From Archaeoglobus sp. (lineage in GTDB: Archaea; Halobacteriota; Archaeoglobi; Archaeoglobales; Archaeoglobaceae): 64,000 bases of DNA. The stretch covers positions 1-64,000 of the forward strand of contig NZ_JACDNT010000006.1 in NCBI RefSeq assembly GCF_017656475.1, given 5' to 3'. The notes under the pieces were generated by a model. The model was not told the origin of the DNA, made no database searches, and worked only from the letters and a program-made list of their open reading frames with translations. The number at the start of each line of letters is the position of its first letter. Position 1 is the first letter of the stretch. Below are positions 1 to 64,000 of this stretch, in pieces. The position numbers and the translations under genes are program-made.

Positions 1-55
1 GGAGCTCTGACCCGAAGAGACCCGCCAGTCGTGGGTTCAAATCCCACCGGCCCCA
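1..55 (+). tRNA. 3' part of a tRNA gene (isotype not determined)
   Basis: Only the end of the gene is inside the window. The T arm is clear: stem GTGGG at 31-35 pairs with CCCAC at 43-47 around the loop TTCAAAT. The 3' acceptor strand CGGCCCC (48-54) and a discriminator A (55) follow. The stretch before the T arm does not fold into an ordinary 17-nt anticodon arm. Either an intron reaches into the window or this is a class II tRNA. The anticodon lies upstream, so I do not name the isotype. Confidence 0.8.
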
Positions 56-284
56 TTTTTCATGCTTCATTTGTTCTCTACGCTTCGATATTCATCAAAT
101 CAGTTTTCATTGACCAGTTTTAAATTCATTTGGAGTGAAGGGGGTCAAAAGAGTTCAAAAAACATTACACTCTTGAATCTACTTCAAGCTTAAGAAAAAA
201 CTGATGGGATAAGTCGTAAAAAGTTGCAAAATCGCAAAAAGTATATACAATATAAGTTCTAAAACAAAAAAGGAGGGGTGTCTA

Positions 285-479
285 ATGCCTATTGAGCCCG
301 ATTATTTAAATAAAATGCAGAAAATTATAGAGTCAGTAAACCGAAACTTATCTATTTTAAATCCAGAGGGTGTTTTGACGGATTTACACGAACTCCAAGT
401 AATTTTGGATTTTCTGGAAAGAGAACACGAAGCACAAGCTATTGATTATCTCTACAGAATCATAAATCCTGAAAGATGA
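285..479 (+). CDS. small helical protein of unknown function, 64 aa
   Basis: The ATG follows an excellent ribosome site (AGGAGGGGTG, about 271-280) and a TATA-like run GTATATAC near 241-248, so the start is well supported. The product is charged and predicted mostly helical; I see no signal peptide, membrane segment or known motif. Base composition is clearly more AT-rich than the metabolic genes to the right. The next open segments lie in other frames, which suggests a small decaying or horizontally acquired cluster. I do not recognise a family. Confidence 0.6.
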   Translation: MPIEPDYLNKMQKIIESVNRNLSILNPEGVLTDLHELQVILDFLEREHEAQAIDYLYRIINPER

Positions 480-690
480 AAAGACTATCATCTCTCTTGA
501 TTATTACGACGATCTCAAATCAGTAGTTAACGACTTACTCGAAGCAATAATATCGAGTCTAAAAGCAAATGAGCCAGGGTTAGAATTACATGCAACCATG
601 ATACGCCTCTATGAAGTGACGCGCCAATTAGAAAAATTGTGGGGGGTGATAATATCCCATCCAAATATCAATCCAAAAAAGACAGAGTAG
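466..690 (+). pseudogene. open segment without a usable start, about 74 residues
   Basis: This frame is open from just after a stop at 463-465 to the TAG at 688-690. It reads like a real soluble helical protein (for example YYDDLKSVVNDLLEAIISSL, then RLYEVTRQLEKLW). No ATG, GTG or TTG sits near its beginning; the first ATG (598) would discard most of it. It overlaps the end of the preceding 64-aa gene. It may be a broken gene, a frameshifted extension of that gene, or a gene using a rare start. Function unknown. Confidence 0.35.
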
Positions 691-1231
691 AAGAAGTACA
701 AGATCTGATGGATTATCATGAGTTGGTAAGTTACTTCCTATCTTCACACTTATCCAATCTTAAGACTGCAATAACCTTCCAATTTTCGAAAAACACTCAA
801 AGCAAGAACCCAAACAAAAATACTTTGATACCTTAACTCCGGAAGAAAAGAGAATCTTGTTAATATCTCTCATCCACACCTTCGAACGAGAACTCCAAAA
901 ATTTTTTGAAGAAGACTTCCAAAATATCATAGATGCAAAAATGGACGCATTTCTTTCAAGATTGGAAGAAAAAATCGAATCTCGACTTGAAGAGTTGATT
1001 TCAGAGAAAAATAATATTCCAGAAGATGCAGAAGAACATGTAATTTTTGTAAAAGAGATTTCAATGGAAGATGCCAAAAAACTTGTAGAAGAGTTCATAT
1101 CCGATAAAAAAGGCGAAATTATTACTGCTCTCGAAATAGCAGAAAAGCTAAATATACCTTATGAATTGGCTCATGAAATATTTCTACAATTGATAAAGGA
1201 GGGTAAACTTGAAGAACTCGACGAGTTCTGA
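639..1231 (+). pseudogene. helical protein gene with probable frameshift near 760
   Basis: A GTG at 639 opens a frame that reads protein-like to about 760 (DRVEEVQDLMDYHELVSYFL). From 764 a different frame takes over and continues to a TGA at 1231 (KYFDTLTPEEKRILLISLI, then a long Glu/Lys-rich helix and a winged-helix-like tail ending in KLEELDEF). The second frame has no good start of its own; its first candidate is a TTG at 857. One base change around 755-765 would join both into a protein of about 195 aa. A GGGGGGTGAT ribosome-site-like run at 641-650 is followed by no ATG. Function unknown; low-GC composition matches its left neighbours. Confidence 0.45.
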
Positions 1232-1251
1232 AAGAGAAAGCATCCCAATTT

Positions 1252-1422
1252 ATGATAAGAAGTTATTATTTAGTAGGGCGTAAACTTATCGTGATTGCTC
1301 GAACGATTTCTAAGCCTAAAGTTGTTCCAGGATCAAGTAGACATAAAACTCAAATGGCTGTTGCGTCCGGAAAAGAAGATTATGCAAAATGCTATATTGA
1401 GATACCTGCAAAAATAAAATGA
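1252..1422 (+). CDS. small basic protein, 56 aa, unknown
   Basis: An ATG opens 56 codons ending in TGA. The peptide is basic and ends in YIEIPAKIK. There is no convincing ribosome site. It lies 20 bp after the frameshifted gene on the same strand, so it could be the last member of that small cluster or a remnant. No family recognised; it may be fortuitous. Confidence 0.3.
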   Translation: MIRSYYLVGRKLIVIARTISKPKVVPGSSRHKTQMAVASGKEDYAKCYIEIPAKIK

Positions 1423-1458
1423 ATCATGTAAAACTTTTGAAAGAACTTATTCAATCTA

Positions 1459-1599
1459 TCAAAATTTGAAAAGACGAGGGCGAGGTTTCCGAAATCCTCT
1501 TCTAAACCCACTTAAGCCACCTCTTACAGGTAGCTCAATCATCCTCTGAACCAAAGCAGTATATAAAGCATCTCGACCATCCTTCATTAAATCTCCCAT
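1459..1599 (-). CDS. possible small basic protein, 46 aa
   Basis: On the minus strand an ATG at 1599 (an in-frame GTG lies 12 bases upstream) opens a peptide with the sensible helix DGRDALYTALVQRMIELPV followed by a Gly/Arg/Phe-rich tail. A GAGATGGGAT sequence precedes the ATG and could act as ribosome site. The bias differs from the AT-rich plus-strand segments beside it. The stretch 1423-1726 otherwise holds only this and the promoter area of the acyl-CoA ligase. Function unknown, existence uncertain. Confidence 0.3.
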   Translation of the reverse strand: MGDLMKDGRDALYTALVQRMIELPVRGGLSGFRRGFRKPRPRLFKF

Positions 1600-1726
1600 A
1601 TCCCATCTCACGGAACTTCAGCGGATGCATCTCGTCCTGAAATAAAGAATAAGGACACTAAATTCTAAAATTTTAGTCGAGAATTTCATTACGAAAAATT
1701 ATTATAGATTGTAGGAGTATACTGTT

Positions 1727-3375
1727 TTGGGTGGTAATATGATTAGAAGAATACCCTCGACCATGAATGATGACTACCAGCTGAACATGACAAGAATAAT
1801 CCAGCATGCTGCCAGAATTTATCCCAGAAGAGAAATAGCATCGAGAACGATGGCAGGAATGTTCAGATACAACTACGCAAAGGCTTACGAGCGGATTTGT
1901 GCAATGGCCAACGCTCTCGAAGAACTCGGAATTAAGGCTGGAGATGTTGTGGGCATAATGGGTTTCAACACACACCGCTTTTACGAGAGCTACTTCTCCG
2001 TTCCGGGTTTGGGTGCAGCATTGCTTGAACTCAACATGAGACTGCCACCAGCCGATTTGAGTTATGTGGCTGAGCACAGCGGAGCAAAGGCTCTGTTCGT
2101 TGATGACCTCCTGCTTCCAATGGCTGAAATGCTCGCACAGCAGCATGAATTTGAGTTCTTTGTCGTGATGAGTGACAGAGAGGTGGAAACAAAGCTCGAT
2201 CCCGTTTACAGCTATGAGGATTTGGTGGAAAGGAACAAGAAGGAAAGAGAGTGGGATGAAATTGATGAAAAGAGTACAGCAACAATATGCTACACTTCCG
2301 GAACAACCGGAAAGCCGAAAGGTGTTTACTACTCACACAGGTCCATATATCTCCACGCATGGGGAGGCGTGGCAAACCTGAAGATAGGGACTGAGGACTG
2401 TGTCATGCAAATCGTGCCAATTTTCACGCAAATGGCTGGGGAGGCCATATTGGCGGGACGATGGTCGGAGCGAAACTCGTATTTCCCGGATTCTTCACAC
2501 TTCAGAATGCAGATTTGCTGGTTAACATAATCGTTGAAGAGGGAGTGACAGCAACAAATGCAGCACCGGTCATACTAATCCCGATGCTGGAATATCTGAG
2601 AAAAATTGAACCCAAACCAAATCTCAAAGGTCTCAGAATAGGTTCAGGTGCCACAGAACCACCTGTAGCAATGATGAAGGGCTTTGCGGAGTTTGGTGTG
2701 GAGATAATCCATGCCTATGGGGCAACAGAGACGTCACCGCTCGTCACGATGAACTTCGTTAAACCAGGACTTGAGCTGAGCGACGAAGAGTACTGGGAAG
2801 TGAAGAGGTATCAGGGACTGCCGGTTCTGGGTGTGGAGGTAAAGGTTGTTGATGACAACGGTAACGAGCTTCCATGGGACGGAAAGTCGATGGGGGAGTT
2901 GTGGATAAAAGGACCGTGGATTACGAAGGAATATTACAACGACGAGAGGACGAAGGACAGCTTTGTTGACGGATGGTGGAAGAGTGGTGATGTCGCCGTC
3001 ATAACTCCCGAAGGCTACGTCAAGGTTGTGGACAGAGTTAAGGACGTTATAAAGAGCAGTGGGGAGTGGATAAGCAGTGTTGATCTGGAAAACTACCTGA
3101 TGGCGCATCCTGCAGTTTACGAAGCGTGTGTTGTTGCTGTAGAGCATCCAAAGTGGCAGGAAAGGCCGATAGCCATTATCGTTCTGAAACCGGAGTATAG
3201 AAATAAGGTGACTAAGGAGAAGATGAGAGAGTTTCTGATGCAGAGATTTGCGAAATGGCAGATCCCAGATGACATTATCTTCGTGAACGAAATTCCGAAA
3301 ACCAGCGTAGGAAAGTTCGACAAAAAGCTGCTTAGGGAGAGATACAAAAAATACTTAATTGAAAAAGTAAAATAA
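1727..3375 (+). pseudogene. AMP-forming acyl-CoA ligase, split by a one-base frameshift
   Basis: The two open frames (about 1727-2425 and 2425-3375) together make one medium/long-chain fatty acyl-CoA ligase of about 549 aa, a normal length. Family marks are the AMP-binding loop [11 protein letters not shown] near residue 190, the YGATETSP motif, and the C-terminal TSVGKFDKK with the usual lysine. The frames join at the T run 2421-2424: adding one T gives VPIFHANGWGG, the motif expected in this family, and leads directly into GGTMVGAKLV in the second frame. The start has a GGGTGGTAAT ribosome site. It converges on cdhB with only 4 bp between. Either the gene is inactive or the T run was misread; the rest of the protein shows no other damage. 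Confidence 0.85.
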
Positions 3376-3379
3376 AAAT

Positions 3380-3910
3380 TTAAAGCTCTGCAACGATTTC
3401 ATCCAGCAGCTTCAAGTAATCTTCCTCTTTTTTCCAGAGGTTTCCAAAGCTCATGTCGGCATTCGGATGATAGTAGCGGTCAATCGACAGAGCCCTGATG
3501 TGCGGAGCGAAGTTCTTGAAAGCTGCGAACATCTGGGAGCCGTGATAGTAGATTGTCCCAATCATCAAGACGAGGTCGTAGTTGCCCTGCCCATCGAATC
3601 CCGGCCAGTCCGGGTCGAGAAGGAAGTTCGTCAGCTCATGAAGCACTGCATATTTCACCTTTCCATCCAAACCAGCTTCGACAAACCTCGTTATGGCGCT
3701 ACCAGTAGCGACAACCGTGATGTTGTCTTTCTCAACGAACTTCTTGACTCTCTCGAACATCTCATCTGTTATATCCGGCCCCACGATGAGCAGCGGTCTC
3801 TTTGCCTTCTTTATCATGTTTGCCACCGGCTTTCCCTTCTCAAGCAGAGTTGCCATCTTTGGCCCTGGAATGTTGGCAGCATCAAACGGCTGTTCGAATG
3901 CTTTTGGCAT
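3380..3910 (-). CDS. cdhB: CO dehydrogenase/acetyl-CoA synthase, epsilon subunit
   Basis: This 176-aa protein matches the epsilon subunit of the archaeal acetyl-CoA decarbonylase/synthase complex, which binds the alpha subunit. A Rossmann-like core is visible ([21 protein letters not shown], then [11 protein letters not shown]). I chose the ATG at 3910 because GAGGTGGT stands just before it and overlaps the cdhA stop. It is the second gene of a two-gene cdhAB operon. The genes for the beta, gamma and delta subunits are not in this window. Confidence 0.9.
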
Positions 3911-3920
3911 TTTCACCACC

Positions 3921-6317
3921 TCACAATGTCATGAATCCTTCCTTAAACAATCTCTCTACATTCGTCGGGTTGAAGCCTGCGTGGTAGCTTCTGATTGGTC
4001 CCTCAACGATCTTCTTCTTCTCCCAGTCGATCTTCCAGCCATGCTTGTCCTCAAGCTCCTTAAGCAGCTCTTCCTTCTTCGCCAGCGGTAGGTCAGCCTC
4101 GCTTCTCACGAAGAGGTGCCAGTCGTCTGGCATTCTCTTGAGATACTTAAGGCTGAGGTCGATGTAGTGTGTCAGCTTTATCGACCTTCCCTGGGCTGTG
4201 TCGTTGGGCCTGAAGCAGAGCTTAGCCATCAGCGGAATTGCCTCCTCAATCGTCTCTGCAGCAACAAGCAGATCCTGTGGGGCAGGCTCTATTCTTACCC
4301 TCTCTCCACTTCTGACGTCGTAGACCATCCAGTCTTCATCGTTGTATGGTCTGCCGAGGAAGGCTCTTCTGTACTTGCTGCCATGCGGCCCTACAACTGC
4401 TGGAATTCCGAGTCTGTTGAAACCGGTAGCAATTGATGCGGCCTTCTGGCTCATGGCTCCCCAAGCAACACCACAAGCACCAACTCTGTTCAGGATATAG
4501 TCAGCAATCTCCTCATAGTTCGCTCTGATGTTCCTCTTTGCGAATATTCTTGCAACCTTGATAGCGGCACCATGGATGTGAGCATTGCTGACGCAGCTTC
4601 CGATGTTCAGTACTCCACCGCCATCGAACCTGTCGTGGTACTTCTCGTAAACCGTAAGTCCCTCCTCATCCTTATAGATTGCTGCATCGAATGCCATACA
4701 TCCTGTTGTCACAACTATGTAGTTTCTTGAGGCGAACTCATCTATTATGGTGTAAACCTCCTTGGTTCCGTTCGGGTAGTTTCCACATCCGATTGGAGCT
4801 ATGATTCCGGGAATCGTTCCGAGAACGATCGGTGCACCGACATTTCTGATCTCTGAATCTCTAACAGGTCCTCTTCCTCTCCTGATCTTGCCCTTCTCGT
4901 TAACGATTCTGTTCCAGGCAGCGTAGTTCAGCATGTCGATGATGGGTATGTTCTTCGGACACACCTGCTCGCATCTTCCACATGCAATGCAGATGTCCCA
5001 TCTCTCCTCCAGCTTGCTCCTGTCGCCATTCTCAGCAGCCTCCATCGCCTCACCGATCCTTATTCCCTGCGGGCATGCAATTGTACAGTTTCCGCACTGC
5101 GTACAAGCCTTGGCGTATTCTGTAAACTCCTCCTCTGTCAGTCTCGGCCCGATATCGTCGCCCCTCTGCTTCCTCCTTGCCCTTGCAACCTCAACAGCCA
5201 CTTCACCAACTTTGAGTGGGTCAAGGATTACACAGCCCGGATTGCCGTCGAGCAGATACTTGATTATCTCTTTCGGCTCTTTAGCTGTCATGTCTGGCAA
5301 CGCATGCATTGCCTTCTCATTAGTGCAAATTACCGGGATTCCGAGCTTCTTCGTGTGGTAGAGAATGTCTGCTCTTATGCACTGCTCATCAATTACGATG
5401 ACGTCAGCAAGTCCTGCTCTTATGACCTTGAGCTGCCTGCTCAGAGCCGACACAATTTTGGCCTTCTGGTAGTACCTCGTCATGTCGTTCGCTGTGCAGC
5501 AGATTCCACCAAGATCAACTTCATCCTCCAGGCCGTTGTTCTCGATGTAATCTGCAATGTTCACTGCTGGCGGTGCGTGGTGGCCAATGACGAGAATCAT
5601 GGCTTTACTTCTGTCCATGACGCCCATTCCCACCTCTATAAGCGGCTGATTGTCTTCACCCTTCGGCAGGCCAAAGGCACAGATCTGAGCGATGTCTGCA
5701 ATTTCCTTGCCGAGAGAGTCAAGCATACCGAGGTGGAAGGCTTTACTTTCATAGTCAAGGTAGCTACCCTCCTGCCCGGTATGGATGGCATCGACAACCT
5801 GCACTATCTGCTCCTCGCAATACCTCAAAGCCCTCTCCAGATCAGCGAGAGTTTTCGGCTTTATTCCGGTAATAAGCTCTGTGAGCGGAGCTACCTCAGC
5901 AATCTCTGGTCCAAGGTCAACAGGTATTTCATCGAGCTTCTTGCCCAGCATGTGCTCTATGTCGTGGAGCATATGCCTGGCATGTCCCGTGTGGGCCGAA
6001 ACACCAATTGAGCATGCAATTGTAACGATCCTGCCCGTCTGGGCTGCGAGATCAATACCGCAAGCTCCTCTTTTGTTTCCGGTCAGGTCACACTTGCCCA
6101 TCGTACACAGGCAGCACATGTCGCAAGCGGGAGCATAGAACGGCTTGTACCTCTTGAGCAGGAAGAAGTCCCAGTCACGAAGGGTTGCAATGCCTGGCAT
6201 CGGTGTTGGACCCATTGGAGCCCATTCCTCCTCCTCTTCGACAACTTCTCCAATTTTTATGCTGACGTTTTTCATGTCATCTATAACAAGAGCTCCTTTT
6301 CCTAATTCTAACACCAT
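3921..6317 (-). CDS. cdhA: CO dehydrogenase/acetyl-CoA synthase, alpha (CODH) subunit
   Basis: The 798-aa Ni-Fe-S subunit oxidises or forms CO in acetyl-CoA cleavage and synthesis. Near residues 65-76 a cysteine set ([12 protein letters not shown]) supplies Fe-S ligands. Two ferredoxin motifs follow in the middle ([14 protein letters not shown] and [14 protein letters not shown]), which is specific to the archaeal alpha subunit. The Ni-containing C-cluster region follows (for example [13 protein letters not shown]). The ATG at 6317 is preferred over a TTG six bases upstream because AGGTGATT lies at proper spacing before it. It is transcribed with cdhB and diverges from the feo operon. Archaeoglobus is known to carry two cdhA copies; this one stands apart from cdhCDE. 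Confidence 0.95.
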
Positions 6318-6480
6318 ATACAAATCACCTCTTGTATGGTTATCGTTACCGTGATTTTAGCATATTAAGAACTTTTCGATTTATTTCCGAATTTCTCCGC
6401 GGATAACACTTTTTTTGGAGATGTTATTACCAAGAACTCAATTATTTTCTATTATGGTTTGTGCCTCTCCAATCATTGGT

Positions 6481-6522
6481 TTAGGACAACCGAAAACTTT
6501 AATAGCATTTAGGTAAACCTAA
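6481..6522 (+). promoter_or_regulatory. feoA promoter with two TTAGG-type sites
   Basis: The 211 bp between cdhA and feoA hold two divergent promoters. Before feoA a TATA box (CTTTAATA, 6497-6504) sits 25 bp ahead of the ATG. Upstream of it is TTAGGACAACCGAA (6481-6494), which includes the BRE. Downstream, over the expected transcription start, is the perfect dyad TTAGGT-AA-ACCTAA (6509-6522). This resembles operators of DtxR-family metalloregulators, and the operon encodes such a protein, so autoregulation by iron is likely. Confidence 0.7.
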
Positions 6523-6528
6523 GAAACG

Positions 6529-6765
6529 ATGTCAGTAGTACCACTATCAGCTCTCAGAGAAGGCCAGGAAGGCACAGTTGTCGCGATTAATGGAGGGAGA
6601 GGTTGTACAGCAAGACTTATGTCAATGGGAATAGTTCCTGGAAAGAAGATTAAAATCGCGGGTCGGAGAGGGGGGGCAGTTCTTGTTTCTGTCAACGGTA
6701 CAAAGTTTGTCATTGGAAGAGGTTTGGCGATGAAGGTGGCTGTGGATGTTGGGGGGCAGGGCTGA
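6529..6765 (+). CDS. feoA: ferrous iron transport protein A (FeoA, SH3-like)
   Basis: This 78-aa protein has the FeoA pattern: LSALREGQEGTVVAINGG, then a small-domain core ending in ALVSVNGTKF-like strands and AMKVAVDV. It is a cytosolic partner thought to modulate FeoB. The ATG lies about 25 bp after a TATA box with no ribosome site, so the message is probably leaderless. It is the first gene of feoA-dtxR-feoB; its last 20 bases overlap the repressor gene. The promoter carries a palindromic metalloregulator site. Confidence 0.9.
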   Translation: MSVVPLSALREGQEGTVVAINGGRGCTARLMSMGIVPGKKIKIAGRRGGAVLVSVNGTKFVIGRGLAMKVAVDVGGQG

Positions 6766-7192
6766 GGACTATTTAGAGGCAATCTACACCCTCAGCAGGG
6801 AGAAAGGCTTTGCAAAAGTGATGGAGCTGTCTGAGATGCTGGATGTTAAGCCCGCAACTGTTTCTGAGATGCTTGAAAAGCTCTCCAGAATGGGCTACGT
6901 TGACTACAAGAAAAGGTCTCACGTAAAGCTGACAGAAAAAGGAATGAGAAAAGCAATGAGTCTGAGGGAGAAGAGGAACATTGTAATCAAGTTCCTCAAA
7001 GCTTTGGGAGTTCCTGAAGATGTGGCTGAAAGGGATGCTTGTGCTCTTGAGCACGTTCTGCATCCCGAAACTCTCAGGCAGCTCAGAAATTTTGTAAGGT
7101 TTGTTGAGTCCAGCCCTGCGATAAATCCGAGATGGCTGGAGCATTTTAGAGAGTTCTGCAGGACAGGGAAGCATCCGTGCAAGCAGAGGTGA
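6746..7192 (+). CDS. DtxR/MntR-family metal-dependent transcriptional repressor
   Basis: The 148-aa protein has an N-terminal winged helix (residues about 5-65, with KPATVSEMLEKLSRMGYVDY as recognition region) and a metal-binding dimerisation domain. The CALEH sequence corresponds to the Cys-x-x-Glu-His metal ligands of DtxR. The C-terminal SH3 domain of the long DtxR forms is absent. It sits between feoA and feoB, overlapping feoA by 20 bp, and likely represses the operon when ferrous iron is plentiful by binding the TTAGGTAAACCTAA dyad upstream. Archaeoglobus MDR1 is a studied relative; whether this is an orthologue cannot be decided here. Confidence 0.9.
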   Translation: MLGGRAEDYLEAIYTLSREKGFAKVMELSEMLDVKPATVSEMLEKLSRMGYVDYKKRSHVKLTEKGMRKAMSLREKRNIVIKFLKALGVPEDVAERDACALEHVLHPETLRQLRNFVRFVESSPAINPRWLEHFREFCRTGKHPCKQR

Positions 7193-7196
7193 TTTT

Positions 7197-8900
7197 TTGA
7201 AAGTTGCCATGGTGGGGAATCCCAATGTCGGTAAAACGAGCTTGCTGAATGCTCTAACAGGCGGGGATTTTTCAGTCGGGAACTTTCCAGGAGTTACAGT
7301 CGAGAAAAAGGAAGGAAAGGGTTTGATAGATGGTAAGGCAGTAACTTTCGTTGACCTTCCCGGAATTTACAGCTTTCAGACGGAGAGTCTTGACGAGAAA
7401 GTGGCAAGAGACTACCTGGAGAAGGAGAAACCGGATCTGATTCTCAATGTGGTGAATGCCCTCAACCTCGAAAGGAACCTCTACCTAACATTGCAGCTAA
7501 CGAGATTCGGCATTCCGATGGTCATCGCTCTAAACATGATTGATGAAGCGGAGAAAGAGAGAATCAGGATTGATACTAAAAAGCTGAGTGAGATCATAGG
7601 AGTTCCGGTCATCAAAACCTCTGCTGTTAAGGGTGTGGGTATCGAGGAACTCAAGAGGGAAATTCTGAGAGGAGGGAGCGTTCCGAAGGTCTTCAGTGGA
7701 GACCTTCAGGACATCATCAGGATGGCGGAGAAGATTGCTAGGGAGGTTAAGGTGGTTGAAAAGCTTGAAAAACCAGAAATTGATGAAGCTCTTGATGAGG
7801 TTTTTATGGACAGGCACCTTGGAATCCCCATATTTCTTTCGTTTATGTGGATGATGTTCATGTTTACTTACTCCGTGGCTCAGCCATTAAACGATCTCCT
7901 CAGCTTCTGCTTTGATGGCTTAGCTTCTTACGTTGCCAGCTTCGATGGGTGGTTTTTTTCAATGCTCGGAGACGGCGTTGTTGCCGGAGTTGGAAGTGTG
8001 CTCTCCTTCGTGCCGAATATCGCATTTCTGTTCCTTTTCCTCTCACTTCTTGAGCTAAGCGGATACATGCCGAGAGCCGTTTTTCTTGTTGACGGGTTCA
8101 TGTCCAGATTCGGGTTGAACGGAAGGTCGGTAATTCCCCTGATCATGGGGTTTGGATGCAACGTCCCCGCAATTCTTGCAACGAGGAGCATCGAGGACAG
8201 AAAAGTCAGGATTGTGACAGCTTTGATCAATCCGTTCATGTCATGCTCGGCAAGGCTTCCGATTTACGTGCTCTTTGCCGGGATATTTTTCCCGAAGACA
8301 GGCAGCGTGGTTGTCATGTCGATGTACGTCATAGGCGTTCTGATAGCCCTGATTTCCGCTCTGATTTTAAGAAAGACGTTGCTGAAAGGGGAGAGCGAGT
8401 TTATCATGGAGCTACCTCCCTACATGCTCCCCAACCTGAAAGAGTTATGGCTAATGACGTGGTCAAGGACGAAGCACTTCATCCAGAAGGCCGGAACGGT
8501 GATTCTGGCAATGTCCGTCGTGGTGTGGTACATCACGACCTACCCTGGAGGAAGCATTGAAGAGAGCTACGCTGCAATGCTGGGCAAGGCCATTCAACCT
8601 CTCTTCTCTCCGATGGGCTGGAGCTGGGAGCTTGTTCTCGCACTGGTATCAGGATTCGTAGCAAAAGAGGTTGTTGTGGCAACGATAGGAGTGCTGAACA
8701 TCGATGTTCCGAGCGTCATGACCTCCTACCAAGCCTTTGCGTACATGCTTTTCACTCTCCTTTACATGCCCTGCATCGCAACGATAGCCGCCATTAGAGC
8801 CGAGATAGGGACGAGATGGGCTATGTTTGCAGTCTTATTCAGCTTCTCGGTTGCATACGCTGTAGCCTTAATCGCCACGGGGGTGGGAATGTGGTTTTAG
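7197..8900 (+). CDS. feoB: ferrous iron transporter FeoB
   Basis: The 567-aa membrane protein imports Fe(II) across the cytoplasmic membrane. It starts with a GTPase domain: GNPNVGKT (residues 7-14), the switch region NFPGVTVEK, DLPG and NMID. Two Gate domains and many membrane helices follow (for example GFGCNVPAILATRSIEDRK). The TTG start is supported by GAGGTGAT a few bases before it. It is at the short end for the family because C-terminal extensions are missing. It follows the repressor gene by 4 bp, so all three are co-transcribed. Confidence 0.95.
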   Translation: MKVAMVGNPNVGKTSLLNALTGGDFSVGNFPGVTVEKKEGKGLIDGKAVTFVDLPGIYSFQTESLDEKVARDYLEKEKPDLILNVVNALNLERNLYLTLQLTRFGIPMVIALNMIDEAEKERIRIDTKKLSEIIGVPVIKTSAVKGVGIEELKREILRGGSVPKVFSGDLQDIIRMAEKIAREVKVVEKLEKPEIDEALDEVFMDRHLGIPIFLSFMWMMFMFTYSVAQPLNDLLSFCFDGLASYVASFDGWFFSMLGDGVVAGVGSVLSFVPNIAFLFLFLSLLELSGYMPRAVFLVDGFMSRFGLNGRSVIPLIMGFGCNVPAILATRSIEDRKVRIVTALINPFMSCSARLPIYVLFAGIFFPKTGSVVVMSMYVIGVLIALISALILRKTLLKGESEFIMELPPYMLPNLKELWLMTWSRTKHFIQKAGTVILAMSVVVWYITTYPGGSIEESYAAMLGKAIQPLFSPMGWSWELVLALVSGFVAKEVVVATIGVLNIDVPSVMTSYQAFAYMLFTLLYMPCIATIAAIRAEIGTRWAMFAVLFSFSVAYAVALIATGVGMWF

Positions 8901-9202
8901 CCTTTGTTTTTACAGCTTACTTCTTTCTCCTGACAATACTTGAGATTCTGTCAGCCCTGAACCTGTTTGGCTTTGAAGGTGGAATGCTGATGAACGCATT
9001 TGTGCTTGGGACAGTTACCGCCACATATCTAAAAGGACTAATAGTAAAAAAGGACTCGTATAAGTTCGTAGCATCTTTGATTGCCTCTGCATTCTCAACT
9101 CTTGCAATTTTGGTTTATTTAGCCTCCGGAAGCTTTAGCTACGGAATTTTCGGATTTATTGCAGTTCCATACGCTGTTAAAGAGCTGGGAAATAAAAAAT
9201 AG
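8891..9202 (+). CDS. small membrane protein in the feo operon, 103 aa
   Basis: Three strongly hydrophobic segments make up most of the protein (AFVFTAYFFLLTILEILSAL, a central helix and a C-terminal helix), ending in VPYAVKELGNKK. I place the start at the GTG 8891, overlapping the feoB stop by 10 bp, because GGGGGTGGG precedes it; a longer frame exists but runs through feoB coding sequence. Position suggests an accessory role in iron uptake, but there is no motif to prove it. Confidence 0.65.
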   Translation: MVLAFVFTAYFFLLTILEILSALNLFGFEGGMLMNAFVLGTVTATYLKGLIVKKDSYKFVASLIASAFSTLAILVYLASGSFSYGIFGFIAVPYAVKELGNKK

Positions 9203-9214
9203 GTAAACTACCTA
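9200..9214. repeat. perfect 6-bp palindrome between convergent genes
   Basis: TAGGTA-AAC-TACCTA lies exactly between the stop of the small feo membrane gene and the stop of the DUF5320 gene. It resembles the TTAGGT half-sites seen at the feoA promoter, but its position at two 3' ends makes a regulatory role unlikely. Confidence 0.5.
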
Positions 9215-9216
9215 AA

Positions 9217-9453
9217 TTACTTACCAAGTTCCCTCTTCAGCTCTTCAATTCTCTTTTTGATATCCTCAAGCTCAGCTTCGAGGTCTTCTTTCATCGCTTC
9301 GAGCATCTCAAGCTCGTCTTCAGGTCTGATGGCAGGTGGGTAGGGTGGATAGTCGTAGCCCCACCAGCCCCATCTCATCCATCCAGGAAGGCCAGTGGCT
9401 CTGTACCACCATCTCCAACCTCTGCCACCCCATCCCGGCATCCACCAGGGCAT
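9217..9453 (-). CDS. DUF5320-type protein with Trp/Gly-rich head and coiled-coil tail
   Basis: The 78-aa protein begins [18 protein letters not shown] and continues Trp/Gly/Tyr-rich to about residue 40. It ends in a charged coiled coil ([20 protein letters not shown]). This is the layout of the DUF5320 family, common in anaerobes near NifX/MinD metal genes; its function is unknown. The ATG at 9453 overlaps the upstream stop as TAATG and follows GGAGGTGGT. It is the second gene of a two-gene operon with another DUF5320 protein. In-family guess only: metal or cofactor handling. Confidence 0.75.
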
Positions 9454-9647
9454 TACCACCACCTCCCTCTTCCTCTCGCTCTTCTACCCCAGAACCGTCT
9501 TCCGAACCATCCAAGCCATCTTCCACCGAAGGGTGGGAATGCAGAGCGGTTCATGAAACCTGGCATTTTGTAGCCTGAGCAAAATCCTGCCCTTCTTCCG
9601 GTTCTCGGCCCCAATCCCCAGGGCCCAGTCCTATCTCCACCGGGCAT
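9453..9647 (-). CDS. DUF5320-type protein, 64 aa
   Basis: The start [18 protein letters not shown] with a following FCSGY is the hallmark of DUF5320 proteins. The rest is Gly/Arg/Trp/Phe-rich and lacks the coiled coil of its neighbour. I chose the ATG at 9647 because GAGGTGAG lies just before it. It leads the DUF5320 pair, and its promoter carries the TTAGG/CCGAA element found at feoA and at the NifX operon, which suggests shared control. Function unknown. Confidence 0.75.
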
Positions 9648-9683
9648 TTTTCTCACCTCCATTTAAAACTAAACACAAACCTG

Positions 9684-9707
9684 ACTTAAATTTTTCGGTT
9701 AACCTAA
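9684..9707 (-). promoter_or_regulatory. DUF5320 operon promoter with TTAGG/CCGAA element
   Basis: Read on the minus strand, TTAGGTTAACCGAA (9707-9694) is directly followed by a TATA-like AAATTTAAG, about 40 bp before the ATG. The CCGAAAA part is a plausible BRE; the TTAGGT half matches the feoA and NifX promoters. Confidence 0.55.
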
Positions 9708-9718
9708 AATTTAGTAGC

Positions 9719-9750
9719 TTGGCATGGAGGCCGGTCCCGATTAATGCCAA
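9719..9750 (-). terminator. hairpin downstream of acetyl-CoA synthetase gene
   Basis: TTGGCAT (9719-9725) pairs with ATGCCAA (9744-9750). It sits between the acs stop at 9801 and the DUF5320 promoter on the same strand, so it may end or protect the acs message. Confidence 0.35.
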
Positions 9751-9800
9751 TCCCTAAAAATTTGTAAAATCAAAAAATGTAAAGTAAAACCCAAGAAACG

Positions 9801-11771
9801 CTACACGCCCCCTTCAATGGCCTGCTCAACGTAAACAAGAGCTTCAGGATTCATCAGCGTTGACGTATCTCCTATTGTTCCCTTCGTGAGCTTTGCTTTG
9901 ACGAGCCTCCTCATGATTTTACCACTCCTCGTTTTTGGTAAATCTGGAACGAAGTATATTTCATCCGGACGAGCAATTTTTCCGAGCACTCTTGCAACGT
10001 GCTCTCTCAGCTCCTCCTTGAGCTCTTCTGACGGCTGGTAACCCTTCCTCAAAATGACAAAGGCCACTATCGCCTCTCCCTTAACTTCGTGCGGTCTTCC
10101 AACAACAGCAGCCTCGCTCACCGCTGGATGGCTAACCAAAGCCGACTCAACCTCGCTGTTACCTATTCTATGACCCGCAACGTTCAGCACGTCGTCAAGC
10201 CTTCCCTGAATCCAGAAGTATCCGTCTTCATCAACCCTCGCCGCATCACCTGTCAGGTAAACATCCTTGAATTTCTCCCAGTAGGTCTTGAAATACCTCT
10301 CAGGATTCCTCCAGACTCCCCTAAGCATTCCCGGCCATGGCTTCTTTATGACCAAATACCCTCCAATATCCTTGCCATAAAGAGAATTGCCTTCTTCATC
10401 GAAAACATCAACTTCTATTCCCGGAAACGGCTTTGTCGCGGAGCCCGGCTTGAGTGGTGTTGTGGGAAGAGGAGCTATTATGAAGTGCCCTGTCTCGGTC
10501 TGCCACCAGGTGTCCATTATCGGACATCTTTCCTTACCTATGTGCTTGTAATACCAATACCACGCCTCAGGATTTATCGGTTCTCCAACGCTTCCGAGAA
10601 GTCTCAGGCTGCTCAAATCGTGCTTCTCCACCCACTCCTCGCCGAGGCGCATAAACATCCTTATGGCCGTAGGTGCGGTGTAGAAGACCGTAACACCGTA
10701 TTTCTCGATAATCTCCCACCATCTGTCCGGTTTGGGATAGTCTGGAGCACCGCAGTAAATCACCGATGTTGCCCCCAGTATCAAGGGAGCGTAAACTATG
10801 TAGCTGTGGCCTGTAATCCAGCCTATGTCTGCCGTGCACCAGTAAACGTCGTTCTCCTTCAAATCCAAAACGAACTTCAGAGTTGCTGCCGTGCCAACAG
10901 CATACCCTCCATGAGCGTGCATAACTCCCTTTGGCTTTCCAGTCGTTCCGGAGGTGTAAAGGATGAACAGCGTGTCGTTGGCATCCATCACTTCCCTCTC
11001 GCACTCCTTGCTCTGCCCTCTCGTCACGTCATCCCACCAGTAGTCTCTTCCTTCCTTCATCGGCGGATCGGTTCCCACTCTTCTCGCCACGATGACTTTT
11101 TCAACACTCGGCGCTCCTTCCAGAGCCTTGTCCGCTTCTTCCTTGAGGTGGATGATACTACCTCTGCGGTAAAAACCATCAGCCGTGATTAGCAGCTTCG
11201 CCTCAGCGTCATTGATTCTATCTCTCAAGGCCATAGGGCTAAAGCCTGAGAAAACATCGGTGTGGATCGCTCCAATCTTTGCACAAGCGAGCATAGCAAT
11301 AGGCAGTTCTGGAATCATTGGAAGGTATATCGCAACCCTGTCTCCTTTCTTCACACCGAACTCCTTAAGTGCGTTTGCAAGCTTGTTGACCTCTCTGTAA
11401 AGTTCACCGTAAGTTATTTTTCTCACATCTCCGTTTTCTCCCTCCCAGATGTAGGCAACCTTGTTTTTCCTGAGCTCAGCCTGCTTGTCGAGAGCATCGT
11501 GGACGATGTTGTATTTTGCCCCAACAAACCACTTCACATACGGAGGATCCCACTCCAGAACCTTTTCAGGCTCAGAAAACCATTCAATTCCTACTTCCTT
11601 TGCCATCTCACTCCAGAACCACTCTGGATTTTCCAGAGCCTTTTTTCTCAGCTCGTCTTCATCTTTTATATCGTGTTTGTCCATAAACTGCTTGATGTTC
11701 GATTTTTCGACAAGCTCCTTTGGCGGGTGAAAAACGCGCTCCTCCTTCAAAAGAGATTCGAGTCCTGGCAT
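9801..11771 (-). CDS. acs: acetyl-CoA synthetase, AMP-forming
   Basis: The 656-aa enzyme activates acetate to acetyl-CoA through acetyl-AMP. The P-loop-like [18 protein letters not shown] lies near residue 275. The WWQTETGH motif with the conserved Trp, the [13 protein letters not shown] hinge region and the C-terminal [11 protein letters not shown], whose lysine is the acetylation site in this family, all follow. Length is standard. The ATG has a TATA-like TTTAAG upstream and no ribosome site, so it is probably leaderless and monocistronic. With CODH upstream it can link acetate to the acetyl-CoA pathway. Confidence 0.92.
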
Positions 11772-11850
11772 GACTAATTCTAATATTTCTTGAACTTAAA
11801 TCCTTCGCGGCTTTTCCGATTGAGGCATAAACCACTGCTAGTAAAACTGT

Positions 11851-13005
11851 TTATGAAACAGCTCTCAAAACGTCCTCTATGTTCCTCAATCCGGAATTAA
11901 CAACCTTCACAAGTATACCTCTGCTCCTGAGATGAGCTCTGGCTCCTTCACCCACCTTTTTAACAGCGACCATGTTTACACTGTATTTCTCAAGAAACTC
12001 GGATATCAGGTACCCTTTCTTTTTCTCCGCCCGATGGTGAGGATTCTCCACAACCTTCCTCTCTCCGCTTTCGAGGTCCACAATGACAAAGCTTGGGGAG
12101 TCGAGTTCACCTGTATAATGCCCATTTAAATCGATTGGAATTGCGAGGACTTTCGGTTTTGTGATGTTCACAACACACACGACGTTGACAACTTCCGGGA
12201 TTCTCTCCTTTATTTCCTCCGAAATCTCCTTCTGAATGACATCGATTGTCTCAGCATCCATTCCGATGTCGACGGTAAAATGAACCTCGACAATTTTACT
12301 TTTCATCGTCCCTCTTGTACCTATAAAGTCCACGGACTTCACTCCGTCTATTTTTTCAAGAACCGATTTTACCTTTAACGCTAGCTCCTCATCGACCCTG
12401 TCCATGAGAACGTCAATGGAGTTCTTCAATACTGATCCACCAATCTGGAGTATTACGACCGATATGGCTATTGCAACAACGCTGTCGGCCCACCAGTAGC
12501 CGAGATAAACAAGAATAAACCCCACAACCACAGCCATTGAGGAGAGAACATCCACTCTTGAGTGCTTTCCTTCAGCAATCAGTGATGTTGACCTCGTCTT
12601 TACACCGACTCTTATCTTGTACCTCGCAAGGAGCTCGTTTGCAATGGCAGAAAACAGAGCAACAGCAACGGCATAGGATTCAAAGTTTGGTACGGACCCA
12701 TTAACAAGGCTCAAAACAGATTCATGCAGAATTAAAAGGGATGAGAGGATTATTACCAGCCCAACTGCCATTTCAGCGAGACTTTCAGCTTTAAAGTGTC
12801 CGTACGGATGGCTTGCGTCTGCAGGCCTTTCCGCGACTTTTATCCCCAGCCAAACCAGAATGGAGCCGAGGACATCAACCAGTGAATGAATGCCATCGGC
12901 AATAAGTGCTGTTGAATTTGCGAAAATCCCGGCTACAACCTTAAAGACCGTTAAAATAACATTGGCAATAGCCGAAACCTTCCCTGCTCTGAGAGCTTCA
13001 TCCAT
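11851..13005 (-). CDS. cation diffusion facilitator fused to a NifX-like domain
   Basis: Residues 1-200 are a CDF metal exporter with six membrane helices and the metal-site patterns ADGIHSLVDVLGS and EGKHSRVDVLSS. A cytosolic CDF dimerisation domain follows. The last 100 or so residues (from VLAIPIDLNGHYTG to the end) are a dinitrogenase Fe-Mo cofactor (NifX/NafY) type domain, like the free-standing NifX-like proteins near 21.5 kb. The gene follows the DUF1847 gene by 21 bp with GGGAGGAT as ribosome site, so they are probably co-transcribed. Likely substrates are Fe(II), Zn(II) or Mn(II); the fused domain may sense or present metal clusters. Confidence 0.88.
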   Translation of the reverse strand: MDEALRAGKVSAIANVILTVFKVVAGIFANSTALIADGIHSLVDVLGSILVWLGIKVAERPADASHPYGHFKAESLAEMAVGLVIILSSLLILHESVLSLVNGSVPNFESYAVAVALFSAIANELLARYKIRVGVKTRSTSLIAEGKHSRVDVLSSMAVVVGFILVYLGYWWADSVVAIAISVVILQIGGSVLKNSIDVLMDRVDEELALKVKSVLEKIDGVKSVDFIGTRGTMKSKIVEVHFTVDIGMDAETIDVIQKEISEEIKERIPEVVNVVCVVNITKPKVLAIPIDLNGHYTGELDSPSFVIVDLESGERKVVENPHHRAEKKKGYLISEFLEKYSVNMVAVKKVGEGARAHLRSRGILVKVVNSGLRNIEDVLRAVS

Positions 13006-13026
13006 ATGAGTTGTTTTATCCTCCCA

Positions 13027-13665
13027 CTAAACTCTTTCCTTCATCCAGTACGAGTTCCAGTAGTAGGTATAGAGGGCTGCTGCTGGGTTGTGAGAGAGCA
13101 CTCTATCTTTCGCTATCAGCGTTGTAACTGGAGCCTCTGAATACTTCGTAAAAACAGCATCGTGGCCGACACACAGTCCAACGATAATATTCAGCTCCGT
13201 CCCGTGTTTGTTAAGGTACAGCGCCTGAGCCACCGGGTTACAAGTTACCATCCCAATCAGATAACCAGTTTTTGACTGCATGGTGTACTCTTCTGGCACT
13301 CCTATTTCGGTTTTCAGAAAACTGCCTGTCTTGCACATCACGGAGACAACTTCAAAACCCCATTCTCGAAGTATTCTTGCTGTAACTTCAGCCTCCTTCT
13401 GAAGGCCTATGCAGAACGCTAATCCGAGCTTTTTGTATCCCATCCTCTTAGCAAACTCTATTGTATCTCTCAGGCGTGGCCACTGCATGTATCCCACAGC
13501 TTCAACAATGGATGCTTCGGTAACCATCCTCCTCGTTTCGGCATCTTTTTCGTATATCTTTCTTGCTTCCTCAAAGACTTCTCTGCTTGTAATCATTGGG
13601 CAGTTCTTGGGATTATCTTCACTCCTTACAACACACGAAAGCTTTCTGCAACTTTCACAGTTCAT
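13027..13665 (-). CDS. DUF1847 cysteine-rich metal-binding protein
   Basis: The 212-aa protein starts MNCESCRKLSC and keeps further conserved cysteines (GLAFCIGL, VMCKTGS, MVTCNPVAQAL, GLCVGHDAVF), the pattern of the DUF1847 family, predicted to bind metal. A longer reading exists, but the ATG at 13665 begins exactly at the Cys motif with a TATA-like TTAAAAAAG upstream. It lies 31 bp after the molybdoenzyme membrane subunit and 21 bp before the CDF gene, so it may link the two. The biochemical role is unknown. Confidence 0.75.
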   Translation of the reverse strand: MNCESCRKLSCVVRSEDNPKNCPMITSREVFEEARKIYEKDAETRRMVTEASIVEAVGYMQWPRLRDTIEFAKRMGYKKLGLAFCIGLQKEAEVTARILREWGFEVVSVMCKTGSFLKTEIGVPEEYTMQSKTGYLIGMVTCNPVAQALYLNKHGTELNIIVGLCVGHDAVFTKYSEAPVTTLIAKDRVLSHNPAAALYTYYWNSYWMKERV

Positions 13666-13696
13666 AGAAAAAATTGGATGAAAAATTAAAAAAGTT

Positions 13697-14614
13697 TTAG
13701 ATACAGCAGGGAATCTGGAGTATTCCTGCCTCAAGAACCACGTACCTGAGCAACGCTCCCCCTATCAGCACGAAGATGGCTGAAATCGCTGTCACCGCCG
13801 TCACTCCCGGTCTTCTCACCTCATAGCCGAAGATCAGCATTATTGGAATTGCAAGCCCGAGCAGAAGCACTCCCCCGACGAAGTACGGAGCAAGCCAGCC
13901 GAACAGAATCGTGTTCACGGACTCTATTGCCGCAACTGGTCCGTAGCTCCTGATCAGCAGGAATATCGAGAGCACTATCAGCTCGAATATCATTGTGAAG
14001 CCGTCCATTTTTGCCATCACGTGGATTTCGTGAGATTCTCTGTCGATAACGAGCATCATTAAAATCAGCGATGCAAGGCCAGTTGAAAGCGCTGAAATCA
14101 TGAATATCACTGGTAAGGCAGGAGCATTCCAGAAGGGGATGTTGAAGACTATTCCTATGAGTATTCCTGTGTATGCCGCCACACCGATTCCCGTTATGAA
14201 CCCAAGCCAGCCGAATGCTTTGGTTAGAGTCTCACTTTTTGCCCATGGCAGCCATTTGAACCACCGGAGCTTTGGTGCGACGAATAGGGCTGCGAACAGC
14301 ATGAAAGCTGAGAGCAGCGTCGAACCTACCACGATCCAGGATGAAGGGTTCAGTCTTGGGCTCAGAAGGACAAGGTAGAACCTCTCTGGGTGTCCGAGAT
14401 CGAAGATAAGGAACAGCGTACCGATCAGGACGGCTATAAGGCCAAGGAGCGAGCCTCCAACTACGAGCGGCTCGCTCCCCTTCTGTCTCCAGAAGTAAAA
14501 GCTTATGCAGAACGCCATCGCTCCCAAACCGCCAAGGAAGAGGTAAAAGGCAATCAGTATTCCCCACCACGGCTGCTGCAGGAGGTAATAATGCTGAGGG
14601 TTCAGTATGAGCAT
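13697..14614 (-). CDS. NrfD/PsrC-type membrane subunit of the molybdoenzyme
   Basis: The 305-aa protein has eight or so hydrophobic helices (for example LIAFYLFLGGLGAMAFCISF) and belongs to the NrfD/PsrC quinone-interacting family. It would anchor the exported catalytic and Fe-S subunits and pass electrons to or from menaquinone. GAGGTGAT precedes the ATG, and the gene starts 4 bp after the Fe-S subunit gene. Third gene of the operon. Confidence 0.9.
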   Translation of the reverse strand: MLILNPQHYYLLQQPWWGILIAFYLFLGGLGAMAFCISFYFWRQKGSEPLVVGGSLLGLIAVLIGTLFLIFDLGHPERFYLVLLSPRLNPSSWIVVGSTLLSAFMLFAALFVAPKLRWFKWLPWAKSETLTKAFGWLGFITGIGVAAYTGILIGIVFNIPFWNAPALPVIFMISALSTGLASLILMMLVIDRESHEIHVMAKMDGFTMIFELIVLSIFLLIRSYGPVAAIESVNTILFGWLAPYFVGGVLLLGLAIPIMLIFGYEVRRPGVTAVTAISAIFVLIGGALLRYVVLEAGILQIPCCI

Positions 14615-14618
14615 ACTA

Positions 14619-15167
14619 TCACCTCGGTCTTATATAAAACACCTTAGGCCTCGTACCGTACTCAGCACCGATCGGAATGGCTCTGTTCTCCGCCACAAGC
14701 TTTGCCACCTCACTGCTTGGGTCGTCGAGGTCACCGAAAATCCGGGCATTCGCAGGGCATGTTTCAACACACGCCGGGAGCTTACCCTCCTTAACCCTGT
14801 GAACGCAGAACGTGCACTTGTCAGGGGTGTGTCTTTCCGGATGAATGTATCTTGCAAGGTAGGGACAGGCAACCATGCAATACTTGCATCCTATGCAGAG
14901 CTCATAATCTATAAGCACTATACCATCTTCGTTTACGTAACTCGCCCCGGTTGGGCATACGCTGACGCATCCCGGATGCTCGCAGTGCTGACATATCCTG
15001 TGCATGTACATAGTGGAGACGTTGGGGAACTTGCCCGTAACAACCCTGTGAACCTGAGTTCTCAGTCCTGTTTCATAAGGTACGTTGTTCTCTTCCACGC
15101 ATGCCGTAACACAGGCCTCGCAGCCAAGGCACTTTTCCAAATCAATGACCATACCATATCGAGCCAT
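14619..15167 (-). CDS. four-cluster ferredoxin subunit of the molybdoenzyme
   Basis: The 182-aa electron-transfer subunit carries the DmsB/NrfC/PsrB cysteine pattern: CLGCEACVTAC near residue 13, CQHCEHPGCVSVCPTGA, CIGCKYCMVACPY and CTFCVHR with CVETCPANA. That is four cubane clusters. I moved the start to the ATG at 15167 because GAGGTGGT stands right before it. It lies 10 bp after the catalytic subunit. It should shuttle electrons between the Mo site and the NrfD-type subunit. Confidence 0.93.
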   Translation of the reverse strand: MARYGMVIDLEKCLGCEACVTACVEENNVPYETGLRTQVHRVVTGKFPNVSTMYMHRICQHCEHPGCVSVCPTGASYVNEDGIVLIDYELCIGCKYCMVACPYLARYIHPERHTPDKCTFCVHRVKEGKLPACVETCPANARIFGDLDDPSSEVAKLVAENRAIPIGAEYGTRPKVFYIRPR

Positions 15168-15177
15168 TTTGACCACC

Positions 15178-17646
15178 TCACGCTTTGCTGATCCTTACAA
15201 TCGTTTCCTGGCTCATTGTTGCACCGCTTATCGTGTCGAACTGCAGGGGAATTAGCCTTGCCATGGTCATCGCCCTCTGCGGGATGTTGGTGAGCTTCTC
15301 ACTTCTCTGTCCGAAGCCGGATACGGTGAATATGGTGTCCTTTCTGACAAGCTCGTTGACGAACGCGATTGCTTCAGTCTTATCGCCTGTGTAGACAGAC
15401 TCCACCACAACTCTATCCCCATTTCTTATTCCAAGTTCAGCCGCTCTCTCACTGTTTATCCAGATTCCCTTGTAGTAAAGCTCCGAATCCTCTATCAGCT
15501 TTGCCAGCAGAGGGTTGTCTGAGGTTGATGAGTGCGTCGTGAAGGGGCTGCGGCTGTAAACCATGTAAAACTCGTTGCTACCCAGCTTTCTCTCGCTGAC
15601 TTTCGGTGGCACCCACTTAATCAAAGCGTCCCAGTAGGGATCCTGAACCTTTGAGGCGAAGTTTGCGAGCATGAAGCTGAAAATCTCAACTTTTCCTGTT
15701 GGAGTTGGTAGGGGCTCCTTATACGGCATGTTGTAAACAAGCTTATCACGACCAGCCTTTACCACGTAACCTTTGGAAAGCAGTTCGTTGTAGTTCACAC
15801 CTTTCGCCTCAGCCTGAGCTCTCCTTATCCCCGCAACACCCTCTGTATGGTAGTAGGTCTTCAGCTTCTCTGCATCAACTCCGAGTCCCTTGCTGAGAGC
15901 CTTGAAAAACGTGTCTTCCGTTCCCAGTCTTGCGGAAATCTCTACCATCATCTCGATGACGTGCTTGGTGTCGTAAACTGGCTCTATAGCCTTCACTCTC
16001 GTGTGGAACCCGAAAGCTGGGGCGTAAGCAATCGGAAAGAGCGGGTCGTCCTTCTCTACATAAGTCGATTCGGGAAGAACAACATCAGCATAGTACAGGT
16101 GGTCTTGTGGAAGAATATCAACAGCAACCATGAAGTCAAGCTTGTTCAAAGCCTCCTCCCATTTCTTCCTCTCCGGCATGTTCATGAGGAGGTTGTGGCC
16201 AACAACGAAAAGCATCTTTATCGGATACGGATCTTCGTTGACGATCGCATCGTAAAATGCTTGGACTGTATGGCCGAGGAAGGCTGTTGCTATACCCCTC
16301 TTTTCGGCCCACATTCTGAGGACGCTTTGCGGTGGCGCCTCAGTGGTTTGAGCTTTTGTCGAGACGAACTGTGCGAGTCCTGTAAAAAGCAGTCCTCCGT
16401 CGTTATTGACAGAGCCAACGAGAGCGTTAACGATTGCTGCTGCCCTCCACGTGAGAAGGCTGTTCCTGTACTTCGGCCCGTGCCAGCCAGAATCGACAAC
16501 ACCTTTGTGAAGCGCGAAATCCCTCGCAATTTCCCTGATCTTTTCAGCCTCGATGTCGGTGATTTTTTCAGCCCATTCTGGTGTGTACTCAGCCACTCTC
16601 CTCTTCAAAGCCTCAAATGCTGGAATTACCTTCTCACCATCAACCTCATACTCCCCTTCAAGAGCTGGAAGCACCGCTGAGTCGTGCTCCACTGCCGTCC
16701 CCTTTGCGAGATCGTAAACCAGGTACTTCTTCTTCCCACCTTCATCCCAGACTTTGAACGGTTTACCGTCTTTGAGTAGCATGGGCGCATTGCTGTATTT
16801 GGCGAGGAAGTTCGAGTCGTAATGCTTCTCGTTGATTATGACGTTCATCATCGCTAACAGGAACGCCAAGTCCGTTCCCGGCTTGATTGGAAGCCACATG
16901 TCAGCTTTCGCTGCAGTTTCACTGTATCGGGGGTCGAGAACGATGAGCTTGAACTTTCTTCTGTTCTGTCCAAGCCTCCACCCATGAACGACACTTATGC
17001 TGCCAGCAACGTTTCTGCGAAGCATTATCACGTATCTTGCATTCTCGTAGTCGGTCAAGAGCTCAGGATGTGTCCCGAAACCGTAGGCAGACTTCCAGCC
17101 GAGAGCTTTGGGTATAAAGCAGAGTGCTTCAGGCACACCCACTCCGTTGGGAGTTCCGAGTGCTGCCAGAAATGCCTTGAAGAAGGGTTTGTAGTAAGTG
17201 CAGGGCAACCATCCGCCGAGCATTCCGATGTACTCTGGATGCCCCATCTCATGATATTCCTTCACCTTGCTTGCGATGAGCGATAAAGCTTCTTCCCAGC
17301 TAGCCTCTCTGAAGCTCCATGTTCCCTTTTCTCCTGTTCTTATGAGCGGTTTTTTAATCCTGTCCGGGTTGTAAACTCTTTGAACTCCAGCATTGCCTCT
17401 CGCACAGATTTTCCCGTTGTTTATCGGATGGTCTGGCGTGCCGTGAATTCTGTGAACTCTGCCATCCCTCACCTCCACCTGTATGCTGCATGCAGCCGGA
17501 CACATTGCACATATATTTGGAACGAATTTTACTTCACCGCCTGCGGTTGTGGCTTCAGCGTATGACCTTGGCTGAAACTTGATACCTGCAGAAATTGCCG
17601 TAGCAGTTAAAGCCGTGGCTTTCAGAAAATCCCTTCTTGTGACCAT
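15178..17646 (-). CDS. exported molybdopterin oxidoreductase, catalytic subunit
   Basis: The 822-aa protein begins with a twin-arginine signal (RRDFLKATA, residues 4-12, then a hydrophobic stretch), so it acts outside the cytoplasmic membrane. A [4Fe-4S] site is formed by Cys46, Cys49, Cys53 and Cys81. The molybdopterin domains of the DMSO-reductase superfamily follow. Cys176 (PEALCFIP) is the likely Mo ligand, as in PsrA/PhsA/TtrA-like enzymes. With the Fe-S and NrfD subunits it forms a Psr-like complex. Candidate substrates are sulfur oxyanions, polysulfide, tetrathionate or arsenate; the sequence does not decide. Promoter: TATA-like TTAAATAAA about 20-25 bp upstream in the 183-bp gap. Confidence 0.9.
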   Translation of the reverse strand: MVTRRDFLKATALTATAISAGIKFQPRSYAEATTAGGEVKFVPNICAMCPAACSIQVEVRDGRVHRIHGTPDHPINNGKICARGNAGVQRVYNPDRIKKPLIRTGEKGTWSFREASWEEALSLIASKVKEYHEMGHPEYIGMLGGWLPCTYYKPFFKAFLAALGTPNGVGVPEALCFIPKALGWKSAYGFGTHPELLTDYENARYVIMLRRNVAGSISVVHGWRLGQNRRKFKLIVLDPRYSETAAKADMWLPIKPGTDLAFLLAMMNVIINEKHYDSNFLAKYSNAPMLLKDGKPFKVWDEGGKKKYLVYDLAKGTAVEHDSAVLPALEGEYEVDGEKVIPAFEALKRRVAEYTPEWAEKITDIEAEKIREIARDFALHKGVVDSGWHGPKYRNSLLTWRAAAIVNALVGSVNNDGGLLFTGLAQFVSTKAQTTEAPPQSVLRMWAEKRGIATAFLGHTVQAFYDAIVNEDPYPIKMLFVVGHNLLMNMPERKKWEEALNKLDFMVAVDILPQDHLYYADVVLPESTYVEKDDPLFPIAYAPAFGFHTRVKAIEPVYDTKHVIEMMVEISARLGTEDTFFKALSKGLGVDAEKLKTYYHTEGVAGIRRAQAEAKGVNYNELLSKGYVVKAGRDKLVYNMPYKEPLPTPTGKVEIFSFMLANFASKVQDPYWDALIKWVPPKVSERKLGSNEFYMVYSRSPFTTHSSTSDNPLLAKLIEDSELYYKGIWINSERAAELGIRNGDRVVVESVYTGDKTEAIAFVNELVRKDTIFTVSGFGQRSEKLTNIPQRAMTMARLIPLQFDTISGATMSQETIVRISKA

Positions 17647-17829
17647 ACCATGTTTTTTTTATTTTATTTAATAAGAATTTTGCGGGGTTGAAGAAATTAT
17701 CAATAACAAGACATAGGTTATCAATTATAAGTTTATTTTCTCAAAAATCAAGTTAAGATTTATGATCAAATGTTATACTCTTTAATGTTTCAAAAAGAAT
17801 ATATAAAGTAGGAAACATTTGACTAATTC

Positions 17830-18579
17830 TTACAGGCACCAGCTCCTTGCCACCAGAACTTGCGGTTCGCTCCTAATTCCTGCTGGATGATAAACTATCA
17901 CTGGTACACATCCTCTTACATCCTTCCATATCTCGGTTTTAGTTACAAGAGCGTTGTTGAGATAAAATTCAACCATTGTGACGTAGTATCCCTGCACATT
18001 TTCACCTTTTCTGGGCCCGTCGGGTATTACAACCTCATCCCAGCTTGTCCTCGCCTCGCCAACTTCGAGAAGCTCGTCCAGCTCCATAAAATCGAGAGCC
18101 TCAAGCGGTTCCGGTGGGTCAACCAACGGCTCGTAGCTGTATCCGTCTGCAACCTCAACTTTTCCGTCGGGGGAGATGTAGGCAATAACCACACCCCTCG
18201 ACTCAACGCTCGCTTCACCGAACTTTCCCCTGCTTGTCCACCTTTTACCCAGCACAAGCGGATAATCGAATGAGACAACCTCGTCGTCAAAAATCAGGTT
18301 TCCCGAACCCTTCAGATACCACGTCCAGCCCTCTTTGTCTATCCAGCCCGTTTCGTACGGAACAAGTCTCTGGTAGAGTACGGAAACAACCTCTTTCTTT
18401 GAATTCAGGAACACCTGTGCTTCGTATCCCTCCCTACCCTCATGCAACTTTCCGTATCCGTCGAGGAAGATTATCTCCTTCGTCTTCACATCCTCGTACA
18501 CATACCTCTGCTCCCACTTGAACCAGTATTCTGGTTTTGGGAAAATAACGTGAGCCTTATCCGGATAAACCACATCCAT
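17830..18579 (-). CDS. uncharacterised protein, 249 aa
   Basis: A strong ribosome site (GGGGAGGA) sits just before the ATG at 18579, and a TATA (TTTATATTCC) lies about 65 bp upstream, so the gene is real. The protein is rich in beta strands, Trp and Tyr (PEYWFKWEQRYVYEDV, GWTWYLKGSGNLIF). No signal peptide, membrane helix or cofactor motif is visible. I do not recognise the family. It lies between the molybdoenzyme operon and the Mrp/MinD operon on the same strand but has its own promoter. Confidence 0.7.
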   Translation of the reverse strand: MDVVYPDKAHVIFPKPEYWFKWEQRYVYEDVKTKEIIFLDGYGKLHEGREGYEAQVFLNSKKEVVSVLYQRLVPYETGWIDKEGWTWYLKGSGNLIFDDEVVSFDYPLVLGKRWTSRGKFGEASVESRGVVIAYISPDGKVEVADGYSYEPLVDPPEPLEALDFMELDELLEVGEARTSWDEVVIPDGPRKGENVQGYYVTMVEFYLNNALVTKTEIWKDVRGCVPVIVYHPAGIRSEPQVLVARSWCL

Positions 18580-18658
18580 GTTCCTCCCCGGATTATGATT
18601 CAGAAAAAGATTTCGAAGTTGGTTTTGCAAGGATTATGGAATATAAAAAGGAAACGAA

Positions 18659-19423
18659 TTAAAAGTTTACACCTTCAAACCAGTCCTTCTCATACTCCTC
18701 TATCCTTCCGCTGTCTGCAAGCTTTAACAGTTCCTCCTCGATTGGAATGCTTGCGATGAAGCCAATGTTGTACTTCTTCGCCAGCGTTTCTCCCTTGCCC
18801 TCTCCGAATATGTAGCTCTTGTGACCGCAGTTGGGGCAAATGAAGTAGCTCATATTCTCCACAAGCCCCAAAACGGAAGTGTTCGTCTCCTCAGCCATGT
18901 TTATTGCCTTCTCAACGATTACAGCCGTCAGTTCCTGAGGGGTGGAGACAACAACCACTCCGGTTGGTTTTGCATCCTGCATTACCGTAAGAGGAGCATC
19001 TCCTGTTCCTGGGGGTAAATCAATAAGCAGGTAGTCAAGCTCTCCCCACGCAACCCTGCCGAGAAACTCCCTTATCATCCCCGCAATCAGAGGACCTCTC
19101 CAGATTACCGGTGTATTCTCCTTTGGCAGCAGAAACTGCATTGAGACTACCTTGATTCCATACTTCTGTGTTAAGACCGGTTCCAGTCCTTCGGCACTAA
19201 CCGCGATCCTCGAATTTCTCAGCCCAAACAGGATGGGGATGCTCGGGCCAAGAAAGTCAGCATCCAGAATTCCAACCTTCTTCCCCTGTCTTGCATAGTG
19301 CACAGCGAGCAATGCTGTGACTGTGGATTTTCCAACTCCACCCTTACCACTCATCACAGCAATTCTATTCTTGATTTTGTCAAGCCTCTCCTTAATCTCC
19401 TCATCCGTAACCCTTCTCTGCAT
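18659..19423 (-). CDS. mrp: Mrp/Nbp35-type Fe-S cluster carrier ATPase
   Basis: The 254-aa P-loop protein has the deviant Walker motif SGKGGVGKST (residues 25-34), LLIDLPPGTGD, and a C-terminal CPNC motif (FICPNCGHK) that binds a bridging [4Fe-4S] cluster in the ApbC/Nbp35 family. It starts as TGAATG with the previous stop. It is the last gene of a five-gene operon with two MinD-ferredoxin ATPases and a NifX-like protein, which points to cluster assembly or delivery. Confidence 0.92.
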   Translation of the reverse strand: MQRRVTDEEIKERLDKIKNRIAVMSGKGGVGKSTVTALLAVHYARQGKKVGILDADFLGPSIPILFGLRNSRIAVSAEGLEPVLTQKYGIKVVSMQFLLPKENTPVIWRGPLIAGMIREFLGRVAWGELDYLLIDLPPGTGDAPLTVMQDAKPTGVVVVSTPQELTAVIVEKAINMAEETNTSVLGLVENMSYFICPNCGHKSYIFGEGKGETLAKKYNIGFIASIPIEEELLKLADSGRIEEYEKDWFEGVNF

Positions 19424-20275
19424 TCACAACACCTCCTTTACCTTTTTCCAGCATTCCACCATTTTCTCAGCAGCTTTACCGCTGAACGGAAAAGTGAGGT
19501 TTGCAATCTGCTCCGGAATCTTCTCATCGAAAGGAACTCTTCCAGCAAACTCTATTCCGTTTTCAAGGCAGTATTCCTCGATTTTCAGGGTTGCATCCTC
19601 ATTTAAATCGTACTTGTTGACCACAACGAACGGTTTTATCCTGAAATGCTTGCATAACTCTAATACTCTCATCATATCGCTCAAACCTGAGGCTGTCGGC
19701 TCTGTCACGATGATTGCTGCATCAACGCCTGTCAGGCTCGCCATAACCGGGCAGCCAACTCCGGGAGCAGCATCCACAATGAGAAAGTCACTTCCGTTCT
19801 CGTCCGCAACCTTCTTGGCTCTGTTTTTCACCTCTGTAACGAGCCTTCCGGTGTTCTCCTCTCCCGGCTTTAACCTTGCGTGGACAAAATATCCCCACTG
19901 AGTCTTTGAGAAGTATATATCGCCTGTCTTCACATCCCTCATCTCTATCGCTTTCTCCGGACAGACGTTGAAGCAGAAAGCACAACCTTCGCACTTTTTC
20001 TCATCCACAAAGTACCCATCCTCTTCTGAAATCGCACCAAACCTGCAGAGTTCGTAACACAAGCCGCAACCTGAGCACTTTTCCTGCACTATTTCCGCCT
20101 TCTTAGTCGCAATGAAGTCCTCTGCCTTAAGAATTCTGGGATTAAGCAGAATGTGCAGGTTTGGAGCATCAACATCGCAGTCAGCAATAACACCTCCCTC
20201 TAAGGTGTGAATTGTTGCTGAAAAGGTCGTTTTTCCCGTCCCACCTTTCCCGCTTATCACGGCAACCTGCTTCAC
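19424..20275 (-). CDS. MinD-superfamily ATPase with inserted ferredoxin domain
   Basis: In this 283-aa protein the deviant Walker motif SGKGGTGKTT (residues 8-17) is followed by an inserted two-cluster ferredoxin (CSGCGLCYELC and CEGCAFCFNVCPEKA, about residues 65-110). The rest of the ParA/MinD fold comes after (DAAPGVGCPVMASL). The GTG start overlaps the upstream stop by 4 bp. It is a paralogue of the next gene; the two probably form a heterodimer. The biochemical role of this family is not established; it typically sits beside NifX-like proteins. Confidence 0.85.
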   Translation of the reverse strand: MKQVAVISGKGGTGKTTFSATIHTLEGGVIADCDVDAPNLHILLNPRILKAEDFIATKKAEIVQEKCSGCGLCYELCRFGAISEEDGYFVDEKKCEGCAFCFNVCPEKAIEMRDVKTGDIYFSKTQWGYFVHARLKPGEENTGRLVTEVKNRAKKVADENGSDFLIVDAAPGVGCPVMASLTGVDAAIIVTEPTASGLSDMMRVLELCKHFRIKPFVVVNKYDLNEDATLKIEEYCLENGIEFAGRVPFDEKIPEQIANLTFPFSGKAAEKMVECWKKVKEVL

Positions 20276-21063
20276 ACTATCCCCTCGTAAAGCTGGACGA
20301 AGTAGTCTTTCATATCACGAAGAAGCTCTCCTCGTGAGTACTTTTCCGCAATATCTTTGCTGAACGGTATTTTCCCTAGAATCTCTATTCCTTCCTCCCT
20401 GCAGTATTTTTCAACCCCATCGAAAGGCAGGCCATGTTTGTTTACAACCACTCCAAACTTTTTGCCGAGTTCAGACACAACCTCAGCAGCAATCTTCAAA
20501 TCGTGAAGGCCGAATGGTGTTGGTTCAGCGACGAGAATAACGTAGTCGGCATCGCTCACACTTTCAACCATTGGGCAAGATGCACCGGGAGGGGAGTCGA
20601 TGATAGCTTTGCTCCCCATCAACTCCTTGACCTGCTTTATCAAAAAGACTGCCGATGCTTCACCTATTGTGAGTTCTCCATACGTGAGAGTAATTTCATC
20701 CGACTTTACTCTCACTATTTTCCCCGTCTGGTAGTCAACCTCCTCCATCGCCTTCTCCGGACAGAGATATACGCATGCACCGCAGCTGTGGCAGAGTTCG
20801 GGGAGTGTGTAGGCTTTATCAATAACATAGATGGCCGAATACTGACAGACATCCTTGCAGACCCCGCAGGCGTTGCAGTTGTCCTTCACCTCAGGTACCT
20901 TTCTGTAGGCTATCCTCTCCTCAGCGTCGCCCTTGATGAAGATGTAGTCATTTGGCTCCTCAACGTCCAGATCAAATAGGTCTATTGAGTTGAACACTGC
21001 CAGATTTACCGCTACAGTGGTTTTCCCTGTCCCGCCTTTACCAGAAGCAACAGCAATTCTCAT
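20272..21063 (-). CDS. second MinD-superfamily ATPase with ferredoxin insert
   Basis: The 263-aa paralogue of its downstream neighbour has ASGKGGTGKTTV at the N-terminus, an inserted ferredoxin (CNACGVCKDVCQYSAI and CHSCGACVYLCPEKAM) and IIDSPPGASCPMVESV. The ATG overlaps the stop of the 85-aa gene as ATGA. Coupled translation with both neighbours supports a complex. ATP-driven electron or metal-cluster transfer is an inference from domain content. Confidence 0.85.
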   Translation of the reverse strand: MRIAVASGKGGTGKTTVAVNLAVFNSIDLFDLDVEEPNDYIFIKGDAEERIAYRKVPEVKDNCNACGVCKDVCQYSAIYVIDKAYTLPELCHSCGACVYLCPEKAMEEVDYQTGKIVRVKSDEITLTYGELTIGEASAVFLIKQVKELMGSKAIIDSPPGASCPMVESVSDADYVILVAEPTPFGLHDLKIAAEVVSELGKKFGVVVNKHGLPFDGVEKYCREEGIEILGKIPFSKDIAEKYSRGELLRDMKDYFVQLYEGIV

Positions 21064-21317
21064 ATCTCCTCCACCAGAAAACGTTCTCCATCTCTCTTAA
21101 CCCTTACCCGCATTTCCCTGCTTCCGTCAAAACCCCTTCTTCTCAACTCGGAAAAATCAGCTTTCTTCAGAAAGTCGAGGAGGAGCTCAAGTTCCTCCTC
21201 CATTCTCTTCTCCTTCTCCTCGTCTTCCTCTCTCAGCAGCTCCTGAACGAGTCTTTCGTATCTTCTTTTGGCAGCAGTTTCAATGCAGTGCCCGGCAAGA
21301 TGAAGCACTACCTCCAT
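21060..21317 (-). CDS. small helical protein in the NifX/MinD operon, 85 aa
   Basis: The protein has HLAGHCIETAAKRRYERLV at its start, then a long Glu/Arg coiled coil (EEDEEKEKRMEEELELLLDF) and a short beta-rich end. It overlaps the upstream NifX-like gene by 10 bp and the downstream ATPase gene by 4 bp, so it is part of the operon. No family recognised. The single His and Cys near the N-terminus could bind metal. Confidence 0.65.
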   Translation of the reverse strand: MEVVLHLAGHCIETAAKRRYERLVQELLREEDEEKEKRMEEELELLLDFLKKADFSELRRRGFDGSREMRVRVKRDGERFLVEEI

Positions 21318-21742
21318 CTGCCTCCTCCCATGCCACCTCCCATGCCTCTTCCCATTCCTCTACCGCCACCTCTTCCCATTCCTCCGCCCATACCGCCTGA
21401 AGGCGAGGTAATCTCCTCAAGCTCTCCTTTTGCGTACTTTTCAATCGCATCCTTTACTTTCAATCCAGCAGCGGCGTAAATCTTAATCCCGGCTGCTCTC
21501 AGCACATTCATGGCGTTGGGCCCAACGTTTCCTGTTAATACCACATCAACTTTTTTGTCAACAAGCGTTTGCGATGCAGCTATTCCTGCACCACTAGCCT
21601 GCGAGGCTGCTCTGTTCTCTATAACCTCCACATTTTTTGCTTCACCATCGTAGTCCACAATCGTAAACGTGGCAGCCCTGCCGAATTGCGGTGTTATGAT
21701 GTCGTCAATCCCTCCTTTCAAAGTTGTTGCTGCAATTCTCAT
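21308..21742 (-). CDS. NifX-like (Fe-Mo cofactor type) protein with Gly/Met tail
   Basis: Residues 1-110 are the dinitrogenase iron-molybdenum cofactor biosynthesis fold (ending VKDAIEKYAKGELEEI). The last 30 residues are a GGGMGRGGGRGMGRGMGGG-type Gly/Met/Arg tail, suited to soft-metal binding. I use the ATG at 21742, which begins the family-typical MRIAATTLKGG; an upstream ATG adds only six residues. It leads the five-gene operon ending in mrp, and its promoter carries the TTAGG/CCGAA element. Confidence 0.85.
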   Translation of the reverse strand: MRIAATTLKGGIDDIITPQFGRAATFTIVDYDGEAKNVEVIENRAASQASGAGIAASQTLVDKKVDVVLTGNVGPNAMNVLRAAGIKIYAAAGLKVKDAIEKYAKGELEEITSPSGGMGGGMGRGGGRGMGRGMGGGMGGGRWR

Positions 21743-21761
21743 AACACTACTTCGCCTCACA

Positions 21762-21786
21762 GCATATAACTTTTCGGATTACCTAA
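21762..21786 (-). promoter_or_regulatory. NifX/MinD operon promoter with TTAGG/CCGAA element
   Basis: On the minus strand TTAGGTAATCCGAA (21786-21773) is followed at once by AAGTTATATG, a BRE/TATA pair. The order is the same as at feoA (6481-6504) and at the DUF5320 operon. Confidence 0.55.
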
Positions 21787-21788
21787 AA

Positions 21789-22139
21789 TTAGTGATGAGT
21801 GCAGCCCATTGCCTCATCAGCCTCAACCAGTTTTCCCGCCCTGAACTGCTCGATGGCATCCCTGACTCTCCCGCTGGCGCCCATGTAAACCTTTATTCCG
21901 AAGCTTTTGAACATGGCTATTGCCCTCGCCCCCATTCCACTGCAGATGACCACATCTGCGCCAGCAGATTTTATCAGTTCTGGGGGATAGCCAACTCCAC
22001 CAAAATGCTCGCTTGTGTTTCTCACAACTTTGACTTCTCCCGTCTCCATGTCGTAAATCGTAAACGTTTCAGCTTTTCCGAAGTGCTCGCAAACGTAGTC
22101 GTCCAACCCTCCTCTGTAACTCGGTACACATACCTTCAT
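21789..22139 (-). CDS. NifX-like protein with His/Cys tail
   Basis: This 116-aa protein has the same fold as the 144-aa neighbour (MKVCVPSYRGGLDDYVCEHF, then IKVYMGASGRVRDAIEQF) but ends MGCTHH, a potential metal ligand set, instead of the Gly/Met tail. The ATG at 22139 is preferred because GAGGAAGTGA precedes it and MKV begins the conserved core. It is 47 bp upstream of the other NifX gene and has its own promoter. Confidence 0.85.
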   Translation of the reverse strand: MKVCVPSYRGGLDDYVCEHFGKAETFTIYDMETGEVKVVRNTSEHFGGVGYPPELIKSAGADVVICSGMGARAIAMFKSFGIKVYMGASGRVRDAIEQFRAGKLVEADEAMGCTHH

Positions 22140-22164
22140 GTTTAGTCTCACTTCCTCAAGATTT

Positions 22165-22178
22165 TTAGGCTTTTCTAA
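22165..22178 (-). promoter_or_regulatory. TTAGN6CTAA-type dyad at the second NifX promoter
   Basis: On the minus strand the 14-mer TTAGAAAAGCCTAA lies just downstream of a weak TATA (ATTTTTAG). It matches the feoA dyad TTAGGTAAACCTAA at 11 of 14 positions. The rest of the gap 22179-22474 shows no gene, RNA or repeat that I can identify. Confidence 0.4.
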
Positions 22179-22474
22179 AAATTGGGTTTGCATATTTTTG
22201 TTTCCTAATTTCCTCCGTAGACGACAACATTACCAGGATACGTTGTTACCACAAACAAATTATCTACCAAGCACTCGATGATGTTAAGATGTTACAAGCA
22301 GCTTTTTATGTAATCGTAGGACTCTGAACATTTTCCCAATTCCGATAATATTTCCGGAGAAAGTGTCGACCTGTGTTGTAACTTCCGCTGGAAAACAAGC
22401 TATTTTTTCATTTTTTATATTTTTCCTTGTTTATCATCGAAAAATTTTTAAATTGATGATAATTAAAGTGTCAC

Positions 22475-23050
22475 ATGCGTGCAATGTTGGTGGTGCTTGG
22501 TTTGCTGCTTACAGTGGCCCCAGCAAGTGCCCTGATTCCGGGCGAGTGGACTGGAGACGGAAACAATCTGGACCTGGGATTTTGCAGCCGGGAGATATAA
22601 TTCTCTGCAGAGGATGCGCTGGATGGCTTGAGGATAAGTTTGGTAACATAATAGGCCACTGGCACCATGCAGCGATGTACATAGGAAACGGTCAGATGGT
22701 AGAAGCCTGGAAAGATGGTATGAGAGTCGTATCGGTAGATATGGTCAAAAATGCGGATGATTGCGGTATATAGTGTGAAGACCAGCAGTGGAGTTAAATC
22801 CAGCGCGATAAACTTTGCCGTCTCGAAGATTGGCCTGCCATACGACTATAAGTGGCTCACTTATATTGGTGGTAAGGAAGTCTACGGTAGCAAATACTAC
22901 TGCAGTGAGTTAATTTGGGCAGCGTATCTGGCAAGCGGCGGTCCTGACATCGATCAGAATCCAGGATGGAGCTGGAGATACGGCTACAACGTAGCACCAC
23001 AGGAGCTTGCCGACGATAGAGATACGTACCTGATGTCTCAGGCGAGCTGA
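22475..23050 (+). pseudogene. secreted permuted papain-like (YiiX/NlpC-type) protein, two frameshifts
   Basis: Three pieces in two frames make one protein of about 191 aa. The first is a signal peptide from the ATG at 22475 (MLVVLGLLLTVAPASA). After about 22575 a second frame gives GILQPGDIILCRG, then HWHHAAMYIGNGQMVEAW. After about 22768 the original frame returns with KYYCSELIWAAYLASGG. The order His-first, Cys-later (YYCSELI) fits circularly permuted NlpC/P60 enzymes of the YiiX type. The two shifts (one base lost, one gained) compensate. The gene is probably inactive unless these are sequence errors. Confidence 0.7.
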
Positions 23051-23125
23051 TCTTAAGGCCCCATGCATCTTCATTTTTATATTTTGCATTTTTAATGATT
23101 AAGTGTCCATAGTTCTACTGCTATT

Positions 23126-23162
23126 TCGACGCCGTACTGAAAGTCATGAGAGGGATTGAAAC
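23126..23162 (+). repeat. solitary CRISPR-repeat-like sequence
   Basis: The stretch ends in GAGAGGGATTGAAAC, the typical 3' end (ATTGAAAC) of archaeal CRISPR repeats. No second copy is nearby and there are no cas genes in the window, so this is not an array. It lies 14 bp from the tRNA-Arg gene. It could be a relic of an array or chance. Confidence 0.3.
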
Positions 23163-23175
23163 CGGAAGTAAAAAG

Positions 23176-23247
23176 TGCCCCCGCCGGGAGTTGAACCCGG
23201 GTCGAGGAGTCCGCAGCCCCTCAGGATATCCGCTACCCCACGGGGGC
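23176..23247 (-). tRNA. tRNA-Arg (anticodon GCG)
   Basis: On the minus strand the acceptor GCCCCCG (23247-23241) pairs with CGGGGGC (23183-23177), with discriminator A at 23176. The D arm GGGT/ATCC, the anticodon arm AGGGG-CTGCGGA-CTCCT and the T arm CCGGG-TTCAACT-CCCGG all fold. The anticodon GCG reads CGC/CGU. No intron, and CCA is not encoded. Confidence 0.9.
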
Positions 23248-23303
23248 AGTTGTTGAAGGATTGAATTCCTGCAAGATAAATTTTTCCTATGCAGTTCTAA
23301 AAA

Positions 23304-23648
23304 TTAAATTGAAAATAGGAGATAAAGCCCGTAAATGAAGGCCAGAAGGAAAGCAAGTGTCGTCAAAGCGGAAACTGCACCCTTCTTCCTCATCCCTACA
23401 GTGGTGTCAAGAAGTATTGCCCTCAGACCGTTAAACGCGTGGAAAGACACTACAAGCAGTAAAGCCGCATACATGGCTTTAAACTCTGGCTCAGCAACTC
23501 TACTTACCACCTCAGCATATTTTAATGCTTCGTGGGATGTCATGTGAGTGACGTAGAAGTGGAGTGTTACTAGCAAAATCATCACAAGTCCTGTGAGCAT
23601 CTGGAAAATCCACGCCACCGGTTCCATAACACTCTTTGCTGACTCCAT
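23304..23648 (-). CDS. sdhD: succinate dehydrogenase/fumarate reductase, membrane subunit D
   Basis: The 114-aa protein has three membrane helices and histidines suited to haem (LVTLHFYVTHMTSHEAL). It anchors the SdhAB head with SdhC and carries electrons to menaquinone. The ATG at 23648 follows GGTGGTT and overlaps the sdhC end (TGAAATG). Last gene of sdhABCD. Confidence 0.85.
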   Translation of the reverse strand: MESAKSVMEPVAWIFQMLTGLVMILLVTLHFYVTHMTSHEALKYAEVVSRVAEPEFKAMYAALLLVVSFHAFNGLRAILLDTTVGMRKKGAVSALTTLAFLLAFIYGLYLLFSI

Positions 23649-23649
23649 T

Positions 23650-24024
23650 TCAACCACCTGTCAGAGAATACATAATGTAACTGGCATACAGCCACACCAC
23701 GACTGTAATTATAGTAAAGATTGCCAGCAACGGCTTCCTGTTTTCATAGGCTATTCCGAACTCGTGCAGGATGATCCTGAAGCCATTTACGCCGTGAAAA
23801 ACTCCGCATAAAACCAGCAGCAGATCGAAAACCAGAAATTGCCTCGAAACGGTGATGGCAATCATGCTCTCGTAAGTTAGCCCTGTCTTATCGAGGAGTG
23901 TTGAGAGGTAAGTGAGGTGAGCAAGCAGGTAGATTAGCAGCACAACTCCTGTCAGTCGCTGAAACGTGAAAGCCCAGCTGAAAAGACTCCTTCCTTTAAA
24001 CCTGAACCAGCCTGAAACGCTCAT
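23650..24024 (-). CDS. sdhC: succinate dehydrogenase/fumarate reductase, cytochrome b subunit C
   Basis: This 124-aa protein has three membrane helices. SWAFTFQRLTGVVLLIYLLAH is the SdhC signature, with the His of the first helix and GVFHGVNGFR in the second as likely haem ligands. It begins 1 bp after sdhB. With SdhD it forms the membrane anchor and quinone site. Confidence 0.88.
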   Translation of the reverse strand: MSVSGWFRFKGRSLFSWAFTFQRLTGVVLLIYLLAHLTYLSTLLDKTGLTYESMIAITVSRQFLVFDLLLVLCGVFHGVNGFRIILHEFGIAYENRKPLLAIFTIITVVVWLYASYIMYSLTGG

Positions 24025-24025
24025 T

Positions 24026-24736
24026 TTACCACCCCAAAAGGCTCTTAAGTATGCTGAAAGCAGTTTTTCTTCTCAGCAACTGCACAGCCTTGGCCGGCTC
24101 GACGTTCTTCGGGCAAACTTCGCTGCACTCCATTGCAAGGTGACATCTCCACACCCCGCTGGGAGAGCTTGCTATTTGGTACCTCTCCCTCTGCCCCTCA
24201 TCCCTGCTATCTGCACAGAACCTGTAAGCTGCGGTCATGGCAGCGGGACCGAGATACTCGTCGAGAGTTGCTGCTGCTGGACATACTGAGTAGCATGCTC
24301 CACATTTAATGCAGAGGGTGAAGAGGTAGTATTCATTTAGCTCCTTCGGAGTCTGCAGTAGCTCCTTTGGCTCCGCATAATTATCATTTTTCCGGATAAG
24401 GTATGGCTTTACAGCCTTATGCTTCTCAAAGAATTCGTCAAACTCAGTTATGAGGTCCTTTATTACCTTGAAGTTGTCCAGAGGTTCAACCTTAACAGTG
24501 TTGCCGAGTGTCAAAACCTGAGTCTCACACGCCAATCTCGGCCTGTCGTTAATCTTCATCGCGCAGCTACCGCAGATGCCCATTCTGCAGGAGGCTCTGA
24601 AAGCAAGGCTTGAATCGTAGTTCTCCTTGATGTAGTAGAGAGCCTCAAGGACTGTCATTCCCCTCTTTGCTGGAACTTCGAAGGTCTGCCAGTATGATTT
24701 CTTGCCGTTATACCTCCTAATTCTGAACTTGACCAT
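24026..24736 (-). CDS. sdhB: succinate dehydrogenase/fumarate reductase iron-sulfur subunit
   Basis: The 236-aa protein has the plant-type [2Fe-2S] motif SCRMGICGSCAM, a distal Cys (LACETQV), and the C-terminal CIKCGACYSVCP and CHLAMECSEVCP motifs for the other clusters. A much longer in-frame reading exists, but GGTGG and the twin ATG at 24739/24736 mark the start right after the sdhA stop. It joins SdhA to the membrane anchor. Confidence 0.92.
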   Translation of the reverse strand: MVKFRIRRYNGKKSYWQTFEVPAKRGMTVLEALYYIKENYDSSLAFRASCRMGICGSCAMKINDRPRLACETQVLTLGNTVKVEPLDNFKVIKDLITEFDEFFEKHKAVKPYLIRKNDNYAEPKELLQTPKELNEYYLFTLCIKCGACYSVCPAAATLDEYLGPAAMTAAYRFCADSRDEGQRERYQIASSPSGVWRCHLAMECSEVCPKNVEPAKAVQLLRRKTAFSILKSLLGW

Positions 24737-24746
24737 CATACCACCC

Positions 24747-26438
24747 TCAGTACTTTCTCTCCACCGGCTCCCACTTCGTGATGACCACTGGCTTGTAGTC
24801 AAACTTCGGCCCTTCAGGAGTGTAGTAGGCAATTGTATGCTTCAGCCAGTTCTCGTCATCCCTCTTTGGATAATCCAGTCTGTAGTGGGCTCCCCTGCTC
24901 TCCTTCCTCTTGAGTGCCCCGATCGCCACGACTTCTGCCAGGTCAAGCATGTAGCCGATTTCGATTGCTGAAGTCAAGTCTGTGTTGAATCCTCTCGACT
25001 TATCGTTAATTTCCACGTTTCTGTAGCGCTCTTTGAGCTCCTGTATCTTCTTTACAGCCTCCTTCAGCCCTTTCTCTTCCCTGAATATCCACATGTTATT
25101 ATCCATCGTCTCGTTGAGCTCCTTCTTTATCTGATACGGGCTCTCATCACCGTTTTTACCAAGCAGATCATCGAAAATCCTTTTCTCCTCCTTCTGCCTG
25201 AACTCAGCAGATATCTTACCCTGCTCGGCATTCAAAGCGTATTCAGCCGCAACCTCTCCCGCAACCCTTCCGAAAACGAGACATTCAGCAGTTGAGTTTG
25301 AGCCAAGCCTGTTTGCTCCGTGAATGCTGACACAAGCACACTCACCGGCAACAAAGAATCCCTTCACCGCGGTTTCACACCTTACATTAGTGTCAATTCC
25401 CCCCATCGTGTAGTGGGCTACAGGCTTTACCGGAATCGGCTCCTCTACTGGATCAACACCCGCAAACTTTATCGCAGCGTCTCTGATCAAAGGCAACCTT
25501 TCTTCTATTTTCTCCTCACCGAGGTGTCTTAGGTCAAGGGCTATGTAGGGCCCGTACTCTCCCTCAAAACCTCTTCCCTCCATTATTTCCGTCCACATTG
25601 CCCTCGAAACGACGTCTCTTGGGGCAACTTCCATCTTTTCAGGAGCATACTTCTTCATGAACCTCTCGCCGTTTTTGTTCAGCAAGTAACCACCTTCTCC
25701 TCTGCAGCCCTCAGTCATCAAGATGCCCGACGGAATAAGGCCAGTTGGATGGAACTGAAAGAACTCCATGTCCTTCAGCGGAATGCCGTTTCTGTAGGCG
25801 ATAGCCAGTCCGTCTCCCGTAACCTGATGGCTGTAGGTCGTGAAACCGTAAAGTCTCCCGGCACCTCCGGTGGCAAAAATTACTGCTTTTGCTTGGAAGA
25901 ACTCCATATAGCCCGTTTTTAGGTGAATCGCCGAAACTCCCTGAACTCTCCCGTCTTCAATCGCCAGATTTGTTATGAAGTACTCAGGAAAGATCTCGAT
26001 GTTATCGTACATCAGCATTCGCTCGTAAAGGGTGTGCACTTCATGAAAGCCTGTCCTGTCTTTCGCATACGTGGCACGGTTGAAGCTGTGTCCTCCGAAA
26101 GGTCTCTGGGCTATAGTTCCATCCTCATTTCTGCTCCATGGACACCCCCAGTTTTCCAGCCTTATTATCTCAACCGGACACTCTCTCACGAAAAACTCTA
26201 CAGCATCCTGGTCAGCAAGAAAGTCAGAGCCTTTAACCGTATCCCACGCGTGTAGGTCGAAGCTGTCCCCTTCCCTTAGAACCGCTGCCGTCCCACCTTC
26301 AGCACAAACGCTATGACACCTGATGGGATAAGTTTTGGCTATTAGCGCGATTGATAGTTTTCTGCTTTTTTCAGCTGCTGCAATAGCAGCTCTCATCCCT
26401 GCAATCCCTGCACCGACAATAACGATGTCGTGCTCCAT
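24747..26438 (-). CDS. sdhA: succinate dehydrogenase/fumarate reductase flavoprotein subunit
   Basis: The 563-aa FAD protein interconverts succinate and fumarate. It has the dinucleotide fold IVGAGIAGMRAAIAAAE, the flavin-attachment region RCHSVCAEGGTAAV (His in the usual place for covalent FAD), the active-site FQFHPTGL and the capping-domain HYTMGGI. The ATG has GGTGAT before it. First gene of sdhABCD; it diverges from the ABC ATPase gene. Confidence 0.95.
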   Translation of the reverse strand: MEHDIVIVGAGIAGMRAAIAAAEKSRKLSIALIAKTYPIRCHSVCAEGGTAAVLREGDSFDLHAWDTVKGSDFLADQDAVEFFVRECPVEIIRLENWGCPWSRNEDGTIAQRPFGGHSFNRATYAKDRTGFHEVHTLYERMLMYDNIEIFPEYFITNLAIEDGRVQGVSAIHLKTGYMEFFQAKAVIFATGGAGRLYGFTTYSHQVTGDGLAIAYRNGIPLKDMEFFQFHPTGLIPSGILMTEGCRGEGGYLLNKNGERFMKKYAPEKMEVAPRDVVSRAMWTEIMEGRGFEGEYGPYIALDLRHLGEEKIEERLPLIRDAAIKFAGVDPVEEPIPVKPVAHYTMGGIDTNVRCETAVKGFFVAGECACVSIHGANRLGSNSTAECLVFGRVAGEVAAEYALNAEQGKISAEFRQKEEKRIFDDLLGKNGDESPYQIKKELNETMDNNMWIFREEKGLKEAVKKIQELKERYRNVEINDKSRGFNTDLTSAIEIGYMLDLAEVVAIGALKRKESRGAHYRLDYPKRDDENWLKHTIAYYTPEGPKFDYKPVVITKWEPVERKY

Positions 26439-26583
26439 TACATCACCTTAAATCAATCTAAAGTTCACCCTATATAAATATTATACTAATCGTCCTCTCG
26501 GTTTAAAATTCACTTAGTATCCTTTGTATTGGTTAGTACGTAAGGGAAAAAGTTTTTTATATAGCAAACTTCAACTCAAGACG

Positions 26584-27312
26584 ATGGCGCAACTTGAAAT
26601 CATCGACTTACACAAGAAATTCGGGGATCTCGAAGTTCTCAAGGGCGTTACGATGAATGTTGAAAAAGGGGAGGTTGTCGTTATTATAGGGCCGTCAGGA
26701 AGCGGGAAATCAACTTTGCTCAGGTGCATAAACCGCCTTGAAGAGCCTACAAGCGGGAAAATACTTCTTGACGGTGTGGATATCACGGACAGTAAAGTTG
26801 ACATCAACAAAATCAGACAGAGAATCGGAATAGTTTTCCAGCAGTTCAACCTCTTTCCCCACCTCACAGCCCTGCAGAACGTTACTCTCGCACCCATCAA
26901 AATAAAGAAAATGGACAAAAGGGAAGCTGAGGAGCTTGGATTGAGGTTGCTTGAGAAGGTTGGTCTGGCGGACAAAGCTGATTACTATCCAGCCCAGCTT
27001 AGTGGTGGGCAGCAGCAAAGAGTGGCCATTGCGAGGGCTCTAGCGATGAACCCAGAGGTAATGCTGTTTGACGAGGTGACTTCAGCTCTTGACCCCGAAC
27101 TCGTTAAGGAAGTTCTTGACGTTATGAAATCTCTGGCAAATGATGGAATGACTATGGTCGTAGTCACTCACGAAATGGGCTTTGCAAGAGAGGTAGGGGA
27201 TAGAGTCATTTTCATGGACGGTGGAGTAATAGTGGAAGAAGGAGAGCCTGAGCGGATATTCTCGAACCCCAAACACGAGAGGACGAGGAAGTTCTTGAGC
27301 ATGATACTTTGA
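26584..27312 (+). CDS. glnQ: polar amino acid ABC transporter ATP-binding protein (GlnQ-like)
   Basis: The 242-aa ATPase has Walker [10 protein letters not shown], the Q-loop QQFNLFPH, the signature [15 protein letters not shown], and Walker [15 protein letters not shown], as in glutamine and other polar amino acid importers. The ATG at 26584 lies about 25 bp after TTTATATAG and is therefore leaderless; an upstream in-frame ATG precedes the TATA and cannot be used. No permease or binding protein is adjacent, so its partners must be encoded elsewhere. Confidence 0.85.
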
Positions 27313-27428
27313 GTTTTTAGCCGTTAAAATTCTACTTTTAAGATCTCAAAGCATTCAGTTTTATAAGGTCGTAAATTTTTTAAAGGTATTTTTAACAATA
27401 AATAAAGATATCTATTAGAGGTGATTAA

Positions 27429-29360
27429 ATGGAAGAGTTTAGGGAGCTTTGGCGTGATGCGTACGAAAATCCGGAGAGTTTCTGGAGTAAAAAGGCTGAA
27501 GAAGCTATGGAAGACATCTACTGGTTTGAACCATGGGAAAAGACATTCAAGTGGGATTATCCGAAGTTTAGCTGGTTTGAAGGCGGTAAGACGAACATTT
27601 GCTACAACTGCCTTGACTACAAGGTGAAAAAGTATGGATCCAAGCCAGCATACATCTACGAAAACCCAGAGATGGACCTGAGTTATGCGGTAACTTACAG
27701 TCAGCTTTTCAGCCTGGTTAAGAGATATTCTGCCGCACTGAGGGGAGCCGGGCTGAATAAGGGAGACAGAATTCTTCTGTACCTTCCGAATTCAATTGAG
27801 GCTGCTGCTATGCTTCTTGCGGCTGCAAGAATTGGAGCTATTTCGGTTACAGTATTTGCGGGCTTCTCACCAAAGGCTGTTGCTGACAGGATTGAGCTTA
27901 CCACACCAAAGCTGATCTTTACCCAAGACTTCTCTTCAAGAAGGGGAAGGCTCGTGAGGCTGAAGGAGAACATTGACGAGGCTCTCAGCTACGTGCCAGA
28001 AGAGGTTAGGGCAAACATCAAAATGGTGGTTGTAAAGAGGGCTATGCCGGAACAAGAGATTGACCTGAAAGAAGGTAGGGATTTCACCCTGAAAGAGTTT
28101 CTGGATTTGAGGAAAGGGGAGAGCGGCGACTATGTTGAGATGGATGCAATGGACCCAATATTTGTAATGCCAACTTCCGGCACGACAGCCAAGCCAAAAC
28201 CTGTTGTGCACGTCCAGGGAGGTTACCAGATATGGAACTACTACGCAGCGAAGTGGGTTTATGGTTTGGAGCCTGACGACGTGATATTCAACACCTCTGA
28301 CATAGGCTGGATTGTCGGGCAGAGTTACATGGTTTTTGGCCCACTGTTAGCTGGCTCAACGTGCATTCTTTTTGACGGCACTCCCGACTATCCTGAACCC
28401 GGCACCTGGTGGGATGTTGTGGAAAGGGACAGGGCAACGTTGATATGGACTTCTCCAACAGGGGCAAGGATACTGAGAAAGCTTGGGGAGGGCAAGGCGA
28501 AGGAGTACGACTTGAGCTCTGTCAGGAGAGTGGTATGTGCTGGAGAGGTTCTGAATCCTGAAGTGTGGTACTGGCTTTACAGAGATGTTTTTGAGGAGGA
28601 GATCCCCGTAATTGACCACATGTGGCAGACTGAAACGACTGGTGCGCTTTTCGGCTACCCCTACGGACTTTACGGTGACGAGATAAAGAAATTCATAAAG
28701 CCAGGCTCTGCTGGATTACCGCTGCCGGGAGTTATCCCCGTTGTTCTCGACGAGCTTACCGGTAAGGAGCTACCACCAAAAGAGAAAGGGATAATGTACC
28801 TAAAAAGACCCTTCCCCGGCCTTACTCCAACTCTCTGGGACAGCTTTGAAAGATACGTGAGATCCTACTGGGAAGTTGGGGCTGGCAGAGGTATGTACTG
28901 CACAGGTGATGCTGCCTACATAGATGAGGATGGCTACGTCTGGTTCACAGGGAGGGCAGATGAGGTGATAAAAATTGCTGGACACAGAATTGGGACAATA
29001 GAAGTTGAAAATGCCCTCATAAGCCATCCAGCCGTAGCTGAGGCAGGAGTTAGTGGGATACCAGACGAGATCAGAGGAGAAGTGATCGCAGCGTTTGTTG
29101 TGCTCAAGCCCGGCTACACACCAAGTGAAGAGCTAAAGAAGGAGATAATAGACCACGTTAGAAAGACTCTTGGCCCGATTGTTGTCTTCAAGGACATACA
29201 GTTTGTGAACATGCTTCCAAAGACGAGAAGTGGTAAAATAATGCGAAGAGTTATGAAGAGGCTATTCCTCGGAGAGGAGCTTGGAGACCTATCCACCATA
29301 GAGGAGGAGGCTTCAGTTGACGAGATCAGAGAGGCCGTGGAAAAGCTGAAAAAGCTTTAA
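27429..29360 (+). CDS. acetyl-CoA synthetase-like AMP-forming acyl-CoA synthetase
   Basis: This 643-aa enzyme is of the Acs family: the nucleotide loop is TSGTTAKPKPVVHVQGG (Ala replaces the usual Gly after TSGTT), followed by MWQTETTG, GRADEVIKIAGHR and [11 protein letters not shown]. It differs enough from the 9.8-kb acs to suggest a different short-chain acid, such as propionate or a branched acid. GAGGTGATTAA precedes the ATG. It stands alone upstream of adk. Confidence 0.88.
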   Translation: MEEFRELWRDAYENPESFWSKKAEEAMEDIYWFEPWEKTFKWDYPKFSWFEGGKTNICYNCLDYKVKKYGSKPAYIYENPEMDLSYAVTYSQLFSLVKRYSAALRGAGLNKGDRILLYLPNSIEAAAMLLAAARIGAISVTVFAGFSPKAVADRIELTTPKLIFTQDFSSRRGRLVRLKENIDEALSYVPEEVRANIKMVVVKRAMPEQEIDLKEGRDFTLKEFLDLRKGESGDYVEMDAMDPIFVMPTSGTTAKPKPVVHVQGGYQIWNYYAAKWVYGLEPDDVIFNTSDIGWIVGQSYMVFGPLLAGSTCILFDGTPDYPEPGTWWDVVERDRATLIWTSPTGARILRKLGEGKAKEYDLSSVRRVVCAGEVLNPEVWYWLYRDVFEEEIPVIDHMWQTETTGALFGYPYGLYGDEIKKFIKPGSAGLPLPGVIPVVLDELTGKELPPKEKGIMYLKRPFPGLTPTLWDSFERYVRSYWEVGAGRGMYCTGDAAYIDEDGYVWFTGRADEVIKIAGHRIGTIEVENALISHPAVAEAGVSGIPDEIRGEVIAAFVVLKPGYTPSEELKKEIIDHVRKTLGPIVVFKDIQFVNMLPKTRSGKIMRRVMKRLFLGEELGDLSTIEEEASVDEIREAVEKLKKL

Positions 29361-29443
29361 ATTTAAAATTTATTTATTTTAAGCCAGTAACATGGATCTG
29401 TTAAAAATCAAAAAATTTAAAGGTGTAGCTGCAAAGCAAGCAC

Positions 29444-30097
29444 ATGAACCTGATTTTTCTCGGCCCACCTGGGGCAGGTAAGGGTACACAGGCAAAGAGG
29501 GTAGTTGAAAAATACGGTATTCCACAGATTTCTACTGGAGATATGCTGAGAGAGGCTGTTGCCAAAGGAACAGAGTTGGGAAAAAAGGCCAAAGAGTATA
29601 TGGATAAAGGAGAACTTGTGCCGGATGAAGTGGTTATCGGGATAGTTAAGGAGAGACTTCAGCAGCCTGACTGTGAAAAAGGGTTCATTCTTGACGGATT
29701 TCCAAGGACTCTCGCTCAGGCAGAGGCTCTTGACGAAATGCTCAAGGAATTGGACAAGAAAATCGATGCTGTTATCAACGTCGCAGTACCTGAAGAGGAG
29801 GTTGTAAAGAGAATCACTTACAGAAGAACATGCAAAAACTGCGGAGCTGTTTATCACTTAATTTACGCTCCTCCCAAGGAGGATAACAAGTGCGACAAGT
29901 GCGGAGGGGAGCTTTACCAGAGGGATGATGACAAGGAGGAGACTGTAAGGGAGAGGTACAGAGTTTACAGAGAGAACACGGAACCACTCATTGATTACTA
30001 CAGGAAGAAAGGCATACTCTACGACGTTGACGGAACAAAAGATATAGAAGGGGTCTGGAAGGAAATAGAGGCCATACTCGAAAAAATCAAATCCTGA
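29444..30097 (+). CDS. adk: adenylate kinase with zinc-type lid
   Basis: The 217-aa enzyme interconverts ATP+AMP and 2 ADP. It has the P-loop [21 protein letters not shown] and a LID with four cysteines (CKNCGAVY and CDKCGG) that bind zinc. This is the bacterial-length type found in some archaea. TATA-like AAATTTAAAGG lies about 25 bp before the ATG, so it is probably leaderless. It converges with the hydrolase gene with an 11-bp overlap. Confidence 0.95.
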
Positions 30098-30803
30098 TTC
30101 TTTTTACCTTTATTTTGCCCTCAAGCCAGTCAGCGATCAGACCAACAACCCTTTCATCCTGTCTTAAAAAGTGGTCTCCCTCCTCAACCTCCACGAATGT
30201 CTTGGGCTCTTTAGCAAAGTTGTAAAGAGTAACTCCATTCTCGAAGGGCACGATGTTGTCTTTTCTTCCATGCACGATTAGCTTTTCGACCTTAACATCG
30301 CCAATCCAGTTTTTAGGTTCAATTTCGAAAAACTCCTTCAAAAAAGAGTTACGAAAACTCTCAAAGCTCCCGATTCCCTTCAAAATGTTTTTCATACGAG
30401 CATTTTCGTAAATCATTTTCAGAACCTGATCGCTGAAGAGGTCTATGCAGCAGGGAGAGGAAACAACAACGAGCTTTTGAAGGTTTTGCATTTCTACTGC
30501 AGCCCTCACTGCAACAGCCCCACCCATGCTGTATCCAAGAACGCTGACCTCCTCAAAATTTTCTGCTATTGTCAGCAAGTCCTCAACCCACGACCTAATG
30601 CTGAAGTATCCCTCACTCAACCCGGTTCCTGAAAAGTCAAAAATTACGGTCGGAAAACCACGTTTGGAAAATAAATAGGCAAGATTTATGTAACTCTTTT
30701 CCACCACCGAACCTGACTCGTACGGCAATCCATGACAGATGACTAAAGCCTTATCTACTTGTATCCTGGCGAATACTCTTCCTATCTTTTTATCCAGATA
30801 CAT
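30087..30803 (-). CDS. alpha/beta hydrolase, 238 aa
   Basis: The nucleophile elbow [12 protein letters not shown] (Ser) sits near residue 90, and the oxyanion and lid regions are usual. [14 protein letters not shown] (Asp) and EGDHFL (His) complete the catalytic triad. Family members are esterases, thioesterases or lipases; the substrate is unknown. The ATG overlaps the stop of the regulator gene as TAATG, so both are one operon and probably under its control. Confidence 0.85.
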
Positions 30804-31171
30804 TATTTTAATCCGACAAGCTTCTCAAGTTCCTCAAGATCCTTCTCAATCTTCTTTATTTCCTCTTTCTTGTTCTGGACGAGCTCTGAAACTATTTCCT
30901 TCAAGTCTCTGGTGAGTTTGTAACATTTGAGCGGTCTTCCTTTGCCCTTCTTTTTGATCTCCCTCTCTTTTATCCAGCCCCAATCTTTGAGGTCCTTCAT
31001 CGCCAGACTCACTTCTGGCTGTCTGAGATTTGCTGCCCTCTCTATATCTCTTGAAACCGCTTCACCAGCTTTTGCGAGGAAAACCACCACTTTGGCTATA
31101 TTTCTGTTCAGGCCAGTTTCTGATAGTAGCTGGACGATTCTCTCTTCTTTTTCAGTTAGCTCTTCAACCAT
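30803..31171 (-). CDS. winged-helix transcriptional regulator
   Basis: The 122-aa protein has a winged helix (VSRDIERAANLRQPEVSLAM as HTH, then WGWIKEREIKKKGKGRPLK as wing) and a C-terminal coiled coil (LVQNKKEEIKKIEKDLEELE) for dimerisation. It belongs broadly to archaeal ArsR/TrmB-like regulators. The ATG at 31171 follows GGAGGTGA; an upstream GTG would overlap that site. It precedes the hydrolase gene and may regulate it. Confidence 0.8.
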   Translation of the reverse strand: MVEELTEKEERIVQLLSETGLNRNIAKVVVFLAKAGEAVSRDIERAANLRQPEVSLAMKDLKDWGWIKEREIKKKGKGRPLKCYKLTRDLKEIVSELVQNKKEEIKKIEKDLEELEKLVGLK

Positions 31172-31249
31172 ATGATTCACCTCCAGTTACAGTTAGTGTT
31201 ACATTTTTTACTTATACTAAGGACTATATAAATTTTTTTGCATTTAGGT

Positions 31250-31287
31250 ATTTATCTAATATCCACCTGCTATTTTGTTAGATAAAT
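31250..31287. repeat. 10-bp perfect inverted repeat in a regulatory gap
   Basis: ATTTATCTAA (31250-31259) and its complement TTAGATAAAT (31278-31287) are separated by 18 bp. They lie in the 332-bp AT-rich gap (31172-31503) between the HTH gene and the divergent acyl-CoA dehydrogenase gene. Nearer the HTH start are three hexamers AGTTAC-AGTTAG-TGTTAC (about 31184-31201). Both could be operators; no RNA or ORF is seen in the gap. Confidence 0.45.
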
Positions 31288-31503
31288 CATTAGAAGGGAT
31301 ATATTATAAAGTCAATAATTCAACAACTTTCAAATAAGAAAAGGGAGTGCTTTAACAATCCCAGAACTTGAATGAATTCGAGAGAAGTTTTAGATGTATT
31401 TTTTAAAAATATTATCAAAAAATATTATCTTTAGAAATTCAGACAAAAGGGGAAAAATTAACAAACTTTCGTTAAGAAATATGTTATTGGAGAGGTGATG
31501 CAA

Positions 31504-32748
31504 ATGCTTGAAAACAATGCCCTTCTGACGGAGGAGGAGATAAAAATAAGGGAGGAGGCTAAGGAGCTTGTTAATGCCGTTGATCCCGAACTTTTGAGGA
31601 AAATGGACAGAGATGAGGTTGATTATCCCCTCGAATTTTTGGAGGAGGCGGCGAAAAGAAAAATGCTTGGATTGAGATTCCCTGAAGAGTACGGCGGGAG
31701 AGGGCTGAGCTGGACTGCTGAGAGTGTGGCTGTTGAGGAAGTTGGTGTGTTGGGAAACGGAATTGGATGCAGCTTCGCGATGGTCAGCATTGTTGGAGAA
31801 GCCATATACCGCTTTGGTCAGGAGTGGCAGAAAGAGGAGTTTCTGAAGCCAATAATCAAGGGAAAAAAGGTTTCGGCTGAGGGTTTGACTGAGCCGAGAG
31901 GTGGTAGCGACTTCTTCGGCACAACGACGAGGGCGGAAAAGAAGGGGAATGTCTGGGTGCTGAATGGCGCGAAGAGGTTTATCGCTGGAGGAAAGGTTGC
32001 AGACTTCTACCTGATTTACGCCAGAACAGATCCGAATGCTCCCGGACACAAGGCTCTTACCGCTTTTCTGGTTGAGAGGGACATGGGTGTTGAGATCGAA
32101 GAGATCTACAACCTGCTTGGGTTCAGGGGGATGGGGACGGCAAGGATAGTCTTCAAGGATGTCGAGGTGCCGGATGAGTACAGGGTTGGTGAGGTTAATG
32201 GAGCAAGAGAGATTTTTAACAGAATGATGATCCCGGAAAGGCTAACTTCCGCTGCTGGAGCACTCGGAACGGCAAGGGCAGCTCTGGAAGTTGCCGTAAA
32301 GTACTCAAACAAGAGAAAAGCCTTCGGGAGGAAAATTAGGGAGTTTCAGGGAGTTAACTTCATGGTGGCTGAGGCAATAACGAAGCTTGATGCAGCAAGG
32401 GCTTTAACCTACAATGCTGCGAGAGCTGTAGACTTATACGACGCCGGGAAAGGCCCAGATCCGAGAAGGTTAGTGAGCGAGGCAAAGTACTTCGCAACAG
32501 ACGTTGGATGGGATGTGGTCAACAAAGCGATGCAGATTCTTGGCGGCATAGGCTACACACAGGTTTATCCGGTTGAGAGGATGCTCAGGGACATGAGGCT
32601 CTCACCGATATGGACGGGAAGCAACGAAATCATGAAGATGCTCATCCAACACGAGACATACAAGATGATGGGGTTACCATCAAAAGACAGGGACGTAGAG
32701 AAGGACGCGATGGACTGGTACAAGGAGTGGGAGAAAGTTTACGAATAA
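31504..32748 (+). CDS. acyl-CoA dehydrogenase
   Basis: The 414-aa flavoenzyme makes the first oxidation of fatty acid beta-oxidation. LTEPRGGSDFFGTTTRAEK is the first family signature. AFGRKIREFQGVNFMVAEA and QILGGIGYTQVYPVERMLRD belong to the C-terminal helical domain that binds FAD. I chose the ATG at 31504 after GAGAGGTGATG. It stands alone with its own AT-rich promoter region. Electrons would pass to ETF, which is not in this window. Confidence 0.9.
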   Translation: MLENNALLTEEEIKIREEAKELVNAVDPELLRKMDRDEVDYPLEFLEEAAKRKMLGLRFPEEYGGRGLSWTAESVAVEEVGVLGNGIGCSFAMVSIVGEAIYRFGQEWQKEEFLKPIIKGKKVSAEGLTEPRGGSDFFGTTTRAEKKGNVWVLNGAKRFIAGGKVADFYLIYARTDPNAPGHKALTAFLVERDMGVEIEEIYNLLGFRGMGTARIVFKDVEVPDEYRVGEVNGAREIFNRMMIPERLTSAAGALGTARAALEVAVKYSNKRKAFGRKIREFQGVNFMVAEAITKLDAARALTYNAARAVDLYDAGKGPDPRRLVSEAKYFATDVGWDVVNKAMQILGGIGYTQVYPVERMLRDMRLSPIWTGSNEIMKMLIQHETYKMMGLPSKDRDVEKDAMDWYKEWEKVYE

Positions 32749-32777
32749 ATTTCTCATTCAATTTTTCTGAAGTCTTC

Positions 32778-33860
32778 CTACAGCAATCTTCTCGGAATTA
32801 ATCCCTGCATCAGCATGCAGTCAGCAATAACCAGCGCGACCATTGCCTCAACAACCGGCACAGCCCTGGGAACTATGCAGGGGTCGTGTCTGCCCTTAAC
32901 GCTTATCTCCACCTCCTCCATTCTCTCGTAGTCAACTGTTCTCTGCGTCTTTGAGATGGACGGTGTCGGCTTAATTGCGGCCCTCAGAACTATGTCTTCT
33001 CCGTTGGAAATTCCTCCAAGAACTCCGCCTGCATTGTTGGTTAAGAAGGCTATTTTACCATTCCTTATCGCCAGCGGATCGTTATTCTCGCTCCCTCTCT
33101 TCCTTGCAGCCTCGAAGCCAGCTCCAATCTCCACACCCTTCACTGCTGGAATGCCCATGACCGCGTATGCCAGATACGCATCGAGTTTGCCAAAAACAGG
33201 CTCCCCCAGCCCGGCAGGGGCATTTTTGACTACAACCTCCACAACACCCCCAACGCTGTCCCCTTCACTCATTGCATCCTTCAACCTCTTCTCTGCCTCT
33301 TTCTCTGCTTTTTCGTCTGGCATCCTTAGGGGATTCTTCTCTGCCCTTTCAAAAGCCTCCTCAGGGTCGCTTATCCTGCATTCAACACCTGCAATTTCCT
33401 TTGCATACCCCATTACCTTAATACCGTACTTCCTCAGCAGCAGTTTCGCCATCGCGCCAGCAGCAACCCTCGACGCGGTCTCCCTTGCCGAAGCTCTCCC
33501 CCCACCCCTCCAGTCTCTTATCCCAAACTTTGCCCAGTAGGTGTAATCGGCATGTCCGGGCCTGAAAACAGTCTTCAACTCTTCATACGCTTTCGAGTCA
33601 ACATCGGTGTTCCATATAATCATCGAAATCGGAGTGCCGGTCGTTAGGCCTTCAAAAACTCCCGAAAGAATCTCCACCCGGTCAACTTCTTTCCGCTTCG
33701 AAGCATACTTTCCTCCCGGCCTCCTTCTTTCCATCTCTTTTTGAATGAAATCTTCGTCAACTTCCACTCCAGAGGGGAAGTGGTCAATCACACATCCAAC
33801 AGCCTTTCCGTGACTCTCTCCCCAGGTCGTGACCTTTAAAAAAAATCCGAAGGTGTTCAT
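32778..33860 (-). CDS. aroC: chorismate synthase
   Basis: The 360-aa enzyme makes chorismate from EPSP with reduced FMN. Signatures are TTWGESHGKAVGCVIDHFPSG at the N-terminus, GRASARETASRVAAGA in the middle and RHDPCIVPRAVPVVEAM near the end. Length is standard. Its ATG overlaps the small tautomerase gene by 4 bp (ATGA), so they are co-transcribed. Confidence 0.96.
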   Translation of the reverse strand: MNTFGFFLKVTTWGESHGKAVGCVIDHFPSGVEVDEDFIQKEMERRRPGGKYASKRKEVDRVEILSGVFEGLTTGTPISMIIWNTDVDSKAYEELKTVFRPGHADYTYWAKFGIRDWRGGGRASARETASRVAAGAMAKLLLRKYGIKVMGYAKEIAGVECRISDPEEAFERAEKNPLRMPDEKAEKEAEKRLKDAMSEGDSVGGVVEVVVKNAPAGLGEPVFGKLDAYLAYAVMGIPAVKGVEIGAGFEAARKRGSENNDPLAIRNGKIAFLTNNAGGVLGGISNGEDIVLRAAIKPTPSISKTQRTVDYERMEEVEISVKGRHDPCIVPRAVPVVEAMVALVIADCMLMQGLIPRRLL

Positions 33861-34048
33861 TCTCTTTCTCTATCCGCTATAAGCTTTCCACCAACACCTA
33901 CATTCTCTGCCGGAGGTTCGTGCAGCAGAATAGTTATTGCATTCTTATCCATGCCATAAGTTTCTGCACAAACTTCCGTTAGCTTTTCCACGAACTCCCT
34001 CTTCTCCTCAACATCGAGTTTTGGCCCGTAAACTATTAAGACTGGCAT
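33857..34048 (-). CDS. 4-oxalocrotonate tautomerase-family protein, 63 aa
   Basis: After removal of Met the chain starts with Pro1 (PVLIVYGPKLDVEEKREFVE), the catalytic base of the 4-OT superfamily. The length is typical of the small hexameric members. It precedes aroC with a 4-bp overlap. Why a tautomerase accompanies chorismate synthase is unclear; the real substrate is unknown. Confidence 0.85.
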   Translation of the reverse strand: MPVLIVYGPKLDVEEKREFVEKLTEVCAETYGMDKNAITILLHEPPAENVGVGGKLIADRERE

Positions 34049-34126
34049 AAGATTTGTTAGCTCAGAATAATATAAGAGTTGTTGTCACCTCGTAAAGCTT
34101 TTAAATTCGTTAACCTGTCAGCATTC

Positions 34127-34747
34127 ATGGTTAACGATATTAAAAAGGTTGTTCTAGCAGTGGTAATGGCTTTAATAACTGCAGTATCTGCCCAGCTCAG
34201 CTTTAAAGTCGGCCCGATTCCATACACAATGCAGAATTTCGGTGTCATGCTCTCAGGCTTCTTGCTTGGATCCTACTACGGGTTTATCGCAATGTTGCTT
34301 TACCTACTCCTCATAGCCCTCGCTCTCCCAATGGCTGCTGGTGGGGGAGGGCTGGGGGCGCTGTTGGGCCCGACAGCGGGATTTCTGTATGGGTTCACAA
34401 TCTCGTCATTTCTGGCTGGAGTTTTCAGGAAGTTTATCTGGAAAAGGGGAGAAAGGAAAGAAGTCTTGCTGCTCTGGATTTCAACACTCTTTGCATCTGC
34501 TCCAATCTACCTTCTCGGCTTTATTGTTTTCTACAGCTTCGCAATCAACACACAAAGCCTCCTTTTATGGTCTGAGAATGCTACAAGAATGTTCGGCCTC
34601 AGCCTAACTTCTCCAGCGATGGTAGTCTTTGCTGCCACCGTGCTGCTATTCATCCCACAGGACTTCTTCGTTGACCACCTTCTTGCAGTTCTGGTTTTCA
34701 AATACGTCCACAGAATGCTGAAGGAGAGAGGTGTGGAAATTGATTGA
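34127..34747 (+). CDS. bioY: biotin ECF transporter substrate-binding protein BioY
   Basis: The 206-aa membrane protein has about six helices and the BioY core VGPIPYTMQNFGVMLSGFLL with GPTAGFLYGF, which binds biotin in the membrane. The ATG at 34127 is preferred: TATA-like CTTTTAAATTC lies about 25 bp upstream and no ribosome site is needed. It leads bioY-ecfA-ecfT, overlapping the ATPase gene by 8 bp. Confidence 0.88.
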   Translation: MVNDIKKVVLAVVMALITAVSAQLSFKVGPIPYTMQNFGVMLSGFLLGSYYGFIAMLLYLLLIALALPMAAGGGGLGALLGPTAGFLYGFTISSFLAGVFRKFIWKRGERKEVLLLWISTLFASAPIYLLGFIVFYSFAINTQSLLLWSENATRMFGLSLTSPAMVVFAATVLLFIPQDFFVDHLLAVLVFKYVHRMLKERGVEID

Positions 34748-35834
34748 GTTTAGTGTTAAAATGTATGTTTATCCAAACGGAAATGTAGGTTTGAGGGATT
34801 TCAAATCGACTTTTGAAGGTTGTGAGTTCATCATTGGTTCAACAGGTTCCGGAAAGAGTACAATCCTCAAAATGATTAACGGCTTAATTCCCCACTTTGT
34901 CGGCGGAAATCTTGAAGGCCACGTGAGGGTTTTCGGGCAGAAACCAAGTCCAGAAATTGTATTCTTTGTCAAGCAGAATCCCGAAGAGATGATAACCTCA
35001 ACAGAAGTCGCTGATGAAATCCTCTTCCCCCTCATTCAGCTTGGGGTGAGCAGGTCAGAGGCTAAAAAAGAGGCTGAAGAAGTTTGCGAAGAACTAGGAA
35101 TTGCCGGGCTTTTGGAGAGGAAAACTTACGAGCTATCCACCGGAGAGCTTCAGTTGGTCGAAATCGCTTCTGCAATAGTTTCAAAGGCAAAAGTACTCGT
35201 TTTTGATGAACCTTTCGCAAATTTAAGCCGTAAAAATGCGATGAGAGTCATCAGAATTATCAAGGACTACCCTCACGTTGTTTCAGACCACAGGCTTGAG
35301 TTTTCGAAGTACTTCGAGAGAACGGTGAATATCGGCCTTGAAATTGAGGATGTAGAGATTCCGGAGGTTGAACTGGGTGAGTTAATATATGAAGGAGAAA
35401 TTGAGCTCAGAGAAGGGGAGCTAATTGCGCTTGTTGGGGAAAACGGGGCGGGAAAGACGATGATGCTGAAAAGAATGGCAAGCGATATGAGAGGGCAAGG
35501 GCTGGATTTTTCGATTGTTTTGCAGAATCCATCCTACCACCTTGTCGAGGACAGCGTGGGTAAGGAGGTTGATTCAGCCATTGCCAAAGAGTTTGGGATA
35601 GAAAAGCTTCTCAGCAGGCATCCGCAGTCCCTCAGCGGGGGACAGATGAAGAGAGTGGCAATTGCAAAGGCGTTCAAATCAAAAATTTTGCTGCTCGACG
35701 AGCCTACAGCCGGGCAGGACTGCAACTTCAGGAAGAGGTTGATCTACCTGCTCAGAAAGCACGGAAAGTCAGCAATCATCGCAACGCACGATTCGGAAGT
35801 TGCTGAGCATTGCGACAGAAAAATGGAGCTATGA
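34740..35834 (+). CDS. ECF transporter ATPase, two ABC domains fused in one chain
   Basis: The 364-aa protein contains two short ABC domains: Walker A GSTGSGKST with ELSTGELQLVEIA and VLVFDEPFANL, then GENGAGKTMM with LSGGQMKRVAIAKAF and LLLDEPTAGQD. It therefore supplies both ATPases (EcfA and EcfA') of the biotin transporter. The TTG start at 34740 lies inside bioY and follows GGAGAGAGGTG at proper distance. The first domain has a degenerate signature (STGE), so only one composite site may be fully active. Confidence 0.85.
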   Translation: MIEFSVKMYVYPNGNVGLRDFKSTFEGCEFIIGSTGSGKSTILKMINGLIPHFVGGNLEGHVRVFGQKPSPEIVFFVKQNPEEMITSTEVADEILFPLIQLGVSRSEAKKEAEEVCEELGIAGLLERKTYELSTGELQLVEIASAIVSKAKVLVFDEPFANLSRKNAMRVIRIIKDYPHVVSDHRLEFSKYFERTVNIGLEIEDVEIPEVELGELIYEGEIELREGELIALVGENGAGKTMMLKRMASDMRGQGLDFSIVLQNPSYHLVEDSVGKEVDSAIAKEFGIEKLLSRHPQSLSGGQMKRVAIAKAFKSKILLLDEPTAGQDCNFRKRLIYLLRKHGKSAIIATHDSEVAEHCDRKMEL

Positions 35835-36466
35835 TAGTCGAATCGCTCAAAGAGGGGCTGAGGGGTGGGGAGAGAGAGGGCAGGTGTGCGCTGCTGTCAG
35901 CTTCTCTCCTCTCAGTCTCCGTGTACGCTTCGGGCATGGCTTTTGAAATTTCGCTAACCGCAACATTCGTTCCTTTACTTGTGACAAAGAGTAGGAGCTT
36001 GAAGCTCCTGAAGGCCTTTTTGCCCTTCTACATCCTCTTTGCAGTCACTGCCTTTTTTGTCGGAATCACGGCTTTAAAATCGCTCCTGGCCTTTCTGGCA
36101 ATAATCTCCGCCGGGTCTCTTGTGTTCTCTTCTCAACCCTCTGAAATCATTGGAGCCCTGAAGTTTTTCAAGTTTCCAGAAAAACTCGTGAGCCTGCTTC
36201 AAATTGCCCTATCCATACTTCCGGTAATAGTCAGCGACTTTGAGAACGTCAAGAACATCTATTGCAGGTCCTACTACAGATTGCTAAAAGCTTTTGTCTC
36301 CACAGCCATTCTGAGAGCGGTAAGCTTCTCCGAGTCACTTTACTCGAAGAATTTCAGGTACAAGGCTGCTGGAAAAACAAGAAAACCGGGGAAAGCTGAT
36401 TACCTCCTGCTGGTTGTTTCAATCTTTGTTTTAATTTATGCGATGTCTCTTGAGGTATCCACCTGA
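35831..36466 (+). CDS. ECF transporter transmembrane protein EcfT (BioN-like)
   Basis: The 211-aa protein has about five hydrophobic helices and a cytoplasmic arg-rich coupling region (NIYCRSYYRLLKAF). The ATG overlaps the ATPase stop (ATGA). Together with BioY and the fused ATPase it completes a biotin importer. The gene end overlaps the convergent KaiC-like gene by 31 bp. Confidence 0.82.
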   Translation: MIVESLKEGLRGGEREGRCALLSASLLSVSVYASGMAFEISLTATFVPLLVTKSRSLKLLKAFLPFYILFAVTAFFVGITALKSLLAFLAIISAGSLVFSSQPSEIIGALKFFKFPEKLVSLLQIALSILPVIVSDFENVKNIYCRSYYRLLKAFVSTAILRAVSFSESLYSKNFRYKAAGKTRKPGKADYLLLVVSIFVLIYAMSLEVST

Positions 36467-37164
36467 ATGCCCTCTTCAATGTAAAATCTGAAGTACTCAG
36501 AAACGGGTCTCTTCCCTCTCAACTTTGGCACGGCGAACTTACTAACTAACCTCTCACCCACCCTCTCAACTTCAACATCAAACACAACATCAGAAATTTC
36601 CAGGACTTTGTTGACCACATCTAATGGATGAAGGTCTTTGACGAGGTGGCAGTAAACAACAACTCCCTTCTCCTTAGAGATCGTGTACAGCTTATTTATC
36701 AACCAGTCTTTAAGTCCCCAGTCGGTGTTGAGGTTCAGGAAGAATGAGAGAGAGTCAATAATTATATTATACTCGCCGCTCTCCTCTTCGGCTATTTTCG
36801 ATAATCTGTCATCAACATAGTCGAAAATTTCTTTATCTCTGTATTTGTCCTCGACGATGAACTGACCATACTCGTTAAGATAGTACTGCTCGTAAACATC
36901 GATGAATGTAACAAATTGAGTGTCAAGGCGGAGTTTTTCCATATCTATTTTGACGAATTTTGCCGGGCGACTGGTGGTAAAGTAGTAGGTCTTCATAACG
37001 GTGGCAAACTGGTAAAGGAACGCTTCAGGCATCGCGAGCGGGTTTGCGTGGATGCATACAAAGCTACCTGGCGGTAAACCACCATCCAGCCTTCTGTCAA
37101 GAAGAACAATGCCTGTGGGTACATCAGAGGTTTTTAGTAGTTGCACTTTACCACCATTAAACAT
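36436..37164 (-). CDS. KaiC/RecA-like protein lacking the P-loop
   Basis: The 242-aa protein follows the KaiC/RecA fold: it opens with TSDVPTGIVLLDRRLDGGLPPGS, which normally leads into GxxxxGKT. Here the loop is HANPLAMPEAFL, so the Walker A lysine is missing. A Walker-B-like strand YNIIIDSLSFFLN remains. It probably no longer hydrolyses ATP and may act as a binding or signalling protein. It is divergent from an RHH-like gene across a gap rich in inverted repeats. Confidence 0.75.
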   Translation of the reverse strand: MFNGGKVQLLKTSDVPTGIVLLDRRLDGGLPPGSFVCIHANPLAMPEAFLYQFATVMKTYYFTTSRPAKFVKIDMEKLRLDTQFVTFIDVYEQYYLNEYGQFIVEDKYRDKEIFDYVDDRLSKIAEEESGEYNIIIDSLSFFLNLNTDWGLKDWLINKLYTISKEKGVVVYCHLVKDLHPLDVVNKVLEISDVVFDVEVERVGERLVSKFAVPKLRGKRPVSEYFRFYIEEGIQVDTSRDIA

Positions 37165-37194
37165 TAGAACATTGATGCATTTAAGCTTTTTCCA

Positions 37195-37220
37195 TTATAA
37201 TCATAATTGTGTAATTATAA
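37195..37220. promoter_or_regulatory. nested inverted repeats between divergent genes
   Basis: TTATAAT (37195-37201) pairs with ATTATAA (37214-37220), and inside it ATAATT (37203-37208) pairs with AATTAT (37213-37218). The site lies 31 bp before the KaiC-like start and about 105 bp before the RHH-like gene. It suits a dimeric repressor binding site controlling one or both genes. Confidence 0.45.
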
Positions 37221-37326
37221 ATGGAACGAGAAACCTTAATTAGTAAATTTATGCTCATTATAAACATCGTCATTCAAAAAAACAAAAAATAATAACAATT
37301 ATATGACCATAAACTCTACTTGTTGT

Positions 37327-37884
37327 ATGGCCTCAAGAAAAGTCAGAATACAGACGACGATAGACCAAAATGTCTACGAAAATTACATTAAAAAACTCCT
37401 GCCTGAATACGGTCAGCTTAACAGACTTCTTGAAGAAGCCGTAAAAACTCTTTATGAAATTAGAGGGAACGAAATATCAAAGATTGATCGCCTAAGATTG
37501 AAAATGATGAAGGAAGCAGGAATTATCGCTATAGGGTTCGAGAGTGCAGAGAATGTCCTCAAGGGAGATATCGATAAGCTGTTAAGTGAGAATGAGATCA
37601 ATTTTCTGCTCGAATGGTACTACGGGAAGCCCATAGAAAAAATCACCATCGGAGAGGCAATTGAATTTATGAGAATCGCTTTAATAGCAATGAACTGGGC
37701 TCTCGATGCGAAGGTGAACCGTGAGGAGAGTGAGACACATATATTGGTGAGGTCAAACGTTGGAAGAAGAGTTGCTGAGCTGCTGTGCAAGGCGATCAAG
37801 CATTTTTTTGAGAGAACTTACGGAGGGGATGTGAGATACTCTGTTTACCCGGGTGGCTACACTCTGATTTTTAAAAAAGAGTAA
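37327..37884 (+). CDS. RHH-like DNA-binding protein with unknown C-terminal domain, 185 aa
   Basis: Residues 1-45 (VRIQTTIDQNVYENYIKKLL, then LNRLLEEAVKTLYE) resemble a ribbon-helix-helix DNA-binding domain. The remaining 140 residues have no motif I recognise, ending in RYSVYPGGYTLIFKKE. The ATG at 37327 lies about 25 bp after ACAATTATATG, so it is probably leaderless. It faces the KaiC-like gene and may regulate both through the nested repeats upstream. Confidence 0.65.
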   Translation: MASRKVRIQTTIDQNVYENYIKKLLPEYGQLNRLLEEAVKTLYEIRGNEISKIDRLRLKMMKEAGIIAIGFESAENVLKGDIDKLLSENEINFLLEWYYGKPIEKITIGEAIEFMRIALIAMNWALDAKVNREESETHILVRSNVGRRVAELLCKAIKHFFERTYGGDVRYSVYPGGYTLIFKKE

Positions 37885-37979
37885 TTATGCTCATAAACGC
37901 TCACATGTAAGCAAGTAAGCTAATGTTTAAATATTGTAATCTCAAAAGATTAAAATACTCATTAATGATTTGATTGAAC

Positions 37980-38600
37980 ATGGCAGTTGTGTTTCCGTCA
38001 AAGGAGTGGATGGAAGAGCTGCATAAGAATGTAAACGCCGATGAGGAATACAAAAAAGTGGCAGCCAACTGGGAAGGAGATTACCTCTGTGTTGTAGAGC
38101 TGGATGAGGAAGCTTTGAAGGACTTCCAGAATCCGAAGGTTCTAAAGGGCTTCCTCGAGATGCTGGACAGCATTCCAAAGGAGAAAAGGGAGAGTTTTAG
38201 GGGAACGCCAAGTGAGAAAATGCTTGAGGCTCTCGGCCTGTCTCTGGATGCTGAGTTGAGCGAGGTCAATGTGGAAGAGATTGCAAAGAAGATAGCTGAA
38301 AATCCCGATAAAATACTTGAGGCTGCGAAAGGTGCTACGCTCAACATCTGGATGGACTTCTGGCACGGTGAATTCAGGCACATCGAGGTTGCTGCGCCGG
38401 GAGAGCATGAGGACGCGAAGTTCAAGCTCATTGGGCCGTATGCTGTTTTCAAGCAGCTCGTTATGGGGAAAGCAGACGCTATCACTCTTGTCGTTAGCGG
38501 TAAACTCAAGCTGCAGGGAGATATGGGCTATATGATGCGAAACATGGCCACCGTAAAGAAATTTACAGACCTCATGGCATCCATCCCCATTGAATCCTAA
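37980..38600 (+). CDS. SCP-2 sterol-transfer-type lipid-binding protein
   Basis: The 206-aa soluble protein has an SCP-2-like C-terminal half, with a strand (LNIWMDFWHGEFRHIEV) and AVFKQLVMGKADAITLVVSG ahead of KLKLQGDMGYMMRNM, typical of the hydrophobic pocket. It likely binds acyl-CoA or other lipids. The ATG at 37980 is preceded by a TATA-like TTAAAATAC and no ribosome site. It heads a five-gene acyl-CoA operon. Confidence 0.82.
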   Translation: MAVVFPSKEWMEELHKNVNADEEYKKVAANWEGDYLCVVELDEEALKDFQNPKVLKGFLEMLDSIPKEKRESFRGTPSEKMLEALGLSLDAELSEVNVEEIAKKIAENPDKILEAAKGATLNIWMDFWHGEFRHIEVAAPGEHEDAKFKLIGPYAVFKQLVMGKADAITLVVSGKLKLQGDMGYMMRNMATVKKFTDLMASIPIES

Positions 38601-38619
38601 TTTTTATGGGTGTTAAGGG

Positions 38620-39924
38620 ATGTCAAAGTTTCTTGACCTCGATGAGTTAAGCGAAGAAGACCGCATGCTCAGAGAGGAAGTTCACAGATTTGCTGAGGAG
38701 GTTATAAGGCCTGCCTCAGTCGAACTGGACAGAATGCCTCCAGAAGACAGGATCAAGCCAGGATCGCCGTACTTCAAAGTGATGAAGCAGATGAAGAAAC
38801 TCGGATACCATCGCATGTACCTTCCAGAGAACAAAGGCGGTCCGGGATTAACGCCCTTGCAGCGCTACATAATTTTCGAGGAGGTTGCTTGGGGTAGCTT
38901 GGGCTTCGCTACAGCTTTGGGAGTGGACATGATACCTTTCGTTTCTGCTGCTCTCTTTGGAACACCTGAGATATATGAGGAACTGGTAGTTCCGTGGATT
39001 GAAGATGAAGAGGGGAAGTTTCACGGTTGCTGGGGAGTTACAGAGCCTGAACACGGAAGTGACTACCTGATTACCTTAAGGGAGGATCCGGAGCTCGTTG
39101 CGAGGTTTGGCAAGGGTAATGTTGTTGCTGAGAAAGATGGAGATGAGTGGGTGATAAGCGGGCAGAAGTCCGCATGGGTTTCATCAGCGCCAGTCGCAAC
39201 TCATTGCGGACTGCATGCACAGCTTAAAGGGTCGAGAAGTATAGCAGAAGGGCTGTTCTGCATAGTTCCCCTTGATTCAGATGGTGTAAAAAAGGGAAAG
39301 CCGGCAGACATGCTCGGAATGAGGGACGATCCTCAGGGAGAGCTATTCTTTGACAACGTCAGGATTCCTGAGCACTACGTTGTTGTTGCACCGGGCTTCT
39401 TTTACGGCATCTTCTGCGACCAGCTCCTCTGCCTGACGAGCTGTGGAATGGGGGCCTTTGCTGTCGGCCTGGCGAGAGCGTGTTTTGAGGAAGCTTTGAA
39501 CTACGCCAGACAGCGAGTTCAGGGAGGAGTGGAGATAGCGAAGCACAAAAACATAAAGCTGAAGCTTTACGAGATGTTCGAGAAGGTCGAGACTGCACGC
39601 TACTACGTAAGAAAGGTAACGGAATACACTCATAAGAAAATAATAGAGCAGCAGACAGCAGATGCCTCGCCAAGACATGCGAGGGCTGCGCAGATTTACG
39701 CAAAAAAAATTGCTTACGAGGTTGCACACGATGCCGTGCAAATTTTCGGCGCCTACGGGCTGAGCAAGGAGTTCATAATTGAGAAGTTATTCAGAGATGC
39801 GCGGAGCATGCTAATTGAGGACGGAACGGTGGAGGTTCTAAGTCTTGAAGCTGCTGAGGATGTTATAGACAATTACGAAAAGGACTTTTATGATGTAAAT
39901 CATATTACGAGAATTTTGAGTTGA
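38620..39924 (+). CDS. acyl-CoA dehydrogenase
   Basis: The 434-aa flavoenzyme has WGVTEPEHGSDYLITL (first signature), a QKSAWVSSAPVATHC active-site region and the C-terminal domain ending QIFGAYGLSKEFIIEKLFRD. It is diverged from the 31.5-kb acyl-CoA dehydrogenase and likely acts on a different acyl-CoA. It lies 19 bp after the SCP-2 gene and 21 bp before the first ADC-like gene. Confidence 0.88.
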   Translation: MSKFLDLDELSEEDRMLREEVHRFAEEVIRPASVELDRMPPEDRIKPGSPYFKVMKQMKKLGYHRMYLPENKGGPGLTPLQRYIIFEEVAWGSLGFATALGVDMIPFVSAALFGTPEIYEELVVPWIEDEEGKFHGCWGVTEPEHGSDYLITLREDPELVARFGKGNVVAEKDGDEWVISGQKSAWVSSAPVATHCGLHAQLKGSRSIAEGLFCIVPLDSDGVKKGKPADMLGMRDDPQGELFFDNVRIPEHYVVVAPGFFYGIFCDQLLCLTSCGMGAFAVGLARACFEEALNYARQRVQGGVEIAKHKNIKLKLYEMFEKVETARYYVRKVTEYTHKKIIEQQTADASPRHARAAQIYAKKIAYEVAHDAVQIFGAYGLSKEFIIEKLFRDARSMLIEDGTVEVLSLEAAEDVIDNYEKDFYDVNHITRILS

Positions 39925-39945
39925 GATGGTTATGAGGTGGTTGGT

Positions 39946-40692
39946 ATGTTGAAAGGAATTCCGTTAGATTCCCCTCTTTACGAGGTGGATGAGGAAAGGG
40001 GGATTGAGTATAGAAACTGCGAGGCTATAACTGGATTTTTTACCATCAAGAACGATGTAGAAGATTTACTGCCGGAAGGATTGAAGCCATACAGCAAACC
40101 CGCTCAGGGAGGAATTTGGATTTCTCACTATTCCTTCAGCACGGTTGGTGAGTACCACGAATATCTGACGGTAATTCAGGTGGAAGACGAGCAGGGAGAT
40201 ATGGGGTACTACATTCCGTACATATACGTAACAAACGATTCTGCTCTGGCTGCCGGAAGGGAGCTTGCTGGTGCATCGAAAAAGCTGGCGAGCATCGGGC
40301 TTGTTAAGGAACTTGACGTTGTGATGGGGTATCTCGAAAGACCCACGGGCAAGAGGCTTGTAACGTTCGTAATGAAGCCCAACACAAGGGCTATGGGGGA
40401 GATGATTGATTTTATCCTTCCAAAACCCACCTATCTCTATTCAGTCCGTCACCTTCCGCCGATAAAAGGCAAGGGTGGAGTTACTCAACTCGTTAAGTGG
40501 TATGCGGACATAGACTTCCATACTGACCCAAAAGGAGAGAGAGTTATCTTCATGGGGCCAGGGAACATTACCTACGACTCTCCCTCTGTCATCGACCCAG
40601 TCCACAAGGTTGAGATTGACGCTTTCATGACGGCCGTCTACTTCCAGTTTGACATGAAACTTGGCTTTGTTGATATTCTTAGGGAGTACTGA
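39946..40692 (+). CDS. acetoacetate decarboxylase-family protein, first of tandem pair
   Basis: This 248-aa protein has the ADC fold. GRELAGASKKLA keeps the twin lysines; in acetoacetate decarboxylase the first forms the Schiff base. GYYIPYIYV and KWYADIDFH are typical surrounding strands. GAGGTGGTTGGT precedes the ATG at 39946. It shares layout with the next gene, from which it probably arose by duplication. The real reaction may be decarboxylation or hydration of a beta-keto acid. Confidence 0.82.
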   Translation: MLKGIPLDSPLYEVDEERGIEYRNCEAITGFFTIKNDVEDLLPEGLKPYSKPAQGGIWISHYSFSTVGEYHEYLTVIQVEDEQGDMGYYIPYIYVTNDSALAAGRELAGASKKLASIGLVKELDVVMGYLERPTGKRLVTFVMKPNTRAMGEMIDFILPKPTYLYSVRHLPPIKGKGGVTQLVKWYADIDFHTDPKGERVIFMGPGNITYDSPSVIDPVHKVEIDAFMTAVYFQFDMKLGFVDILREY

Positions 40693-40700
40693 GGTGGAGA

Positions 40701-41513
40701 ATGCTCAAGAGGAGCAGAGAGGGTCTCTCGATCCCTCTCGACGCCAGTCTTTACGGTGCACTTGGCCAGGCGATGAAGGCAAGAGATGCAGTGACCGAAT
40801 ACGTCAACTGTGAGTGTGTGATGACCTTCTTTTTGACAGATAAGAGTGTTGAGGCTATACTTCCAGAGGGGCTTGAACTCACACCCTCCCAAAGTGCTGC
40901 GGTCTTTATCGCTCACTATCCATTCTCCACAATTGGCCCCTACTACGAAATGTTCACTCTGATTCAGGTCGATTTTGAAGGGGAAATGGGCTACTATCTC
41001 CCCTACATCTATGTTGACAACGATGCGGCGATGGCTGGTGGAAGGGAGGTGGTCGGTGCTCCCAAGAAGTTCGCAAAGATGGGAATTGAGAAGTATATGG
41101 ACATTGTAACGGGCTACCTTGAAAGACCACCAAACAAAAAGCTTCTGACGCTCTCCATAAAACCAGAGCAGAGAATTCCAGATGCGATGGTGGATTCGAT
41201 GCTACCAGAAAAAACGCCGATTTACTCGCTCAGAATGCTGCCACCCATTGAGGGCGGTGATGGCTTGGCCCAGCTTGTAAGGTGGTATGCGTACATGAGA
41301 ATACACGAAGATGATGAGGTCAAGGTCACATACGACCACGTGAAGCTTGGTAGAAAGAGAATCTGGGGAGGCGAGGCGACGCTAACATACGACTCTCCCT
41401 CCCTTTCCGACCCAATACACAAGGTTGAGGTGAAGCAGATTCTGATGGGAGCTTACATGCATTACGACATGGCTCTGAGGCCGGACAAAGTCGTTAAAGA
41501 GTGGAAACTATGA
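40701..41513 (+). CDS. acetoacetate decarboxylase-family protein, second of tandem pair
   Basis: The 270-aa paralogue of the preceding gene has GREVVGAPKKFA, closer to the classical ADC motif, and GYYLPYIYVDND. It carries an N-terminal extension of about 20 residues. GAGGTGGAG lies before the ATG. The last bases overlap the 3-hydroxyacyl-CoA dehydrogenase start (ATGA). With its twin it could form hetero-oligomers or two steps of one route. Confidence 0.83.
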   Translation: MLKRSREGLSIPLDASLYGALGQAMKARDAVTEYVNCECVMTFFLTDKSVEAILPEGLELTPSQSAAVFIAHYPFSTIGPYYEMFTLIQVDFEGEMGYYLPYIYVDNDAAMAGGREVVGAPKKFAKMGIEKYMDIVTGYLERPPNKKLLTLSIKPEQRIPDAMVDSMLPEKTPIYSLRMLPPIEGGDGLAQLVRWYAYMRIHEDDEVKVTYDHVKLGRKRIWGGEATLTYDSPSLSDPIHKVEVKQILMGAYMHYDMALRPDKVVKEWKL

Positions 41514-42613
41514 TCGGTGTCATAGGGGCAGGAACGATGGGGGCTGATATAGCGGCCCTCTTTGCCAACACAGGCTTTAAAGTGGTTCTGGTGGACAGAA
41601 GCAAGGAATCTCTGAAGAAAGCAAGAGAGAAGCACGAAGAAGAGTGCCTAAATGAGCTTGAAGAGGCGGGTTTGAAGAAGAGGGATGAGTTAGTCTCATC
41701 CATTCACTACACAACAGAGCTGAAAAGTGTCAGGGATTGCGATTTTATTGTTGAAGCCATTACAGAGAAACTACAGCCAAAAATAGAGCTTTTCAGGGAG
41801 ATAGAGAGGTTTAACGATAAGGCTGTTTTTGCAACCAACACCTCAAGCTTCATGCCGTCCGAGATTGCTGAGAAGCTCTCGAATCCCGGAAGGCTCACAC
41901 TATTCCACTTTTCCAACCCTCCAATCCTCATGCCCCTTGTGGAGGTGGGAGGTAGCAGGGTATCAGAGGAGGCGTTAGAAAAAGGAGTTAGCATGGCCAA
42001 GACCATAGGTAAGGAGCCAGTTGTTTTGAAGAAGGAGTGCAGAGGGCATGTTTTGAACAGAATGCTCGGTGCTGCAGGCGTTGCGGTTGGGTACTGCCTG
42101 CTTTATCACAGACCTGAAGAAGTCGATTCCGCTCTGAAAAATCTCGGCTTGAAATACGGCTTTTTTGAGCTCCTTGACATGATTGGACTTGATGTGGCAA
42201 AAGACGTTCTTGAAAGCTTCCGGGATTACTACGGGGATAGATTCAAAGGAATTCGCTCAATGGACTTCTTCTTGGAGAAAATGGTCGAGTGGGGAAAGCT
42301 TGGCAAAAAGAGCGGTGAGGGATTTTACAAGTGGGAAGGAAGCAAAGCAAAAATCCCCACAGCTTCTCCTGCTGATGTAAGGCCGCTTGTCGCGGCGATA
42401 GTCAACGAAGCCTTGAGAATTGTTGAAGACGGGATTGCCGATGAAAAGACGGTAAACAGAGTTTACATGCTCGCAACGAACGCCCCTTACGGAATAATGG
42501 ATGCAGCAGAGATGCTTGGCTACCCGAACATTCTTAAAGCGCTCAACGAGGCTTTCGAGGTAACAAAGCTTGAGATATTCAGACCGTGTGAATTGTTGAG
42601 GAGCAAGCTTTAA
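41510..42613 (+). CDS. 3-hydroxyacyl-CoA dehydrogenase
   Basis: The 367-aa NAD enzyme oxidises 3-hydroxyacyl-CoA. The nucleotide fold is VIGAGTMGADIAALFANTGF, the active-site region includes LFHFSNPPILMPLVEV, and the helical dimer domains (GHVLNRMLGA) follow. There is no enoyl-CoA hydratase domain. Operon position after the ADC-like pair and an acyl-CoA dehydrogenase indicates a degradation route from saturated acyl-CoA to a ketone or shorter acyl-CoA. Confidence 0.9.
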   Translation: MIGVIGAGTMGADIAALFANTGFKVVLVDRSKESLKKAREKHEEECLNELEEAGLKKRDELVSSIHYTTELKSVRDCDFIVEAITEKLQPKIELFREIERFNDKAVFATNTSSFMPSEIAEKLSNPGRLTLFHFSNPPILMPLVEVGGSRVSEEALEKGVSMAKTIGKEPVVLKKECRGHVLNRMLGAAGVAVGYCLLYHRPEEVDSALKNLGLKYGFFELLDMIGLDVAKDVLESFRDYYGDRFKGIRSMDFFLEKMVEWGKLGKKSGEGFYKWEGSKAKIPTASPADVRPLVAAIVNEALRIVEDGIADEKTVNRVYMLATNAPYGIMDAAEMLGYPNILKALNEAFEVTKLEIFRPCELLRSKL

Positions 42614-42635
42614 TTTTTTAAACTTAACTTTCTCC

Positions 42636-42956
42636 ATGCAGGAACTTTTCGACATTCTGAGAGAGTTCAGAGACTCGAGAGGCTGGGAGAAGTACCACAC
42701 ACCCAAAAACCTCTCCGTTTCAATCGCAATTGAGGCTGCGGAGCTCCTTGAGCTTTTTCAGTGGACGAAGAGCATTGAGGATGAAATGAAGGTTCTTGAG
42801 GGGAAACGTAAGGAGGTGGAGGAAGAGATTGCAGACATCCTCATCTACGCCCTTTTCCTCTGCGATGTTGCCGGAATTGACCCGTTAGTGGCTGTCAAGA
42901 GGAAAATGGAGAAGAACGAGAGGAAGTATCCAAAAGATAGAGTTTATGAATTCTGA
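42636..42956 (+). CDS. MazG-type nucleotide pyrophosphohydrolase, 106 aa
   Basis: The all-alpha NTP-pyrophosphatase signature is visible: EAAELLELFQW followed about 35 residues later by EVEEEIADILIYAL, giving the Mg-binding acidic residues. Length fits a single-domain MazG-like or RS21-C6-like protein that removes abnormal nucleotides. TATA-like TTTTTAAAC lies upstream and the ATG is leaderless. Confidence 0.88.
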   Translation: MQELFDILREFRDSRGWEKYHTPKNLSVSIAIEAAELLELFQWTKSIEDEMKVLEGKRKEVEEEIADILIYALFLCDVAGIDPLVAVKRKMEKNERKYPKDRVYEF

Positions 42957-43008
42957 TTAGGCCTTCACAAATCGACAACAGTTATTAATCTGCCAGCAAA
43001 CTGACTCC

Positions 43009-43956
43009 ATGCTTCCGGATGTCCAGCTTCTGAAGCCTGAAATTCCCATAGGCCTGAGCAGAGTTGGTGCCACAGGCATCAAAAAGCTCGTGGAGGTTCA
43101 GAGAGAGGGGAAGAGGCCAATTATTTTAATCTCAGCCTTTGACGTTTTCGTTGACTTACCCGCTCATCTTAAAGGTGTCAATCTCAGCAGAAATTTTGAG
43201 GTTATAGATGAAGTTATTGAGGCACTGACAGCAAAACCTATAGAGAACATCGAGGATTTAGTTGTTGAAATAGCAAAACACCTTCTGGCAAGGCACGAGT
43301 ATGCCACAAAAGCGGAGGCGAGGATGAATTCAGAGCTCATAATGAGAAAGAGAACACCAAGAACGGGACAGAGAACGCAGGAAGTGGTGAAAATTTTCGG
43401 CGAGGCGACACTGAGCAGGGATGGGAACAAAATTGTAATGGTGGGAGTTGAGGTTACTGGAATAACAGCCTGCCCATGTGCCCAGGAACTTGTCAAAGCA
43501 AGCTCAGCAGAGAGACTGGCAAAAATGGGGTTCGATGAGGAGACAATTCAGAAAATACTCGATGCAATTCCTGTTGCAACGCACAACCAGCGTGGGAGGG
43601 CGACGCTAAAGGTTCAGGTTACTGACAGCTTCAAGGTTCCCATATCAAAGCTCATTGAGGTCGCTAAGTCATCCATGAGCTACGAAACTTACGAGATTCT
43701 CAAAAGAGAGGATGAGCTTGCTGTTGTTGAAGCAGCACACCGGAACACGAGGTTTGTTGAGGATGGAGTCAGATATATGGCGATGGAGCTGCTGAAAGCC
43801 TTCCCTGACGCTCCGGGAGACATACTGGCATTTCTGCGGCAGGAGAACGAGGAGAGCATCCACCAGCACAATGTCGTGGCGGAGAGGTTTGCCACGTTCG
43901 AGGAGTTGAGGAATGAAATTGGCTCTTCTGATGCTTCTCGCAGCAACTCTAATTGA
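43009..43956 (+). CDS. mptA: GTP cyclohydrolase MptA (methanopterin pathway)
   Basis: The 315-aa protein matches the Fe(II)-dependent archaeal GTP cyclohydrolase that opens GTP for methanopterin synthesis. Motifs are [17 protein letters not shown] at the N-terminus, [17 protein letters not shown] (the catalytic Cys region) and [16 protein letters not shown]-like TTATTAATC lies about 25 bp upstream of the ATG. Archaeoglobus uses tetrahydromethanopterin, and CODH here depends on it. Confidence 0.9.
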
Positions 43957-45217
43957 GGTGTATCCCAACCCCTACGGACTCGATGAAGCAGAATACGTGA
44001 AGTTCCACTGCAACTCAAGCTGCCTGCTCAGAGATTCTAATGGATGGGTTAATGCTGAAGCTGGAACGCAAATAGCGACAAAGAATCTGAGCTATTTTGA
44101 AGAGAGGTTTGGCTACAAGGCGGACATTCAATTTTCTCCAAAAATGGCCCTCTCAAACAGAGGAGAGGAAGTGTGTGTTGAAGATGCTGACGGAAAAGAC
44201 TGCTTTTACTACGGCAAAGATGTCGACTTCCTCGATGAGGGGGTAATTTACTACAAAACACCATCCGGATGGGATTTTCGGTATGAGGACTGGAGCAACT
44301 TTTCCTGCCTTACAGAAGTCGTTGAGGGAAAGCTGATCATAACTCCCTCCGATTTCTACCTCGATGGTGGATGGATTGTAGCCTCATACACCTTCCATGC
44401 ACCCTTCAACCCCGCAACGCTTTTTGTTGATGCAAGACCAAACAAACCATGTAGAGAGTTTGAGACGAACACAGTTTTCCTATCTTCACCCTCCTACAGA
44501 AACTTTCACTACAAGTTTGCGGTGAAGAACAACAGTGTTGTAATCACGACGGAAAACTGGCAGTTCAGCAAAAAGGGCTTTATCGTAGTTTTTGAGAACC
44601 ACAATGTGTCAAAGATGCTGTTACAACTGCTCGAAAACGACCTAAAATACTCAATGAACGTCTCAAAATCGTGCTCCGAGTGGGTTTACAGAAATGGTGC
44701 TGGCGGTAAAGTTTTGACCTTTAAAGCTCCCGTAACCGTCTTCATTTTGCCGGACTGCAACCCTGTCCTTGAATTCATCTCCTCAGCCAGGCAGAGGCTC
44801 TACATCATAGCTCCTTACATTGACTTCAAGTGGTACAAAGATGGCGGTCTCCTTGAGGCCATCAGAAAAGCGAAGCAAAATGGAGCGAAGGTAAAGGTGG
44901 TGCTGGATGCCAAGTATGCCTCAAAAGAGGCTGTGGAAACTCTCAGGGAGGAGGGTGTTGAGGTGGAACTCGTGGAAAGGCTCCACGGAAAGGCCGTGGT
45001 AGCGGATGAAAAGCTTCTGATAACCTCTGCAAACATGAACATGCACGGACTTAAGCTTAACAGAGAGGTGGGAGTGATTATTGACAGCCCCAAGGCTGCT
45101 GATGCTGTTGTTGATGAATTTGAAAGCAGGGCTGTATCACCCTTGGATATCTTGCTAACTCTTGCAGCCTTTCTTGCCTCGGTTGCAGTTTTCAGGAGAA
45201 TGAAGGATAAGTTTTAA
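43913..45217 (+). CDS. secreted phospholipase D-like protein
   Basis: The 434-aa protein has a short signal peptide ([11 protein letters not shown]), a lamin-tail-like N-terminal region ([20 protein letters not shown]), a long middle part, a C-terminal PLD half and a final membrane helix with basic end. The PLD half has [19 protein letters not shown], matching HxKx4Dx6 N. Only one HKD is clear; dimers could form the active site. It starts inside mptA with a 44-bp overlap. It may be a nuclease or lipid-processing enzyme at the membrane exterior. Confidence 0.78.
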
Positions 45218-45253
45218 TTATCACCTATGTGGAAAATAAAGTGAGGTGTCTGA

Positions 45254-45889
45254 ATGGGATTGATGCTTGCCATAAGAAAGAGATTCGGATTCATTCTGAA
45301 GCTATTCTTCAAGAAGGACAAGATGAGAATAGGTATTTACGGCCCTCCAAATGCCGGCAAAACAACCCTTGCAAACAGAATTCTCAGGGACTGGACTGGA
45401 GACGTAATCGGTTCTCCGAGCGATGTGCCACACGAGACGAGGAGGGCCAAGCTCAGAGAGGGTGTGAAAATAGAAGTTGACGGAAAGTCTCTCACGATTG
45501 ACATAGTTGACACTCCCGGACTTGCGACGAAGATTGACTTCCACGAATTCCTGAAGTACGGCATGGATGAGGAAGAGGCAAAGAGAAGAGCTAAGGAGGC
45601 GACTGAGGGTGTTATTGAGGCAATAAAGTGGCTTGACGACCTTGACGGGGTTTTGCTTGTCATGGACGCCACCGAAGACCCATTCACACAGGTGAACGTA
45701 ACCATAGTAGGCAACATGGAGGCGAGAAACCTCCCCCTGCTGATAGTTGCTAACAAAATAGACCTGCCAAACGCCTCTCCGGCAAGAATAAAGTCCGCGT
45801 TTCCACAGCACCCCGTCGTGCCGATTTCGGCTTTGAAGGGCATCAACATAGATTCGCTTTATAAGGCAATGGCCGAGAGGTTCGGGTGA
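45254..45889 (+). CDS. Era-like GTPase of the OapA/ArvA-type trio
   Basis: The 211-aa protein has G1 GPPNAGKTTL, G3 DTPG, G4 NKID and a C-terminal SALKG. A basic N-terminal segment (AIRKRFGFILKLFFKKDK) may touch membrane or RNA. GAGGTGTC precedes the ATG. The next two genes encode DUF2073 and a DUF2072 Zn ribbon; this trio is conserved across archaea and in haloarchaea lies near replication origins under Oap/Arv names. The molecular role is not known. Confidence 0.85.
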   Translation: MGLMLAIRKRFGFILKLFFKKDKMRIGIYGPPNAGKTTLANRILRDWTGDVIGSPSDVPHETRRAKLREGVKIEVDGKSLTIDIVDTPGLATKIDFHEFLKYGMDEEEAKRRAKEATEGVIEAIKWLDDLDGVLLVMDATEDPFTQVNVTIVGNMEARNLPLLIVANKIDLPNASPARIKSAFPQHPVVPISALKGINIDSLYKAMAERFG

Positions 45890-46242
45890 TGGAAATGGAA
45901 GGAGTGCAGATGCACCTGATTTCAAAGGAAATGCTCGAAAAGATGCCCTCTATGGAGAAGCTGAGGATGATTCTGGACAACGTCAAGGAGGGGAAGATTG
46001 TTGTTCTTGAAACTGGCCTTACTCCTGAGGAGGAGGCTAAGTTAATCGAAATGACGATGCTGGAGATAGACCATGAGAACTTCATAGGCATTGAGGTGGA
46101 ATCGTACCCGGTTAAGGAAAGGAGTGTGTTTTCAAAACTCTTCGGAAAGCCCAAAGGTAGGCTGACGGTTATAGGCCCTGCAAACAGGCTCAAGACTCTC
46201 GAAAAGCAGGCTGATGTAATCAAAGCTCTCGTCCAGGTTTAG
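45889..46242 (+). CDS. DUF2073 protein (OapB/ArvB-type)
   Basis: The 117-aa protein matches DUF2073 (LVETGLTPEEEAKLIEM-like region and the SVFSKLFGKPKGRLTVIGP stretch). It starts TGATG with the GTPase stop. It is a conserved partner of the GTPase and the Zn-ribbon protein. Function unknown. Confidence 0.82.
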   Translation: MEMEGVQMHLISKEMLEKMPSMEKLRMILDNVKEGKIVVLETGLTPEEEAKLIEMTMLEIDHENFIGIEVESYPVKERSVFSKLFGKPKGRLTVIGPANRLKTLEKQADVIKALVQV

Positions 46243-46250
46243 GGGTTTCC

Positions 46251-46571
46251 ATGGCTCACAGATGCACCAAATGCGGAAAGCTCTACCCAACAGGCGACAT
46301 GCGGTTACTTCAGGGATGTGAGTGTGGGAACAACAAGTTCCTCTATGTCCCTGATGAGAAGAAGCCCAAGGAGCCAGAGAAAGTCGAGGAGGAAATAAGA
46401 AAAGAGCTTACGGAGATGGGGATAGAGACGGTTCGCATCATTTCTCCCGGAAAGTACGAGATTAACATAGAGAGGCTTTTGCAGGGTGAAGGAATCGTTA
46501 TCGCCTTACAGGAGGATGGGAGATACGTTATCCATCTTCCTTCTTTGTTGAAAAAAAGGGCTAAGAAGTAG
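46251..46571 (+). CDS. DUF2072 zinc-ribbon protein (OapC/ArvC-type)
   Basis: The 106-aa protein begins with a zinc ribbon (CTKCGKLYPTGD and CECGNN) and ends with a conserved domain (SPGKYEINIERLLQGEGIVI). It is the third gene of the GTPase/DUF2073/DUF2072 operon, 8 bp downstream. Nucleic-acid binding is likely from the ribbon; proof is lacking. Confidence 0.82.
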   Translation: MAHRCTKCGKLYPTGDMRLLQGCECGNNKFLYVPDEKKPKEPEKVEEEIRKELTEMGIETVRIISPGKYEINIERLLQGEGIVIALQEDGRYVIHLPSLLKKRAKK

Positions 46572-46698
46572 AGAAGTTTTTAGCTTCGAGAATCATACTC
46601 GAGACTACTCTGATTTTCCAAAAATTGGAATGCTAACATGCAAAAGATTACAGTACCTGTTTTAATGATACGCCAAAAACCAGCATCACGGTAGTAGT

Positions 46699-46917
46699 GT
46701 CAAAATCTGCCCCCAGAGTAACACCACCCTTCATCGCAGGCTCTGCCGCCTCAGAGTGGCTGACCTCTGGGGGCTGTCCCATGTCCGGGTTGCCCCACAA
46801 TCATCGTAAGGCTTTCGCCTCACTCCTGAGGGGACCTATCGACATGGTGTGTCCCCGAGCTCGCAGAGAAGCTTCATCGTCGGCACTGCCACCTCAGCCT
46901 CTTCCCCGATCGGAGAC
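46699..46917 (-). ncRNA. box H/ACA guide RNA with three K-turn hairpins
   Basis: On the minus strand three hairpins follow each other. Hairpin 1 is closed by CTCCGA/TCGGGG (46915-46910 / 46858-46853) with ACA at 46852-46850. Hairpin 2 is closed by CCATGTC/GACATGG (46847-46841 / 46785-46779) with ACA at 46777-46775. Hairpin 3 is closed by CCCCCAGAG/CTCTGGGGG (46773-46765 / 46718-46710). Each has a pocket and, above it, an L7Ae K-turn or K-loop: TGAGGTGGCAGTGCC..CGATGA, TGAGGCGAAAGCC..CGATGA, TGAGGCGGCAGAGCC..CGATGA. This is a pseudouridylation guide; a known Archaeoglobus RNA, Afu-46, also has three hairpins. A TATA-like AAATATTAA near 46945 fits. The rest of the 485-bp gap (46572-47057) holds only small terminator-like repeats. 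Confidence 0.85.
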
Positions 46918-47057
46918 ATTAGTATATAATCAGGAGAGTAATTAATATTTTCACTCGGCAGAAGACATCTGGTTTAAGAGGAATGGTTAAAAAAGATACT
47001 GCTTGACTTGAAATGTCAAATGTCTCTTGATTTCAATTAGACCATTCGTGTCGTGGA

Positions 47058-47798
47058 TTATTCGATAAATTTGACCCGTCTAAACATTTCTGAAACCCTA
47101 AATTCTTTCTTGAAAAAGACTGCCGGATGCTCCGACCTGCGGATCTCAACATCACCGGAAACTTCAACACTCTTCTGCCCATCTGCAATCAGCAAAGCGC
47201 TTTCAACACTTATTTCAACCTTCCTGTTCATATCAATAACAAAGGGCTTCCATCCAAATCTGAAGGGTGCAATGGGGACGATTATCATGCAGTCGATGTA
47301 TGGGTCAACAACAGGTCCTCCTGCAGAGAATGCGTAGCCGGTAGAGCCGATCTGGGTTGCAACGACGATGCCATCACACCTCAGCCTGTCAATTTCCGCC
47401 CCATCAAGTTTTATCGTGACGTCCATCAACTTTCCTGGCTGCTTGCTCAGAATGGCAAACTCGTTTAGGGCAAGAAGGTTCTCACATTCAATTCTAGGGA
47501 ACTCCTCGATTTCGAAGTCCTTCACCGCCTTCTTAAGTATTTCCTCAAAATTTTCTGGTGTTGAGTGGGTTAACAACCCAATCCTGCCTGTATTTATCCC
47601 GAAAATTGGTGGGCAGGTTCTTATCTTCTGCAAAATTCGCAAAATCGTTCCATCTCCCCCGATGCTGACTATAAAGTCGTAATTTTCAAGCTCTTCGGAG
47701 GGTGAGCTGAACGACCCAAACGAAATGTTCAGGTTTTCAAGAACTCTCTCAACTCTGCTGAGGATTTCATCAGTCTTGTAAACTATTGCAGCCTTCAT
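47058..47798 (-). CDS. nadK: NAD(+) kinase
   Basis: The 246-aa enzyme phosphorylates NAD to NADP. SIGGDGTILRIL is the GGDGT active loop, GINTGRIGLLTH and GSTGYAFSAGGPVVDP are the NAD-binding motifs. The ATG overlaps the IMPase/FBPase stop by 4 bp. Last gene of a four-gene minus-strand run. Confidence 0.94.
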   Translation of the reverse strand: MKAAIVYKTDEILSRVERVLENLNISFGSFSSPSEELENYDFIVSIGGDGTILRILQKIRTCPPIFGINTGRIGLLTHSTPENFEEILKKAVKDFEIEEFPRIECENLLALNEFAILSKQPGKLMDVTIKLDGAEIDRLRCDGIVVATQIGSTGYAFSAGGPVVDPYIDCMIIVPIAPFRFGWKPFVIDMNRKVEISVESALLIADGQKSVEVSGDVEIRRSEHPAVFFKKEFRVSEMFRRVKFIE

Positions 47799-48553
47799 CG
47801 AACCAGCTCCAGGAGCTTTCCGTGCAGTTTCTCATTCGCAGCAACGATGTTCAGCCTTTCCTGCATATCAAATTTTTTATTCCTCAGGCTGCTCCCGTCC
47901 TGCTCAGTGACCTTCCCTCCAGCTCTTTCAGCGATGAAAACTCCAGCCGCAGCGTCGTATATTCTCAACATCCCCCCAGGACGAATATCAATAAAGCAAT
48001 CAAAGGAGCCATCGGCAAAGAAGCAGAGCTCAGTTGCAGCACTGCCAAAAATCCTCATCCTCTTAAAGGGGTAATTTTTATTAGGATAGTAGATTATGGC
48101 GTTGCAGTAGAGCGAGTTCTCATCACTTACCTTAATCTTCTCCCCGTTTCTGTAGGCTCCGGTTGAGTCCGCATAGTACTCATCTCCAGTAGCGAGGTTG
48201 TAAACGTAGCCAAAAAATGCGTTTTCCAGCTTCTCGGATTCGGAAAAGCAGAGGCTTACTGAGTACACTGGCACCCCCCTCGTTGCGTTGAAGGTTCCAT
48301 CAAGAGGGTCGAGAGCAACAAAGATATCTCCCTCACCAACCACCCCCGATTCCTCTGTAACGACTGTAACTTTCTCCCTTTCAAGCACCTTCAGCGCAAC
48401 CTCTTCCGCCACTCTGTCAGCGGCCTTGGTTGGAGTTCCATCCTTACCCATCCCAACATCCTTAGCTCTTTCCTTGAGGGGCATTGCAGCTATGGTCTTC
48501 CTCACCTCCACTGCTATCTCCCTCGAAATTTTCAGCGCATCCCTTTCGTCCAT
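47795..48553 (-). CDS. suhB: inositol monophosphatase / fructose-1,6-bisphosphatase
   Basis: The 252-aa Mg-dependent phosphatase has TEESG, LDPLDGTFN and a C-terminal YDAAAGVFIAERAGG. It is of the archaeal dual-activity IMPase/FBPase type known from Archaeoglobus and Methanocaldococcus, serving gluconeogenesis and inositol (di-myo-inositol-phosphate) synthesis. It is operonic with nadK (4-bp overlap), 15 bp after the dolichol-kinase-like gene. Confidence 0.92.
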   Translation of the reverse strand: MDERDALKISREIAVEVRKTIAAMPLKERAKDVGMGKDGTPTKAADRVAEEVALKVLEREKVTVVTEESGVVGEGDIFVALDPLDGTFNATRGVPVYSVSLCFSESEKLENAFFGYVYNLATGDEYYADSTGAYRNGEKIKVSDENSLYCNAIIYYPNKNYPFKRMRIFGSAATELCFFADGSFDCFIDIRPGGMLRIYDAAAGVFIAERAGGKVTEQDGSSLRNKKFDMQERLNIVAANEKLHGKLLELVR

Positions 48554-48568
48554 GAGGACTGGTTGGGT

Positions 48569-49120
48569 TTAGGGCAATATGTAATTTACTGAGTGGTAAA
48601 CGAAAGCCGCAGTTAAGGGAACCGTGAAATTGTCCTCAAGGTAATAATCCCCTATTTTTTCTACTCTCTCCACGATCGCTGCCGAAACACATGCTATAAA
48701 TGAGGGCGCTGGCGAGAGAAGCGGCAAAGAAGCTAAAAAAGGAACAACAATCATCAATAGCGTGGCAATTTCGCCCGCCCTCCTTACAGGCAGCCTCTTC
48801 ACTACACCGCCCAAACCGTCTCCAAGGAGTGTAACAAGGACTGCGGAAAACGCAGCTTCCATTGGGAAGAGTAGTGTGATAAGGAGAATCGCTACACCGA
48901 AATATATGTAAGCCCCTATCCTGGCTTTCTCATGTTCCCTCACAATCCCGGAAAGCAGGTTGTACTTCAAGCGAAAGAATTCAAAAATGAGTGCAAAGAG
49001 CAAAGTTATAGCCACTCCGACAATCAAAAGCTCTCTTCCTAAATAAAGATAGGCCAGAATGTAAGTGATTCCGGAAAAATGGATTGATTTTCGAAGAAGT
49101 TCTCTTTTAAGCTCACTCAA
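48569..49120 (-). CDS. dolichol kinase/phosphatidate cytidylyltransferase-like membrane protein
   Basis: The 183-aa protein has about five or six hydrophobic helices. LLRKSIHFSGI at the N-terminus and LLGDGLGGVVKRL in the middle are the conserved motifs of the SEC59/DGK1/CDP-alcohol family. It probably phosphorylates an isoprenoid alcohol such as dolichol or geranylgeraniol. The TTG start follows GAGAGGAT and overlaps the UPF0147 gene by 8 bp. Confidence 0.78.
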   Translation of the reverse strand: MSELKRELLRKSIHFSGITYILAYLYLGRELLIVGVAITLLFALIFEFFRLKYNLLSGIVREHEKARIGAYIYFGVAILLITLLFPMEAAFSAVLVTLLGDGLGGVVKRLPVRRAGEIATLLMIVVPFLASLPLLSPAPSFIACVSAAIVERVEKIGDYYLEDNFTVPLTAAFVYHSVNYILP

Positions 49121-49367
49121 CGGATATCCTCTCTAACTGACTTGTAAGGTTCCATATCATCGTTCTGACGTGCATTGGCAGATTCGGGTCTGCAGAGATG
49201 TCCTCAAGAACCGATATGGCTGATGCAGCCTCCAGCGAGACCTCATCTGTCGTAGTGAGCTTTTCTTTAATCTCGCTTGCAACTTTCCTCACGTTTCTTG
49301 GCACAGTCTCGTCGTGGATTATTCTATCAAGCGTTTCCAGAACCTCATCAAGCTCTTTCTTCGCCAT
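49113..49367 (-). CDS. UPF0147 family protein
   Basis: This 84-aa, all-helical archaeal protein (DEVLETLDRIIHDETVPRNV, SISADPNLPMHVR-like segment) belongs to UPF0147. GAGGTGAG precedes the ATG at 49367. It is first in the run UPF0147-dolK-IMPase-nadK. Function unknown. Confidence 0.88.
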   Translation of the reverse strand: MAKKELDEVLETLDRIIHDETVPRNVRKVASEIKEKLTTTDEVSLEAASAISVLEDISADPNLPMHVRTMIWNLTSQLERISVE

Positions 49368-49413
49368 CCGCCTCACCTCACAAAACTGGAAAATTTTAAT
49401 AGTTCGGAATCAA

Positions 49414-49818
49414 ATGGAACTCGTGGGTGATAAAAAAATTTCGGAAAATGGGATTGAAAGTGCGGCAGAGCTTCTTTACAAAGGAGCCAAAATGCTTGCA
49501 TATAGCTGTCCAGAATGTAAGATGCCCCTATTTGAGAAGGATGGGAAGGTTTTCTGCCCCTCATGCGGCAGGGAAGTTATAATAGAAGGAGAAAACGAGA
49601 ATTCTGAGGTTCAGGCCGAATCTGAAACCGCACATGACGAAACTGCTTTGGAGAAGGCCAAACCTGAGGCAGATTATTTGGGACTATCCAAAAAGATTGA
49701 AAGGGCAATTTCGAAAGTCTGCGACATGATTGCTGAATCAAGAAGTGTTGAAGAGATAAAGGTGCTTTCAGAGTCGCTTGAGAGGCTCGTTGATGTGCTG
49801 AAAAAAATAAAGGAATAG
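49414..49818 (+). CDS. Sjogren/scleroderma autoantigen 1-like zinc protein
   Basis: The 134-aa protein has a Zn ribbon (YSCPECKMPLFEKDGKVFCPSCGRE) preceded by ESAAELLYKGAKML, the archaeal SSSCA1/autoantigen p27 family signature, and a C-terminal helical region. A longer frame runs upstream through UPF0147 coding sequence, but a TATA-like AAATTTTAATAG about 25 bp before the ATG at 49414 marks a leaderless start. Role unknown. Confidence 0.85.
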   Translation: MELVGDKKISENGIESAAELLYKGAKMLAYSCPECKMPLFEKDGKVFCPSCGREVIIEGENENSEVQAESETAHDETALEKAKPEADYLGLSKKIERAISKVCDMIAESRSVEEIKVLSESLERLVDVLKKIKE

Positions 49819-49850
49819 AAAATATTTTATTCGCAATACCTACACATTTC

Positions 49851-50840
49851 ATGGACAGGTTGACTGCCATTGCCATAGTTTTTGTAGCGGTGCTTGTTGC
49901 CATCGCAGCAGGAATAGCATACTTCTTTTCACCGCTGTTCCTTCTCAGACTGATTTTGTTCCTCCTCTTCCTAGGAATTGCTGCAATTTCGGCTGTAATG
50001 CTTGCAATTCTGGTATATGCAAAATCGAAGTACGCTCTGCCCTCACTGCTGTCTTTGCTGGCCTCTCTATACGCTATTTATCAGTGCTACACTTGGGATA
50101 AGCCAATGCACGTCGCCTATATAACCGCCGCATACATTCTTACGTTCGCCTTCGCTCTGTGGTGGATTTCGGAGCCGGATTTGAGCATCTACGAGAGGCT
50201 GAGAAGTGCAAGTGCTCTCGAAAAAGCTGGAAGGTATAGGGCTGCAGCCAGAAAGTATGAGGAAGCAGGAAAATTCGAGAAGGCTGCTGAATGCTACCTG
50301 AAAACCGGAATGAAAGAATCTGCTGCTTGGTGTTACGAAAAGGCCGAGCAGTTCTCGAAGGCTGCGGAAATTTACGAGGAGCTTGCTGCACAGCAGGGTG
50401 ATGCGTACTACTGGAAGGAAGCTTACGAGTTCTACAAAAAGGCTGGGAAAATGAGGAGGGCTGCTGAATGCCTTGAAAAGTACGCTGAGGATGAGCCGTG
50501 GTTCTGGGAGGATGTGGCCAAGCTTTACGAAGAAATTGGCGATTCCGAGAATGCGAAGAGGGCTTGGCAGAAAGCCCTCGAATACTATCTTAAAGAGGCT
50601 GAGGAAGAAGGTGTGTTCTGGGAGGATGTGGCGAAGATCTACGAGAAGCTTGGCGATTCCGAGAAGGCAAGAGAGGCGATGCTGAAGTTTGCCGCGTACT
50701 GTGAGAATGAAGCGGAGAATGATCCGGCGTGGTGGAAGCATGTTGGAGAAGCCTACCAGTATCTCGGAGATGATGCGAGGGCGAGAGAAGCTTTTGAAAA
50801 GTATAATGATTATAAGCAGAAGCAGAAATTAGATGATTAA
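49851..50840 (+). CDS. membrane-anchored TPR protein
   Basis: Residues 1-105 form about four membrane helices. From about 115 onward at least six TPR-like repeats follow (SALEKAGRYRAAARKYEEAG, then copies with WYWEDVAKLYEEIGDSENAK character). Two repeats around residues 220-280 are nearly identical, which suggests recent duplication. The repeats probably scaffold protein contacts on the cytosolic face. Partners unknown. Confidence 0.85.
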   Translation: MDRLTAIAIVFVAVLVAIAAGIAYFFSPLFLLRLILFLLFLGIAAISAVMLAILVYAKSKYALPSLLSLLASLYAIYQCYTWDKPMHVAYITAAYILTFAFALWWISEPDLSIYERLRSASALEKAGRYRAAARKYEEAGKFEKAAECYLKTGMKESAAWCYEKAEQFSKAAEIYEELAAQQGDAYYWKEAYEFYKKAGKMRRAAECLEKYAEDEPWFWEDVAKLYEEIGDSENAKRAWQKALEYYLKEAEEEGVFWEDVAKIYEKLGDSEKAREAMLKFAAYCENEAENDPAWWKHVGEAYQYLGDDARAREAFEKYNDYKQKQKLDD

Positions 50841-50880
50841 TTTCGCAAAATTTTTAAGTTAATCACAATTTTTTCGTATC

Positions 50881-52569
50881 ATGAGTGGAATACTTGGTAT
50901 TGAGGGGCAAAATATACGAGAGACTGACGGCAGTGGAATAAACAGGATATGGGTAAAGCATTACGATGAGGGTGTTAGGGATAAGCTCGATTACCCCGTG
51001 ATGCCCGCTTACAGAATTCTCGAAATTGCTGCTGAAAAGTACGGGGACAAGGTTGGAACCATATTTTTCGGAAATCAGATTACGTACAAGCAAGCAAAAG
51101 ATGCTTCGGACAAGGTTGCAGCATTTCTCCTCAACCTGGGCGTCGAGAAGAATGATAGGGTGATGTTCGCTCTGCCCAACACACCTCACGCTGCACCGAT
51201 AATGGCAGGGATTCTGAAGGTTGGAGGAATAATAGTGCAGTGCAATCCTCTCTATACTCAGAGAGAGATGAAGTTCCTCGCAGAGGACAGTGGGGCGAAG
51301 GTGATGTTCTGCATGGACATGATGTACTCCAATGTCTCCCCTCTACTCGACGATGGTACTCTTGAAGCAGTAATTACTTGCAGCCTTCAGGATTTTATGG
51401 TTGGTGCAGCAATGCCTGATCCTCCTGAAAAGAGAAAAGGCCTTTACTCATGGAAAAACATCATGGAAGCTGAGAAAACGGACAGGAGAGTGGAAATTAA
51501 TCCGAAAGAGGATGTCGCGATGCTGCAGTACACTGGAGGAACGACGGGCTTTCCCAAGGGTGTAATGCTCACACACTTCAACATTGTCGCCAACGCCTAT
51601 CAGGCAGCGAACTGGGATCCCAAAGCTTCATCCGCTGATGTTGGGATTGGCATGCTTCCCGTTTTCCACAGCTACGGAATGACGATGATGAATGTCGGAA
51701 TACTCGTCGGAGCTACAATCATCCCTATGCCTGATCCAAGAAACTACCCGATGGTTCTTCAGGCGATTCAGACTTTCAGGGTTACAACTCTCTCTGCTGT
51801 TCCAACAATGTACATCGGAATGCTGAAGCTTATCGAGCAAAACGGCTACGATTTGAGCTCTTTAAGAGTGTGCACGAGTGGTGCTGCTCCGCTACCCATA
51901 GAGGTGAAGAGGAGGTGGGAGGAGCTGACAGGGAAGAGGATCACAGAAGGCTACGGACTGAGTGAGGCTTCGCCCATAACACACTGTAACCCGATATATG
52001 GCCTAAACAAAGAGGGTAGCATAGGCGTGCCTTATCCAGACACCATTGCAGTTGTCATCGATGATGACGGCAACATCCTCCCGCCTAGAGAAGTTGGAGA
52101 ACTCGTGATCAGAGGTCCGCAGGTGATGAAAGGCTACTGGAATCGCAGGGAGGAAACTGAGAAGACTCTGATCAATGGCTGGTTGCTGACAGGGGACATG
52201 GCAAAAATAGACGAGGACGGGTACTTCTACATCGTTGACAGGAAGAAGGACATGATAATTGCGGGCGGATACAACATCTACCCGAGGGAAATTGAGGAAG
52301 TGTTGTATGAGCATCCGGCAGTGGCTGAGGCAGCGGTTGTTGGCGTTCCTGATCCTTACAGGGGGGAGACGGTTAAGGCGTTTATAGAGCTGAAGCCAGA
52401 ATGGAAAGGGAAGGTCACGGAAGAGGACATCATAAAGTTCTGCAAGGAAAGGTTAGCTTCATACAAGGTTCCAAGGGTTGTGGAGTTCAGGGATGAACTT
52501 CCGAAATCGCTTGTAGGTAAGGTGCTGAGGAGGTTGCTGAGAGAGGAGGAAATGAGGAGGAGGAGTTAA
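50881..52569 (+). CDS. long-chain fatty acid-CoA ligase
   Basis: The 562-aa AMP-forming enzyme has YTGGTTGFPKGVMLTH near residue 215, EGYGLSEASP, GDMAKIDEDGYFYIVDRKKD and the C-terminal PKSLVGKVLRR with the catalytic Lys. It resembles FadD-type ligases. It is leaderless with TTTTTAAG about 25 bp upstream. It ends 4 bp into the convergent GNAT gene. Confidence 0.9.
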   Translation: MSGILGIEGQNIRETDGSGINRIWVKHYDEGVRDKLDYPVMPAYRILEIAAEKYGDKVGTIFFGNQITYKQAKDASDKVAAFLLNLGVEKNDRVMFALPNTPHAAPIMAGILKVGGIIVQCNPLYTQREMKFLAEDSGAKVMFCMDMMYSNVSPLLDDGTLEAVITCSLQDFMVGAAMPDPPEKRKGLYSWKNIMEAEKTDRRVEINPKEDVAMLQYTGGTTGFPKGVMLTHFNIVANAYQAANWDPKASSADVGIGMLPVFHSYGMTMMNVGILVGATIIPMPDPRNYPMVLQAIQTFRVTTLSAVPTMYIGMLKLIEQNGYDLSSLRVCTSGAAPLPIEVKRRWEELTGKRITEGYGLSEASPITHCNPIYGLNKEGSIGVPYPDTIAVVIDDDGNILPPREVGELVIRGPQVMKGYWNRREETEKTLINGWLLTGDMAKIDEDGYFYIVDRKKDMIIAGGYNIYPREIEEVLYEHPAVAEAAVVGVPDPYRGETVKAFIELKPEWKGKVTEEDIIKFCKERLASYKVPRVVEFRDELPKSLVGKVLRRLLREEEMRRRS

Positions 52570-53132
52570 AGCTGTAAACGCATCAAATACCACTGCTTTG
52601 CCCCAAAATTTTTTTCGGCAAACCTGTTGTCCAGCATTTTCACAATCTCGAAGCCGAATTTTGTCAAAAGACCTATCCCCTCATCGTTGTCGACGGAAAC
52701 GTAGCATTCAATCTCCTTCCCACCACCCTCCCTCACACTTTCAATGATTTTTTCGAGCAGCAGCGAACCCACTCCGCTGTTCCTTCTGAGCGGTGAGACA
52801 GCTATGAAGTTTATCACAGCCTTTCCTTTTTTTGGCTTCGGGCAGAGGTAGCGGATGAGCAGAGATGCTTTAACACCCTTCACGAATCCGAGCTCTTTCC
52901 TTAAAAAATCTGAAACGGGTAGCCTTTGCCTGAAAGAGTAGGATGCAAATCCAACGATTCTCTCACTCTCGGCCACAAGACATTCTTCCGTATGCTTGGA
53001 AAAGAACTTGAAAAACAGCTCTCTCGCCAACTCGGTATCACCAAATATGCCGTTCAGCTCTCTGCTGAATGCGAGGACTAGCAACCTTACAGCATCTCTT
53101 GCATCCTCTTTTTCAAGCTTTCTGACTCTCAT
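52566..53132 (-). CDS. GNAT-family N-acetyltransferase
   Basis: The 188-aa protein has the acetyl-CoA-binding motif AVSPLRRNSGVGSLLLEKII and the C-terminal NDEGIGLLTKFGFE. It could modify a protein N-terminus, a polyamine or an antibiotic; the substrate is not visible. It overlaps the aminotransferase gene by 20 bp on the same strand. Confidence 0.85.
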   Translation of the reverse strand: MRVRKLEKEDARDAVRLLVLAFSRELNGIFGDTELARELFFKFFSKHTEECLVAESERIVGFASYSFRQRLPVSDFLRKELGFVKGVKASLLIRYLCPKPKKGKAVINFIAVSPLRRNSGVGSLLLEKIIESVREGGGKEIECYVSVDNDEGIGLLTKFGFEIVKMLDNRFAEKNFGAKQWYLMRLQL

Positions 53133-54234
53133 AGTCCTTTATTGTCTCAACGGCCTTCTGGAGGTTCTCCATTGAGTTTGCATAGCTGATTCTGACGTAG
53201 GTTTCGTTGTAATCACCGAAAGGCAGGCCGGGTGTGACGGCAACTCCCATCTCGACCAGCCTTTCAGCGTACTTCATGCAGTCCTCTCCCACATTCACGA
53301 ACATGTAGAACGCTCCCTCCGGCCTCACTACATCGTATATTTTGCTCAGCTCGGCATAAAGGAAATCTCTGCGACGCCTGAACTCCCCGACCATCCTTGA
53401 GACGATTGAGTCGAAAAGACTTTCAGCAAAAACATCCGCAACAGCCTTCTGGGCGAAGGCTGGGGCACAAACTCCATTTACTTGATGAACCTTCAGCATT
53501 GGATCGAGCAAGCTTTCATCAGCTATGGTGAAGCCTATCCTCCACCCGGTCATAGCAAGAGATTTGGAAAAGCCATTCACGCAGACCACGTTCTCCTCAC
53601 CCGCAAGTGATGTCGGCTTGACGTCGTAGTAAATCTGGTCGTAGATCTCGTCACTCACGACTACCGCTCCGTTGTCTCTTGCAATTTCGACGATTGCTTT
53701 TAACTCCTTCTCCCTAATCACAGCCCCAGTCGGGTTGTTGGGGTAGTTGAGGAAAATGACACTCACATCTCTGTCAACGACTTCGTTAAGCTTGTCAACA
53801 TCGGGTAAAAAGCCGTTATCGTGAGTTTTGACCTGAACAATTTTGCCACCACACATTTTGCCGTAGGTAAAGTAGCTGAGGAAGTTCGGAGTAGGAATAA
53901 TGACCTTGCTCCCCTCCTCGATGAATGCCAGCGAGGCGTTTATCAGTGCCTCACTACCACCGGCGGTGACCATCACCTGACCTGCATCCACACCGTACCT
54001 CTCCGCAATCGCCTCTCGAAGCTCCTCCAGGCCGAAGTTTGAAGTATAGTGAGTGAAACCTGCATTCATTGCCCTGCAGGCTCTCTCTACAACCTCTGGA
54101 GGAGTGTCAAAATCCGGCTCACCAATGGTAAGGCTTATTATCTCTTTTCCCTCCTTTTTTGCCCTCTCAACTATTTCGAACATCCTACGAATCATGGAGG
54201 TCGAAATCTGGGATAGACGATTAGCTTCTCTCAT
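53113..54234 (-). CDS. class I/II PLP aminotransferase (aspartate aminotransferase-like)
   Basis: The 373-aa enzyme has NYPNNPTGAV, VSDEIYDQIYYD and VNGFSKSLAMTGWRIGF, where the Ser-Lys binds PLP. C-terminal YVRISYANS carries the substrate Arg. It likely transaminates aspartate or another amino acid. It is leaderless, with TTTTAAATAG upstream of the ATG. Confidence 0.9.
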   Translation of the reverse strand: MREANRLSQISTSMIRRMFEIVERAKKEGKEIISLTIGEPDFDTPPEVVERACRAMNAGFTHYTSNFGLEELREAIAERYGVDAGQVMVTAGGSEALINASLAFIEEGSKVIIPTPNFLSYFTYGKMCGGKIVQVKTHDNGFLPDVDKLNEVVDRDVSVIFLNYPNNPTGAVIREKELKAIVEIARDNGAVVVSDEIYDQIYYDVKPTSLAGEENVVCVNGFSKSLAMTGWRIGFTIADESLLDPMLKVHQVNGVCAPAFAQKAVADVFAESLFDSIVSRMVGEFRRRRDFLYAELSKIYDVVRPEGAFYMFVNVGEDCMKYAERLVEMGVAVTPGLPFGDYNETYVRISYANSMENLQKAVETIKDYESQKA

Positions 54235-54368
54235 CGTTGGTGATTTAGAGGAGCTATTTAAAAGTGTTAGTTTTAATTTGTTGGGTTGAGAAATTCAAAA
54301 CTTGAGCGATACTTACTGCTCAACCACTTGACGAAATCTATTTTTAATCTCAAGTGCAAGAATTTAGC

Positions 54369-54587
54369 ATGCCTAAAATAATTGAGGCTATTTACGAGGA
54401 TGGTGTTTTCAAACCTTTGGAGAAGGTTGAGCTTAAGGAAGGGGAGAGAGTGAGGATAAGAATTGAAGACCGAAAAACGAAAAGAGAGAGTTTTCTTAGG
54501 AGATGGGAGCCAATAAAACTCGATGAAAGTCCATCTATAGAGAAGATAAAAGAGCTGAGGCTGAGAAAATATGGGAATATTCTTTGA
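54369..54587 (+). CDS. AF2212-type antitoxin
   Basis: The 72-aa protein starts [20 protein letters not shown], the signature of AF2212-like antitoxins (DUF104), which bind DNA and neutralise VapC toxins. The ATG at 54369 lies about 25 bp after CTATTTTTAATC and is leaderless. The toxin gene overlaps it by 17 bp. Confidence 0.92.
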
Positions 54588-54963
54588 TACCAATTTTATT
54601 GTGAATTTGATAGTTGAGACTGACTTTACGGGTAAAGCCAGGGCAATTGTGGAGAAATACATTGAAGAAGAATTTATAACCTCCGTGACAGTTGTGGAGG
54701 AAACTCTCTTTGTTTTGAAGAGACTAACTAAAGAAACTAATTCGAAAATTGTTGAAATGGTAAAAACAGTTATTGAAGGTCTGGATATCGTCGTTGTAGA
54801 TAAACTACCGCTATCAGAATTTCTTGATGTTTTTGGTAGTTACGACCTCTTGCCCAACGACGCCTTGATAGCTGCGACATGCAAATATCACGGGATAAAG
54901 AGGATTGCAACCTTCGATGAGGATTTCAAAAGGGTTGATTTTTTAGAGGTTGTGGAGGCTTAG
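54571..54963 (+). CDS. vapC: PIN-domain toxin VapC
   Basis: The 130-aa ribonuclease has the acidic PIN residues: [10 protein letters not shown] near the N-terminus, VVEETLF in the middle and [11 protein letters not shown] plus FDEDFKRV. It should cleave RNA, with the upstream antitoxin as its inhibitor. The pair overlaps by 17 bp. Confidence 0.93.
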
Positions 54964-55194
54964 CTGAGTTGGTAGGCTGAGCCTAATTTTGTATTTAATA
55001 AATGGCTGAGGTTTACAGCTCGGTATTGGGTGCGATTTTTGGTGAATGTTTGGTGTTAAACTTCACAGAAGAGTTATTAAATTTCTGGAGAGAGTAGACT
55101 AGAATGCTTAGAGACCCATTTTCCCAGCCATAAAAGAAAGTAAAGTAGGGGACAGAATTCCACAAGCGTGTCTGACTTGGGGACGTGCTGGGCT

Positions 55195-55217
55195 ATGGTG
55201 GGCTTCACGCTCACCAT
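55195..55217. repeat. 9-bp stem-loop in a gene-free stretch
   Basis: ATGGTGGGC (55195-55203) pairs with GCTCACCAT (55209-55217) around TTCAC, with one G-T pair. A second hairpin GCTC-GTTTT-GAGC follows (55228-55240). The 353-bp gap 54964-55316 contains no gene; both hairpins may belong to a further RNA or to the VapC terminator area. Confidence 0.45.
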
Positions 55218-55316
55218 ATGAAAAATTGCTCGTTTTGAGCCATCCTATTTTTCTTTGTACACGTTTAAGTTAGCACTCCGAAATGAGAAAAATTTTAACC
55301 TTAACGACCTAAATAA

Positions 55317-55379
55317 AATGGATGATGAATCTGGCAGAACCTGAGCTTTGCGATGATGACGGCTGTACTCTCTGACTAC
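55317..55379 (+). ncRNA. box C/D sRNA (2'-O-methylation guide)
   Basis: All four boxes are perfect: C ATGATGA (55322-55328), D' CTGA (55341-55344), C' ATGATGA (55353-55359), D CTGA (55372-55375). The guide segments are 12 nt each: ATCTGGCAGAAC before D' and CGGCTGTACTCT before D. By the D+5 rule both would methylate a U. A TATA-like AAATTTTAAC lies about 25 bp upstream of the expected 5' end. The 3' end overlaps the last bases of sufB on the other strand. The target RNA is not identified. Confidence 0.92.
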
Positions 55380-56473
55380 AGCAAATCCTTCTCTGCCATC
55401 TCTATCGTCCTTCTTATGGCCTCCTGAAGCGCTTCAGGCAGGCCTTTTATCTCTATCTCCATGAAGCCCCTGACTATCGCCGAAACCGCCTCATCCCTAC
55501 TCAGGCCTCTCGACATCAGGTAGAAAATTTCCTCCTCTGCTATCTTCCCGATTGCCGCCTCGTGGCTGAGCTCTACATTTGGATATCTCGCCTCAAGTTC
55601 TGGAATGGCGTCAATCAGTCCGTTTTCGGACAGCATCAACCCCTTGCACTCAAGGTGCCCCTTCACCTCAGGAGCATCACCGACGATGTGACCCCTCGCA
55701 ATAATCTTCCCTCCCTTGCTTATTGTCCTCGAAATTATCTCTGCCCTGCTGTTCTCACCCATTAAAACAGCCCTTGATCCGGAATCGATAACGCTGCCCT
55801 CAAGAGCAACAATTACACTGTTAAATATCGCTGTGGCGTCCTTCTCCACGTAGGCCGTTGGATAGGTCTGGACGAGCTTTACGGGGTTTAGGAGAATATA
55901 GTTGCTTATGAATGTCCCACCCTCCTCAACCTTTATGGCCGTCCTTGGTCTAACCTCTATCGTTGTGTCCCAGCTGTGTATCATTGTGAAAGAAAGCTTT
56001 GCATTCTTCTTGACGAAAAACTCCGATATGCCAATGTGCATTCCAGCAACGCCGGGATGAGAGGTGCAGCCAGATATTATGTTCAGCTCCGAACCCTCTT
56101 CAGCAATAACTATGTTGTGAACCCTCTGCTTTCCAACCTTTTTGAGGTAAAGGCAGGCTTCCACCGGTATCTCAACCTTTGCTCCAGGCAGAGAGCGGAT
56201 GAAGTATCCGTTAACGTCTTCAGAATCGGCCATCTTTGTATATTCATCCTGATCTTTCTTCAAAATCTTCCAGAAATAGTCCTTAACCCAGTCGTACTTT
56301 TCCATAGCCTGCTTTATGCTCATCACTTCCACTCCTTCAAAGAAGGACGCGAAGGTCTTTGCATCCTGGTCTTCCAGCAGAAATGTTCCTGACCTCTTTG
56401 AGCTGTCGAGTTCAATCCCAACTTCTTTCAGCCTTTCCTTATCTACTCCGAGTTCTCCATATTCCTCAGACAT
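55376..56473 (-). CDS. sufB: Fe-S cluster assembly scaffold SufB/SufD-family protein
   Basis: The 365-aa protein has the beta-helix of SufB/SufD and the C-terminal signature HEAAIGKIAEEEIFYLMSRG. It forms the archaeal SufBC scaffold with the next-listed ATPase. The ATG at 56473 is preferred; GAGGGGTG precedes it. It overlaps sufC by 31 bp. SufD, SufS and SufU are not adjacent, which is the minimal archaeal SufBC set. Confidence 0.9.
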   Translation of the reverse strand: MSEEYGELGVDKERLKEVGIELDSSKRSGTFLLEDQDAKTFASFFEGVEVMSIKQAMEKYDWVKDYFWKILKKDQDEYTKMADSEDVNGYFIRSLPGAKVEIPVEACLYLKKVGKQRVHNIVIAEEGSELNIISGCTSHPGVAGMHIGISEFFVKKNAKLSFTMIHSWDTTIEVRPRTAIKVEEGGTFISNYILLNPVKLVQTYPTAYVEKDATAIFNSVIVALEGSVIDSGSRAVLMGENSRAEIISRTISKGGKIIARGHIVGDAPEVKGHLECKGLMLSENGLIDAIPELEARYPNVELSHEAAIGKIAEEEIFYLMSRGLSRDEAVSAIVRGFMEIEIKGLPEALQEAIRRTIEMAEKDLL

Positions 56474-57207
56474 TTCGCCAAACACCCCTCATACCCGTGG
56501 TTTCTTATCTGATTCAAAATATCCCTCGGTTCACCAATACATGCGATCCTGCCGTTGTAGAGTATTGCAGCATAATCAGCATCCACATAATCGAGAATGT
56601 GCCCCTGATGCGTTATTATTACCCCTGACTTCGTCCTCTCTTCCTCACTCTTATCTCTCTCAAGAATTTTCCTTATTGCCTCACCAATGAGAGCAACGTT
56701 TTCTAAATCAACACCGCTGTCCGGCTCATCGAGCAAAACCAGATCAGGATTCATCAGCATGAGCTGCAAAAGCTCCGACCTCTTCACCTCTCCACCCGAA
56801 AAACCAACGTTTATCTCCCTGTAGAGGTGGTCAGTCATTTTCATGGCTTCAGCGAGCTCCATTATCTTGTCCTCCCCGTAACCACCTACTCTGGCACAGT
56901 ACCTCAGCACGTCTATCAGCTTTACACCGCTTATTTTAGGTGGGTTCTGAAAAGCGATACCCATTCCAAGTTTGACCCTATCGTTGGTTGGCAGATTCGT
57001 GACGTCTATCTTCTTGAACATTATCCGCCCACTCGTAACCTTGTACGACGGGTTTCCGATGAGGGCGTTGAGAAGTGTTGATTTACCTGAACCGTTTGGG
57101 CCGAAGAGGACGAAGGTCTCCCCTTCTTTTATGAAGAGATTAACATTCTTGAGTATCTTCCTTTCACCAACCTTCACTCCGAGGTTAACGACTCTGAGCA
57201 CACCCAT
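56443..57207 (-). CDS. sufC: Fe-S cluster assembly ATPase SufC
   Basis: The 254-aa ABC ATPase has GPNGSGKST, VGFSGGEVKRSELLQL and VLLDEPDSGVD. It drives the SufB scaffold. TATA-like ATTAAATAG lies about 25 bp upstream, so it is leaderless. First gene of sufCB. Confidence 0.94.
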   Translation of the reverse strand: MGVLRVVNLGVKVGERKILKNVNLFIKEGETFVLFGPNGSGKSTLLNALIGNPSYKVTSGRIMFKKIDVTNLPTNDRVKLGMGIAFQNPPKISGVKLIDVLRYCARVGGYGEDKIMELAEAMKMTDHLYREINVGFSGGEVKRSELLQLMLMNPDLVLLDEPDSGVDLENVALIGEAIRKILERDKSEEERTKSGVIITHQGHILDYVDADYAAILYNGRIACIGEPRDILNQIRNHGYEGCLAKCLRNMENSE

Positions 57208-57302
57208 AGCGATTCAAAATTCCCTAAGCTATTTAATATTTCGTGATTTTTAGCTGAGCTGAAATCAGTCACCTTTATTAGCACTCAAGAAAAATTCATG
57301 TG

Positions 57303-58625
57303 ATGGACATTGAGGGCTACGCGAGAAGAATGCTTAAAAGAATGAGTGAAGATGAGGTTAAAGCTCTTTTAGCTGAAAGAATAGCCGAGATTAAAAGCTG
57401 GAGTTTTGAAAAGGCAAAGCGCTGGGCCGAAGCGGTCATCGTAGAAGTAAAGAACGCCTACAGCAAGAGCAACTGGCTTCTCGACTACTACAAATCAGGA
57501 GTGACGATGGGTGAATTTGGAGTCGGGTCGAGGGGGAGAGGTGACTTTTACGTTCACGAGAAAATTGCGGAAGTGATTGGAAACTCCGGAGCCGTTGTAT
57601 CATCGAAAGACCTTGACGATGCTGGCGTGGTAAAGTTCGGAGACATCTACATTTCCGTAGCCATAGACGGCATCCATTCAAGGTTGAGTGAGTTTCCCTT
57701 CATCGCCGGCTTTCATGTCACAAGGGCGGCAATGAGAGACGTCCTTGTAATGGGTGCAGAGCCGGTTGCGGTTTTCTCAGACATACACGTTGCTGATGAT
57801 GGAGATGTGAGCAAGATATTTGACCACATCGCAGGAATAACTGCGGTCTGCGAAGCCACCAACGTTCCGCTGGTTAGCGGGAGCACGCTCAGAATAGGCG
57901 GTGACATGGTAATAGGGGAAAGAATGACCGGCGGTGTTGGTTGCGTTGGAGTTTCAAAACACATCACCCCACGAAAAAATGCCAGGGATGGAGACGTTAT
58001 TCTGCTCACAGAAGGGGCTGGAGGAGGGACTGTAGCGACGACTGCCATCTACTACGGCATGCACGAGGTAGTTGAGGAGACAATAAACCTGGACTTCATT
58101 AAAGCTGTAAAAGCGGTTTTCAGAGCTGATCTGGTCAGGAGAATCCACTCCATGACTGACGTGACGAATGGAGGGATAAGGGGTGATGCCGAGGAGATTG
58201 CAAAGGTTTCGGACAAAGCCCTAATTTTCGATTACGAGAAGGTAAGGAGCTGCGTTAATCCGAGAGTTCTTAAAATGCTCGAAGAGCTGGAGATAGACTT
58301 CATGGGCGTTTCAATCGACTCGCTAATGGTAATTTGCGATTCGGAAACGGCAGAGCCTGTGAAAAATGCTATAAAAAAGACGGGAGTTAAAGTGGAAGAG
58401 GTAGGATGGGTTGAGGGCAGGAAAAAGGGAGCCCTCGTACTCGAAGATGGGAAAGTCAGGGAAATCAGGCCGAGATTCAGGGAGTCCGCCTACACCCCAT
58501 TGAAAAAGGTGGTTGGGGAAGAGATGCCTCCAGACTTCGAAGAGATGAGAAGAAAAGTTGATGAAGCTGCCATGAAGGCTGTGGAGAAAAAGAGAAAGGT
58601 GCTGGAGCTAATCGGACAGGTTTGA
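57303..58625 (+). CDS. AIR synthase/HypE-related ATP-binding protein
   Basis: The 440-aa protein belongs to the PurM/SelD/ThiL/HypE superfamily: GDFYVHEKI, the Asp-rich ISVAIDGIHSRL, AAMRDVLVMGAEP and HSMTDVTNGGIRGDAEEI are its marks. An N-terminal helical extension of about 75 residues is unusual. The exact reaction is unknown; related archaeal proteins are linked to cofactor formation. The ATG at 57303 is leaderless (TATA-like CTTTATTAG). Its 3' end overlaps the convergent helical gene by 18 bp. Confidence 0.8.
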   Translation: MDIEGYARRMLKRMSEDEVKALLAERIAEIKSWSFEKAKRWAEAVIVEVKNAYSKSNWLLDYYKSGVTMGEFGVGSRGRGDFYVHEKIAEVIGNSGAVVSSKDLDDAGVVKFGDIYISVAIDGIHSRLSEFPFIAGFHVTRAAMRDVLVMGAEPVAVFSDIHVADDGDVSKIFDHIAGITAVCEATNVPLVSGSTLRIGGDMVIGERMTGGVGCVGVSKHITPRKNARDGDVILLTEGAGGGTVATTAIYYGMHEVVEETINLDFIKAVKAVFRADLVRRIHSMTDVTNGGIRGDAEEIAKVSDKALIFDYEKVRSCVNPRVLKMLEELEIDFMGVSIDSLMVICDSETAEPVKNAIKKTGVKVEEVGWVEGRKKGALVLEDGKVREIRPRFRESAYTPLKKVVGEEMPPDFEEMRRKVDEAAMKAVEKKRKVLELIGQV

Positions 58626-59105
58626 CTCCTCCTTTATTTCTCTGTTAATCCTGTCTTCGAGCTCAAGCAGAACCTTCAAAATTGTGAAGTAAAGTTCCAC
58701 AAGCTTGTTTTTCTCCCACTCGGCATACTTCATTATGAGCCTGTCAAGCTTTCCCTGCAGCTTTCCCATCCTGTAGAGCAGGTACATCATATCTTCAACG
58801 CTGTTGCTGAAGGTGAACTCCACCCCCCTCTCCCTCTCATAAAGCCAGGCCCTCCTCATTGTTTCGCCAATTGTGCCGTAGTCTATTTGCAGGAAGTCCT
58901 TCCTTGTCCTCAAAAGCTCTTCAAGCTCGTACCTGTTGGGGAGAATCATGTCGTTTATAATGGCTGAGAGCTCAACAATTCTCGTGAAGAAGATGTAGAA
59001 TATCGGATTGAAGATGTTTCCGCTCTTCTTTAGATTCTTCGCCCTCTCCACGAGATCGCTGTCAAACAAATCCCTAACCTCTTTCTCAAACTCTTCAAGA
59101 TTCAT
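58608..59105 (-). CDS. helical protein of unknown function, 165 aa
   Basis: All-helical and charged (IFNPIFYIFFTRIVELSAII, LIMKYAEWEKNKLVELYFT); no membrane span is certain. No family recognised. It diverges from the metallo-beta-lactamase gene, with 52 bp between starts, and converges on the AIR-synthase-like gene. Confidence 0.7.
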   Translation of the reverse strand: MNLEEFEKEVRDLFDSDLVERAKNLKKSGNIFNPIFYIFFTRIVELSAIINDMILPNRYELEELLRTRKDFLQIDYGTIGETMRRAWLYERERGVEFTFSNSVEDMMYLLYRMGKLQGKLDRLIMKYAEWEKNKLVELYFTILKVLLELEDRINREIKEESNLSD

Positions 59106-59157
59106 TTGTTTGGTGAATGTGGAAAGGTATTATAAACCTTGCCTGTAATGTGAAAAA

Positions 59158-60027
59158 GTGCAGATTGAATTTTACAGAAGGAAATACGGTAGAGGATGCA
59201 GACCCCACCTCTCCATCTGCATTGAAGGGCAGCACTACCACATCGACTCTTCTCCCGCAAATTATGGTATAAACCTCATCACCCATGCCCACACAGACCA
59301 CTACGGACAGAGGAACATGAATAACAGCAAAGCGGTGGCAAGCAAAGAGACCGCAGCAATACTTGAGGCCTACACAGGTAAGAGGTTTTCAGGTGCTGTT
59401 TTTGAAGTCGGGAGCAGGATGAAAGTTGGAAAGGTCAGGATAAAAACCTACCCGACGTACCACATGCACGGCTCGACGGCTTTCTACTTCAAGGAGAATG
59501 ACGTTCTGGTTACGGGAGACGTTAAGGATTACTCGAAGCTACCGAAATGCAGTGTTCTTGTTACGGAAGCTACCTACGGCCACCCTTCCCATGTTTTTGA
59601 GGAGGAGATTGATAAGCTCGTAAAAATTGCATCTGAGAAGCCCGTTTTCGGCGCTTACCCCATCGGAAAAGCTCAGAGGGTTGCAGAAATTCTCCAGGAG
59701 GAAGGGTTCGGCTTCTCTGCTGAGGAGCAGATTGAGAGGATTTGCAAAGCTGTTGGTCTGAAACCCTCAGACGGGCCACTCATAGCCTCTCCAAGAAACC
59801 TTCCACGCTACGGAGGGGGGTACGTGCTCACCGCCCAGAGATTCTATAAGTGGCCGAGGATAACCATAAGCGACCACCTCGACTACAAAGGCATCTTGGA
59901 GATGATAGAACACTGCGAGCCTGAAGAGGTTGTTTTTTACCACGGGAAGCCGTCAAAAAAGCTTCTGGAGGAGTTAAAAATTGAAAGAATTGCCTGCAGA
60001 ACTCTAAACGACATTGAGGCGGTTTAA
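59158..60027 (+). CDS. metallo-beta-lactamase-fold exonuclease-like protein
   Basis: The 289-aa protein has ITHAHTDHYGQ (HxHxDH metal motif), TYPTYHMHGS, VLVTGDVKDYS and a late ISDHLDY. These are metal ligands of the RNase J/CPSF73/Snm1-like group, but no full beta-CASP insert is present, so it is a short member. It may act on RNA or DNA ends. The GTG start is probably leaderless (TATTATAAAC about 25 bp upstream). Confidence 0.85.
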   Translation: MQIEFYRRKYGRGCRPHLSICIEGQHYHIDSSPANYGINLITHAHTDHYGQRNMNNSKAVASKETAAILEAYTGKRFSGAVFEVGSRMKVGKVRIKTYPTYHMHGSTAFYFKENDVLVTGDVKDYSKLPKCSVLVTEATYGHPSHVFEEEIDKLVKIASEKPVFGAYPIGKAQRVAEILQEEGFGFSAEEQIERICKAVGLKPSDGPLIASPRNLPRYGGGYVLTAQRFYKWPRITISDHLDYKGILEMIEHCEPEEVVFYHGKPSKKLLEELKIERIACRTLNDIEAV

Positions 60028-61046
60028 GATGGGATGTGTTCAGGCGGCCTGACAGCCTTGAGCTTTATAGCCTCCTGCTCACACCCCACAACACACACGC
60101 CGCATCCAAAGCACTTTTCCTCGTCAACCTTTGCAACGTCTTCGATTGTGATAGCTTCGAAGGGGCACCTCTCCTCGCAAACACCACAGGCTATGCACAT
60201 GTCCTCATCAACATATGCGAGGTACCTGCTTTTCTCAAGCATGCTTCCAATAGGCACATTGCCATACTTTGCCGAAAGGAAGAACTCACAGCAGTCATCA
60301 CAGCAGTTGCAGTTAACAGTAACCCTCCTGTCCACGATTTTGCCCGTGTTAGGCCATGTATGCACTAAACCATCCTCCTCGGCCCTCATGATTATCTCTA
60401 TCGCCTCATTTACTGTAATCTCCTTCCCCGATCCTCTGGTGATAACATACTCAGCCCCCCTACCGAACTGGATGCAGTGCCAGAGGGACATCTCATCCGT
60501 GCGCTTGCATCCGTCTCCTGTAAGATAAGTAACGTTTCTGCAGGAACACGGAACAACGGCGATCTTCTCCTGAGCCTTTATCATCTCAACGATATTCTCC
60601 TGCGGAAGAACATCTGGCAAATCTTTTATCGCTCCGTAAGCTGGAATAACTCTCCAGACCTTGAAGTCAGCCAGTGCAAGCAACTGCCCCATCTTCGCAT
60701 GTGCTTCCTTCTCGCCGAACTCCTTCCACATCCTAGCATACTCAGGGTCCTTCATGTGGACGGAAGCGAGGGTAGCATCGTGAAGCTGAACTAAATCCTT
60801 TGCAAACCTGTAGTAGTTCCTGTTCTGGAAGTCCTTCGGAAAAACAACCCCCTTGAAAAAGAGATTCTCAAGAATCTCCTTAACCCTCTCAACGTCCATT
60901 CCCAGCTTCTCTGCAACCTCTTCAGGACTTCCCGGAAGTGCTGCAGCAACCTTCGCCTCCTCCTCGTTCATGAGATATTCCAGAATTTTTCTGAGTCTCT
61001 CAGATTCTGGAAACCCAAGTCTCGCCATCAAAATTTCGTAGCTCAT
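60024..61046 (-). CDS. ferredoxin-domain protein with N-terminal winged-helix-like part
   Basis: The 340-aa protein begins with a helical part of winged-helix character (SPEEVAEKLGMDVERVKEIL). A Cys-rich middle has PCSCRNVTY and CNCCDDCCEFF. It ends with two ferredoxin motifs (CIACGVCEERCPFEA, CFGCGVCVVGCEQEA). It resembles archaeal 4Fe-4S proteins of unknown role that may be electron carriers or redox-sensing regulators. Convergent end overlaps the MBL gene by 4 bp. Confidence 0.8.
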   Translation of the reverse strand: MSYEILMARLGFPESERLRKILEYLMNEEEAKVAAALPGSPEEVAEKLGMDVERVKEILENLFFKGVVFPKDFQNRNYYRFAKDLVQLHDATLASVHMKDPEYARMWKEFGEKEAHAKMGQLLALADFKVWRVIPAYGAIKDLPDVLPQENIVEMIKAQEKIAVVPCSCRNVTYLTGDGCKRTDEMSLWHCIQFGRGAEYVITRGSGKEITVNEAIEIIMRAEEDGLVHTWPNTGKIVDRRVTVNCNCCDDCCEFFLSAKYGNVPIGSMLEKSRYLAYVDEDMCIACGVCEERCPFEAITIEDVAKVDEEKCFGCGVCVVGCEQEAIKLKAVRPPEHIPS

Positions 61047-61078
61047 GAAAAAAATTAGTCAAGTTTTACTATTTAAAT

Positions 61079-62059
61079 CTAATCCAAAAGGCGTGCTACT
61101 TCGTTGGCAAACTCCAGCGTTTTAAGGTAGCCACCAAGGTCAGGAGTTTTCTTTCCTCCCTTAATCGCCTTCTCTACCGCAGCCTCAACCTTCTTGGCCT
61201 CCTCAACGTAGCCAAAGTGGCGCAGCATCATGCAGGCTGTGAGAATCATGGCTGTGGGGTTTGCTATGCCCTTCCCCGCAATGTCGAAGGCAGCACCGTG
61301 AACAGGTTCAAAAATGGCGGACTTTTCTCCAACGTTGGCTGAAGGAGCTAAACCAAGCCCTCCAACAAGTCCAGCAGCCAAATCCGAGACGATGTCGCCG
61401 AACATGTTGGTTGTGACTATCACATCGAACCTGAAGGGGTCCATAACCAGGTACATGCATGCTGCATCGATGTAGTAGTCATTGAACTCGATGTCCCCAT
61501 ACTCCTTAGCAACCTCCCTGCAGACGTCCCTGAAAAGGCCGCAGGTCCTCTTCATGACGTTTGCCTTGTGCAAAGCTGTGACTTTCTTTCTCCCCTCTCT
61601 TTTGGCCAGCTCAAAGGCGTATCTCGCAATCCTCTCTGAAGCTTTCCTTGTGATTACTCTTACAGCCTCAGTAACGTCTCCAAACTCAAACTCGAAGCCC
61701 AAGTAAAGGCATTCGGTGTTCTCCCTAACCACTACAATATCCAATCCGGGATAAAGGCACTCAATGCCCTCAATGGCCTTTGCCGGCCTCACGTTTGCGA
61801 AAGTTTCAAGCTCTCTCCTCAACCTGACTATCACATCCGCAGCAGTCTCTCCAGCAGCCCCGAACAAAACCGCATCGCTCTTCTTGCAGGCCTCAAGCGT
61901 CTCATCGGGGAGGGCTTTGCCGTACTTCTCCAGCGCCTCGTCTCCTGCCTCATAGTAGCTGTACTCAAATGGGAGGTCGAGTTTCTCGAGGATGAGCATC
62001 GCAGCCTCCATTACCTCCTTGCCAATCCCGTCTCCAGGAATGACGACTATTTTCTTCAT
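61079..62059 (-). CDS. leuB: 3-isopropylmalate dehydrogenase
   Basis: The 326-aa enzyme oxidises and decarboxylates 3-isopropylmalate in leucine synthesis. [30 protein letters not shown] and [20 protein letters not shown] are family motifs. A homoisocitrate or isocitrate role is possible, but the leuD neighbour points to leucine. The ATG overlaps leuD by 4 bp. Confidence 0.9.
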
Positions 62060-62541
62060 GCTTTCTCCCTCAGGCTTTTTGCAAACTCTACCAGCCCGCC
62101 TTTATCGAGAATCTCCTTCAGGAAATCAGGCAGCGGGTTTATGGAGTACTCCTCACCCTTTGTCTTGTTGTAAATCACACCTTTCTCGTAATCAACTTCC
62201 AGCTCATCGCGGTCATCTATTCTGTCCACATCCTTGCACTCCAGAACCTTCAGACCTATGTTGATGGCATTTCTGAAGAAAATTCGCGCGTAAGACTTTG
62301 CAATCACCGCTTCAATTCCAGTTGCCTTCAAAGCCAAGGGTGCGTGCTCTCTGCTGCTCCCACAGCCGAAATTCTCACCAGCTACTACAAAATCTCCTTT
62401 CTTAACCTCTCTGGCAAACTCAGGGCGCAGATTTTCAAAAACGTGCTTTGCAAGCTCCTCGGGTTCGTTGATAACGAGGTACTTTCCCTGTATTATGACA
62501 TCAGTGTCAATGTCATCTCCGAACTTCCAGGCTTTTCCCAT
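62056..62541 (-). CDS. leuD: 3-isopropylmalate dehydratase, small subunit
   Basis: The 161-aa swivel domain has [15 protein letters not shown] and [17 protein letters not shown], with the CGSSREHA substrate loop. It works with a LeuC large subunit, not in this window. It is leaderless (TTTTTTAATTC upstream) and leads leuD-leuB. Confidence 0.92.
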
Positions 62542-62572
62542 GAGCTAAGTTGGGGCAGAATTAAAAAATCTT

Positions 62573-63166
62573 TCAGATGAAATGACTCGGACTCAGAAGT
62601 GTCACCACCACCGCAGTTAGAACGCCAGCGAGAAACATTCTGAAACCGCTCACGAACACGTTGAACTTGGCCGACCTCCCCATTACAGCGCCTAGGATAA
62701 AAAGGCTCGCGAATCCTATCGTCACGGCAGCTATAAAGGCCTCTTCAAGCGGCATGAAAGCGTAGGGGATTATGGGGAGTATTGCGCCTATAATCGGGGC
62801 TATCCCGTGAATGATTGACGAAACGTAAGCCGCAAAGCGATGTGCCCTGTCTATCGCTGATTCCTTCGAGTTTACAAGCAAAGCCCTCTCCTTCTGATCC
62901 CTCATAATTTTCTGCTCTATCCTCTCAGCCTCAAACGCTCCCCAAGAACTCGAAATGCCCAGAGCAAGAGCGGTGGCTACTCCGGCCGTTATAATCAACC
63001 TCGCAGAGATCTCACCGGAGAGGTGGGAGCCAATTATGAGGCCTAAAATTGTGAGGACGCCATCAAAAAAACCTATTATAAAGTACCGCCTGGATACAGA
63101 GGTTAGGTCTGTTACCTCACTGTAAAGATTGATTCTTTCCCTTATTTTTTTGATTTTGTCTTTCAT
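62573..63166 (-). CDS. VIT1/CCC1-family membrane transporter
   Basis: The 197-aa protein has about five membrane helices, with FFDGVLTILGLIIGSHLSG in the first and a charged region with acidic residues (FEAERIEQKIMRDQ) that in this family contributes metal binding. VIT-type proteins move Fe(II) or Mn(II). The ATG overlaps the zinc-protein gene by 4 bp, and a NifU-like gene stands further upstream, so a metal or Fe-S theme is consistent. Confidence 0.8.
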   Translation of the reverse strand: MKDKIKKIRERINLYSEVTDLTSVSRRYFIIGFFDGVLTILGLIIGSHLSGEISARLIITAGVATALALGISSSWGAFEAERIEQKIMRDQKERALLVNSKESAIDRAHRFAAYVSSIIHGIAPIIGAILPIIPYAFMPLEEAFIAAVTIGFASLFILGAVMGRSAKFNVFVSGFRMFLAGVLTAVVVTLLSPSHFI

Positions 63167-63579
63167 CGAACTTGGTCTAAAATTTCATCGATGTCAAGGT
63201 TCATTAACATTAGCAATTTTTTAGCCTTTGAGTAAGAAACAGGATTGAATTCCTCATTTTTGGCCTTCTTAACGAGTGCTTCAAACTCTCTGCTGCCGAG
63301 TGTCTCTTTCAAAAACTCAATGAAATCGTATTTACCAAGAACATCAACGTTCTGGTGAGATACAAAAGAGTGCGAGTTGAAAATCATCGCCTTGTGCTTC
63401 CAGCACTTCTCACACTCTGAAACGAGGATTTTCTCTGAATCTCTAGTAAACCAGAATCTCTGGTACATCACCCCGCCGCACTCACAAAATCCACCGAAAA
63501 GCTGTTCCTCTACCTCTTCGCCATTAACTCCTAGGCCGTCTATTATGAGCTTCTTTAGTGGCTCAATCAGCTTTATCAT
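63163..63579 (-). CDS. zinc-binding protein of unknown function, 138 aa
   Basis: Four cysteines (FCECGG and CEKCWK about 30 residues apart) probably bind a metal. The rest is charged and helical (KKLLMLMNLDIDEILDQVR). The start TGATATG follows the NifU-like stop directly. No family recognised; its place between NifU and VIT1 genes suggests metal handling. Confidence 0.72.
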   Translation of the reverse strand: MIKLIEPLKKLIIDGLGVNGEEVEEQLFGGFCECGGVMYQRFWFTRDSEKILVSECEKCWKHKAMIFNSHSFVSHQNVDVLGKYDFIEFLKETLGSREFEALVKKAKNEEFNPVSYSKAKKLLMLMNLDIDEILDQVR

Positions 63580-63580
63580 A

Positions 63581-63814
63581 TCAGACTGGTACGACCTTTT
63601 TCACTTCGGGAACTTTGGTTCTGAGATACCTTTCGACGAAGGATGTGAGTGTAATCATTGACATCGGGCAGCCACCGCATGCTCCAAGAAGCTGAACCTT
63701 GACGGTTCCAGAACCCTCATCAACGTCGACAACCGCAATATTTCCCCCATCTCTCATCAAAGCCGGTCTTATATCTTTTTCGACAACTTCTTCGACTTTC
63801 TCTCTTAATGACAT
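63581..63814 (-). CDS. NifU C-terminal-domain protein
   Basis: The 77-aa protein has the CxxC motif ACGGCPMS in LLGACGGCPMSMITLTSFV, which binds and transfers a [4Fe-4S] cluster. Length matches stand-alone NifU-C/Nfu proteins. AGAGAGGAT precedes the ATG. It leads a three-gene run with the zinc protein and VIT1-like gene. The final bases 63815-64000 are its upstream region; nothing else is seen there. Confidence 0.92.
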   Translation of the reverse strand: MSLREKVEEVVEKDIRPALMRDGGNIAVVDVDEGSGTVKVQLLGACGGCPMSMITLTSFVERYLRTKVPEVKKVVPV

Positions 63815-64000
63815 ATCCTCTCTTCGCCTGACAGAAATAATAAGTTTTTTGGTCTCCCATTGTGAGGTTCATTATTTTTGGGATAGATATTATTATAATT
63901 TTTTAATGCAAGTAATGTGGAAAATATAGAATTAAATGATAAGTACCAAAATTTAAAAATTAAGATTTCCTCACTATCCCGATTCTCACTTTCTTGCCTT

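Follow-up and report, generated by a model that had tools for sequence, protein, structure and literature searches.

A box C/D sRNA conserved in Archaeoglobi is predicted to guide methylation at the 16S rRNA 5′ end and helix 27 and is a possible archaeal U3 counterpart

A complete box C/D sRNA with a 54-nt core was identified by sequence reading at positions 55322–55375 of the forward strand of the window, the whole 64-kb stretch of DNA analyzed here, which belongs to a 2.04-Mb Archaeoglobaceae genome. The sRNA lies tail to tail with a gene encoding a SufB/SmsB-like Fe-S assembly protein, the stop codon of which falls immediately past box D, in antisense. The putative promoter, the guides and the spacer were read from the sequence; box C was read in the same way and recurs in the orthologues, and boxes D′, C′ and D were assigned from sequence and orthologues together. 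The features of the locus are as follows:

55287–55298 (+): putative promoter some 27 nt 5′ of box C; BRE/TATA-like element GAAAAA TTTTAA
55317–55379 (+): probable mature box C/D sRNA; ends approximate, taken from the original prediction
55322–55328 (+): box C, ATGATGA; RTGATGA in all 25 orthologues
55329–55340 (+): D′ guide ATCTGGCAGAAC, 12 nt, N+5 base A55336
55341–55344 (+): box D′, CTGA
55345–55352 (+): D′–C′ spacer GCTTTGCG
55353–55359 (+): box C′, ATGATGA
55360–55371 (+): D guide CGGCTGTACTCT, 12 nt, N+5 base A55367
55372–55375 (+): box D, CTGA
55376–56485 (−): SufB/SmsB-like Fe-S assembly gene, a convergent neighbor outside the sRNA, with its stop codon at 55376–55378

The four canonical boxes and the two 12-nt guides are exactly those of the original prediction. 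Because both guides carry an A at N+5, two uridines are predicted as targets, and the earlier claim of two methylated uridines stands as a prediction. The strict C/D motif occurs a single time on both strands of the window and was not found in 100 windows simulated with a first-order Markov model; a looser C/D pattern was found three times in 100 Markov windows. Rfam C/D families are guide-specific, and the gathering score is not needed for membership in the C/D class. Two of these families matched the sRNA from end to end below threshold, namely snoPyro_CD (RF00095; 37.2 bits, E value 1.9e-6, specific to C/D; gathering score 45) and sR2 (RF01139; 31.3 bits; gathering score 42). In both cases the box positions align with those of the sRNA over its full length, whereas the guides differ. 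Since 37.2 bits falls short of the gathering score of 45, the sRNA was not filed under snoPyro_CD. The GC...GC of the spacer could close a small K-loop-like loop, which the alignment shows to be lost in the three genomes of genus g12. Folded alone, the sRNA showed nothing beyond shuffled sequences, as expected of C/D RNAs without their proteins. The canonical boxes, their spacing, the Rfam C/D matches, the presence of the sRNA in 25 genomes of six genera and its independence from sufB uphold the original identification, and the locus belongs to the archaeal box C/D sRNA class.

An AT-rich TTTA/TTTTAA element is found at a similar distance upstream in each of the 22 orthologues compared, despite flanks that differ between genera. 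The retention of this element amid unrelated surroundings argues that the sRNA gene has its own promoter. Downstream, the SufB-like stop codon directly follows box D, so the overlap is confined to a short 3′ trailer of the sRNA. The sufB gene adjoins the sRNA only in the seven Archaeoglobus (genus g1) genomes, with its stop codon right after box D in all seven, and it was not found within 1.5 kb of the sRNA in the five other genera carrying the latter. The antisense overlap with the sufB stop codon claimed previously is present, but it is restricted to the trailer and incidental. As the sRNA is parted from sufB outside its home genus, the RNA, and not the sufB overlap, is the conserved unit.

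Against the curated cut-offs, the SufB/SmsB-like protein falls far short (SufB, 163 of 346; SmsB, 183 of 650), and its closest named relatives are from Archaeoglobi MAGs and Archaeoglobus sp. UBA230. A SufC-like ATPase encoded beside it is just below its own cut-off, and the two genes together look like a minimal two-gene SUF-like system. Two small overlapping ORFs of 77 and 130 aa at 54354–54963 (+) have a VapBC-type look, with a short antitoxin-like protein first and a PIN-like protein second, and show no NCBIfam match. The window also contains an HgcG (Pab40) H/ACA-type RNA (Rfam RF00064) at 46701–46974 (−), scoring 95.3 bits, well above the gathering score.

A DNA search retrieved the locus from six further genomes of the genus, and two other genera match across the sRNA alone. 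Using a profile built from nine copies, the sRNA was detected in 25 of 59 Archaeoglobi genomes, representing six genera, and was not found in the remaining 34. The C, D′, C′ and D boxes are present in all 25 orthologues, with one change in C′ in genus g8. The orthologue at G004:C1:2111042-2111095 is in a genome which we take to be A. fulgidus VC-16; G008 and G017 are presumably Geoglobus acetivorans and Ferroglobus placidus, respectively. A second profile detected no full-length copies elsewhere in the phylum among 295 genomes. In genera without the sRNA, among them g4 and g5, a search for substitute RNAs bearing either guide found no intact C/D RNA. Since more than half of the Archaeoglobi genomes are without the sRNA and no substitute was found, an essential role there is unlikely.

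Two relatives or neighbors of the sRNA were also observed in these genomes. In genus g8, a second box C/D sRNA is encoded on the opposite strand, convergent with the first, and the 3′ ends of the two abut (L178:1446-1555 and equivalent places in L180–L183); the guides of the second sRNA in L178 are ATCGGTTCTCGA and CAGCCTTAGGCT. Two g10 genomes (L186 and L187, near position 1500) carry a weak relative of the D′–C′ core with an incomplete box set (GGCAGAGACTGAGCGTTGCGATGAGGAGGGC in L186), possibly a decayed or re-targeted copy.

In E. coli 16S rRNA, positions 887–898 form the 5′ strand of helix 27, and both the central-pseudoknot 5′ strand and the helix-1 3′ strand are contained in positions 16–27. 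The D guide pairs with 16S rRNA segment GGAGUACGGCCG at 12 of 12 positions in this genome, including two G-U pairs, and this segment corresponds to the helix-27 strand. The methylated base, assigned by the N+5 rule (PMC4644070) and given in E. coli numbering, is predicted to be Um891. In all genomes tested, the D guide has its best 16S site in the helix-27 5′ strand, and none of 5000 column-permuted guides was as good across nine genomes and 4104 aligned 16S/23S windows. In genus g2 (G008 and G020), the target is the variant GAAGUACGGCCG, and ACTTT replaces ACTCT in the guide and pairs with it; GAAGU in the target is met by ACTTT in the guide, and the Watson-Crick pair is regained. On folding, the target segment makes up the 5′ arm of a hairpin with a GCAA cap. 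The D guide displays the rRNA complementarity and the Watson-Crick A:U pair at N+5 that are typical of the class, and these comparisons show the helix-27 5′ strand to be its predicted target.

The D′ guide pairs best with AUCCUGCCAGAG at the 5′ end of 16S rRNA (E. coli 16–27), with predicted Um20. Within the 16S and 23S rRNAs of this genome, this site ranks first by duplex energy (−15.2 kcal/mol); the best 23S site reaches −12.1 kcal/mol. Over nine genomes, too, the 16S 5′ end has the best mean, where 36 of 5000 column permutations were equally good. The match has eight consecutive pairs in this genome and most Archaeoglobus, one pair fewer than the rule of nine pairs given by Dennis et al. 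(PMC4644070) demands. D′ guides of genus g2, for example ATTTGGCAGGAT, form nine or more consecutive pairs, with a maximum of 11 that includes one G-U, and that of genus g8 (CTCAGGCAGGAT) forms 11 of 12 pairs. The N+5 position makes an A:U pair in all of them, and the opposite base is always U20. The A. fulgidus match contains an internal A-C mismatch, and for the Ferroglobus D′ guide a 16S site near position 610 is equal or better. On the whole, this match is weaker than that of the D guide, and the 16S 5′ end is a well-supported but still putative target of the D′ guide.

The original prediction listed the perfect complements of the guides for a target search, and these are not the targets; among the best rRNA sites there is no perfect 12/12 Watson-Crick site. 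The predicted sites are GGAGTACGGCCG, with two G-U pairs, and ATCCTGCCAGAG, which is mismatched toward its ends, and neither would be retrieved by searching for exact matches. The original prediction had suggested rRNA and tRNA alike; both predicted sites are in 16S rRNA, and no convincing target was found among the 41 tRNAs of this genome, in which the D′ guide scored 7.7 at best, with mismatches, and the D guide 9.5. The two uridines left without targets at that stage can thus be named from sequence comparison, as predicted positions in 16S rRNA.

In eukaryotes, U3 pairs with the 18S rRNA 5′ end and with the 5′ arm of h27, nt 1111–1123 (PMC5354517; PMC9196750), and holds h2 and h27 open until its removal by Dhr1 (PMC9196750). 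The sRNA described here is predicted to pair with the same two segments, the 5′ end of the small-subunit rRNA and the 5′ strand of helix 27. It is likely that it represents an independently promoted dual 16S guide, which would methylate U891 through the D guide and U20 through the D′ guide. Presumably transcribed from its own promoter, the sRNA should associate with L7Ae, Nop5 and fibrillarin. The D guide would then direct 2′-O-methylation of U891 in the helix-27 5′ strand, and the D′ guide that of U20, which lies in the central-pseudoknot 5′ strand. The two target sites are about 870 nt apart in sequence but adjoin in the folded 30S core. A single particle pairing with both sites at once would keep the 5′ end next to the helix-27 strand, and such double pairing would block premature h1, h2 and h27 pairing. 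Release of both segments would then allow pseudoknot closure, the role ascribed to U3 in eukaryotes. This chaperone step, taken alone, is less likely than not. The best reading of the data is an ordinary dual methylation guide that may also bridge, and in this way chaperone, the two segments before the pseudoknot closes.

The sRNA could be a routine guide for U891 and U20 and nothing else, its likeness to U3 reflecting general hot spots, and we give this explanation roughly even chances. Helices 3, 18 and 27 have the highest density of predicted methylation sites in seven archaea and about half of archaeal sRNAs are double guides (PMC4644070), and the distribution of the sRNA is patchy. The hot spots are the main ground for caution about the coincidence. 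Against a purely routine role, the two guides of one RNA match both U3 sites at their distance of about 870 nt, and this pair of guides is kept in 25 of 25 orthologues across six genera. A more restricted role, with U891 the only real target and a D′ guide that is empty or directed elsewhere and resembles the 16S 5′ end by chance, appears improbable. It would fit the run of only eight pairs in most Archaeoglobus, the 0.7% of permuted D′ guides that do as well and the common occurrence of empty guides (PMC4644070), but it would leave unexplained why all 25 orthologues retain the GGCAGNA core, the A at N+5 and CTGA (with one change in A. fulgidus). Moreover, in g2, g3, g8 and g12 the complementary stretch is longer at the D′ end (AGGAU:AUCCU), an extension that is unexpected of a drifting guide.

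Explanations outside rRNA modification are much weaker. An antisense regulator that overlaps the 3′ end of sufB and controls its mRNA is suggested by the convergent arrangement, in which the sufB stop codon directly follows box D in 7 of 7 g1 genomes. However, the overlap amounts to a few nucleotides at most, the guides are complementary to 16S rRNA, and the linkage is lost in the five other genera, which largely refutes this function; we regard it as very unlikely. The probability that the locus is a chance motif in an intergenic region that yields no transcript is smaller still and close to negligible, given that the strict motif was absent from all 100 simulated windows, that every box is intact in the orthologues of 25 genomes and that no other full-length matches were found among 295 genomes of the phylum. 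The dual 16S guide, with a possible bridging role, is the preferred reading.

U3 is a helper believed to be absent from archaea, and this sRNA may be its counterpart there; reviews state that a U3-like RNA and processing or folding snoRNPs are not known in archaea (PMC8339473; PMC3608112). Here, the two small-subunit rRNA segments gripped by U3 are both predicted partners of a single archaeal RNA. If this is true, it would provide a concrete and testable case of pseudoknot timing managed without U3, and would suggest that ordinary methylation guides could have been the source of the role of U3 or could have copied it. Should its function be methylation only, two sites in the ribosome core are still named for an archaeal family for which no rRNA methylation map was found in the literature searched.

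The likeness to U3 lies in the target segments, and the two RNAs differ in build. U3 has a long 5′ domain with boxes A and A′, whereas the guides of the sRNA abut boxes D and D′; U3 has B/C and C′/D motifs, whereas the sRNA has two C/D-type motifs only. U3, which is essential for pre-rRNA processing, has a further pairing partner in the 5′ ETS and does not guide methylation. Rfam scans returned no U3 family match, and homology between the sRNA and U3 was rejected because the defining U3 domains were looked for and are absent. U3-like cis sequences in the 16S 5′ leader were reportedly proposed by Dennis et al. in 1997; in the leaders of eight genomes, no segment exceeded shuffled leaders in its pairing with h27 or the 16S 5′ end. 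A convergent counterpart of U3, which would hold the 16S 5′ end and the helix-27 strand, time the central pseudoknot and methylate U20 and U891, is a tentative possibility that we consider somewhat doubtful.

Dual guides to distant sites have been proposed as chaperones, with 15 entries tabulated, and no RNA in that table combines the 16S 5′ end with helix 27 (Dennis et al., PMC4644070). The N. equitans sRNAs sR15/sR17 (PMC4644070) resemble the sRNA in boxes, spacing, the N+5 rule and the possession of two distant 16S sites, and chaperoning was proposed for them on the same grounds as here. The sites of sR15/sR17 lie on the two strands of helices 30 and 28, whereas the Archaeoglobi sRNA is predicted to target the 16S 5′ end and helix 27.
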